A DNA stretch of 34,997 nt, from assembly GCA_021813685.1 (NCBI GenBank), contig JAKAJS010000013.1, positions 1 through 34,997 of the forward strand, in the 5' to 3' direction. Under the pieces are notes generated by a model. It did no database searches. It was not told the DNA's origin and saw nothing but the letters and a program-made list of their open reading frames with translations. The stretch is from Deltaproteobacteria bacterium (GTDB taxonomy: Bacteria; Desulfobacterota; Syntrophobacteria; Syntrophobacterales; Syntrophobacteraceae). Position 1 is the stretch's first letter. Each line of letters opens with the position of its first letter. A program made the position numbers and the translations under genes. This document shows positions 1-34,997 of the stretch, piece by piece.

Positions 1-200
1 GTCGTGTAGTTTCCCGATGTTGTGCCGTAGTGTACGTCATAGCCCGCTACCGGGCTGGAGTCGGCATTCCATGCGAGCACGGCCTGGGCGGCTGAGGCAG
101 ACTGCGAGAAAAGCAGTAAAGCAATTAAGGAAAAGAAACACGGATAGATAAAAAGTAATCGAAGTATTCTGAATTTCTTAAGAATTGAAGCCTTAGACAT
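1..200 (-). CDS. secreted Fn3-like protein, N-terminal part only
   Basis: The gene runs off the left edge, so only 66 codons are visible. Residues 1-9 are polar and basic (MSKASILKK), residues 14-33 are a hydrophobic core, and an ASA/AQA stretch near residue 38 looks like a signal peptidase site, so the product is exported. From residue 41 the sequence VLAWNADSSPVAGYDVHYGT matches the first strands of a fibronectin type III domain (W, the 'P.. GY.V.YG' pattern). The ATG at 200 has AAGGA eight bases upstream. The rest of the protein, and therefore its role (adhesin, polysaccharide-active enzyme or surface protein), cannot be seen. Confidence 0.75.
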   Translation of the reverse strand, partial: MSKASILKKFRILRLLFIYPCFFSLIALLLFSQSASAAQAVLAWNADSSPVAGYDVHYGTTSGNYT

Positions 201-579
201 AATTACATCCTTCAATACGGTCCTCTGATACACGACGAGGGCATGCTCCAGGCCGCACAGGATAAAGCCTGCGACCTTCCCGGACCCGGGACGCACCTCA
301 CCTTCACAACCACGAAGACGGTTGTTCCGGGGCTATTGCCGTTCGTAACGCCAGCTATTTTTAGAGATGAATATCCCTGAGGGGGGGCTTAGAGCAAGAA
401 TGGTACCATAAGGTTCGGATATGGCGCCAACAGCATTGATGCCTGAGGACAGTAACGGATTCGTCGCTTCTATTTCCGCTTAAGTGAATCCATTTTCATA
501 CACTGCTGTAGGCGCAAAACCACAATTCGAACTGACCGGTAATTCTATTTAAAAGAGAATAATTTGCTATTTCAGTATG
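201..579 (-). other. gene-poor stretch, possible decayed reading frame
   Basis: I see no intact gene in these 380 bases. On the minus strand 551-333 reads as one frame with a single internal TAA (480-482); the part after it includes the protein-like segment EATNPLLSSGINAVGAISEP, so this may be a remnant, but chance is not excluded. Closer to the gene starting at 200, the transcribed leader contains small inverted repeats (ACAACC/GGTTGT around 306-325 and CGCAGG/CCTGTG around 257-274). They do not match a riboswitch class I can name. Confidence 0.25.
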
Positions 580-2163
580 TTAGAGTCTATCTACTTCGCA
601 TGCCGCCGAGTTCTCCACTTCGCAAACCAACTCGGCGACCACCCCGGCCCAATCTCCGGGGGCTTTTTGGCGGAATAACCGCGCGGTGGGATACCATGGA
701 GAATCGTGCCGCTCCAGGAACCATCGCCACTCCCCGGAATGGCGCAGCACAATCCAGGTCGGCTTTCCCAATGCCCCGGCAAGGTGAGCGATTGCCGAAT
801 CGACACAGATCACCATGTCCAGATTTTCTATGAGGGCCGCTGCATCGGCAAAATCGGACAACTCTTCCCCCATGCGGGCAACGCGAGGCATCGATTCGAG
901 GAAGGCGGCATCCTGCTCGGGCACTTCCTTTTGCAGGCTTATAATGTCCACATCGAGGTGCATCAGCGGAGAAAACATTTCCAGGCGCATATCGCGCGTG
1001 TGATTTACAGGCTCCCGCCTTCGGCCCGCCCAGGCAAGACCGATCCTGGGTCTTTTCCGTCCGCCGAGCCTGATTCGCCACTTTTCAACCTGCTCTTTTT
1101 GCGCTCTCAGGTAAGGAATCCCGGCGGGAATCGTCTCGAGCCTTCCGCCCAACGCCAGAGGCAGGCTCATGAGAGGGCAGTGGAAATCATGATCCGGCAA
1201 ATCATCGCCCATGGACACGATTGACACAGGGCAGTCGAGGGATTTGGCGAGCGAGGCCAGCGCGAAGGGCACCCGCAGGATGGTCGCCCCGGCCGCCCGC
1301 GCCACTAGCGGCACGTAGCGCATAAATTGAATGGTGTCCCCGTAGCCCTGTTCGGCCCAGAGCAGGATCGTTTTGCCTGAAAGATTTTCTTCCCCCAGCC
1401 ACAGCGGCTGTGACGAACCGGACTGCACATGCCTCAGTTGAGCGGTTTCCCACCTCGATTCGTATTCGCGAAAACCGCGTTCGAAGTCCCCCATTGCCAG
1501 CCGGCAGTGACTTCGCTCCATGCGGGCCTCCGCAAGGTCGGGTCGGAATTCGAGTGCGCTGTCGTAATCGGCGACCGCTTCCTCCAGGCGGGCCAGCTTT
1601 TGGTGTACATTGCCGCGGTTAAACAAGAGGGACGCATTGCGGGGCAGTAATTCCAGGGCGCGATTGTAGCCCGTGAGGGCCTCCTCGGGCCTGTCGAGAT
1701 CGAGCAGCGCATTCGAACGTCTGTTCCAGAGGGTTGCTACCTCGTTTATCCGTATTGCCAGAGCAGCATCGTAATCGCGCACCGCATCTTCAAAGAGATG
1801 AAGCCGATCGAGAACGCCCGCCCGCTTGAGGAGCACTTCCACATCTTCCCGGTTTTCGGCAAGCTGTCTGTTGCACTCCGCCAGGAGGTGGTTGAGACAG
1901 ATCGTACGGAGCTTTCGCACCTGCGGGTTGCTGTTCGACTTCAAGATTTGTTCGAAACATCCGATCGCTTCTTCCGTCCGGCCCGATTCGAAAAGAACAA
2001 CGCCTTTTTCAAAGAGTATGGGAAGAAAGTTAGGGTAAAGCTCTGCCGCCTCCTCCAGCCGGCTCAGCGCTTCTTCGTACCGTTTCTCCCCACGAAGGGA
2101 GGAAATTTTGACCAGAAGCTCAAGGGCTCGCCGTTTCTGCTCTTCCTCCATCTCTTTTCTCAC
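580..2163 (-). CDS. TPR protein with C-terminal GT9-like glycosyltransferase domain
   Basis: About 527 residues. The N-terminal half (roughly 15-225) is a run of tetratricopeptide repeats, visible as repeated 'A...Y..AL.L.P....L..R' units. Residues about 245-515 resemble the heptosyltransferase-like (GT9-type) domain often fused to TPRs: WAEQGYGDTIQFMRY near the domain start and VDSAIAHLAGALGKPTWIVL near its end. Such proteins are often linked to glycosylation of surface or flagellar proteins; the acceptor here is unknown. The start lies 14 bases after the fliD stop, so the two are almost certainly co-transcribed, and flagellin or cap glycosylation is the simplest inference. The listed start is a GTG beside a G-run; an ATG at 2151 preceded by a purine-rich stretch is an alternative. 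Confidence 0.8.
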   Translation of the reverse strand: MRKEMEEEQKRRALELLVKISSLRGEKRYEEALSRLEEAAELYPNFLPILFEKGVVLFESGRTEEAIGCFEQILKSNSNPQVRKLRTICLNHLLAECNRQLAENREDVEVLLKRAGVLDRLHLFEDAVRDYDAALAIRINEVATLWNRRSNALLDLDRPEEALTGYNRALELLPRNASLLFNRGNVHQKLARLEEAVADYDSALEFRPDLAEARMERSHCRLAMGDFERGFREYESRWETAQLRHVQSGSSQPLWLGEENLSGKTILLWAEQGYGDTIQFMRYVPLVARAAGATILRVPFALASLAKSLDCPVSIVSMGDDLPDHDFHCPLMSLPLALGGRLETIPAGIPYLRAQKEQVEKWRIRLGGRKRPRIGLAWAGRRREPVNHTRDMRLEMFSPLMHLDVDIISLQKEVPEQDAAFLESMPRVARMGEELSDFADAAALIENLDMVICVDSAIAHLAGALGKPTWIVLRHSGEWRWFLERHDSPWYPTARLFRQKAPGDWAGVVAELVCEVENSAACEVDRL

Positions 2164-2177
2164 CCCCCCCTGATTCC

Positions 2178-4136
2178 CTAAGAGGACAGGCTCGAAAGCT
2201 GGGCATTCAGATAGCTCTGCATCTGATCGAGCTGGGCGACCGTCGTATTCATGTTTAGGAATTCCTGCGTAAGCGAAGCGGTCTGCTGGTCGATGTTGGC
2301 CTGCATGTTGCTGATCTGCTTTTGCAACCCGCTGATCGAATCATTGATGCCGTTGTCCTGGGTGGTGATTATCCCGGTTATCGAATTGGTGTATGCGTCC
2401 ACAAGATTGCTCAGAAGAGAGGCCACTCCCCGGCTTACGGTAACGTTTGCACTGGCCGGGTAGGTGCTTCCCGAATAACTTACCGTCAACCCGTTTGCCC
2501 CGCTCGTAGAGCCGGAGAGGCTCAAAATATTGCTGCTGCCGGTGACCGCCTGGCCGTCAATGGTTCCGGCCGATGCCGAGGAAAAACTGACGGCGTAGGT
2601 GCCCGATAGTGTCGAACTGGTGTTCCCCCCGTATTGAAAGAGGCTGTTGTCGGTAGTGCCCGAATCCTGGAAAATTTGGGTAACGGCCTGAAAATTGGTT
2701 GCCATCGCCTGCTCGAAGGTCGATTTGTCCATGCTGAGCGTGCCGTTTGCCCCAATCGTTATCCCTATGGACGTCAAAGTGTTGTAGGTGCCCGTTCCCA
2801 TTTGGCTCAGGACCGTGTTTGCAAGCTGTGACTTCAATCCCTGCAGAGTGGGGTCGCCGAAAAGCGGACCTCCCGTGGTGTTGGTCGTCGAATTATAGGT
2901 GTTTTGCGTGTTGATGTCCGATATGACCCGGTTGTAGGCGGAGATCATGCTGTTTACTTCGGTTTCGATCCCGCTCGTGTCGTGCCCCACATTGAGCGTA
3001 AGGGTGGTGCCCGGGCTGGCTGCAAGCAGGTTCAATGTCACGCCCGAAAGCACGTTTGCAGCCGTGTTGGAAGCACTGCTGACGTTCATTCCGTCTACGC
3101 TGAAAGAGGCATTCGTGCCCTGCTGAATCACATCCTGGACCGATCCGGTCGTAAAAGAGCCGAAGCCCAGAGAGGCATTGCTCGGAGCAAGGTTTACCGA
3201 AAGCTGACTGGCCCCGGTGGCACTGTCGGCCACCTGGATTTGCCCGCTGGAGCTAACCGTAGCCGCCACATTTCCGAAAACGCTGTTAATCTGGTTCAGC
3301 AGGTCCTGAACGGTGCTGTTCTGGCCAATGGTAAAATTGCCCGATACGCTGGTACCGCTGTGGTTCGTTCCCGAAATCGAAATCGTATCCCCCGACTTCC
3401 AGGAGTAGCCGGCTATTCCGGAAATCAGCGTCGAAGCCGTGATGGGAGATGTGCCGTTGGTGGTGTTCGCCGTACCCCCCGTGACGCCGCTCGTGTTGAA
3501 CCCGAGAGATTCGAGCGCCGTGCTGCCGGTTGCATCGGCAAGCGTCATTCCCGCAGCGCCGGTCGAGTCGCTTGAGAGCACCATCCGGTACGTGCTCGCG
3601 CTGTCCTGGATGATGGAGGCCGTTACGCCCGAAGGAGTAGAGCCCGTATCCAGTGCATTGATTTTGGTCTGCAGGGTTTGCAGGGTATCGCTTGCAGCAA
3701 GTGAAACCGTCTGGCCGTTCACCGTAAAGGAACCCGTCAGGTTCAAGGCATTTGTCTGCGAGGAAAAATCGGTGGAAGCCATCTGCTGGGCCTGCGCAAC
3801 CGAGTTGATCACCACGCTGTAAGTGCCGACGTTCGCCGAAGAAGATGCCGTTGCGCTAAGAAGTGAGGAGGCGCTCGTGCTCGAATTGGAGGACACGCTT
3901 GTCTTGTACAGAGACAGGCCCGTCGGACTTGCCAGCGCATTGGAGGCAGTCTGCAGCGTCCCCAGATCGCTCGAGATCGTTCCCCAGGCCGAGATCTGAG
4001 TATTGTAGGCGCTTATTTGCTGGTTATAGGGCGTCAGTTCCTGTTCCGAAACCGAGGTCAGCTGGCTGACAATCGCCTGCCAGTCTATGCCGGTTCCCAA
4101 GGCCGTCAGACTCATTGTCGAAGACACCGTCGACAC
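2178..4136 (-). CDS. fliD: flagellar hook-associated protein 2 (filament cap)
   Basis: FliD is the exported cap protein that helps flagellin subunits fold at the filament tip. The N-terminal FliD_N domain is clear (about residues 10-110: LGTGIDWQAIVSQLTSVSE followed by coiled helices). A long Ser/Thr/Gly-rich middle region follows, then a FliD_C domain (about 345-640) ending in the amphipathic helix QLDQMQSYLNAQLSSLSS. At 652 residues it is longer than the enteric protein (about 470), the extra length being in the variable middle. The start is a GTG at 4136 with an AGGAGG six bases upstream (4141-4150), which supports it over later ATGs. The TPR-glycosyltransferase follows immediately, and a J-domain gene with a FlgM-like segment precedes it on the same strand. 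Confidence 0.95.
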   Translation of the reverse strand: MSTVSSTMSLTALGTGIDWQAIVSQLTSVSEQELTPYNQQISAYNTQISAWGTISSDLGTLQTASNALASPTGLSLYKTSVSSNSSTSASSLLSATASSSANVGTYSVVINSVAQAQQMASTDFSSQTNALNLTGSFTVNGQTVSLAASDTLQTLQTKINALDTGSTPSGVTASIIQDSASTYRMVLSSDSTGAAGMTLADATGSTALESLGFNTSGVTGGTANTTNGTSPITASTLISGIAGYSWKSGDTISISGTNHSGTSVSGNFTIGQNSTVQDLLNQINSVFGNVAATVSSSGQIQVADSATGASQLSVNLAPSNASLGFGSFTTGSVQDVIQQGTNASFSVDGMNVSSASNTAANVLSGVTLNLLAASPGTTLTLNVGHDTSGIETEVNSMISAYNRVISDINTQNTYNSTTNTTGGPLFGDPTLQGLKSQLANTVLSQMGTGTYNTLTSIGITIGANGTLSMDKSTFEQAMATNFQAVTQIFQDSGTTDNSLFQYGGNTSSTLSGTYAVSFSSASAGTIDGQAVTGSSNILSLSGSTSGANGLTVSYSGSTYPASANVTVSRGVASLLSNLVDAYTNSITGIITTQDNGINDSISGLQKQISNMQANIDQQTASLTQEFLNMNTTVAQLDQMQSYLNAQLSSLSS

Positions 4137-4140
4137 TGTG

Positions 4141-4175
4141 CCCTCCTTCTAGCTGGTCCGCTGTACAACCGGACC
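4141..4175 (-). promoter_or_regulatory. fliD ribosome site with adjacent leader hairpin
   Basis: On the minus strand a perfect 6-bp inverted repeat (GGTCCG at 4155-4160 and CGGACC at 4170-4175, nine-base loop) lies directly upstream of the AGGAGG that serves the fliD GTG. The spacing is close enough for the hairpin to influence ribosome access or RNA stability. A second symmetric element, GAGAAAATTTTCTC at 4299-4312, lies further upstream between fliD and the J-domain gene. No convincing sigma-28 or sigma-54 promoter was seen between the two genes. Confidence 0.35.
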
Positions 4176-4363
4176 CGAAATGGGAGCCATCCAAAAGCGC
4201 GGTGCAAAAAGTCATACTTCCGGGTCACCGCGATTTGCACACACATTCACAATAAAACCGTCCAGTAATGGAATCGGAATATCGCGGGAAGAACTTGAGA
4301 GAAAATTTTCTCGGCTCCGGAAATATTTTGAATGTGGCTGCAGGTTGCGGGCGGAAAATGTAT

Positions 4364-4759
4364 CTATCGAGAACTTTTGGTCAATTTTTCATACGCGAGG
4401 ATGATTTGCTTGCTCTTCTCTTCGGCCAGCTTTTGAAATTCCGGCCCCAGGTCGCTGAATTTATCGGGGTGGTATTGCTTTATGGCCGAAAGGTAAGCGC
4501 TGTGAATCTGATCCATGCCGGCACCGGCCGAAAGGTTCAATATCTCCAGATTGTCGGCGCCTACAGTTGCGGAAGTCTCCTTTTTCGAGCAGGTTCCACC
4601 ATTCAGACCGGCCAGGAACTCTTTTGACTTCTGCAGGCCCTCCTTGGAGATCTGCACTCTGTCTTCGATCCGCCCCGTCCCGTTGCGCGATTTGCGACTT
4701 ATGCGCGGACTTTCCGTATAGGCTTTTAAAACGCTTGTTATCCGAACGGGCCCCGTCAT
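4364..4759 (-). CDS. small J-domain protein with FlgM-like N-terminal segment
   Basis: Starting at the ATG at 4759 (AGGA eight bases upstream) the product has 131 residues. The C-terminal part, about 68-128, is a short DnaJ-type J domain: LEILNLSAGAGMDQIHSAYL, then an intact HPD tripeptide at 97-99, which is the DnaK-stimulating motif. The N-terminal 50 residues contain DRVQISKEGLQ, a segment resembling the 'D.V.IS.EA' stretch seen in FlgM-type anti-sigma-28 proteins and related flagellar small proteins. No zinc finger or C-terminal DnaJ domains are present, so it would act as a dedicated DnaK co-factor. Location just upstream of fliD suggests a flagellar role; that is inference. The reading frame stays open upstream to 4933, but that extension lacks a ribosome site and looks non-coding. 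Confidence 0.75.
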   Translation of the reverse strand: MTGPVRITSVLKAYTESPRISRKSRNGTGRIEDRVQISKEGLQKSKEFLAGLNGGTCSKKETSATVGADNLEILNLSAGAGMDQIHSAYLSAIKQYHPDKFSDLGPEFQKLAEEKSKQIILAYEKLTKSSR

Positions 4760-5132
4760 TGGCAATCCTGGACCGGTGTATGTCCTCAGGGAAAAAATCC
4801 CGTAACTTACCACACCCATTTCCAGGCAACCCGGCCGTCTCCAGCGAGACCCGCAGGCTTTCCGTCCCCGGCTCACGCCGGGTTTGGCTTTATCAGGTAG
4901 ATTTACTCTATAGAATGAAACACGCGCTGTCAAGACGAATCGAGCGATTTAGGCCAGATTCCAACTGCTTGTCTTGCTTTTACCATACATCCGACAGCGG
5001 CTTGACATCCCGTGTCCTGAAAATTCCTTTACAAAACTTAACCTCCATTAACAGATATTAACTCGATCTTCCCCGAAGCTTCTTATATTAATCCCATATT
5101 GAAAGAACTTCGAACCCAAAGGAGAAGACAGG

Positions 5133-5657
5133 ATGAAAAAGAATTTGACCGGATTTGCAATAGTTCTCGTGGCGGCACTGTGGATGAGCGGATCGTGGGT
5201 GTTTTTTAATTCCATTGCAAACGCCCAAAACACTTCGCCTTCCCCAGCCACGCCCCCTCAAACCCAAGCGCCGCCGGCCCAGCCCACCCCGCCCCCAACC
5301 CAACCGCACCATTGGAAGGGCAAGCACGGCTATGACAATTTTTGGAAGCGACTCAATCTGACCGAGAAGCAGAAAAAGGAAATCAAAGCCATCCGAGAAA
5401 AGGCGCGGCCCGAAATGCAACCTCTCATCAAAGAACTTAAAGAGGGACACAAAAAGCTCATGGCGCTCCAGAAAAGCGGCAGATTCGACGAGGCCAAGGT
5501 GCGCGCGATTGCCGAAGAACAGGGCAGGACCCTCACCAAGGTGATCATCGAACGAGAGCGCACGATGTACCAAATGAGAGAGGTATTGACTCCCGAACAG
5601 CGCGCAAAACTCGACCAGATGCGCCGTTCCTGGATGCACCACCATAAACACTGGTAA
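5133..5657 (+). CDS. Spy/CpxP-family periplasmic protein (LTXXQ motif)
   Basis: A 174-residue exported protein. Residues 1-31 form a signal peptide ending in ANA, followed by a Pro/Thr-rich, disordered linker (33-58). The helical core carries the two family motifs, LTEKQ at 76-80 and LTPEQ at 152-156. Spy and CpxP proteins are periplasmic ATP-independent chaperones or stress sensors, and CpxP inhibits the kinase CpxA. The His-rich ends (HHWKGKH, HHHKHW) could bind metal. A strong ribosome site (AAGGAG) precedes the ATG. A CpxA/CpxR-like pair lies 1.2 kb downstream on the other strand, so this is probably part of the same envelope-stress regulon, although a sulfotransferase gene now separates them. 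Confidence 0.85.
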   Translation: MKKNLTGFAIVLVAALWMSGSWVFFNSIANAQNTSPSPATPPQTQAPPAQPTPPPTQPHHWKGKHGYDNFWKRLNLTEKQKKEIKAIREKARPEMQPLIKELKEGHKKLMALQKSGRFDEAKVRAIAEEQGRTLTKVIIERERTMYQMREVLTPEQRAKLDQMRRSWMHHHKHW

Positions 5658-5697
5658 AAATCACAAAGACTAACCCCAAGTGGTTGCAAACCCATGT

Positions 5698-5737
5698 CCG
5701 GAGCCTTGCGGCAAGACCTGTCGCCGCAAGGCTCCGG
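5698..5737. terminator. perfect 15-bp stem-loop after the Spy/CpxP-like gene
   Basis: Positions 5698-5712 and 5723-5737 are perfect reverse complements (CCGGAGCCTTGCGGC and its mate) around a ten-base loop, 40 bases after the stop codon. The GC-rich stem is strong enough for a terminator, but no T-run follows, so it may instead be a REP-like element or an RNA-stabilising 3' hairpin. Confidence 0.6.
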
Positions 5738-5778
5738 CCTGCCGCATCGCCCCCTCCCGCGAAACGGTTGGGAAGTAA

Positions 5779-5807
5779 TAGACATTTTTTCGAAAATCCA
5801 CTATGCT
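5779..5807 (+). promoter_or_regulatory. candidate sigma-70 promoter for the sulfotransferase gene
   Basis: TAGACA (5779-5784) and TATGCT (5802-5807) are separated by exactly 17 bases, giving 5/6 and 4/6 matches to the consensus boxes. The implied leader is about 145 bases and includes a short AG-dinucleotide run near 5826-5840. No other gene lies between it and the ATG at 5959. Confidence 0.4.
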
Positions 5808-5958
5808 GCTTTGCATCGAATATAGTGAGAGAGAGAGAGCTATTTTCAGCAACCTGCAGCTTTGATCCATATCTTCCGACAGCAACATTACTGACTAAAG
5901 CGCCCCTAGCCGGTCCCGGCGTTTCGCGCTCCATTTTTGATTGAACGAGGATGGAACA

Positions 5959-6828
5959 ATGGAACCCTCAAACATCCTGATTTATTTGCACATACCAAAA
6001 ACGGCAGGAACAACCCTTAACTCCATACTCAAGCGTGAATACGGAAAGAAACGAACTATTACGATCGATCAGGCCGATTTCCAAAAATCCGTCTCTGAAC
6101 TGGGAGAGAGCACACTGAAATCCCGCCGCAAAGGCATGCTCATTAATGTCGAACACAGCGCCTTCGGCATTCATCGGTCGATTTCGTGTCCAAGCACATA
6201 TGTCACCATTTTAAGAGACCCGATAGCCAGGGTAATATCACACTACTACTACGTACGTGCCGTAAAGGATAACTCCCTTCACGATTTTATAGAATCCCGG
6301 CACATGAGCCTGGAAGAATTTGTCACCAGTGGTCTAACTCGTGAGACGGACAACGGACAAATCAGGCAACTCACCGACGCATATGATGTGCCGTTCGGAC
6401 AATGTACTGATACTTTACTGAATCAGGCTATTGATAACATTAACAACCATTTTTCCTTTGTAGGCCTAACCGAATTTTTCGATCAATCACTAATTAGTAT
6501 GTGTGAATTATATGGATGGAGAAAGTATCCTGTTTATGTCAAAAGGCTCAGAAACAAAAATAAGCCCATTGTGTCAGCTATACCTGACAGGACAATAGAA
6601 ATTATCAGAAAACAAAACGATTTGGACTGCCGATTATATTATTATGTAAAGTCAGGCTTCGGAAAGATCTGCTCTCCTGAATTTATTGGAAAAACCAAAC
6701 GTTTCCAAAGAATCAACCTGGTGTATTGCGCTATTAAAAAGCCAATTGCGCTTCAGAATTCGCTTCACCGCCCCATCGTAAAAAAGTTGGAAACCTTCAT
6801 CAAATCTCATAGAACCAACAATCAATAA
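5959..6828 (+). CDS. sulfotransferase-family protein
   Basis: A 289-residue protein of the PAPS-dependent carbohydrate sulfotransferase type. HIPKTAGTTL at residues 11-20 is the 5'-phosphosulfate P-loop, and the LRDPIARVISHYYY segment (about 85-98) carries the Arg and Ser of the 3'-phosphate site. It would move a sulfo group from PAPS to a cell-surface or secreted glycan; the substrate is not readable. The ATG at 5959 has AGGA at proper spacing; a TTG 18 bases upstream is less likely. The codon use is clearly AT-rich compared with its neighbours (runs of AAT, AAA, TAT, ATT), and it sits alone between the Spy-like gene and the Cpx-like pair, both signs of recent acquisition. Confidence 0.85.
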   Translation: MEPSNILIYLHIPKTAGTTLNSILKREYGKKRTITIDQADFQKSVSELGESTLKSRRKGMLINVEHSAFGIHRSISCPSTYVTILRDPIARVISHYYYVRAVKDNSLHDFIESRHMSLEEFVTSGLTRETDNGQIRQLTDAYDVPFGQCTDTLLNQAIDNINNHFSFVGLTEFFDQSLISMCELYGWRKYPVYVKRLRNKNKPIVSAIPDRTIEIIRKQNDLDCRLYYYVKSGFGKICSPEFIGKTKRFQRINLVYCAIKKPIALQNSLHRPIVKKLETFIKSHRTNNQ

Positions 6829-6836
6829 CCAGAACC

Positions 6837-6871
6837 AGCAACTGACACCCAGCAACTAATAACTAGCAACT
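6837..6871. repeat. three copies of AGCAACT at exact 14-bp period
   Basis: AGCAACT occurs at 6837, 6851 and 6865, so the copies are spaced exactly 14 bases apart, with diverged linkers. The last copy overlaps the stop codon of the sensor kinase on the minus strand. It may be a decayed tandem repeat at the boundary of the acquired sulfotransferase segment; no function can be read. Confidence 0.6.
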
Positions 6872-8344
6872 GCTCTTCGCCGGAAGTTCGATAGTGACGC
6901 TCAACCCGCCTTCCGGCGCGTTTTTCGCCCACACCCGCCCCCCGTGCCGTATGACCGCACGCTCCGTAATGGCAAGCCCCAGGCCCGTCCCTCCCCGCTT
7001 CCTGTCGCGCGCATCCCCCACTCGGTAAAAGGGGGAGAAAAGGTCGGCGAGCGACGATTCCGGAACTCCCGGTCCCTTGTCCAGCACCTCTATTACGGCA
7101 TGCGAGGAACCGGCATCTCTTTGCCGATAGCGGAGCGCAATCGTTACTTCGCTGTTTTCCGCCGTGTGGCGGATGGCATTGCGCAGCACGTTTTCCACCG
7201 CACTGCGCAGCAGTTCCCTGTTTCCCACCACAAAGCAGTTCTCGACGCAAACGACGTGGACCCTGCAGTTCCCCCCCTTCGCCTCGAAGTCGGCGTCGGC
7301 AGCCAGTTCCTCCACCAGTTCCCCCATGGCCACGGGCTCCTTCTCCAATTCTTCCACGCCGCTTTCCAAACGGGCCAGCATGAGGAGTTTTCCGATCAGC
7401 CCGTTTAGCCTTTCGGCCTCGAGCCCTATTCGATCCAGGGCGTTTGTCGTCTCCCTTTCCTCTCCCCGGCGTGCTATCTCCAGAGCGATGGTCAACCTCG
7501 CAAGCGGCGAGCGGAATTCGTGGGAGATGTCGCGCAAGAGACGCTTCTGCAAACTGATAAGAGATTCGAGCCGCTCGGCCATCTGGTCGAAATCCTTCCC
7601 CAGTTCTGCGATCTCATCGCGCCTTTTGCCCAAAACCGAGCCGACCCGAACCTTGAGGTCTCCGTCGGCGAGGTTTCTCGCTGCCGCCCCGAGCTTGCTG
7701 ATCGGTGTCGAGATATACCGGGCGAGCCAATAACATACCCCGCCCGCCGTGAGGAAGATGATGATGAGGTTCATCGTCCAGAACCGGTAATTGCCCAAAA
7801 GGAAGTGGTGAATCGGTATCCGTGTGATCAGCGTGTACTTTTTGCCGCTCGGACCTGCAAGCTCCTGGGCCAGAAACATATCCCGCCCGGTCCTTCTGAA
7901 GTCGAGCCCCGCCGGACTGTGGTGCAGGGCCAGAACTCGTACTTCCGCAGGCGCCACCCCCTCGGTAAGCATCCGGTTTCGGTCGTTGTAGAAATAAAAA
8001 TCGATGTCTACCGCCCTTTGAAGCTCGCGCACGTAGCGCAAAAACACCGTTTTTCCTTCCTGTTCGTATATCTGGATGGCTGTTTGACCCGAAAGCCGGA
8101 TGGAGTTTCCCGCGACGCTGGACCAGCGGTCATAGGCCCCGGGCTTGATCGTGAGATGGCCCTCTTTGGGCGGGCGGATGATGAGTCGAGCAAACCAGGG
8201 CAAGGCGAAAAAAGGGTGCGACTCCGTAGCCACGGCCGAAAGGAAGGAGGCAAAGCTCACAAGGGCCATCCCCACCCAGAACCAGAGGAAAATTTTTATG
8301 AAAAGGCTTCTCATCGAAATTCGCGCTCCGACTCCCCCGCTCAT
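6863..8344 (-). CDS. CpxA-like sensor histidine kinase
   Basis: A membrane-bound histidine kinase of 493 residues. Transmembrane helix 1 is at about 14-36, a periplasmic sensor region at 37-187, helix 2 at about 189-208, and a HAMP segment follows to about 262. The phospho-acceptor is His275 in LLRDISHEFRSPLARL, the exact style of the CpxA family. The ATPase domain shows the N-box (ENVLRNAIRHT), DKGPGVPE and GGTGLGLAI. The ATG at 8344 overlaps the stop of the upstream regulator gene (ATGA), so the two are translationally coupled; a second Met at 8314 (MRSLFIKIFLWFWVGMAL) matches the usual CpxA start. It should phosphorylate the neighbouring response regulator. A Spy/CpxP-like gene nearby supports an envelope-stress role. 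Confidence 0.9.
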   Translation of the reverse strand: MSGGVGARISMRSLFIKIFLWFWVGMALVSFASFLSAVATESHPFFALPWFARLIIRPPKEGHLTIKPGAYDRWSSVAGNSIRLSGQTAIQIYEQEGKTVFLRYVRELQRAVDIDFYFYNDRNRMLTEGVAPAEVRVLALHHSPAGLDFRRTGRDMFLAQELAGPSGKKYTLITRIPIHHFLLGNYRFWTMNLIIIFLTAGGVCYWLARYISTPISKLGAAARNLADGDLKVRVGSVLGKRRDEIAELGKDFDQMAERLESLISLQKRLLRDISHEFRSPLARLTIALEIARRGEERETTNALDRIGLEAERLNGLIGKLLMLARLESGVEELEKEPVAMGELVEELAADADFEAKGGNCRVHVVCVENCFVVGNRELLRSAVENVLRNAIRHTAENSEVTIALRYRQRDAGSSHAVIEVLDKGPGVPESSLADLFSPFYRVGDARDRKRGGTGLGLAITERAVIRHGGRVWAKNAPEGGLSVTIELPAKSSC

Positions 8345-9075
8345 TTCAGGGCGGTGTCCTTTTCAGACCTCGACGGATTGGCATAGACATAGCCGGCTCC
8401 CCGAACCGTCTTGATCCGTTCGAATTCGCCGATCCGGTGCCCAAGCTTTTTTCTGAGGCTGCTCAGATGCACGTCCACGCTGCGATCGAAGGCCGTGAGG
8501 GAACGCCCCAGGACTCCCTCGGCCAGTTGCTCGCGCGTCACCACGTGACCGGCTGCCCGCAGCAGCATCTCGAGACAACCAAACTCCACCGAAGTCAAAT
8601 CGACCCTTTCGCCGTTTCGGCGCACTATCCGACTTCCCGTGTCCAGTTCCACATCGCCCACACGGATCGTTTCGGGCGTAAACGGGGAAGCGCTCCTGTC
8701 ATGGCGGTCTTTTGTGCGACGCAAAATGGCCCTGGCGCGCGCAATCAACTCGCGGGGATTGAACGGCTTTGGCAGGTAGTCGTCCGCACCCATCTCGAGC
8801 CCTACGATGCGATCGACCTCTTCATCTCGCGCAGTCAACATCAGAACGGGCGTATCGAGTTGGGAGCGCAACCGCTGGAGAACCTCGAAACCGTTCATCC
8901 CGGGCAGCATGATGTCCAGAACTATCAGATCGTACTCACCCGCTTCCGATACGGCCCTTTGCAATCCCTTTTCACCGTCGTGGACCGCACTGATTGAAAA
9001 CCCCTCCGGCTTCAGATAATCAGCCAGCAACTCGCATAACTCGGTATCGTCGTCTATTATCAGAATGCGGCTCAT
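8341..9075 (-). CDS. CpxR-like OmpR-family response regulator
   Basis: A 244-residue regulator with an N-terminal receiver and a C-terminal winged-helix DNA-binding domain. The receiver has the acidic pocket (IIDDD, 6-10), the phosphorylatable Asp54 in VLDIMLPGMNG, Thr81 and Lys103 (LPKPFNP). The effector domain (about 135-235) ends in the OmpR-type SVDVHLSSLRKKL and IKTVRGAGYVY. GGAGAGGG precedes the ATG. It is the first gene of a two-gene operon with the CpxA-like kinase, and the divergent gene is cheV. It is called CpxR-like by its partner and similarity; target promoters were not identified. Confidence 0.9.
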   Translation of the reverse strand: MSRILIIDDDTELCELLADYLKPEGFSISAVHDGEKGLQRAVSEAGEYDLIVLDIMLPGMNGFEVLQRLRSQLDTPVLMLTARDEEVDRIVGLEMGADDYLPKPFNPRELIARARAILRRTKDRHDRSASPFTPETIRVGDVELDTGSRIVRRNGERVDLTSVEFGCLEMLLRAAGHVVTREQLAEGVLGRSLTAFDRSVDVHLSSLRKKLGHRIGEFERIKTVRGAGYVYANPSRSEKDTALK

Positions 9076-9173
9076 CTACCCTCTCCGCTAAAATTCGAAT
9101 GCCCGGTCAAAGGGGCTATTCTACCAAAAGTCTCCGATCGGGAGGATCGTTATTCTCGCAATGAAAAAGTTCC

Positions 9174-9201
9174 TGAAGAAATTGCAAGCATCTGCCGATC
9201 A
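9174..9201 (+). promoter_or_regulatory. candidate flagellar sigma-28-type promoter for cheV
   Basis: TGAAGAAA (9174-9181) and GCCGATCA (9194-9201) are separated by 12 bases. This resembles the sigma-28 consensus TAAAGTTT-N11-GCCGATAA, with seven of eight positions in the -10 box. It lies about 48 bases upstream of the cheV ATG, a chemotaxis gene expected to be in a flagellar late class. The -35 match and the spacing are imperfect, so this is a suggestion only. Confidence 0.35.
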
Positions 9202-9248
9202 TACTGGATGTAGTTTTCTATAACAACCTAACCGGCACTGGGGCAATC

Positions 9249-10307
9249 ATGGCGTACGAAAGTGGCATCTTGTTGAAATCGGGCACCAACGAAATGGAAA
9301 TCGTGGAATTCTACCTCGATGAACCCGCCGCCGGAGGCGAGGGAGAAATTAACCGGGTATGCTACGGAATCAATGTGGCAAAGGTCCTGGAAATCATCCG
9401 AAAGCCCTCGGTAAATAAAGTGCCGCTGTCTCATCCCGCCATAATCGGCACCTTCATTTTGCGAAACAAGGTGATCCCGCTGGTAGATTTGACCCTGCAA
9501 CTGGGCAAAAGGAGGCTCGAAGAGCCGCAGGGGACCCCTCTGGCCATCATCACGGAGTTCAACAAGACTACCATGGCCTTTGAAGTCTCGGGCGTAAACC
9601 GCATCCACCGACTCGCCTGGACGCAGATAGAACCCGCCGAAGTCGTGCTCGGCTATTTTACCTCCTCGGTTACGGGGATAGTGAAGTTTGAGGACCGAAA
9701 CATTTTGATCCTGGATATGGAGAAAATCCTCTCGGACCTCAGCTCCCAGTATTCGCTCGAAGATCACGATGGGGCGGGGACAGAGTCCGAGGTTTCGCGC
9801 AACCAAACCCGGGAGGCCGACGGCTTCGCCCTCGGAGATGCTCCCGCCATGCCCGCTCTCCCCCCGAAGGCGCTTATCGCCGATGATTCCTCCTCCATCC
9901 GCACCATCCTCACCCGCAAGCTCCAAAAGGACGGATTCGATGTCACCACCGCCGGAGACGGGGAAAAGGCACTCGCCATGCTCATGGAGTTCAAACAGCG
10001 CAGCGAGCAGGAAAATCGATCGCTCGACCATTATGTCGAGATCCTCATCTCCGACATCGAAATGCCCAAGATGGACGGCTACAGCCTTTGTCAGGCAGTA
10101 AAAAAAGACCCCGTCCTGGGGGCCTTGCCGGTCATTCTTTTCTCTTCTCTCATTAACGATCGGCTTCTTCACAAAGGCAAATCGGTGGGCGCCGACGAAC
10201 AGATCACCAAGCCCGAGACCGCCAATCTGACGGAAACGGCTCGTCGCCTGATCGCCCAAAGCAAGGCAGACCCGGGCAGCACAGCTCGAACGCAATATGC
10301 CAACTAG
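9249..10307 (+). CDS. cheV: CheV chemotaxis coupling protein (CheW-REC)
   Basis: A 352-residue two-domain protein. Residues about 15-165 form a CheW-like coupling domain (the VCYGINVAKVLEII segment, then IGTFILRNKVIPLVDL), which links chemoreceptors to CheA. Residues about 207-335 form a receiver with acidic residues at 211-212, the phosphorylatable Asp269 (LISDIEMPKMDGY) and the conserved Lys in ITKPE. Phosphorylation of CheV by CheA is known to adjust receptor signalling and adaptation. The length and domain order fit the family exactly. No other che gene is present, so it is a stand-alone locus. The ribosome site is weak (GGGGCA). Confidence 0.93.
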   Translation: MAYESGILLKSGTNEMEIVEFYLDEPAAGGEGEINRVCYGINVAKVLEIIRKPSVNKVPLSHPAIIGTFILRNKVIPLVDLTLQLGKRRLEEPQGTPLAIITEFNKTTMAFEVSGVNRIHRLAWTQIEPAEVVLGYFTSSVTGIVKFEDRNILILDMEKILSDLSSQYSLEDHDGAGTESEVSRNQTREADGFALGDAPAMPALPPKALIADDSSSIRTILTRKLQKDGFDVTTAGDGEKALAMLMEFKQRSEQENRSLDHYVEILISDIEMPKMDGYSLCQAVKKDPVLGALPVILFSSLINDRLLHKGKSVGADEQITKPETANLTETARRLIAQSKADPGSTARTQYAN

Positions 10308-10340
10308 CACGGTGCTGGAAAAGGAAATCCCAAGCCTTTT

Positions 10341-12185
10341 TCAGCCCCCGATTTTTCGGTACAGCCCCAGGCTCGAGGCCCGGATTGTCACAATCCGTCC
10401 CTTCTCGAGTCTTTCCGGCAAAGTCGCTCCCGGACCGGCCCATTGGGCGTCGGCCGAATCGAGTATTTTTTGCCATCCTCCCCGGATACCGATTTCGGAA
10501 GGCTCCAGAACCTGGTCTTCCTCAAAAAAGTTGTAGAGGCTGAAAAGCTCATAGCCGGCCGATTTTCGCCTCACCACCATCACTTGTTTTTCCTCCAGTC
10601 CCCGCACCTCCATGTCGCCGCGCTCCCGGTTGCCTAAGGCCGGCTCCACGCGCCGCAGCTGAATGAGCCTCCGGTAAAAGTCAAAAAGCGCACGCGATCT
10701 GCCTTCCCCTGCCCTGCTCCAATTTAGCCGGGAGCTGAGAAAGGTTTCCCGGCTGTCCGGGTCCGGCACCTCCCCCTCCCACAAAAACTCCTTAAACTCC
10801 TCCCGGCGCCCTTTGCGCACCGCTTCGCGAAGCTCCGGGTCCGTGTGGTCGACGAAGTAAAGAAATGGGGCCTGCTCCCCGTATTCTTCCCCCATGAACA
10901 GCAGGGGCAGGTAGGGAGATAACAAAACGGTCGCGGCACACACCTTCAAGGCTTCAAACGAGACAAGTGTCGAAAGCCTCTCGCCCAGCATCCGGTTTCC
11001 CACCTGGTCATGATTTTGCGAAGCGACGACAAATTTTTTCGACTCCAGGTCCGCAGACCGGTTCCCGTGATTTCTCTTTCGAAATTTTGAATACCTGCCC
11101 GAATAGAGATAGCCTTCCCCAAGCACGGTCGTCAAATCGGCCAGTCTCCCGAAATCCGTGTAATACCCCCCGCGCTCCCCGGTGAGCAGTGCGTGCAGAG
11201 AGTGGTGGAAATCATCCGACCACTGGGAATCAAGTCCGTAGCCCCAATGCTTTTTCGGGCGAATGATCCGGCTGTCGTTGAGATCGCTTTCCGCGATGAG
11301 ATAGCGGGGCCTTCCGGTCTTTTCCCCCAACTCCCGCACGCTTTCGGAAAGCTGCGCCAGAAACGGGACCGCGCTCCTGTCATAGATCGCGTGAACCGCA
11401 TCGAGCCGCAGGGCATCGATATCGAAGACTCCCAGCCAGAAGAGGGCGTTTTGGATGAAAAAGTTTCTCACTCCGTCGTTGTATGCGTCGTCAAAATTAA
11501 TCGCCTCGCCCCATGGGGTAATGTAGCTTCTGGTGAAGTAGGGTCCGAAATCGCGCAGGTAGGCCCCCTCGGGGCCAAGGTGGTTGTAGACTACATCGAG
11601 TGTTACCGCCATCCCCCGTTCATGGCACGCATCTACCAGGCGCCTCAGCCCCGCCGCTCCCCCGTACGAGTTTTGGGCCGCGTACGGGTATGCGCCGTCG
11701 TAGCCCCAGTTGCGCGCCCCCGGAAATTGAGCGACAGGCATGATCTCGATGCTCGTGGCGCCAAGAAGGCTGATGTGATCGAGCTTTTCGATCACAGCCT
11801 CGAAGGTGCCTTTGGTAGTGAATGTCCCCACATGCAGCTCGTAGAAGATGTAGTCTTCGAGCGCTATCCCTCCCCAGGTTCGCTCCCGGCCCGCAAGGCG
11901 CAGATCGATCACCTCGCTTGGGCGGTGCACGCCTTCGGGCTGGGAAAAAGAGGCCGGGTCGGGCCGCTCGATCTTCTCGTCCAGAACGATCGTGTACCGG
12001 CTCCCCGGCCGGACATTTTCCAGTGCAATCGACCAGTAGCCCCTCTCCTCCCGGTCCATGGCGACAAGCCTCTCCTCCGGCGCCGCAAGCCGTATCTGCA
12101 TGCTCCTTCGAAAAGGCGCCCAGACTCGGAATCCGACTTTCCCATCCCCAAGGTAAGCTGCCCCGATATCAGGTAAAAAGTTCAT
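10341..12185 (-). CDS. treZ: malto-oligosyltrehalose trehalohydrolase
   Basis: TreZ releases trehalose from the maltooligosyl-trehalose made by TreY. The 614-residue protein has an N-terminal carbohydrate-binding beta-domain (about 1-100), a GH13 barrel and a C-terminal beta-domain. GH13 motifs are intact: DVVYNHLG (about 197-204), nucleophile Asp262 in DALRLDAVHAI, acid Glu299 in LIAESDLND, and Asp393 in SQNHDQVGNR. The LIAESD and NHDQVGNR forms are typical of TreZ rather than of the branching enzyme. AGGAAG precedes the ATG. It is divergent from glgX; treY, the partner synthase, is not in the window. Confidence 0.93.
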   Translation of the reverse strand: MNFLPDIGAAYLGDGKVGFRVWAPFRRSMQIRLAAPEERLVAMDREERGYWSIALENVRPGSRYTIVLDEKIERPDPASFSQPEGVHRPSEVIDLRLAGRERTWGGIALEDYIFYELHVGTFTTKGTFEAVIEKLDHISLLGATSIEIMPVAQFPGARNWGYDGAYPYAAQNSYGGAAGLRRLVDACHERGMAVTLDVVYNHLGPEGAYLRDFGPYFTRSYITPWGEAINFDDAYNDGVRNFFIQNALFWLGVFDIDALRLDAVHAIYDRSAVPFLAQLSESVRELGEKTGRPRYLIAESDLNDSRIIRPKKHWGYGLDSQWSDDFHHSLHALLTGERGGYYTDFGRLADLTTVLGEGYLYSGRYSKFRKRNHGNRSADLESKKFVVASQNHDQVGNRMLGERLSTLVSFEALKVCAATVLLSPYLPLLFMGEEYGEQAPFLYFVDHTDPELREAVRKGRREEFKEFLWEGEVPDPDSRETFLSSRLNWSRAGEGRSRALFDFYRRLIQLRRVEPALGNRERGDMEVRGLEEKQVMVVRRKSAGYELFSLYNFFEEDQVLEPSEIGIRGGWQKILDSADAQWAGPGATLPERLEKGRIVTIRASSLGLYRKIGG

Positions 12186-12326
12186 CGTCTTCCTGTCTCG
12201 ATCTGATTTTTCCCGTCATCGAACCAGAGCCGAACCGACCCCATCTGCAAACAAAGTAGGAAGACCCGCAGACCTGTCAACCGTAAGCCCCCCCACTCCC
12301 CCCTATCCTTAATTTTTAATTCTCTT

Positions 12327-12355
12327 TTGATTCGCCTCGACACTCGTCTTACTAT
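12327..12355 (+). promoter_or_regulatory. candidate sigma-70 promoter for glgX
   Basis: TTGATT (12327-12332) and TACTAT (12350-12355) are separated by exactly 17 bases, each a 4/6 match to consensus, in a locally AT-rich part of the 281-base region between divergent treZ and glgX. The implied leader is about 105 bases. Confidence 0.35.
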
Positions 12356-12466
12356 TAAAAGTGTGCTGTCCCCATCTCCTGCTCGGGGCGGGGCTACACT
12401 TCCCCGCCCCTTTTCAGCGTCACTCGGTACGCAAACCGTTTTGTCTTTTTCTCTCGGAGGACATCC

Positions 12467-14602
12467 ATGAAATTCTGGCCTGGGAAACCCTATCCGCTTG
12501 GCGCGACCTGGGATGGGGCGGGAGTAAACTTCGCCCTTTTTTCCGAAAACGGTTCCGCGGTCGAACTGTGTCTCTTCGACGAGGAGGGCGGAAACGAGGA
12601 GCGAATCCCCGTGGTGAACCAGACCGACCAGGTCTGGCACATCTATTTGCCCGAAGCGCGTCCCGGGCAGCTCTACGGCTACAGAGTCCACGGCCCCTAC
12701 GAACCCGCAGAGGGCCACAGATTCAATCCGGCCAAATTGCTCCGCGACCCCTATGCCAAAGCGATCAGCGGCCTGATGGAATGGAACGACGCCCATTTTG
12801 GGTACTCCATCGGCCACCCGGAGGCGGATCTTACCCGGGACGATCGCGACAGCGCACCGTTTTCGCCAAAGTGCATCGTAATCGACCAGGCCTTTACATG
12901 GGCGGACGACGTTGCGCCCAAAATCCCCTGGGACAAAACGATTATCTATGAAGCCCACGTGAAGGGACTGACGCAACTGGCGCCCTTCGTCCCCGAGGAG
13001 CTTCGCGGGACCTATGCCGGCCTGCGCAGCCCGACAGTCGTCGAGTATCTGCTCTCGCTGGGTGTTACCGCCATAGAACTGATGCCCGTCCACCAGTTTC
13101 TCCACGACCGTTTCCTGGTGGACAAGGGGCTCAAGAATTACTGGGGCTACAACACCATCAACTTTTTTTCTCCCCACTCCGACTACGCCCGCCGCCGCCT
13201 CAAGGGCCGGCAGGTCGACGAGTTCAAAACCATGGTCAAGACCTTTCATCGCGAGGGGATCGAGATCATTTTGGATGTGGTCTACAATCACACGGCGGAA
13301 GGAAACCACCTGGGGCCGACCCTGTCCTTCCGGGGCATTGACAATGCAGCCTATTACCGGCTCGTACATGACGACAAACGATATTATTTCGATTACACCG
13401 GAACGGGCAACACGCTCAACATGCGCCATCCCCGCACTCTGCAGCTCATAATGGACAGCCTTCGCTACTGGGTCGAGGAGATGCACGTAGACGGCTTCCG
13501 GTTCGACCTGGCCGCAACGCTTGCCCGCGAACTGCACGAAGTCGACAGGCTGGGCGCATTTTTCGATATCATCCACCAGGACCCCGTGATTTCACAGGTC
13601 AAGCTCATAGCCGAACCGTGGGACCTGGGCGAAGGGGGCTACCAGGTCGGCAACTTCCCCGTGCTGTGGACCGAATGGAACGGCGAGTACCGCGACGCGG
13701 TCAGGCGGTTTTGGAAAGGCGACGAGGGCCAGCTTGGCAACTTCGCCTGGAGGCTGACCGGCAGCAGCGATCTCTATGCGAGCACGGGAAGGCGGCCGTA
13801 TGCGAGCATCAATTTCGTCACCGCCCACGACGGCTTCTGCCTGCGCGATCTGGTGAGCTACGACCGCAAACACAACGAGGCCAACCTCGACGATAACAGG
13901 GACGGCTCGGACAACAACATGAGCTGGAACTGCGGGGCTGAAGGACCGACCGAGGACGACGAGATAAACTCGCTCAGGGAAAGGCAGCAGAAAAACTTCC
14001 TGGCCACCCTGCTGCTCTCTCAGGGGGTGCCCATGATCCTTGCCGGAGATGAAAGCTCCCAGACCCGGGGGGGCAACAACAACACCTATTGCCAGGATAA
14101 CGAGATATCCTGGATGCACTGGGACATGGACGAAACGCAGCGCAGCATCCTGAAATTCACCAGATCGCTCATTCAGCTTCGAAAAGAACACCCGGTCTTT
14201 AGACGGCGGAGTTTTTTCCGGGGCAGGTCCATGCGGGACCCAAACCTTCAGGATCTTGCCTGGTTTCGCCCCGATGGAACGGAAATGAGCCGCGAAGACT
14301 GGGCCAACCCTGCCGCGCGCTGCCTGGGCATGGTCCTGGCCGGAGACGTCATAAATGAGTTCGACGACCGCGGAAACTCCATCTCGGACAATACCATGCT
14401 ACTCCTGATAAACGCCCACTGGGAGAAGATTTCCTTCGTTATGCCCCCCTCCAGGGCGGCCGAAAAGTGGAATTCTTTTAAAGCCGTCTGGCGCCTGGAG
14501 TTCGATACCGCCGCACCCGACCCGACCCATACCCGGTCGGTTAACTCCGGGGCCGCCTACGATCTGCAGGCCCGCACGCTCGCTGTCTTTGTGCTGAGCT
14601 GA
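12467..14602 (+). CDS. glgX: glycogen debranching enzyme, isoamylase type
   Basis: GlgX/TreX hydrolyses alpha-1,6 branch points of glycogen or limit dextrin. The 711-residue protein has the N-terminal CBM48 domain (about 7-130: GATWDGAGVNFALFSENGSA), a GH13 barrel and a C-terminal beta domain. Catalytic residues are visible: nucleophile Asp347 (DGFRFDLAAT), acid Glu383 (LIAEPWDLGEGGYQVG) and Asp455 (TAHDGFCLRDLVSY). All three contexts are typical of GlgX/TreX. GGAGG stands seven bases before the ATG. Pairing with treZ suggests the TreX role, feeding linear maltodextrin into trehalose synthesis, but a general glycogen role is equally possible. The gene ends four bases before the convergent histidine kinase. 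Confidence 0.93.
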   Translation: MKFWPGKPYPLGATWDGAGVNFALFSENGSAVELCLFDEEGGNEERIPVVNQTDQVWHIYLPEARPGQLYGYRVHGPYEPAEGHRFNPAKLLRDPYAKAISGLMEWNDAHFGYSIGHPEADLTRDDRDSAPFSPKCIVIDQAFTWADDVAPKIPWDKTIIYEAHVKGLTQLAPFVPEELRGTYAGLRSPTVVEYLLSLGVTAIELMPVHQFLHDRFLVDKGLKNYWGYNTINFFSPHSDYARRRLKGRQVDEFKTMVKTFHREGIEIILDVVYNHTAEGNHLGPTLSFRGIDNAAYYRLVHDDKRYYFDYTGTGNTLNMRHPRTLQLIMDSLRYWVEEMHVDGFRFDLAATLARELHEVDRLGAFFDIIHQDPVISQVKLIAEPWDLGEGGYQVGNFPVLWTEWNGEYRDAVRRFWKGDEGQLGNFAWRLTGSSDLYASTGRRPYASINFVTAHDGFCLRDLVSYDRKHNEANLDDNRDGSDNNMSWNCGAEGPTEDDEINSLRERQQKNFLATLLLSQGVPMILAGDESSQTRGGNNNTYCQDNEISWMHWDMDETQRSILKFTRSLIQLRKEHPVFRRRSFFRGRSMRDPNLQDLAWFRPDGTEMSREDWANPAARCLGMVLAGDVINEFDDRGNSISDNTMLLLINAHWEKISFVMPPSRAAEKWNSFKAVWRLEFDTAAPDPTHTRSVNSGAAYDLQARTLAVFVLS

Positions 14603-14606
14603 TTTT

Positions 14607-15965
14607 TCATGCGTCGAGCACTTCCCGGACTTTTTCGACCAGGCCTTTTACGGAAAATGGCTTTTGCAGGAAATCGATCCCGGCTTCGAGAACGCCGTGA
14701 GGGGCAATCACATCGGCGGTGTAGCCCGACATGAAAATAGAGCGCAGTCCCGGCGTGAGAGCCTCGAGCTTGTCCCTGAGCTCTTTGCCGTTCATCTCGG
14801 GCATCACCACGTCGGTAATGAGCAGGTGAATGGGCCCGGAATAGTCCCGAACAATTTTCAAGGCCTCGCGGGGAGCTCCGGCAGTAAGCACCGTATACCC
14901 GTAGCGCTCCAGGATCTCTTTGCCCAAGCCCAGGATCGCCGCTTCATCTTCCACCAGCAGAATCGTCCCGGTTCCCTGGAGTTCCTTTTTCAAAGTCCCG
15001 ATCGATTTGGCTTCCGGCTCCTGCTCTGCCCGAGGCAGGTAGATCTTGAAAGTCGTACCGCGGCCCGGCTCGCTCCGGACAGTGATGTGTCCATTGTTCT
15101 GCGAGACAATGCCGTAGACCGTGGCGAGCCCGAGGCCGGTGCCTTTGCCCGGTTCCTTTGTGGTGAAGAAGGGTTCGAAGATGCGCTCCAGGGTCTCCTT
15201 TTCCATTCCAGTCCCCGTATCGCTTACGGCCAGCACTATGTAGTCGCCCGGCGGCACCCCCTCGTGGCCCTGGCAGCAAGACTCCTCCAGCGTCACATTG
15301 GCTGTTTCGATGGTCAGCCTTCCAACCCCCGCGATAGCATCTCTGGCGTTTACCGCCAGATTGGCCAGGATCTGGTCCACCTGCCCCGGATCGATCCTGA
15401 CAGGCCAAAGGTCAAGACCCGGGAACCAGCCAAGCTCTATGTCCTCTCCGATCAGCCGCCGGAGCATCTTCAAAATGCCAAATGCCGCTTCGTTCAGATC
15501 CAAAACCTTCGGGTTGATCGTCTGCTTGCGGGCAAATGCCAGCAACTGGCGCGTGAGGTCGGCGGAACGATAGGCTGCGTCTTTGATTACGTTCAAGTCG
15601 CGATAGAAGGGATTATCCGAAGTGACCTTCTCCAGGATCATCTCCGAGTAGCCGATGATTATCGACAAAATGTTATTGAAATCGTGCGCCACCCCGCCGG
15701 CCAGCCTCCCGACCGCCTCCAGTTTTTGGGCCTGGTGCAGCTGCGATGCCAATATCTCCTGTTCTTCCCTGCTCCTCTTGCGCTCGGCTATTTCCGCCTG
15801 CAGCTCCCTGTTGGCTTTTTCGAGCTCGGCCTTGACGGCCTCCAGGTCGGCAAGGCGGCGCTGAAGCTCCGGGTAATAACTCTTTTGGATCGACCGCTCC
15901 CCGAGACCGATCATCTTTTCGCGTAAACGCTCCCAATCCTCGGGAGGCTCAGAGCGCTTCTTCAT
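14607..15965 (-). CDS. soluble hybrid histidine kinase with C-terminal receiver
   Basis: A 452-residue protein with no membrane segment. A coiled coil (about 30-82) leads into a HisKA domain with His94 in [12 protein letters not shown], then an HATPase with the N-box ([12 protein letters not shown]), DTGTGM and [13 protein letters not shown], and a receiver (about 334-450) with Asp385 in [14 protein letters not shown] and a Lys in FLQKPFSV. There is no PAS, GAF or other recognisable sensor domain, so the coiled coil may take input from a partner. Its start lies within the last 17 bases of the upstream alcohol dehydrogenase gene, which implies translational coupling. No output regulator is adjacent on this strand. 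Confidence 0.9.
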
Positions 15966-17091
15966 AGAGCACCTCGATCTCTTTTGAGGAAGGAATCCGC
16001 GGGTTTGTCACCATGCACACGTCCAGCATCGCCATCTGCGCCAGTCGGGGTAGATCGCCCGCTTTCACCCCGATTTCACTCAGACGCCTGTTTACCCCGG
16101 CCCGCGAACGCAACTCGACAAGCCCGGCCACCAGCGCAGCTTTCTCCCGCCCCTCCTCCATGCGAAGTCCCATCGCCTCCCCGATCCGGCAATACCGTTC
16201 GGCGGCCGATTCAAAGTTAAACGCCACCACCTGAGGCAAAAGAATCGAGTTGCTCTCGCCGTGAGGCACATCCAAAAATCCTCCGAGGCTGTGGGCCATT
16301 GCGTGAACAGCCCCCAGGCTCGCATTGGAAAAGGCAAGCCCGGCGTGAAGGCTTGCCAGCATCATCTGGCCCCGCAACGCGATATCCTCCGGGTGTTGCA
16401 GCACCGCAACCAGGTTTTCCGAAATCAGTCGGACCGCTTCGAGCGCATGCAGATCGGTGATCGCCGAATGGGCGTTCGACACGTACGCCTCGATGGCGTG
16501 GCAAAGTGCATCCAGACCAGTGCATGCGGTAAGCTCCCCATCCATGGTCGTGGTCGTTGCCGGATCTATCAACGCAACGTCGGGAACCATGGTCTTGCTC
16601 ACTACCGCGATTTTTACCCTCCGCTCGCTGTCGGTAATGATCGCAAACTGCGATACGTCAGCGGAACTGCCGGCCGTAGTCGGTATGCAAATCAGGGGAG
16701 GACCGGGGACCGCGACCCTGTCTATTCCCTCAAACTCGAGGACGTGACGCTCGTTGGCCCCGGCAATACCGATCCCTTTCGCACAGTCCATCGGGCTCCC
16801 ACCGCCCACGGCGACAATCATGCTGCATTTTTGCTCCCGGTAAAACGCCGTCCCCTCCGCGACCTGTTCCGCGCGAGGGTTGGGGCTCACCCCCGAGTAC
16901 ACCGAGAAAGGAACGCCTTTGGATTCCAAGGACTGAAAAACCCTTTGAGTCCACCCCGCCGCAATTACTCCCGGGTCGGTGACGATCAAAACTCTGCCGG
17001 CCCCGAAATTGATCACGTACTGGGCGACCAGGTCCAACGCCCCTCTCCCGAAAACGAATTCAGGCGCCATGAATTTCCTGAGCTCCACCAT
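15949..17091 (-). CDS. iron-containing (group III) alcohol dehydrogenase
   Basis: A 380-residue NAD(P)-dependent, metal-dependent alcohol dehydrogenase. The Rossmann-type N-terminal domain carries GGGSPMDCAKG (96-106) for NAD(P) binding. The metal ligands expected for the family are all present: Asp194 and His198 (GLDALCHAIEAY), His263 (AVHAMAHSLGG, with His267 as the additional active-site His) and His277 (PHGESNS). Substrate is not readable; relatives act on primary alcohols, 1,2-propanediol or 1,3-propanediol. AGGAG stands eight bases before the ATG. The 3' end overlaps the hybrid histidine kinase by 17 bases, which suggests shared expression of a redox enzyme and a sensor kinase. Confidence 0.92.
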   Translation of the reverse strand: MVELRKFMAPEFVFGRGALDLVAQYVINFGAGRVLIVTDPGVIAAGWTQRVFQSLESKGVPFSVYSGVSPNPRAEQVAEGTAFYREQKCSMIVAVGGGSPMDCAKGIGIAGANERHVLEFEGIDRVAVPGPPLICIPTTAGSSADVSQFAIITDSERRVKIAVVSKTMVPDVALIDPATTTTMDGELTACTGLDALCHAIEAYVSNAHSAITDLHALEAVRLISENLVAVLQHPEDIALRGQMMLASLHAGLAFSNASLGAVHAMAHSLGGFLDVPHGESNSILLPQVVAFNFESAAERYCRIGEAMGLRMEEGREKAALVAGLVELRSRAGVNRRLSEIGVKAGDLPRLAQMAMLDVCMVTNPRIPSSKEIEVLYEEAL

Positions 17092-17272
17092 GCGGAAACT
17101 CCTCTTGCGGGTGTAGGGTCTCGAAGATTTTCATTCTGCTTGTACCGGAGGGACCTGAAGTCAAAATGTCTCAACGTGCGCGGGAACATGGACTCTTGCG
17201 TCACTATCCATTAATACTCAAAATCTCTTTCAATTACCAGATCGAAAGACCTCAGAATCCCCCAGGGAGCCC

Positions 17273-18703
17273 ATGTACTGGAGTATGTTTGACAGATTGT
17301 TTTCAGGCGTTCATAATGCCTCGGCAAAAAGGAAAGCGACGCTTTGCGACTCTCTTGAAAATCGTGATTTCATGGACACTCCAAAAATCAGCCATAGTGA
17401 ACCGGTCGTCGAAACGGGGGGCAGTGCCGCCGCCGAAAAGATGTGCGCCCGACTCGCAAGCCTCAAGGAGTGCCTGCGGGTATCCGGTCTCATAAATTCG
17501 AGCCTGGAACTCGACCAGGTGCTCGAAAACATCATGACCACGTCGCGCTCGATCTTGAAGGCCGATGCGTGCAGCCTCATGCTGGTTGAGGAAAAGAGCG
17601 GCGAACTGGTGTTCGAGGTGGCGCAGGGACCGGTTGCCGATAAGCTCAAAGGGGGCATGCGAATCAGCAGGGGGCAGGGAATCGCCGGCAGAGTCTTTGA
17701 ATCCGGGGAGTCTCTTCTGATTGAAAACGCCTACGAAGACCCGCGGTTTGACCCGGAATTCGACCGGAGGACCGGATACCGCACGCGGTCGATCCTGTGC
17801 GTTCCGTTAAAAATCAAGGAACGGGTGATCGGCGTATCTCAGGTCATAAACAGGCTCGACGGATCGGATTTTAGCGAGGAAGACAGAGAGACTCTTACCC
17901 TTCTTTGCGCCAACGCGGCCGTTGCGGTGGAAAACGCTCGGTTGCACCAAAAGATCCTGCACGCCCGGCAGATCGAGCAGGACATGGCGTTTGCGAAAAG
18001 CGTGCAATTGAGTTTTTTGCCCCGCGCCATGCCAAAGCTCGACGGGTTCGGCTTCTGTGCCCACTACCAGCCCGCAAGGGAAATCGGGGGCGATTTTTAT
18101 GATTTCATTCCTCTCGACGGGGATCGCCTGGGCATCCTGATCGGGGATGTTTCGGGGAAAGGTGTTCCGGCCGCCCTCTTTATGGCCAGATTTACCACCG
18201 ATTTTCACCTCCTCGCCATTCGGGAGAAGGACCCCGAAAAGCTGATGCGCCGCATCAACGAAACCGTCTGCGAACAGAGCTGTCGCGGCATGTTCGTCAC
18301 CCTTCTCTACATGGTGTTTGAAAAAAACAGCGGTGAGGCGTTCTATATGAATGCGGGACATCTTCCGCCGGTGCTCTGGAACAGTTCGAGGGGGGAATAC
18401 GCTGTTTTGAACCGCCACGGCGGGCCGCCGCTGGGCATAATGCCCGATCAGCGCTACACCCCGGCCAGGTTGTCGCTTGCGCCCGGCACGTGCGTGTTAC
18501 TCGCAACCGACGGGCTCATGGAGGCCAAAAACCGCTGCGGGGAGTTCCCGGGGCTCGAAGGGATAGAAAAATGGCTCAGAGCCGGCAGTTCGGACGCTGA
18601 GTCCGTTCTGTCGCGCCTCTCCATTTCCCTTTCGCAGTTTTCCGGGGAGTGCCCGCAGTCCGACGATATTACGCTGGTTCTGGCACAATACAGGGGGGCA
18701 TAA
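17273..18703 (+). CDS. GAF-domain PP2C phosphatase (RsbU/SpoIIE type)
   Basis: A 476-residue soluble protein. A GAF sensor domain spans about 75-222 (GQGIAGRVFESGESLLI, RSILCVPLKIKERVIGV), a short coiled linker follows, and a PP2C-type phosphatase spans about 240-474 with metal-binding Asp274 (GGDFYDFI), Asp292 (IGDVSGKGVPAAL), LATDGLMEAKN and the C-terminal SDDITLV. Proteins of this type dephosphorylate a phosphoserine STAS protein. A STAS gene and its probable kinase follow directly. GGGAG precedes the ATG; an alternative Met at residue 34 would not affect the domains. First gene of a co-directional run reaching about 23.7 kb. Confidence 0.92.
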   Translation: MYWSMFDRLFSGVHNASAKRKATLCDSLENRDFMDTPKISHSEPVVETGGSAAAEKMCARLASLKECLRVSGLINSSLELDQVLENIMTTSRSILKADACSLMLVEEKSGELVFEVAQGPVADKLKGGMRISRGQGIAGRVFESGESLLIENAYEDPRFDPEFDRRTGYRTRSILCVPLKIKERVIGVSQVINRLDGSDFSEEDRETLTLLCANAAVAVENARLHQKILHARQIEQDMAFAKSVQLSFLPRAMPKLDGFGFCAHYQPAREIGGDFYDFIPLDGDRLGILIGDVSGKGVPAALFMARFTTDFHLLAIREKDPEKLMRRINETVCEQSCRGMFVTLLYMVFEKNSGEAFYMNAGHLPPVLWNSSRGEYAVLNRHGGPPLGIMPDQRYTPARLSLAPGTCVLLATDGLMEAKNRCGEFPGLEGIEKWLRAGSSDAESVLSRLSISLSQFSGECPQSDDITLVLAQYRGA

Positions 18704-19141
18704 TTGACTGCAGCCTCTTTTACAGGCTCCGTCTTTTTGGAGGTACCCTCAGACCCTCTCGTGATGTCTGCCGTGAGAGCCGTAACGGAAAAAGTTTCAC
18801 TCGCAGCGGGCCTTGGCGGCGAAGAGGCGGATAAACTCGTGCTCGCGGTCGATGAGGCCTGCACGAATGTGATCCGGCACGCCTACGGGAACCGGCGCGA
18901 CGGGAGAATAGCGATAACCTTCGCTCCCGGCCCGGATCGCCTGGAGATCACAATCCGGGATTTCGGCTCCGGAGGAGACCCGGCGACATTTCGCGGACGC
19001 GATCTCACAGAACTGCGCTCCGGCGGGCTCGGCCTCCATTTCATAGAGTCCTCGGTGGACCAAATGGAGTATACTCGGCCGGCTGGAGGGGGCATGGTGT
19101 TAAAGCTGGTCAAATTCATTTCCAAACAGGAGAAAGCATAG
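18704..19141 (+). CDS. RsbW/SpoIIAB-like serine kinase (anti-sigma-type HATPase)
   Basis: A 145-residue GHKL ATPase of the anti-sigma-factor kinase type. The N-box is LAVDEACTNVIRHAY with Glu51 and Asn55, the G1 box is IRDFGSGG with Asp86, and the G2 box is SGGLGLHFI. It begins with TTG directly after the phosphatase stop, with a GGGGGG ribosome-like run; no ATG exists before the first domain strand, so the TTG start is credible. Family members phosphorylate a Ser in a STAS protein and bind either that protein or a sigma factor. No sigma factor gene is in the window, so its target is likely the adjacent STAS protein, or an unlinked sigma factor. Confidence 0.88.
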   Translation: MTAASFTGSVFLEVPSDPLVMSAVRAVTEKVSLAAGLGGEEADKLVLAVDEACTNVIRHAYGNRRDGRIAITFAPGPDRLEITIRDFGSGGDPATFRGRDLTELRSGGLGLHFIESSVDQMEYTRPAGGGMVLKLVKFISKQEKA

Positions 19142-19143
19142 CA

Positions 19144-19488
19144 TTGAATATACAAGTCGATGAGAGAAAACCGGGAGTTTTCGTGGTCTCCCTTGCGGGC
19201 GACCTCGACATGAGCTCTTCGCCTCAGGTGCGAAAACTTCTTCTTCCCGTTTTCCGCAAAGGCGTTTCGCACGTCATCGTGGATCTGAAAGACGTCCCCT
19301 ACATTGACAGCTCGGGGATAGCCACCTTCGTGGAATCGCTCCAGCTTTCGCGTAAGAGCCAGATCCGCTTCTCGCTTGCCGGGGCATGCCACAGGGTAGA
19401 ATCGATCTTCGAACTCGCCCACCTCAGGAGCATCTTCGAGATGGCTCCCGGAACGGAGGATCTGCTCGGGGGGGAACGGGCCAGGTGA
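19144..19488 (+). CDS. STAS-domain protein, MlaB-like or anti-sigma antagonist
   Basis: A 114-residue single STAS domain with VVSLAGDLDMSS near the start and YIDSSGIATFVES at 53-65; Ser57 is the position phosphorylated in SpoIIAA/RsbV proteins. It starts at TTG (19144) with AGGAG about 12 bases upstream. Its stop overlaps the mlaE start (GTGA), as expected for a subunit made with the transporter. In E. coli the STAS protein MlaB is a subunit of the MlaFEDB lipid transporter and contacts the ATPase. Here the protein lies next to both a cognate-looking kinase/phosphatase pair and mlaE, so it could be RsbV-like, MlaB-like, or both. The context argues for a phospho-regulated MlaB; that is inference. 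Confidence 0.88.
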   Translation: MNIQVDERKPGVFVVSLAGDLDMSSSPQVRKLLLPVFRKGVSHVIVDLKDVPYIDSSGIATFVESLQLSRKSQIRFSLAGACHRVESIFELAHLRSIFEMAPGTEDLLGGERAR

Positions 19489-20279
19489 GTTCGACCGCTG
19501 TTCGCCGGGAAAGCAGGATCTTGCTTTTTCTCAGGCATCTGACGAGTTTTTCCTGCTTTTTTGCGGAAACGATGAAGTGGCTGGTGATAAAACCCTTTCA
19601 GGGAAAGCCCCTTCGGTTGCGCTCGACCATCACGCAGATGGATGAGGTGGGGGTAAAATCGGTTCCCATCGTCGCCCTGGTTTCCTTTGTCATCGGCGTT
19701 ATCCTGGTGCTCCAGACGGCCTACCAGCTGGATAAATTCGGTGCGGTAAGTTACGCCGCAAGCCTTGCCGGAGTTGCCCTCACCCGCGAGATGGCCCCTC
19801 TTCTTACCGCCATCGTGCTGGCCGGGCGGGTGAGCGCGGCATTTACCGCGGAACTGGGCACCATGATGGTCACCGAGGAGATCACCGCCCTGGAGGTAAT
19901 GGCCATATCCCCCATTTCCTATCTGGTCGTTCCCCGCTTTCTGGCAATGATCGTCATGCTCCCGTGTCTCACCGTTCTGTCCGATGCGATCGGCATGGCG
20001 GGAGGATTTTTCGTGGGAACGCTTGCCATCGGCATACGGCCTGCGCTCTATATTCACGAAACGCTCCACGCTCTTTTGGTAAAAGATATCGTGAGCGGTC
20101 TGGTAAAAAGCGTGATTTTCGCCGCCATTATAGCCATGGTCGGCTGCTACACGCCATTTGCGGTAAAGGGCGGCTCGGAGGGGGTGGGAAAGGCGACAAT
20201 GATTTCCGTTGTGGCCTCTCTCATCACCATAATCCTTGCCGACTGTCTGTTTACGGCAATCTTTTACATGTTCCTGTGA
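19485..20279 (+). CDS. mlaE: MlaE-family ABC permease
   Basis: A 264-residue integral membrane permease of the retrograde phospholipid (Mla) transporter. The family hallmark is LTREMAPLLTAIVLAGRVSA followed by AFTAELGTMMVTEEITALEVM, and there are about five hydrophobic segments (for example VPIVALVSFVIGVILVLQTAY and ATMISVVASLITIILADCLF). The frame stays open upstream, but the real start is most likely the GTG at 19485, which overlaps the STAS stop codon and places the start at the usual domain boundary. The ATPase gene overlaps its end in the same GTGA manner. Confidence 0.92.
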   Translation: MSSTAVRRESRILLFLRHLTSFSCFFAETMKWLVIKPFQGKPLRLRSTITQMDEVGVKSVPIVALVSFVIGVILVLQTAYQLDKFGAVSYAASLAGVALTREMAPLLTAIVLAGRVSAAFTAELGTMMVTEEITALEVMAISPISYLVVPRFLAMIVMLPCLTVLSDAIGMAGGFFVGTLAIGIRPALYIHETLHALLVKDIVSGLVKSVIFAAIIAMVGCYTPFAVKGGSEGVGKATMISVVASLITIILADCLFTAIFYMFL

Positions 20280-21085
20280 GGTGGTGGTCTCTGGAATCGC
20301 TAATAGAGGTGAGAAATCTTTGCAAAAGCTTCGAGGGCCGTGCGGTGCTGGAAGGGATAAACCTCACGGTCGAGCGGGGAAGCGTTTTTGCCATCATGGG
20401 CGGCAGCGGCTGCGGAAAGACGACCCTGCTGCGAAACCTCATCGGGGTCATTCGTCCCGATTCCGGCCAAATCCTGGTCGGCGGAGAGGATATAACGCGG
20501 TTCGACGAGAGCCGGATGGACGGGTACCGGAAACGCTTCGGAATGCTTTTCCAGATGGGGGCGCTTCTGAACTCGCTAAGCGTACACGATAACATCGCGC
20601 TTCCCTTGCGGGAGCACACCGAACTGGACGAAAAAATCATCGGCGTGATGGTCAAAATGAAGCTCGAGCTGGTCGGACTTCGAGATTTCGAGCACCTGAA
20701 GCCCTCCCAGCTTAGCGGCGGCATGCAAAAGAGGGTGGCCCTGGCCCGTGCCCTGGCACTGGACCCGGAAATTGTTTTCTACGACGAACCGACCTCCGGG
20801 CTGGACCCGGTGGTGACCGGGGTAATCGGACAGCTCATTTCGGATCTGAGCAAACGGATGGGCATCACCTCGGTGGTGGTCACCCACGATATCGGCAGTG
20901 CGTTCAGTATAGCCGACAAGGTGGTAGTCCTGTTTCGCGGCAGGGTGGTGGCCGAAGGCACACCGGAGGAGATCCGGCAATCCCCCGATCCGCTTGTCCA
21001 GCAGTTCATCCACGGTAGACCCGACGGTCCCATACCGCTTCGCCAATCCAGCCGGGATTACCTCGAGGATCTGCTCGATATTTAA
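20276..21085 (+). CDS. mlaF: MlaF-type ABC transporter ATPase
   Basis: A 269-residue ATP-binding subunit. Walker A is GGSGCGKT (about 42-49), the Q-loop Gln is at 93 (LFQMGALLNSLSV, typical of MlaF), the signature LSGGMQKR is at 146-153, Walker B ends in Asp170/Glu171 (FYDEPTSGLDP) and the H-loop is VVTHDI with His204. The GTG at 20276 overlaps the mlaE stop (GTGA) and gives MRWWSLESLIEV as the N-terminus, so translation is coupled. It powers phospholipid transfer through MlaE. The C-terminus (about 245-269) extends past the fold, as in the MlaF family. Confidence 0.93.
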   Translation: MRWWSLESLIEVRNLCKSFEGRAVLEGINLTVERGSVFAIMGGSGCGKTTLLRNLIGVIRPDSGQILVGGEDITRFDESRMDGYRKRFGMLFQMGALLNSLSVHDNIALPLREHTELDEKIIGVMVKMKLELVGLRDFEHLKPSQLSGGMQKRVALARALALDPEIVFYDEPTSGLDPVVTGVIGQLISDLSKRMGITSVVVTHDIGSAFSIADKVVVLFRGRVVAEGTPEEIRQSPDPLVQQFIHGRPDGPIPLRQSSRDYLEDLLDI

Positions 21086-21105
21086 CACGAAAGAGATTTT
21101 TTGAA

Positions 21106-22077
21106 ATGCAGGTTTTCCGATCGGACATACGTGTCGGGCTGGTGGTTTTGACCGCCTTTGTTCTATTCGTCTCCGGAATCTTCGCCGTGAGCGGTCTGCG
21201 TTCCCTGTGGAGCGATAAAAAGACGCTTACGATCCTCTTTCGCTATTCCGACGGGATAGCGAAGGGGGCGCCGGTCCGGTGGGCGGGGTTCGATGTGGGG
21301 CAGGTGCAGCGGATACGCATCGCCCCGGGGGTGGCCGACCGCATCGCGATAACCGTCGCGATTTCGCCAAAGGCCCGAATCCGGAAGGATTCGCGCGCCC
21401 AGATCCGGGATCTGGGAATGATGGGATCAAAGTACGTGGAGATAAGCCCCGGCTCCCCGAACTCCCCCGAGTTGCCTCCGGGCGCAACGATAGAGGGCCA
21501 AAGCCCGGCTTCCCTCTCACAAATCCTTGAAACGGGAGGCAAGGTCGCCTCCGGACTGGTCGATCTGGTCTCGCAGGCCAAACAGCTCGTCTCCGAGGTC
21601 CGAAACGACTACCAGATCAAGCAAACGGTCCAAAACGCGAACGCGCTCCTCGTCCAGCTTCGAAAAAATACCGCCGATCTCGGACCCATCATGAAAAACA
21701 TCAAACAGGCTACGGGCAGCGGCGGCGAGCAACTCACGGCTCTTTTGCGGGAAGTGCGCCGCACAAACCGCGAATTGCAAACAAGGATCGGTACGGTCGG
21801 AGACCAGTTCGCCAAAACGATGGGTCGGGCGGACAAAGGACTGGCGGAGGCGCAAAAAACCGTCAAAGGAGTCCGCTCGGTCGTCGCTTCCAACAAAGAC
21901 AACATGGATTCCATTCTCGCGCACCTGAACGAAACCTCCCGAAACCTGGAGGCGCTCAGCGAAGACCTGCGGCTCCACCCTTGGAAGGTGGTGTGGAAAG
22001 CCGATGGGAAGATCGGCCATACCAACGCCGCCGACTGGAGGCAAAAGGGCAGGATAGGACCTTATGGCAAGGAATAG
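21106..22077 (+). CDS. mlaD: MlaD-type MCE-domain substrate-binding protein
   Basis: A 323-residue protein anchored by an N-terminal helix (about 10-30). The MCE domain spans about 38-118 with the typical YSDGIAKGAPVRWAGFDVGQV, then DLGMMGSKYVEISPG. MCE rings bind the lipid passing between membranes. The remaining 200 residues are a long predicted coiled coil (ETGGKVASGLVDLVSQAKQ onward), so this is the long MlaD form rather than the 183-residue E. coli one; such tails may form a tunnel across the periplasm. No separate mlaC follows, which fits a self-sufficient long MCE protein. The 3' end overlaps the next gene by 14 bases. Confidence 0.9.
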   Translation: MQVFRSDIRVGLVVLTAFVLFVSGIFAVSGLRSLWSDKKTLTILFRYSDGIAKGAPVRWAGFDVGQVQRIRIAPGVADRIAITVAISPKARIRKDSRAQIRDLGMMGSKYVEISPGSPNSPELPPGATIEGQSPASLSQILETGGKVASGLVDLVSQAKQLVSEVRNDYQIKQTVQNANALLVQLRKNTADLGPIMKNIKQATGSGGEQLTALLREVRRTNRELQTRIGTVGDQFAKTMGRADKGLAEAQKTVKGVRSVVASNKDNMDSILAHLNETSRNLEALSEDLRLHPWKVVWKADGKIGHTNAADWRQKGRIGPYGKE

Positions 22078-22912
22078 CGCGCTCTTTGTGATGTTTCTCC
22101 TGGTTCTTTCCGCATGCGCCTCGGGACCGCAAGGCCCCTATGACCGCGGGGTTGAACAGTATGAAATCGGCCATGTCGGCAAATCCATTTCGGATTACAA
22201 ACAGGCGATCGCACTGCGCCCCGACGATCCGCTGCCAAGATTCAATCTGGCGGTGATCTACCAGGACGAAGGAAGACTCGCAGAAGCCGAAAAGCTCTAC
22301 AGGGAGATAGTGAAGGGGCACCCCGGGTTTTCACCTGCATGGGCAAACCTCGCCTCCATCATGGAAAAGCGCGGCCGGGCGGGAAAGGCCGAAAAGCTCT
22401 ACCTGCGCGCCATGAAAGCCGACGGCGGCAGCTGCGCCTCGAGCTCTCAGTACGGTTTTTTTCTCCTGCGGCAGGGACGTGGCGAGGAGGCCGAAAGGAT
22501 CTTCACAAAGTCACTCAAAAACGATGCGCGCTGCGCAAACGGTTGGTTCGGTCTGGGACTCATCGCAGAAAAAAAAGGCGACACGCGGGCGGCTCTGCGA
22601 GACTTTGACCGGGACTCGATTTATAATCCTGCCGATATCGAGGCCTACGTGCGCTCGGCCGACATCCTGCTAACCCTCGGAGACACGCGGCGTGCCGCGG
22701 GCCTTCTCGAAAAGGCGGAAAAACTCGATCCGAAAAATGGCGCCCTCAATCTGAAGCTCGGGAGAGTGCTTCTCACAAACGGAGAATTGAAAAAGGCGGA
22801 AGAAGCGCTGGAGCGGGCGAAAAAGAACGGGGCACCACCCGCCGAGTGCGAGCGGGAATTGAGCCGGGTGTACCGAAAACTGAGCGTGCAGGCAGCCGAC
22901 GCAGCGAGGTGA
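22064..22912 (+). CDS. TPR lipoprotein of the Mla-type operon
   Basis: A 282-residue lipoprotein with a signal peptide ending in the lipobox LSAC (residues 15-18, Cys18 lipidated). Residues about 25-275 are six or more tetratricopeptide repeats, for example FNLAVIYQDEGRLAEAEKLY and NLKLGRVLLTNGELKKAEEA. It starts inside the last 14 bases of mlaD, so it is translationally coupled and probably belongs functionally to the transporter. Asp/Glu are absent at the +2 residue (Ala follows Cys18), which favours outer-membrane sorting in Gram-negatives. A scaffold or docking role for the MCE assembly, in place of MlaA/MlaC, is inference. Confidence 0.85.
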   Translation: MARNSALFVMFLLVLSACASGPQGPYDRGVEQYEIGHVGKSISDYKQAIALRPDDPLPRFNLAVIYQDEGRLAEAEKLYREIVKGHPGFSPAWANLASIMEKRGRAGKAEKLYLRAMKADGGSCASSSQYGFFLLRQGRGEEAERIFTKSLKNDARCANGWFGLGLIAEKKGDTRAALRDFDRDSIYNPADIEAYVRSADILLTLGDTRRAAGLLEKAEKLDPKNGALNLKLGRVLLTNGELKKAEEALERAKKNGAPPAECERELSRVYRKLSVQAADAAR

Positions 22913-22915
22913 AAA

Positions 22916-23734
22916 GTGGCCGAAAAGATTCCGGACGGACCTGGAAGCGATCGAAGCGGGAAAAGCTCCCTCATACGGTCCCTGCCGGGCTCGATCGGAT
23001 GGAGGCTGAAATTTGCCTGTTCGGCCATCGTGGATTTGTGCCTCCCCCGCATCTGCGCGGACTGCCGCAAAATCGGGACTCTCCCCGAAAAATCCTGGTG
23101 CCCCGCCTGCTGGGAAAAAATTCCGCATATAGCCCCGCCCCTTTGTCCGGGATGCGGAAGACCCTTCCGGGATGCGTTGGGTTCATCCGACCACCTCTGC
23201 GGCGACTGCATCGAGAGAAGATTTCATTTCGATTCCGCAAGATCTGCGGTTTTGCATGAGGGGACCGTTCGCACGCGCGTCCACGAGTTTAAATTCGGCG
23301 GGCAGCTACGATGGACGCCCTGCCTGGTGGACCTTCTGGAGACCGCCTACGTAGCCTGGGGACCGGACGCCCCCGATTTTATCGTTCCGGTGCCGCTGCA
23401 TACCAGGCGGCTCGCCCGGAGAGGCTTTAACCAGGCCGGCCTGCTCGCCCGCGAACTCGGACGAAAGATAAAGACGCCGGTTTTACCCTGCGCCCTCGTT
23501 CGAAAAAATTCGACTCCGCCCCAAACACGCCTCAAACGCGATGAGCGGTTGAAAAACGTGAAGGGCGCCTTCGAAATCTCTCGTGACGCAAAAGTGCGTG
23601 GTTGCAGGATTCTTCTCATCGATGATGTTTTCACAACAGGCACGACACTCAGCGAATGCGCAAAGGTGCTGAAAAGGAAGGGCGGAGCCTCGGAAGTCTA
23701 TGCGCTCACGGTAACGAGGGCATTGCCGGATTAG
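22916..23734 (+). CDS. ComF-family phosphoribosyltransferase-like protein
   Basis: A 272-residue ComF/GntX protein. The N-terminal part has four CxxC-type pairs: Cys47/50, Cys62/65, Cys77/80 and Cys95/98, two zinc ribbons' worth. The C-terminal part is a type I phosphoribosyltransferase fold with the PRPP loop ILLIDDVFTTGTTLSEC (about 229-245). ComF proteins are linked to DNA uptake; their enzyme activity is poorly defined. The GTG start has GAGGTG just upstream and lies three bases after the lipoprotein stop, so it is the last gene of the operon, but its function seems unrelated to lipid transport. Confidence 0.9.
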   Translation: MAEKIPDGPGSDRSGKSSLIRSLPGSIGWRLKFACSAIVDLCLPRICADCRKIGTLPEKSWCPACWEKIPHIAPPLCPGCGRPFRDALGSSDHLCGDCIERRFHFDSARSAVLHEGTVRTRVHEFKFGGQLRWTPCLVDLLETAYVAWGPDAPDFIVPVPLHTRRLARRGFNQAGLLARELGRKIKTPVLPCALVRKNSTPPQTRLKRDERLKNVKGAFEISRDAKVRGCRILLIDDVFTTGTTLSECAKVLKRKGGASEVYALTVTRALPD

Positions 23735-23747
23735 GATCGTAGGGACA

Positions 23748-24230
23748 TCAATTAGAATAGAAAAGCGCGGGGGCTATCGCCCCCTGCACCCCCACGCCGC
23801 TACGCGGCTCATGTGGCACTTCGGCCCTAATTGCGTGTGGGCCTGGGCCCAGCGAGTGCGGGCGATCATTTCCCGATCTGCGAAGCGGGTACGCGGACGT
23901 GACGTCAACCCAGAGGACTTTCGCCTTGCTCGCCCGTCGAATGATCCTAGAGTTGACCGATTCCGCAACCACATCAGTGGCTTCCCTGGCTTCCCGCGCG
24001 GCGACTTCCGGAGCTGTTGCTGCCCCAGGCCTAGCAAAAGACGCCGCGACGAGGGCAGTGGAGGCGTTCTTTTTGATGATCGCCTCTACCCCGTAGCCTT
24101 TAAAGGAGAGCTCGCCGAGGGTAAGTAGAAATTCCCTGAGCGTTGGGCGAAAACGTATGAGGACGAACGCCAGCAGAACGGGCCATACCAGAACCCCAAG
24201 CAGCTTTGCTAGGGCATCACTCAGCTTCAC
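23748..24230 (-). pseudogene. truncated membrane/receiver-like signalling gene fused to a repeat
   Basis: The open frame has 160 residues. Residues 1-30 give a membrane helix (LLGVLVWPVLLAFVLIRF), then a linker, then ARPGAATAPEVAAREAREA and SKAKVLWVD at about 103-111. In proteins of this architecture that I recognise, VLWVDD opens a receiver-like domain. Here the sequence changes right after VLWVD into low-quality coding that runs through a GC-rich repeat (23767-23793) and stops. The 3' part of the gene therefore appears lost by recombination or replaced by the repeat. The start is a GTG with a weak ribosome site. A truncated protein might still be made, but function is doubtful. Confidence 0.55.
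23767..23793. repeat. 27-bp dispersed repeat, partial copy
   Basis: These 27 bases (centre GGGGGCTATCGCCCCC, a stem GGGGGC/GCCCCC with TATC loop) are identical to 30410-30436, 6.6 kb away. At 30405-30466 the element is a complete long hairpin; here only the left half is present. It occupies the broken 3' end of the receiver-like gene. Confidence 0.75.
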
Positions 24231-24274
24231 CAGTCCGTCTACGCTGATTGCTCACAATCTCCTAATGGCTCAAT

Positions 24275-24619
24275 TTACTTTCCCAGTTCCTTCAGAATCC
24301 CTTCGATCTGTCCGATCAAAACGGGAATATCATTCTGTGCCGTAAACCATACCATTTCCAAGTCAACGCCGAAGTAGCCGTGGATCAATTTGTCCCTCAT
24401 TCCGCCTACACCTTGCCATCGAATCTCCGGGTGCATGGAGCGCATACCGCGTGAAACATGTTTGACAGCCTCCCCTATGATTTCAAGTTGTCGGATCACC
24501 GCATCCTGAAGCTGATGGTTTGCCTCAAACTGAACGCGGTCAACACGTTCCAGATATTCAAGGATGCGTCCGGACGCATCGAGGACATGCCGGAGATAGA
24601 CGGAATCATCTCTTTCCAT
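24275..24619 (-). CDS. HepT-type HEPN toxin (DUF86)
   Basis: A 114-residue HEPN-domain protein of the HepT/DUF86 family. The RNase motif RX4HXY is intact: Arg75, His80 and Tyr82 in RDKLIHGYF. In the characterised MntA/HepT pairs the HEPN protein is an RNA-cleaving toxin, and MntA neutralises it by adding AMP to the motif Tyr. The gene overlaps the 3' end of the upstream nucleotidyltransferase gene by 14 bases, the usual antitoxin-first arrangement. Complete length and intact motif suggest it is functional. Confidence 0.9.
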   Translation of the reverse strand: MERDDSVYLRHVLDASGRILEYLERVDRVQFEANHQLQDAVIRQLEIIGEAVKHVSRGMRSMHPEIRWQGVGGMRDKLIHGYFGVDLEMVWFTAQNDIPVLIGQIEGILKELGK

Positions 24620-24905
24620 ATATTACCAGAAGGTCTTTGAGAATCCGGTCTTTGAGATACGGGCTGATAGCCGACTCTGTCAACAGGTCTACCTTTCGTG
24701 CCAGGGCCTCCGAGAGTTCCCTCTCGAGCTCTACCAGAGAAAGGAGGCTTATGGGTTTGGCAAATCGCACCAGGATATCGATATCGCTGCCTTCAGAGTC
24801 CTCTCCCCTGGCAGTCGATCCGAAAACCCCCACCATCGAAGCATCGTGCTCTCGGCACATTCTAATTATAAGATCACGTTCTGCGCTGTTCATACTGTTT
24901 CCCAT
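24606..24905 (-). CDS. MntA-type nucleotidyltransferase antitoxin
   Basis: A 99-residue minimal nucleotidyltransferase. The motif GSX10DXD is intact: Gly29-Ser30, then Asp41 and Asp43 in GSTARGEDSEGSDIDI. It should adenylylate and silence the HEPN toxin encoded next. The listed start is the ATG at 24905; a second ATG at 24893, preceded by GGGA, is equally plausible and does not touch the fold. No ribosome site precedes the first ATG. Confidence 0.9.
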   Translation of the reverse strand: MGNSMNSAERDLIIRMCREHDASMVGVFGSTARGEDSEGSDIDILVRFAKPISLLSLVELERELSEALARKVDLLTESAISPYLKDRILKDLLVIYGKR

Positions 24906-24999
24906 CGCCGGGCGGTGGCTGCAACCGCACCTAGGATAACCTGAAGGTAAAAGGTGTCAAGAGAAACGCAATAAGATCACAAGATGCGCCGTTGCGGAG

Positions 25000-25027
25000 T
25001 GGACTTTTTCGGCCAGGTGTATACAAT
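25000..25027 (+). promoter_or_regulatory. candidate promoter for the U32-family gene
   Basis: TGGACT (25000-25005) and TACAAT (25022-25027) are 16 bases apart, 15 bases before the ATG at 25042. If the start is the later ATG at 25114 the leader would be about 80 bases. This is an eye match only. Confidence 0.3.
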
Positions 25028-25041
25028 CCTTCGTAGAGAAG

Positions 25042-26139
25042 ATGGCTATCAAGGGCAGCGTGAAGCGCGAAGTATTCCTTCCCGCTCCCCGCTTCCGTAC
25101 TGGAAAGGGACTTATGAACGAACTGTTGGCGCCGGGGGGCAGTTTGCCGATGGTGGAAAAGGCCTTGGCCGCGGGCGCGCAGGCCGTCTACGTCGGCTCC
25201 AAAGGGTTTAGCAGAAGAAAGTGCGTCTGGGAACTCGAAGACTCGCAGATCCGGGAGGCGATCGAAATTGCCGGACGATTCGGAGGCAAAATCAGGGTTG
25301 CCATAAACGCCGAGGTCCCCCCCGAGAAGTGGCCGCTTCTGCTCGAAAAAATCGGAAAGTATGCTCTTTGGGGCGCCGAGGGAATCATCGTGAAGACCCC
25401 GGGAGTGATGGAGCTTGTCCGGGACCAATTCCCGGGACTCGTCATCCATGCAAGCGTCGGATGCAACATACAGACGGCGGCACAAATGGAGCGCTATAAG
25501 GGGTTCGGCGCAACACAGATCGTTGCCTCCACCGAAATCGATACGCCTGCAAAACTCAAGGCTTTTAAAAATTCCGCCGACCGACTGGGGCTTTCAACCG
25601 AGGTGCTCATACACGGTAACCGGTGCGTGGGCGGCGTTGGAAACTGCCTGTTCCACGAATTGATAAGCGACTCGTACATTAAACGCACCTACCGGGACGA
25701 AGACGGAAACGAAATCGTCGAATACGAAGGCTGGCCCGACCGGAGCGGGAGCTGTTTCCGGTTTTGCCTTTTGACCGAGGAGCAGCGGCAAAAGGTACTC
25801 CGAGAGCGGCGGATACGAAACGAAAAGATCGAGGAGATAAATTCGCGCATCAGGCATCACCCCAACGTGGCGTTTATCATAAACGGAAAAGAACTGTGGG
25901 AGTATTTGGATCTGGGGCTGTGCACGCTCAAGGCGCAGGGAAGAGAATATGCCACGACCCTTGTCGAGCGGATGGTTTCCTGCTACAGGCGGCTTATCGA
26001 CGCGCACGGCGAAGGAAAACCCTTCGACGATCCCTCTTTGGCCCCACTCCAGTGCGAGCTGGAACGGATCGGAAAAGACCGCGACCTTGCCCGGCTGGAG
26101 AAAACAAAAGAACTGCACGCCAACATCAGGGGCCTGTAG
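25042..26139 (+). CDS. peptidase U32-family protein
   Basis: A protein of up to 365 residues with the U32 barrel start [20 protein letters not shown] and [13 protein letters not shown]. It carries four cysteines placed like the iron-sulfur ligands of UbiU/UbiV/TrhP-type U32 proteins: [12 protein letters not shown] and GSCFRFC. Such proteins act in RNA or quinone hydroxylation rather than as true proteases; which applies here is unknown. The first ATG (25042) has AGAGAAG; an ATG at 25114 (MNELLAPGG) has GGGA and matches the common N-terminus of the family, so the first 24 residues may not be made. It ends 15 bases from the convergent gspB. Confidence 0.85.
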
Positions 26140-26154
26140 AGGCTCTTTCCGCTT

Positions 26155-27111
26155 TCAGTTTCCAATCACACTCTTATAAAAACGCACCCCCCGGTAGGAG
26201 AAGACGGCGCCGTCCGGGGTAATGCGCTCAAGCTTCAGCCCCGGAGAAATCTGTTCTCCCTCATGCTCCTTTGACCCGTTAATATAGATGAATCTCTCGG
26301 CAGGCTGCCGGGAATAGACCAGCATGGAAACCGAAATAGCGGGGAGGGATTCCCGGATGCTCAGCGGTAGCCGGCCAAAGCTCGATACGCGCGATTCGCT
26401 CGATGCCTCCGGCGCGGCGAAACTCCAGATATCGGCAAGATTTTGCCCGGAGGAAACAGGCCTCGGGGGCACTCTTACGCGCTCGGCCTGTTTTTCAAGC
26501 AGAGCTTTTAGCCGAGCGGCTTTGAGGTCGAGCGCAGACTGTTGCGAAGCGCTGCTGTGAGACGGTTCCGGTAACGAAGGCTTTTTTGCCGCAACTTCAA
26601 CCCGACGGGGCGCAGGGGCCGGACGTGAGGGGTTGGGTTTCCGGATTTGCTTTTGTACAGGAGGCACTTTCGGCGCTTTTGCGACAGCGGGCGCCTCGTG
26701 CGAGACAGGCACGGCCGGTTGCTGAGCCGAAGACTCAGGGGCCCGTTTCACGGCCGCCTGATGTATGGGGGCCGGACGTGAGGGGTTGGGTTTCCGGATT
26801 TGCTTTTGTACGGGAGGCGCTTTCGGCGCTTTTGCGACAGCGGGCGCCTCGTGTGAAGCAAGCGCGACCGGCTGCGGGGTCGAAGACGCAGGGGCCGGTT
26901 TCGTCGGGACGCTTCCGTGCCGCGGGGCGATGCGGTAGACGATAAACGAAACCCCCAGAACCAGGAGAAAGGCCATTATATACGGCCGTCGCCCCGGTTT
27001 TCCGGACCTCCGGGAAGGGAGGGCCGGCAATTCGGGGATTTCCACCTCGCGGGGAGTTGCGTTTCCGCGCGCCTCCTCGGATTTTTTCAGTGCATCGAGA
27101 ATGTAGGACAT
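26155..27111 (-). CDS. gspB: GspB-like general secretion protein
   Basis: A 318-residue inner-membrane protein. The N-terminus MSYILDALKKSEEARG is the family signature, a single transmembrane helix spans about 43-60, then comes a long Pro/Ala/Lys linker, and the C-terminal GspB/PulB domain (about 250-318) is LPLSIRESLPAISVSMLVYS to GVRFYKSVIGN. With the ATPase GspA it helps the type II secretin assemble. The reading frame is open far upstream (to 27678) but that is the opposite frame of gspA; the ATG at 27111 is fixed by the family N-terminus. No clear ribosome site precedes it. The linker contains a 51-codon duplication, and a repeat separates it from gspA. Confidence 0.88.
   Translation of the reverse strand: MSYILDALKKSEEARGNATPREVEIPELPALPSRRSGKPGRRPYIMAFLLVLGVSFIVYRIAPRHGSVPTKPAPASSTPQPVALASHEAPAVAKAPKAPPVQKQIRKPNPSRPAPIHQAAVKRAPESSAQQPAVPVSHEAPAVAKAPKVPPVQKQIRKPNPSRPAPAPRRVEVAAKKPSLPEPSHSSASQQSALDLKAARLKALLEKQAERVRVPPRPVSSGQNLADIWSFAAPEASSESRVSSFGRLPLSIRESLPAISVSMLVYSRQPAERFIYINGSKEHEGEQISPGLKLERITPDGAVFSYRGVRFYKSVIGN
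26615..26901 (-). repeat. internal 153-bp (51-codon) duplication in gspB
   Basis: The segment beginning at 26621 and the one beginning at 26774 are near-identical over about 130 bases, an offset of exactly 153 bases. In protein terms the linker motif SHEAPAVAKAPK, with the following PPVQKQIRKPNPSRPAP, occurs twice. The unit keeps frame, so it lengthens the periplasmic linker without a frameshift. Confidence 0.85.
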
Positions 27112-27140
27112 ATCGCAAACCCGGTTGCAGATCAGATTCT

Positions 27141-27187
27141 GCGCCGCCTCTGCCTGGCCCGCCCGCGAAGCAGGCGGGCAACCCGGC
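27141..27187. repeat. 47-bp direct repeat, copy 1 (gspA-gspB gap)
   Basis: Identical over 47 bases to 27239-27285, spaced 98 bases apart. Each copy contains the inverted repeat GCCCGCC/GGCGGGC with a nine-base loop, so it can fold as a hairpin. This copy lies in the short intergenic region upstream of gspB. Confidence 0.85.
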
Positions 27188-27227
27188 CGTGGCGACACGC
27201 CGCTCGGCTGCGGCGACACGCTGCCCG

Positions 27228-28418
27228 CTACGATCGAGGCGCCGCCTCTGCCTGGCCCGCCCGCGAAGCAGGCGGGCAACCCGGCTGCGGCGGCCCGCCG
27301 CCCGGCTGAGGCGGTTCGCCGCGCGGGATGGGGCGAACCACGGCGCCCTCGGTAAAGGCCGCGTCCCGGCGTCGTGCGTGAGAAGCAAATAAAGAGCGGA
27401 AAGCTGCCAGAAGGCTTTCCGGCGGCCCTGCCCGCGCACCATCCGCCCGAAAAATATGCCGGGTTTTTCCCGCAAACGTCATTTTCGGCGCCGAAAAGCA
27501 GACATAGAGCAGGACAAAAGAAGCGCAAAGACCAACCGCGGACCCCAGGGCCACCTTCCATTTTCGCCCGCCCTCGACGCGAGATCTTCCCAGTACCTCG
27601 GCGGCGGCTTTGAGGAGCGTTTCCCGGGTGACGATTTGCTCCTGCCGGGTATAGGCGCCTAGAAGCGCACGGTCGCACACCAGGTTGATCACTCTGGGAA
27701 TCCCGCCGCTCGAGGCATAGAGGCTGTTTAGAGCGTCTTTGGAGAAAAGAGGAAGCGACTGTGCCCCCCCGGCCTCGACCTCCCGGCCCCTGCGGGCTAT
27801 CGCGAGCCTGTGGGTTACATAACGCTCGACCTCGGGCTTGGAGAGAGCATCGATATGGCAGCGAGCAACGATCCTCTGGGAGACCTGCCGCATGTCGGGC
27901 TGCGCGAGCCTCGTACGCAGCTCCGGCTGGCCGATCAGGATTATCTGCAGAAGCTTTCGTTCGTTGGTTTCAAGGTTTGTGAGAAGCCGGATTTGCTCGA
28001 GGACCTCCCGCTTCAAGTCTTGCGCCTCGTCAATGATCAGAACCGCTCTTTTGCGGTTGGCATTCAGTTCTAAAAGATATGCGTGTATGCGATCGACCAG
28101 CCCCTTGATGGTCACTTGCCGTGGATGGCGGATGCCGAACTCGTCGCAGACAGTAGAAAGCAGTTCCTTTACCGAAAGCGTCGGGCTGAGAATGAAGGCA
28201 ACGGCAATATCACTGCTTAGCGTTTCCAGAAAGCGGCGGCATACTGTCGTTTTCCCCGAGCCGACTTCCCCGGTAAGCAGCACGAAGCCCCCTTCGGTTC
28301 GGATGCCGTAGAGCAGGTGGGCCAGGGCCTCCTCATGCTGCGGGCTGAGGTACAGATAGCTTGGGTCCGGGGCTATCGAAAAAGGAGCTCGTTTCAGGCC
28401 GAAATATCTCGTGTACAT
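27228..28418 (-). CDS. gspA: GspA/ExeA-like secretion ATPase
   Basis: A 396-residue AAA ATPase. The N-terminus MYTRYFGLKRAPFSIAPDPSYLYLS is typical of ExeA/GspA, Walker A is GEVGSGKTT (about 50-58), Walker B is VLIIDEAQ (Asp130/Glu131), and a transmembrane helix lies at about 288-308. GspA/GspB help the type II secretin pass the peptidoglycan; the family normally ends in a periplasmic peptidoglycan-binding domain. Here only about 85 residues follow the membrane helix, and the last ones (PPQPGCPPASRAGQAEAAPRS) are encoded by a 47-bp repeat. The C-terminal domain therefore looks lost or replaced. GGAAAG precedes the ATG. Confidence 0.88.
   Translation of the reverse strand: MYTRYFGLKRAPFSIAPDPSYLYLSPQHEEALAHLLYGIRTEGGFVLLTGEVGSGKTTVCRRFLETLSSDIAVAFILSPTLSVKELLSTVCDEFGIRHPRQVTIKGLVDRIHAYLLELNANRKRAVLIIDEAQDLKREVLEQIRLLTNLETNERKLLQIILIGQPELRTRLAQPDMRQVSQRIVARCHIDALSKPEVERYVTHRLAIARRGREVEAGGAQSLPLFSKDALNSLYASSGGIPRVINLVCDRALLGAYTRQEQIVTRETLLKAAAEVLGRSRVEGGRKWKVALGSAVGLCASFVLLYVCFSAPKMTFAGKTRHIFRADGARAGPPESLLAAFRSLFASHARRRDAAFTEGAVVRPIPRGEPPQPGGGPPQPGCPPASRAGQAEAAPRS
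27239..27285. repeat. 47-bp direct repeat, copy 2 (inside gspA 3' end)
   Basis: The same 47-base sequence as 27141-27187. On the minus strand it supplies the final residues of GspA, in frame, ending at the TAG at 27228-27230. Flanking sequence repeats shorter GGCGACACG-type units, so the whole 27.1-27.3 kb stretch looks like repeat-driven remodelling. Confidence 0.85.
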
Positions 28419-28452
28419 GGCTTTCCAGCGCGTGTGAGCTCAAATCGTTCGG

Positions 28453-29109
28453 CTACTTCGTAATCAGCCCTTTTTCCATGGCAAAGGCGGTAAGGGAAGA
28501 TGCGCTGTGGAGGTCGAGCTTCTTCATCAGGTTGGCACGGTGTTTTTCAACCGTTTTGGCGCTGATGCACAAATAGTTGGCGATGTCCTTGTTCCTGTAA
28601 CCTTCGGCGATCATCTTGAGAATTTCGCGCTCGCGCTGGGTGAGAGTATCCCAGGAACTGGAAGCTTTAACGCTTTTTCTTCCCTCAAGATATCCCTCGA
28701 TTACCTTTTCGGATATACCGGGGCTCAGATAGCTCTTGCCCGAAAATATGTTATCGATGGCCAGCATCAATTCCCCGTGGGTTGCGTCTTTGAGAATATA
28801 GCCATCGGCGCCCGTCTTCAGGGCCGTGAGGATGTGCTCCTCGGTCTTGTGGACCGTCAGCACGAGGATCTTCGTTGCAGGACTTTGCTTTTTGATCTCC
28901 GGGATGGCTCCCCCCCCATTCATCCTCGGCATGGACAGATCCATAAGGATCAGGTCCGGTTTCATGGAATCCACGAGGCGGATAGCCTCCAGCCCGTCCT
29001 GCGCCTCGCCAACCACCTCGAATTCGGGGTTGGACGAAAGAAGCATTCTCAACCCTTCTCGCAGGATCGTATGATCTTCGGCGATTACGATTTTTTTTCT
29101 CTCCGGCAT
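28453..29109 (-). CDS. NarL/FixJ-family response regulator
   Basis: Starting at the ATG at 29109 (GGGAAGGG upstream) the protein has 218 residues. The receiver has acidic residues at 11-12 (AEDH), phosphorylatable Asp57 in LILMDLSMPRMNGGG and a Lys in YILKDA. The LuxR-type HTH is at about 150-205: LTQREREILKMIAEGYRNKD and KTVEKHRANLMKKLD. The first gene of a minus-strand run, it is followed after 34 bases by gspA and gspB, so regulator and secretion accessory are probably one transcript. No cognate histidine kinase is adjacent. The frame is open to 29229 but the extra N-terminus looks non-coding. Confidence 0.9.
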   Translation of the reverse strand: MPERKKIVIAEDHTILREGLRMLLSSNPEFEVVGEAQDGLEAIRLVDSMKPDLILMDLSMPRMNGGGAIPEIKKQSPATKILVLTVHKTEEHILTALKTGADGYILKDATHGELMLAIDNIFSGKSYLSPGISEKVIEGYLEGRKSVKASSSWDTLTQREREILKMIAEGYRNKDIANYLCISAKTVEKHRANLMKKLDLHSASSLTAFAMEKGLITK

Positions 29110-29350
29110 GCGCTGACCCTTCCCTGAGATAGAGAGCAAAGGCCGATTTCTAGGCCCGTGCCGATTTGCGTTCCCGGCCCGACTCTGGGGTGGTGCTAAA
29201 CTCGCAGACGAAGACCCGCCCTGTCGCAAGACGATTCCATGGAGCAGCTGAATGGCCGGCAGGCAGACAAGGCTGCTTATTGTTGTATTCTACCGCAGAT
29301 CGAAAGGATTTGCCAGTATTTTGCAACGGAGAGAAAAACCTCGTCTTTGT

Positions 29351-29460
29351 CCAGGAAGAATACAGTATTGCCTCCTGGCGATTACTGCAAATCGTGTATT
29401 TACGGGTCTACCGTGCTTGTGGAAAATGCACCATATTTTTCCAATACACTGGAAAAATAT
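29351..29460 (+). promoter_or_regulatory. palindrome-rich leader of the single-domain receiver gene
   Basis: The 381-base gap between the divergent regulators contains two strong symmetric elements. CCAGGA (29351-29356) and TCCTGG (29373-29378) enclose the smaller palindrome AATAC-A-GTATT (29359-29369). Then ATATTTTTCCA (29433-29443) and TGGAAAAATAT (29450-29460) form a perfect 11-bp inverted repeat with loop ATACAC, and a third TGGAAAAT half-site lies just before it (29420-29427). They end 31 bases before the ATG at 29491. They could be operators for a dimeric regulator or leader hairpins. No clear promoter boxes were found. Confidence 0.5.
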
Positions 29461-29490
29461 AGCGACGAAAGCGAGGGGGCCCGTAGGCAA

Positions 29491-29901
29491 ATGAGTCCAA
29501 TCCTGCTGGTGGAGGATAACGCAATATTTCGAAAATCGCTGGGGGACATGCTGCGCCACAGATTTCCGGAAATCGAGATAGCGGAAGCCTGCAACGGAGA
29601 GGAAGCGCTGCGGAAACTGGAGACGACAAACGCCGAGTTGATCTTTATGGATCTGAGGCTACCGGGGATGAGCGGCCTGGAGGCAACGCGCAGAATCAAG
29701 CAGGCAAACCCCGGCCGAAAGGTCGTGATTCTGACCAGTTACGACATTTACGAATACAGGGTTGCGGCGTTGGGCAGCGGAGCGAGTCACTTTTTCACCA
29801 AGGGCAACGCGGGAAGCGAGGAGATAGCCGATTTTGTGAGGAGTTTTTTTCAGGAAAAAGACAAGGCGAAAGAGGCGGGCGCCCATTCGCCAGGGGTCTG
29901 A
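29491..29901 (+). CDS. single-domain response regulator (CheY-like receiver)
   Basis: A 136-residue receiver without output domain. The acidic pair (VEDN) is at residues 8-9, phosphorylatable Asp54 is in FMDLRLPGMSG, and Lys in FFTKGNA occupies the conserved place. The pattern resembles the receiver half of NarL-type regulators rather than classical CheY. The frame is open upstream to 29239, but receiver homology begins exactly at MSPILLVEDN; an ATG at 29491 follows GGGGGC and GTAGG. It is transcribed divergently from the NarL-gspA-gspB run, so it could modulate that regulator or share a kinase with it; this is inference. Confidence 0.82.
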   Translation: MSPILLVEDNAIFRKSLGDMLRHRFPEIEIAEACNGEEALRKLETTNAELIFMDLRLPGMSGLEATRRIKQANPGRKVVILTSYDIYEYRVAALGSGASHFFTKGNAGSEEIADFVRSFFQEKDKAKEAGAHSPGV

Positions 29902-29997
29902 CGGCATGGAGCAGTCCCCATACTGTTTCATACTGTCTCCCTACGGTAAAGATCCAAAATACGGCGCGGGGAGGGTGCCATTACGTAAAGCACACTA

Positions 29998-30026
29998 TTC
30001 ATATCTCACTTTGTTTCCAATATAAG
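29998..30026 (+). promoter_or_regulatory. candidate sigma-70 promoter for the small HTH gene
   Basis: TTCATA (29998-30003) and TATAAG (30021-30026) are exactly 17 bases apart, with 4/6 and 5/6 matches to consensus. The start at 30090 lies about 60 bases downstream. It is one of the better promoter matches in the window. Confidence 0.45.
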
Positions 30027-30089
30027 TGAAGACGTGAAGAGCGCAGAAGTTATGGCAACGTATATCGAGGGGTGCGCGAGGAGGGAAAT

Positions 30090-30377
30090 ATGAAAAGGAA
30101 CGAATCGGATGTAGCCGGTTACCTGTCCGCTGAGGAAGTGCAGATGAAGATGCGGATGTCGTCGGGTTTTTTCAGGTTCCAAAAGTGGCTCGTAATCTAT
30201 AACCTCCTGGTGGACCCGAGACCGCTCGAAGAGATAGCCATGCACACGGGGCTTTCGGAGTCCAGCGTCTATAGAATCGTCTCCGAGTACAATGACGGAG
30301 GCCCCGAGGCGATCGAAACCGTCGGGGAAATGAGGCGGCAGGCATGGTTTGCCTACGCGGGAGAATGTACCATGTGA
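30090..30377 (+). CDS. small helix-turn-helix protein, IS630-like
   Basis: A 95-residue protein. Residues about 43-75 (PLEEIAMHTGLSESSVYRIV, then EYNDGGPEA) match the helix-turn-helix found at the N-terminus of IS630-type transposases. There is no DDE catalytic domain and no sign that a longer frame once followed in the next 200 bases, so this is either a domesticated DNA-binding protein or a leftover of a transposase. The start at 30090 has a perfect GAGGAGGG; a GTG 18 bases earlier lies on that ribosome site and can be excluded. A long repeat hairpin follows 28 bases after its stop. Confidence 0.75.
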   Translation: MKRNESDVAGYLSAEEVQMKMRMSSGFFRFQKWLVIYNLLVDPRPLEEIAMHTGLSESSVYRIVSEYNDGGPEAIETVGEMRRQAWFAYAGECTM

Positions 30378-30404
30378 TCCCCTCCCGACGAGAAGAGAAT
30401 AAAG

Positions 30405-30466
30405 AAAGAGCGGGGGCTATCGCCCCCTGCACCCCCGGGGTGTGGGGGCGATAGCCCACGCTCTTT
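30405..30466. repeat. long imperfect hairpin repeat, complete copy
   Basis: Left arm 30406-30427 and right arm 30444-30465 pair over 21 of 22 positions (the one difference is GGGGG against GTGGG), and the loop itself contains CACCCC-C-GGGGTG. The first 27 bases are identical to 23767-23793. The stem is followed by TTTTCC, so besides being a dispersed repeat it can work as a terminator for the small HTH gene. Confidence 0.8.
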
Positions 30467-30580
30467 TCCTTCCCTGAGTTTTCCTTCTGATTTTTCCATC
30501 TTGACCTTACCTGACAGACATGCGATGGATTAAGCCGTTCTCATTCTGGACGGCGACCGGCATAGTAAGGCGGAGAGTCA

Positions 30581-32134
30581 ATGGTGGATAAGTCGTTCGA
30601 TTTCTATCGGGCCATATCGGAGGAACTCGACCCCGAGAGGCTGCAGCAAAAATTTCTGACTGCCCTGCTGGATCTGCAAAATGTCGAGCGGGGATCGATC
30701 TGGGTGCGCAGTGAAACGGGCTACACCTGCATCGAAGCGGTGGGGGCACAAAGCGAAAACATCAAGTCGATGACCATCGGTTTCGGCCAGAGCAGCATCG
30801 TTGGCTGGGTTATCGAAAACGGCAAGATGACGGTGGCCGAGGCGGGCAAGGATGCGCGTCATTTCTGGCAGGCCGAACGGCAGATGGAGATCAAGAGCAG
30901 GCTGATACTCTGTTTTCCGTTGTTTCTAAGGAGCGGCGAGGTCTACGGGGCGGTACAGATAATCGATACGAGCGCAGGGGGCAATCACCTGAACCTCGAC
31001 CAGGGCTACCTCGATCTCTTGCAGCAGCTCATAGACATGGGGTCGATAGCGCTCAGCAATTCCCTGGTTTTTTCGAAGCAGGCGCAGGAAAATCTCAAAC
31101 TAAAGCAGACCCTCGAAGCGATAAGCGACCGGGACGTGATGGTCGGAAACAGCGCTGCGCTGCTCGGAGTGAGGAAGCGGGCCGCCGAATACGCAAGAAC
31201 CGATTTCCCGGTGCTCATCACCGGGGAAAGCGGCTCGGGAAAGGAACTGCTTGCCAGGGAGATCCACCGGCTGAGCGACAGGAGCAGGGGGCCGTTTCTG
31301 GCTCAAAATTGCAGCTGCATTCCGGACACTCTGCTGGAAAGCGAACTTTTCGGCCATGAAAAGGGTGCATTTACGGGGGCTCTCAAGACCAAGGCAGGGC
31401 TTTTCGAGGCCGCTAACGAGGGGACCGTTTTTCTCGATGAGATCGGCGACATGCCCCTGCAGCTGCAGGCAAGGATTCTTCGGGTGATCCAGGACGGAGA
31501 GATAAAGCCGATCGGGAACACGCGATCCAAAAAGGTGAACGTCAGGATTATTTCGGCCACCAATCGCGATTTACAAAGTGAGATCGGCAGGGAAAATTTT
31601 CGGGAGGATCTTTTCTACCGGCTCAATGTCTTGCCTCTGCGCGTACCCTCGCTTCGCGAAAGGCCCGAGGACATTCCCCTGCTTCTGGACCATTTTTTGA
31701 GCAGGGAGGCTCTGCGGCTGGGAGCCGCGTGCAAGAGCTTTTCGGAAGAAGCCCTCGAGTTTCTGCTCGACCACGATTGGCCGGGAAACATTCGGGAGCT
31801 TGAAAATTTTGTGAAGCACATCATCGTGATCACTCCCGGCCAGTGTATCACGAGGCAAGACCTGTCGCATCATTTCCTTCCCACAACGGCCTGCCGCCAA
31901 AAGGATGGGCCGCCGGAAAAGGGTGCGCCCGACGGAGTCGAAGGGGCCGCGGCAGGAAACGGTGCGCAGGCGCAGAACCTTTTTGAGGGCTGTACCTGGG
32001 AGGAACTGGAACGTAGATATGTGCTCTATCTTCTGGAGAAGAACAAATGGCACATCACCCGCTCGGCAAGGGAGGCGGGGGTGAACCGTTCGACTTTCGA
32101 TTCGCGAATGAAAAAACTCAATATCAGAAAATGA
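30581..32134 (+). CDS. GAF-domain sigma-54-dependent activator (bEBP)
   Basis: A 517-residue enhancer-binding protein. A GAF sensor spans about 12-165, the AAA+ domain about 187-425 with Walker A GESGSGKE (215-222), the sigma-54 contact loop GAFTGA (262-267) and Walker B FLDEIGD (Asp286/Glu287), and a Fis-type HTH ends the protein (about 475-515: HITRSAREAGVNRSTFDSRM). It activates RNA polymerase with sigma-54 in response to a ligand or redox signal sensed by the GAF domain. GGAG precedes the ATG. A Cys-rich protein starts right behind it, so that may be its signal partner. I found no -24/-12 promoter in the window that I would assign to it. Confidence 0.94.
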   Translation: MVDKSFDFYRAISEELDPERLQQKFLTALLDLQNVERGSIWVRSETGYTCIEAVGAQSENIKSMTIGFGQSSIVGWVIENGKMTVAEAGKDARHFWQAERQMEIKSRLILCFPLFLRSGEVYGAVQIIDTSAGGNHLNLDQGYLDLLQQLIDMGSIALSNSLVFSKQAQENLKLKQTLEAISDRDVMVGNSAALLGVRKRAAEYARTDFPVLITGESGSGKELLAREIHRLSDRSRGPFLAQNCSCIPDTLLESELFGHEKGAFTGALKTKAGLFEAANEGTVFLDEIGDMPLQLQARILRVIQDGEIKPIGNTRSKKVNVRIISATNRDLQSEIGRENFREDLFYRLNVLPLRVPSLRERPEDIPLLLDHFLSREALRLGAACKSFSEEALEFLLDHDWPGNIRELENFVKHIIVITPGQCITRQDLSHHFLPTTACRQKDGPPEKGAPDGVEGAAAGNGAQAQNLFEGCTWEELERRYVLYLLEKNKWHITRSAREAGVNRSTFDSRMKKLNIRK

Positions 32135-32135
32135 T

Positions 32136-32681
32136 GTGGTCAAAGTGATGCGTATTCGGGGTGAAGAAACGATAGGCGAAAAGGTGGCGATTGCGCGGCA
32201 ACTCTACGCCAGATGGGGCGAGGAGCTGGCGAAGGACCCGCAGATAGCGGCGCGGATAGGGGAACTGGGCGCCAGGATAAAGGATTCGAGCGCACTGAGC
32301 CTCAGTTCGGGAGTCTCCGGGGAATGCAGGATCTGCGAGGAGGAAGAGGGGGGAAGCTGCTGCGGAGCGGGGATCGAAAACCGCTACACGCCCGAACTTC
32401 TGCTGCTCAATCTGCTGCTCGGAGCGGTGCTTCCCGAATCGGGAAAGTGTCCCCGGAGCTGCTATTTTTTGGGCGAGTGCGGCTGCCTTCTCAAGGCCCG
32501 CGAGATTTTATGCATCAACTACCTGTGCAGCAAACTGCAGAAAACCATCCCCAACGAGAAGCTCCTGCGGCTCCAGGAAGCCAACGGGGCGGAAATGGAT
32601 CTCATTTTCCTGCTCCAGGAGCGCATACTGGGGTTTCTACGGCAAAAGGACACGCAACAGTCTCATTCCAGAGCCTCGTAG
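32136..32681 (+). CDS. ten-cysteine protein of unknown function
   Basis: A protein of about 181 residues (177 from the ATG at 32148). I do not recognise the family. Residues 1-60 are helical and polar. The rest carries ten cysteines at 64, 67, 75, 76, 105, 109, 115, 117, 126 and 131, arranged as ECRIC, GSCCGAG, KCPRSC, GECGC and LCINYLC. The spacing suggests one or more iron-sulfur clusters or a zinc site. No signal peptide or membrane segment is obvious. It starts directly after the stop of the sigma-54 activator, so the two are co-transcribed, and its 3' end overlaps the convergent cupin gene by 19 bases. A redox or metal sensor role beside the activator is inference. Confidence 0.78.
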   Translation: MVKVMRIRGEETIGEKVAIARQLYARWGEELAKDPQIAARIGELGARIKDSSALSLSSGVSGECRICEEEEGGSCCGAGIENRYTPELLLLNLLLGAVLPESGKCPRSCYFLGECGCLLKAREILCINYLCSKLQKTIPNEKLLRLQEANGAEMDLIFLLQERILGFLRQKDTQQSHSRAS

Positions 32682-33028
32682 CACTCCTGCCGGAAGGGAG
32701 GGGTGCAGATGCAGTAGAAGAGAAGATCGTCTTCCCCGATATTGGTTATGCGCTGCGAAACACCGGGCGCAATTCTCACCACATCTCCCGCGACGACTTC
32801 CGTGGGGGGATTACCACCCAGCTCGATCCTGCCTTTTCCGGAAAAAATCAGGTATCTTTCCGCCACCCCATGCAGGCGGTGCCATGCCGTTTGCCCCCCT
32901 GCCCCGATCCGTGCGCGGGCGATGGAGACGAATTCATCGCCCCCATCGTTTGCGATCTCCAGAATCCGGCAGCGTTCGACCGTTTCGAATTCTTCCTTCT
33001 GAGCAGTTTTAAGGATTTCGGTTTTCAT
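32663..33028 (-). CDS. small cupin-fold protein
   Basis: A 121-residue single cupin domain starting at the ATG at 33028. Motif 1 has His50, His53 and Glu57 (AWHRLHGVAERYLIFSGKG), and motif 2 is GDVVRIAPGVSQRITN with Gln92 where many cupins have His. Metal binding is therefore possible but not certain. Function cannot be read. The frame remains open upstream to 33121 but the added residues look non-coding. Its 3' end overlaps the end of the Cys-rich gene on the other strand by 19 bases. Confidence 0.82.
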   Translation of the reverse strand: MKTEILKTAQKEEFETVERCRILEIANDGGDEFVSIARARIGAGGQTAWHRLHGVAERYLIFSGKGRIELGGNPPTEVVAGDVVRIAPGVSQRITNIGEDDLLFYCICTPPFRQECYEALE

Positions 33029-33141
33029 CGTTTGTGGCCCGGGAATAGCAATAAAACATGCAGCGAAATCGCAGAGCGCGAGAAATTTGATGTCCTGTTT
33101 TCCCGGCGCTCCCCCCGTCACGCGGGGATATGAGCCCCGGA

Positions 33142-33582
33142 TTAGAGGAAGGCACTCGCATCCACCTTGAAATGTTCGCTCAGAGTCTTGATGTGAGCTT
33201 TGCTGAGGTTGCGCTCCCCCCCGAGTATCTTATGCCCCAAAGACCTGTCTCCAAGCAGCCTGCCCAGATCCGACGGGCTCATGCCGCTCTCCTTCATCAG
33301 GATTTTGAGGAATTCGATCGGCGATAGATTGAGCCGATCGATGGAATGGTGTTCCTCTTCGTATTTTTCCATCAATACGCTGAAAATTTCCAATTGGTCG
33401 CGCTCCGCCTCGGTAAGCTCGTCCTCGCCCTTGACGGCCAATCTATCGACGATGTTCCTGGCTTCAAGATAGCGTTCCTCCGTTCTCAGCGGCCATACTT
33501 GAGGTGTGGATTCCGTTCCCGCGCCACCACCTCCGCCGAATTCGGAGGATTCACGGGATAGGAATGTCATTATAGTCGGCAT
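33142..33582 (-). CDS. higA: HigA-type antitoxin
   Basis: A 146-residue antitoxin of the longer HigA type (E. coli HigA is 138 residues). An N-terminal linker rich in Gly and charged residues is followed by an XRE-type HTH (about 88-146: LSPIEFLKILMKESGMSPSD to HFKVDASAFL). AGGAGG stands nine bases before the ATG at 33582. It lies 38 bases downstream of higB on the same strand, the toxin-first order typical of higBA. HigA should bind the promoter and silence HigB; a palindrome ahead of higB supports this. Confidence 0.87.
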   Translation of the reverse strand: MPTIMTFLSRESSEFGGGGGAGTESTPQVWPLRTEERYLEARNIVDRLAVKGEDELTEAERDQLEIFSVLMEKYEEEHHSIDRLNLSPIEFLKILMKESGMSPSDLGRLLGDRSLGHKILGGERNLSKAHIKTLSEHFKVDASAFL

Positions 33583-33620
33583 CGCTGCACACCTCCTTTC
33601 CTCGCCTCAGAATTTACTCT

Positions 33621-33914
33621 TCAATGCATCTTGTCATACTCGGCGTGCGTCATTACATCGAGAATGTAAACTGTCCGCTGATTGTAATGGACCGCCGCGA
33701 TGAGTCTGTATTTATTGCCGCCGATATCGAAGACGGTTGTCGTTTTCCCGCTCTTGACCGCCACCTGGTCGGCGCTCGGATATATTCTGCGGAGATCGTC
33801 GAAGCTTTTCCATTCAGCCTTGTCCACAATAGAGTACCATTCTTGCAGCACCCTCTTCGCTTGTCCGTGGTCCTCCCAAAATGTCTTAAGCCGACTCCTG
33901 CTAATTATCCTCAC
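33621..33914 (-). CDS. higB: HigB-type mRNA-interferase toxin
   Basis: A 97-residue toxin of the E. coli HigB group, which cuts mRNA at the ribosome. Diagnostic parts are VFDIGGNKYRLIAA (61-74) and the C-terminal DVMTHAEYDK (86-95). It starts with GTG at 33914, with AGGTGG seven bases upstream. The C-terminus is a few residues shorter than in E. coli. It is the first gene of a two-gene operon with higA. Confidence 0.88.
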   Translation of the reverse strand: MRIISRSRLKTFWEDHGQAKRVLQEWYSIVDKAEWKSFDDLRRIYPSADQVAVKSGKTTTVFDIGGNKYRLIAAVHYNQRTVYILDVMTHAEYDKMH

Positions 33915-33943
33915 GTCCAGCCCACCTGAATACTATCGGCATT

Positions 33944-33962
33944 TGCAGACATTTTGTCTACA
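33944..33962 (-). promoter_or_regulatory. candidate HigA operator upstream of higB
   Basis: TGCAGAC (33944-33950) and GTCTACA (33956-33962) form an inverted repeat with one mismatch and a five-base spacer, 29 bases upstream of the higB start. Toxin-antitoxin operons of this type are normally repressed by the antitoxin at such palindromes. No clear -10/-35 pair was assigned. Confidence 0.45.
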
Positions 33963-33996
33963 TTTTTCAATGACTTTACCCGCTTTCTCCACGACG

Positions 33997-34023
33997 GGGA
34001 AAATAGGGAAAATAGGGAAAATA
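33997..34023. repeat. three exact copies of a 9-bp unit
   Basis: GGGAAAATA is repeated three times without error (33997-34005, 34006-34014, 34015-34023), followed by GGGG. It lies between higB and the second higA-like gene, 37 bases after the latter's stop. It may mark a recombination or element boundary. Confidence 0.8.
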
Positions 34024-34059
34024 GGGGACGCCCAGGAAATTATGCGTTTCCCTCATCAA

Positions 34060-34338
34060 TCAAGGAAAGGCCAGCCGGGCTCGATGTTCCTGAAACTGCC
34101 GCTCCAGATTGCTCCAAAAATGAGCGGGCCGACCGAGAGCTCGCTCCAGCTTGAGCGCCGTGTCGGGGGTGATGGAGGCCTTGCCCTTGATGATTTCATT
34201 GATGGTCTTTTTCGCCATTCCGGTACGGGCCGCAAACTCAACCTGACTCATACCATGGGCGTCCAGGTATTTCTCGAGAACTTCACGCGGCGTCACCAGG
34301 TAATCGGGGATGTATTGGTTGCGATTTGAGTCACCCAT
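34060..34338 (-). CDS. second HigA-like antitoxin (VapI type)
   Basis: Starting at the ATG at 34338, with GGAGG six bases upstream, the product has 92 residues. The XRE-type HTH spans about 24-75: YLDAHGMSQVEFAARTGMAK, then TINEIIKGKASITPDTALKL; the family ending LGRPAHFWSNLERQFQE is intact. This is the short HigA/VapI group, normally encoded directly after a RelE/ParE-like HigB toxin. I found no intact toxin gene in the 370 bases upstream, so this copy is probably an orphan. The frame is open to 34776, but the extra residues look non-coding. Confidence 0.85.
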   Translation of the reverse strand: MGDSNRNQYIPDYLVTPREVLEKYLDAHGMSQVEFAARTGMAKKTINEIIKGKASITPDTALKLERALGRPAHFWSNLERQFQEHRARLAFP

Positions 34339-34708
34339 GAGTGTCCTCCACTCCCGGAATCTTGCTGGCCGTGACTTTTGACCAATCCAGCCGGCTCTCC
34401 GCCCATGGGGCAATTCATGGCATCGGGCCGGCGGGCTTTTGGGAGGCCGAAAATCCATCAAGGTCCTCGCTGCGCGGAACGAAATGAATCTCGCAGTAAA
34501 AGGTAAAAGTACAGTTGCAGACGACTTCAATAAAGACCATACCACGTACGTGTATTGGACCGGAATCAGAAACGCCCGGACCGATGACTCTTTACCCGTG
34601 CCGAGGCTGCAAGCGCGAAAAGTAGACTTTCTACGCTGCCGGAATATGCCCGCAGCGTGACGACCAAATTGTGCGCCTTTCGTTCCACTGCCAGCCACGG
34701 GCGTTTGC
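34339..34708 (-). other. 370 bases without an intact gene; possible toxin remnant
   Basis: No complete coding region was found. In frame with the orphan antitoxin, 34345-34510 reads as FRAARTLMDFRPPKSPPARC and onward, which has a faint likeness to the middle of HigB-type toxins (the 'L.DFR.PP' stretch), but no start, core or C-terminus can be assembled. If real, it is a heavily deleted partner gene. The rest of the stretch shows no promoter or hairpin that stands out. Confidence 0.2.
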
Positions 34709-34997
34709 TCACGCCGGTTTTGCGCGCAGGTACTGGCGGGGCCAGTCCACCTCCGCATGGAGCGCTTTGGCTGCATGGAGCGGCCAGTAGGGCTCGCGCA
34801 AAAACTCGCGGGCCAGCAAAACGGCGTCGGCCGCGCCGGTTGCGACTATCTGCTCGGCCTGCGCCGGGTCGGTGATGAAGCCCACGGCGCCGACCGGTAT
34901 CTGCGCCTCCTTTCGTACGGCCGCGGCGAAGGGAACCTGGAACCCCGGGCCGGCGGGACTTTTGGCCTCGGGCGAAAGCGCTCCGCTCGAACAATCT
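34709..34997 (-). CDS. old-yellow-enzyme (YqjM-like) oxidoreductase, C-terminal part
   Basis: Only the last 95 codons are visible; the gene continues off the right edge. The sequence begins DCSSGALSPEAKSPAGPGFQ and continues to VGAVGFITDPAQAEQIVATG and AADAVLLAREFLREPYWPLH. These are FMN-binding C-terminal segments of the NADH:flavin oxidoreductase family in its YqjM/XenA subgroup. Such enzymes reduce activated C=C bonds with NAD(P)H and FMN. The stop is TGA at 34709-34711. Physiological substrate is not readable. Confidence 0.9.
   Translation of the reverse strand, partial: DCSSGALSPEAKSPAGPGFQVPFAAAVRKEAQIPVGAVGFITDPAQAEQIVATGAADAVLLAREFLREPYWPLHAAKALHAEVDWPRQYLRAKPA

Follow-up and report, generated by a model that had tools for sequence, protein, structure and literature searches.

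The closest described relatives of this locus are the MlaFEDB lipid transporter of Escherichia coli and the partner-switching modules of Bacillus and Pseudomonas aeruginosa. Partner switches combine a kinase and a phosphatase with a small protein that they switch, and their best-known role is the control of transcription. In E. coli, the mlaE, mlaF and mlaD genes are accompanied by one STAS gene, mlaB (PMC5016091, PMC7367683, PMC7790496). According to PMC7367683, MlaF requires MlaB to stay in the complex, Thr52 of MlaB is located near the middle of the MlaF interface, and the T52E substitution weakens MlaF binding. The T52A substitution, by the account in PMC5016091, leaves binding intact and abolishes the ATPase activity; a catalytic role of the site, instead of one in binding, is therefore possible. 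Control of MlaB by phosphorylation has already been hypothesised, without a kinase being named (PMC5016091, PMC7367683), and the control of active MlaB was presented as an open question in 2020 (PMC7367683). In the SiaABCD system of P. aeruginosa, a PP2C phosphatase and a kinase accompany the STAS-like SiaC, which in its unphosphorylated state binds an effector other than a sigma factor and activates it (PMC7647112, PMC8457831). That effector is the diguanylate cyclase SiaD, whereas the candidate effector of the locus described here would be an ABC-type lipid transporter.

The window, i.e., the whole stretch of 34,997 nucleotides that was analysed (contig JAKAJS010000013.1 of a Deltaproteobacteria bacterium), holds genes for a PP2C phosphatase, a kinase, a STAS protein, MlaE, MlaF, MlaD and a TPR lipoprotein in a single co-directional run on the forward strand. 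The run had been read from the sequence in a preliminary description, and Pfam and NCBIfam domains confirmed it. The GAF-PP2C phosphatase gene (SpoIIE/RsbU type) occupies positions 17372 to 18703; it probably starts at the in-frame ATG 17372, where several homologues begin in the alignment, rather than at the listed 17273. Its stop abuts the start of the gene for an RsbW/SpoIIAB-type serine kinase (18704 to 19141), and a gap of two bases separates the kinase from the STAS gene (19144 to 19488). The mlaE-type permease gene (19485 to 20279) overlaps both the STAS gene and the mlaF-type ATPase gene (20276 to 21085) by four bases at GTGA, again as first described. The run is completed by genes for an mlaD-type MCE protein (21106 to 22077) and for the TPR lipoprotein (22064 to 22912), whose lipobox-like N-terminus was read by eye. 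A promoter-like sigma-70 match ahead of the operon (TTGACA and CATAAT with a spacing of 17; 17289 to 17317, forward strand) is suggestive only, and weak, because one was found against a mean of 2.2 expected in shuffles. A partner-switching set (PP2C phosphatase, HATPase_c_2 kinase and single-domain STAS) is thus encoded together, and MlaE, MlaF, MlaD and one STAS gene lie within one operon, as in MlaFEDB-type systems.

The STAS protein exceeded the cut-off of TIGR00377 (ant_ant_sig) and reached 25.1 bits with NCBIfam mlaB_1, for which the cut-off is 90; its sequence is closer to RsbV/TM1442 than to MlaB, and an RsbV-like STAS stands in for a scored MlaB. Within D55-S56-S57-G58, Ser56 aligns with RsbV Ser56 and SpoIIAA Ser58, the phosphosites of these two proteins. 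Ser57, the phosphosite of the preliminary description, was ruled out on this alignment. In the monomer model, Ser56 begins helix 2 (pLDDT 91.8); the best structural match was RsbV, and MlaB was matched too. Ser56 takes the position of Thr52 in E. coli MlaB, and both are equated with the SpoIIAA site. On helix 2, Ser56, Ala60 and Glu64 were present in 44 of 44 STAS proteins, a set in which Ser56 and Ala60 were preselected by lying inside the scan pattern, with Glu64 outside it. The kinase-less MlaB proteins had Thr in 10/10, Ala in 10/10 and Glu in 9/10, and 13 other STAS proteins (loci of about 2-12 kb; eight form one related group with SSAG) had Ser in 13, Ala in none and Glu in three. Beside one of these controls, L030, an MlaF-like gene lies on the other strand. 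The three residues were also invariant in 23 STAS proteins found without the scan pattern, three of them (G111, G308, G323) reached via their kinase. The STAS protein combines the Ser and fold of RsbV with residues resembling those of MlaB on the helix whose E. coli counterpart faces MlaF.

The phosphatase contains GAF and SpoIIE/PP2C domains (Pfam, NCBIfam). The PP2C motifs, read by eye, were present in all 13 aligned phosphatases of the genus-level set (a fourteenth, from G005, was mis-extracted and stands outside the count), although across loci four motif patterns matched only 29, 36, 38 and 18 of 39 PP2C picks. The kinase is a HATPase_c_2 protein with RsbW as its best NCBIfam model, at a score under that model's cut-off. 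It carries the N-box (DEACTN) and G-boxes (GGLG) of partner-switching kinases, which go together with the Ser at the start of STAS helix 2. The N-box pattern was found in 72 of 77 kinase picks, the five misses being two wrong ORF picks and three with a different residue before Glu. The locus shares domain types, phosphosite, kinase motifs and STAS fold with RsbU/RsbW/RsbV and SpoIIAA/SpoIIAB of Bacillus, whereas its operon has transporter genes instead of a sigma factor and its STAS protein has the MlaB-like Ala60 and Glu64. Another PP2C-STAS-kinase module lies on contig C284 of the same genome; the modules of C284, G085 and G121 were treated as unrelated, because the stretches fetched around them gave no match to MlaE or MlaF.

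The transporter genes are of Mla type. MlaE scored 252.8 bits, and the MlaF-like ATPase 287.1 bits with PRK11831, under the cut-off of 441. The latter can be aligned with E. coli MlaF over its full length (query 5-267, chain 4-266) and has the C-terminal extension that docks where MlaF and MlaB meet; Y262, L266 and L267 correspond to E. coli Y261, L265 and L266 with the Y-x3-L-L spacing kept, as placed by the offset of the alignment ends plus identical spacing. A tail of at least 62 residues was found in 53 of 53 loci of the STAS-first survey (below) versus 10 of 47 controls; these counts cover ORFs that are not cut by contig ends, score at least 200, have MlaE as a neighbour and contain the H-loop pattern. 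The strict Tyr-x3-hydrophobic-hydrophobic pattern matched only 22/53, many Nitrospinota tails ending like DYGEELKEM, and therefore tail length and a looser pattern were used (51/53 STAS-first loci, 10/10 loci with a kinase-less MlaB, 8/47 controls). In E. coli pull-downs, the tail was dispensable for MlaB binding, according to PMC7367683. The MlaD protein has 323 aa, with an MCE domain at 38-116 followed by about 200 residues. In contrast to E. coli MlaFEDB, the operon pairs this long-tailed MlaD with an RsbV-like STAS that has Ser and a longer C-terminus, the kinase and phosphatase are adjacent, and there is no mlaC or mlaA (elsewhere, mlaC occurs in L060, L113 and L176, and mlaA in L113). 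PMC7790496 defines true Mla by an MlaD without a long C-terminal region and by MlaC and MlaA in the genome. Because the operon lacks mlaC and mlaA and its MlaD is long, it encodes an Mla-type MCE transporter that falls outside this definition of a "true Mla" system. Kinase-less STAS-mlaF-mlaE-mlaD operons of the phylum (L064, L069-L075, L084, L233) share the separate STAS and the tailed MlaF, and differ by a Thr at the site and a shorter STAS; no kinase or phosphatase match was found within their fetched stretches.

Among 16 genomes with a close STAS orthologue, 12 keep the order PP2C-kinase-STAS-mlaE-mlaF. The TPR lipoprotein follows mlaD in 10 of 11 other operons of the window type, the eleventh (G011) being cut by a contig end. 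In two draft genomes, G004 (91 percent complete) and G008 (88 percent), the trio is present but no orthologue of mlaE was found; the trio can therefore persist without this transporter. G001 and G010 have no kinase orthologue and retain the STAS alone, with its DSSG motif.

In a wider STAS-first survey (the best 80 of 290 confirmed loci, several genomes overlapping the set above; scan pattern DSSGIAT[FL][VI], derived from aligned STAS proteins that were mostly mla-linked), mlaE and/or mlaF adjoined in 69 loci, all 69 with a kinase and 37 with PP2C also. These mla-linked loci carry nine phylum-level record names and show several gene orders. The 11 loci without Mla comprise five with a contig end no more than about 2.6 kb away (L139, L148, L150, L169, L193), two with about 2 kb downstream (L121, L129) and four with flanks of 6.5-8 kb (L127, L137, L174, L191). 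Among 395 genomes of the phylum, five had a close mlaE, each with a kinase within 0.5 kb, and two of ten close kinases belonged to generic modules without mla genes. An MlaE-first control (60 of 114 matches, some stretches being short at contig ends) found a kinase in 0/60 loci and a STAS in 1/60, or a kinase in 3/63 counting three known positives (G000:C40, G074:C7, G111:C50); these positives, others already covered, low-scoring matches and frames over about 370 aa resembling STAS fusions had been left out. Most loci have the kinase gene directly beside the STAS gene. In re-arranged operons, the kinase is divergent to a full mlaF-E-D-STAS-mlaA-mlaC operon followed by PP2C (G308), kinase-PP2C is divergent to mlaF-E-D-STAS-mlaC (Desulfospira joergensenii DSM 10085), or mlaF-E-D-C-STAS has PP2C-kinase elsewhere on the contig (G024). 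Linkage by chance or operon inertia fits poorly with this diversity of gene orders and with the MlaE-first control.

The STAS protein is most likely the MlaB of the operon's transporter, switched by phosphorylation, in view of its RsbV Ser and fold, its MlaB-like helix residues, the interface tail on MlaF and the comparative linkage. The trio might instead be an ordinary anti-sigma partner switch whose sigma target lies elsewhere, the mla genes being merely a co-transcribed output or neighbours. The STAS and kinase are indeed closest to RsbV and RsbW, G004 and G008 keep the trio without mla genes, and sigma-70 region 2 matches occur elsewhere in 20 of 20 genomes examined. However, among the stronger matches, those listed for these 20 genomes, none is closer than 10 kb to the STAS or kinase, the nearest being those of G323 (about 14 kb) and G008 (15-16 kb); a cognate sigma gene nearby is thus not seen among them. 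The list is complete for G000, G004 and G008. None of the seven matches of the window's genome is on its contig, in agreement with the described absence of a sigma factor from the operon; the gene at 30581-32134 encodes a sigma-54 activator and not itself a sigma factor. The preliminary description had set against itself a trio without mla genes and with a sigma factor; G004 and G008 show the former and have no sigma match within 10 kb of the trio, the G008 contig ending about 2 kb beyond the STAS. Moreover, several re-arranged operons hold the same parts, with the STAS placed among mla genes, the MlaB-like helix-2 residues are mostly missing from the 13 other STAS proteins, and profiles detected no second STAS beside the kinase-linked mla genes. 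We therefore rejected a plain anti-sigma module as sole explanation, given the distances of the listed sigma matches and the re-arranged linkage, and consider this reading unlikely overall.

A constitutive, structural MlaB, with Ser56 structural or catalytic and the kinase and phosphatase acting elsewhere, would fit the T52A phenotype (PMC5016091) and the statement, in PMC7367683, that Thr52 phosphorylation was not demonstrated as of 2020. We judge it very unlikely in view of the invariant Ser in the 23 STAS proteins, opposed to Thr in all ten kinase-less MlaB proteins of the phylum, and of the kinase-STAS adjacency. Kinase and STAS distance matrices also correlated (r = 0.72, permuted maximum 0.17, 61 loci), a weak support; cluster co-inheritance alone could yield the same signal. 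It is also conceivable, if somewhat doubtful, that the STAS binds MlaF as MlaB while it or the kinase also serves a second Mla or other effectors, which is compatible with the proposed MlaB switch. The operon-type STAS is the best MlaB-profile match in eight genomes (G000, G001, G003, G005, G006, G007, G009, G010), which also contain weaker STAS matches. In seven of them, the second mlaFED has a tailed MlaF and no STAS match within the fetched 5-12 kb, and visual inspection of the 700 bases ahead of its mlaF revealed no MlaB either (in G000 the contig starts inside that mlaFED, which is outside the count). Such sharing would account for the STAS left alone in G001 and G010. This evidence is indirect, and in G002, G004 and G008 the second Mla has its own MlaB next to it, yet the trio persists in two of these genomes, G004 and G008. 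A second MlaB-type STAS, which the preliminary description had named as a counter-observation, adjoins a different Mla operon wherever it was found.

Overall, the proposal of an MlaB under kinase and phosphatase control gained good support from gene order in many lineages, re-arranged operons and residue signatures, with its residue moved to Ser56. That the STAS protein is the MlaB-equivalent of the MlaFED-type transporter encoded behind it, switched off by the kinase and on by the phosphatase, appears quite likely. The proposed switch builds on the linkage, the kinase motifs, the conserved Ser, the MlaB-like helix-2 residues and the MlaF tail; from these we infer phosphorylation, competition, its direction (phosphorylated meaning off) and a GAF ligand. 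Unphosphorylated STAS would bind MlaF through its helical face (helix 2, from Ser56) and hold the ATPase in the assembled, active transporter. The RsbW-type kinase would phosphorylate Ser56 and occupy the same face, so that MlaF, deprived of its partner, would stop transport. A signal sensed by the GAF domain would then let PP2C remove the phosphate, and transport would resume.

A literature search, with most subscription journals and all bioRxiv preprints outside its coverage, recognised no description of such an operon. To our knowledge, this would be the first ABC transporter described as an output of partner switching. These natural operons supply a candidate kinase and phosphatase for the proposed MlaB phosphorylation, and their occurrence in several orders, under nine phylum-level names and in one named strain (D. 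joergensenii DSM 10085) makes the question directly testable. A partner switch probably turns a lipid transporter on and off here and in many other bacteria. We think it reasonably likely that there is a class of envelope lipid transporters, spread over many phyla, in which the STAS protein is both kinase substrate and subunit and the lipid flux from membrane to membrane is switched post-translationally, one STAS possibly being shared by two transporters in some genomes. If this is true, an ABC lipid transporter would join the non-sigma outputs of partner switching.

The window, contig C40 of a draft genome of 5.06 Mb, carries a series of eight genes with a shared orientation at 17273-23734 (+): a GAF-PP2C phosphatase, a HATPase_c_2 kinase, a STAS protein, mlaE, mlaF, mlaD, a TPR lipoprotein, and comF. 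The first seven genes are the finding, and comF is an ordinary neighbour. The PP2C gene abuts the kinase gene, 2 bases separate kinase and STAS, and GTGA overlaps occur at the STAS/mlaE and mlaE/mlaF junctions; the gene calls and domains bear out the run of the three regulators into the mla genes and lipoprotein claimed in the preliminary description. The PP2C probably starts at 17372 because several homologues begin at that position. A HepT-like ribonuclease and a nucleotidyltransferase were also observed at 24275-24905 (-), a pair laid out like a HepT/MntA-type toxin-antitoxin.

We searched 97 genomes (G numbers; G000 is that of the window) for close STAS orthologues, defined by at least 50 percent identity, and found them in 16, the window's genome counted. 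The gene-order search that had been proposed resulted in the order PP2C-kinase-STAS-mlaE-mlaF being kept in 12 of these 16, including G011, broken off in mlaF by a contig end, and G009, with a frameshifted mlaE. The G009 gene, on fetched stretch L049 (9227-10017 (-)), reads as two overlapping frames, either a frameshift or an assembly error in the draft.

Four genomes were counted against the reading of the STAS protein as a switched MlaB. G004 and G008 have the intact trio without the transporter, and G001 and G010 have an orphan STAS; mlaE orthologues were searched and not found in any of the four, nor were kinase orthologues in the latter two. A trio lacking mla genes and accompanied by a sigma factor had been named as evidence against the proposal; the former was found in G004 and G008, but no Sigma-70 region 2 match is listed within 10 kb. 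Among the matches listed for 20 genomes, none lies within 10 kb of STAS or kinase (166 matches in all, summed; the list omits the weakest and is complete for G000, G004, and G008). The orphan DSSG STAS of G010 (L050:1930-2271) is followed by an ABC1/UbiB-type atypical kinase gene (L050:121-1827 (-)). G008 (L137 about 7917-8498) and G004 (L174 about 7887-8468) each carry another STAS, N-terminally extended and containing DSSGIAT; the flanks fetched around it matched neither mlaE, mlaF, nor the kinase.

In the phylum survey of 395 genomes (E up to 1e-65 for mlaE and 1e-15 for kinase), a close mlaE was present in five, all with a kinase within 0.5 kb. A close kinase was present in ten, six of which adjoin mla genes (G000, G012, G074, G111, G323, and G308). 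In G024, the kinase is paired with PP2C, and its STAS is the last gene of an mlaF-E-D-C operon at another place on that contig; in G085 and G121, the close kinase lies inside generic PP2C-STAS-kinase modules, and in G095 on a 3 kb contig. The window's genome also harbors a separate PP2C-STAS-kinase module (contig C284 about 5490-7051, L068), its STAS with SSAG; the 7 kb fetched there matched neither MlaE nor MlaF.

A STAS-only scan of the genome_contigs collection confirmed 290 loci. Because its pattern was built from mostly mla-linked STAS, the counts describe that STAS family, not STAS at large: among the best 80 of 290, 69 had a co-oriented mlaE and/or mlaF no more than 4.5 kb away, all with a kinase within 5 kb and 37 also with a PP2C within 6 kb, and no Mla gene was detected at 11. 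By record titles, which we grouped ourselves and which can be wrong for draft genomes, the 69 loci belong to Desulfobacterota/Deltaproteobacteria, Nitrospinota, Nitrospirota, Omnitrophota, Hydrogenedentes, Acidobacteria, Planctomycetes, Latescibacterota, and Proteobacteria, with two more left unassigned. Neither mlaE nor mlaF was detected at the single Verrucomicrobia locus (contig end) or at two of three Zetaproteobacteria loci, and the third had just a weak mlaE match (61 bits). Kinase-STAS pairs were seen in Mariprofundaceae and Ghiorsea records: the pair in L159 follows same-strand genes that resemble mlaE/mlaD with weak scores, the pair in L193 lies downstream of a weak mlaD match, and L191 gave no Mla match in the fetched stretch.

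For an MlaE-first control, 114 MlaE matches were collected in 59 phylum genomes and 60 unfused loci were fetched, leaving out three known positives. The kinase was found at 0 of 60 and a STAS of Thr type at one; with the three positives put back, the kinase count was 3 of 63. A STAS-like domain ahead of MlaE, apparently in one frame as a built-in MlaB, was seen on contig C39 of the window's genome, L067 about 4982-6073, and in many phylum MlaE frames above 370 aa.

Several operons were re-arranged. In G308, the kinase is divergent to mlaF-mlaE-mlaD-STAS-mlaA-mlaC-PP2C (MlaA, MlaC, and PP2C confirmed by Pfam), and in Desulfospira joergensenii DSM 10085, kinase and GAF-PP2C are divergent to mlaF-E-D-STAS-mlaC. 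The order is kinase-STAS-mlaE-F-D in G323 and kinase-STAS-mlaF-E-D in G041 and G045, with G043 alike up to its contig end. Since the parts stay together in such operons in a changed order, the clustering favours a functional link rather than inertia.

The STAS protein carries D55-S56-S57-G58. The D-S of RsbV and SpoIIAA aligns on D55-S56, and therefore Ser56, rather than Ser57 as first described, is the equivalent of their phosphosites, Ser56 in RsbV and Ser58 in SpoIIAA. These four residues, Ala60, and Glu64 are kept in all 23 STAS of a first alignment, found via protein similarity or through the kinase. We then compared 44 STAS of this family (43 adjoining mla genes, one from G004) with 13 other STAS and with 10 MlaB from the phylum that lack a kinase. 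Residue 56 is Ser in 44/44 and 13/13 and Thr in 10/10, respectively; position 60 is Ala in 44/44, 0/13, and 10/10; and position 64 is Glu in 44/44, 3/13, and 9/10, with Ser56 and Ala60 inside the scan pattern and Glu64 outside it. Given these residues, the protein appears to combine a kinase-substrate-type site with an MlaB-like helix 2. In the AlphaFold2 model (mean pLDDT 91.8), Ser56 begins helix 2 (56-71). Foldseek ranked RsbV, TM1442, and further anti-sigma antagonists at the top; it also retrieved the E. coli and P. aeruginosa MlaB (7ch7_E, 7ch8_L).

The window MlaF ends in SRDYLEDLLDI, and its Y262, L266, and L267 were placed on E. coli Y261, L265, and L266 by the offset of alignment ends and spacing. 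A tail of at least 62 residues past the H-loop was found in 53/53 STAS-linked MlaF, 10/10 with kinase-less MlaB, and 10/47 controls. According to PMC7367683, the three E. coli residues insert at the MlaF-MlaB interface, which is centred on MlaB helix 2 and weakened by T52E. The kinase N-box pattern was present in 72 of 77 kinase picks. Four PP2C motif patterns matched 29, 36, 38, and 18 of 39 picks, not uniform by these patterns; all four motifs were seen by eye in 13 properly aligned genus-level PP2C.

When eight members of the genus were scored with the MlaB profile, the window-type STAS matched best in each. Seven of them (all but G000; L076-L082) have a tailed MlaF in a second mlaFED, with no STAS match in the fetched stretches around it, so the window-type STAS may also serve the second transporter, which would be one way to reconcile the genomes counted against the reading. 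However, G004 and G008 carry a dedicated MlaB at their second Mla.

In the SiaABCD system (PMC8457831), SiaC must be unphosphorylated to bind and activate its effector, and SiaB blocks this by phosphorylating it. By this analogy we infer the direction of the switch: the GAF-PP2C would turn transport on and the kinase would turn it off, both through control of STAS Ser56. Another STAS, SypA of Vibrio fischeri, is inactivated via phosphorylation at its Ser56 (PMC4517449). E. coli MlaB T52A keeps binding and loses ATPase (PMC5016091), so control at Ser56 might bear on catalysis instead of assembly.

Both the components and the idea that MlaB is phosphorylated are already known; in the open-licence papers searched, no kinase or phosphatase for MlaB, nor such an operon, was recognised. 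We read the system as a partner switch with a lipid transporter as its output.
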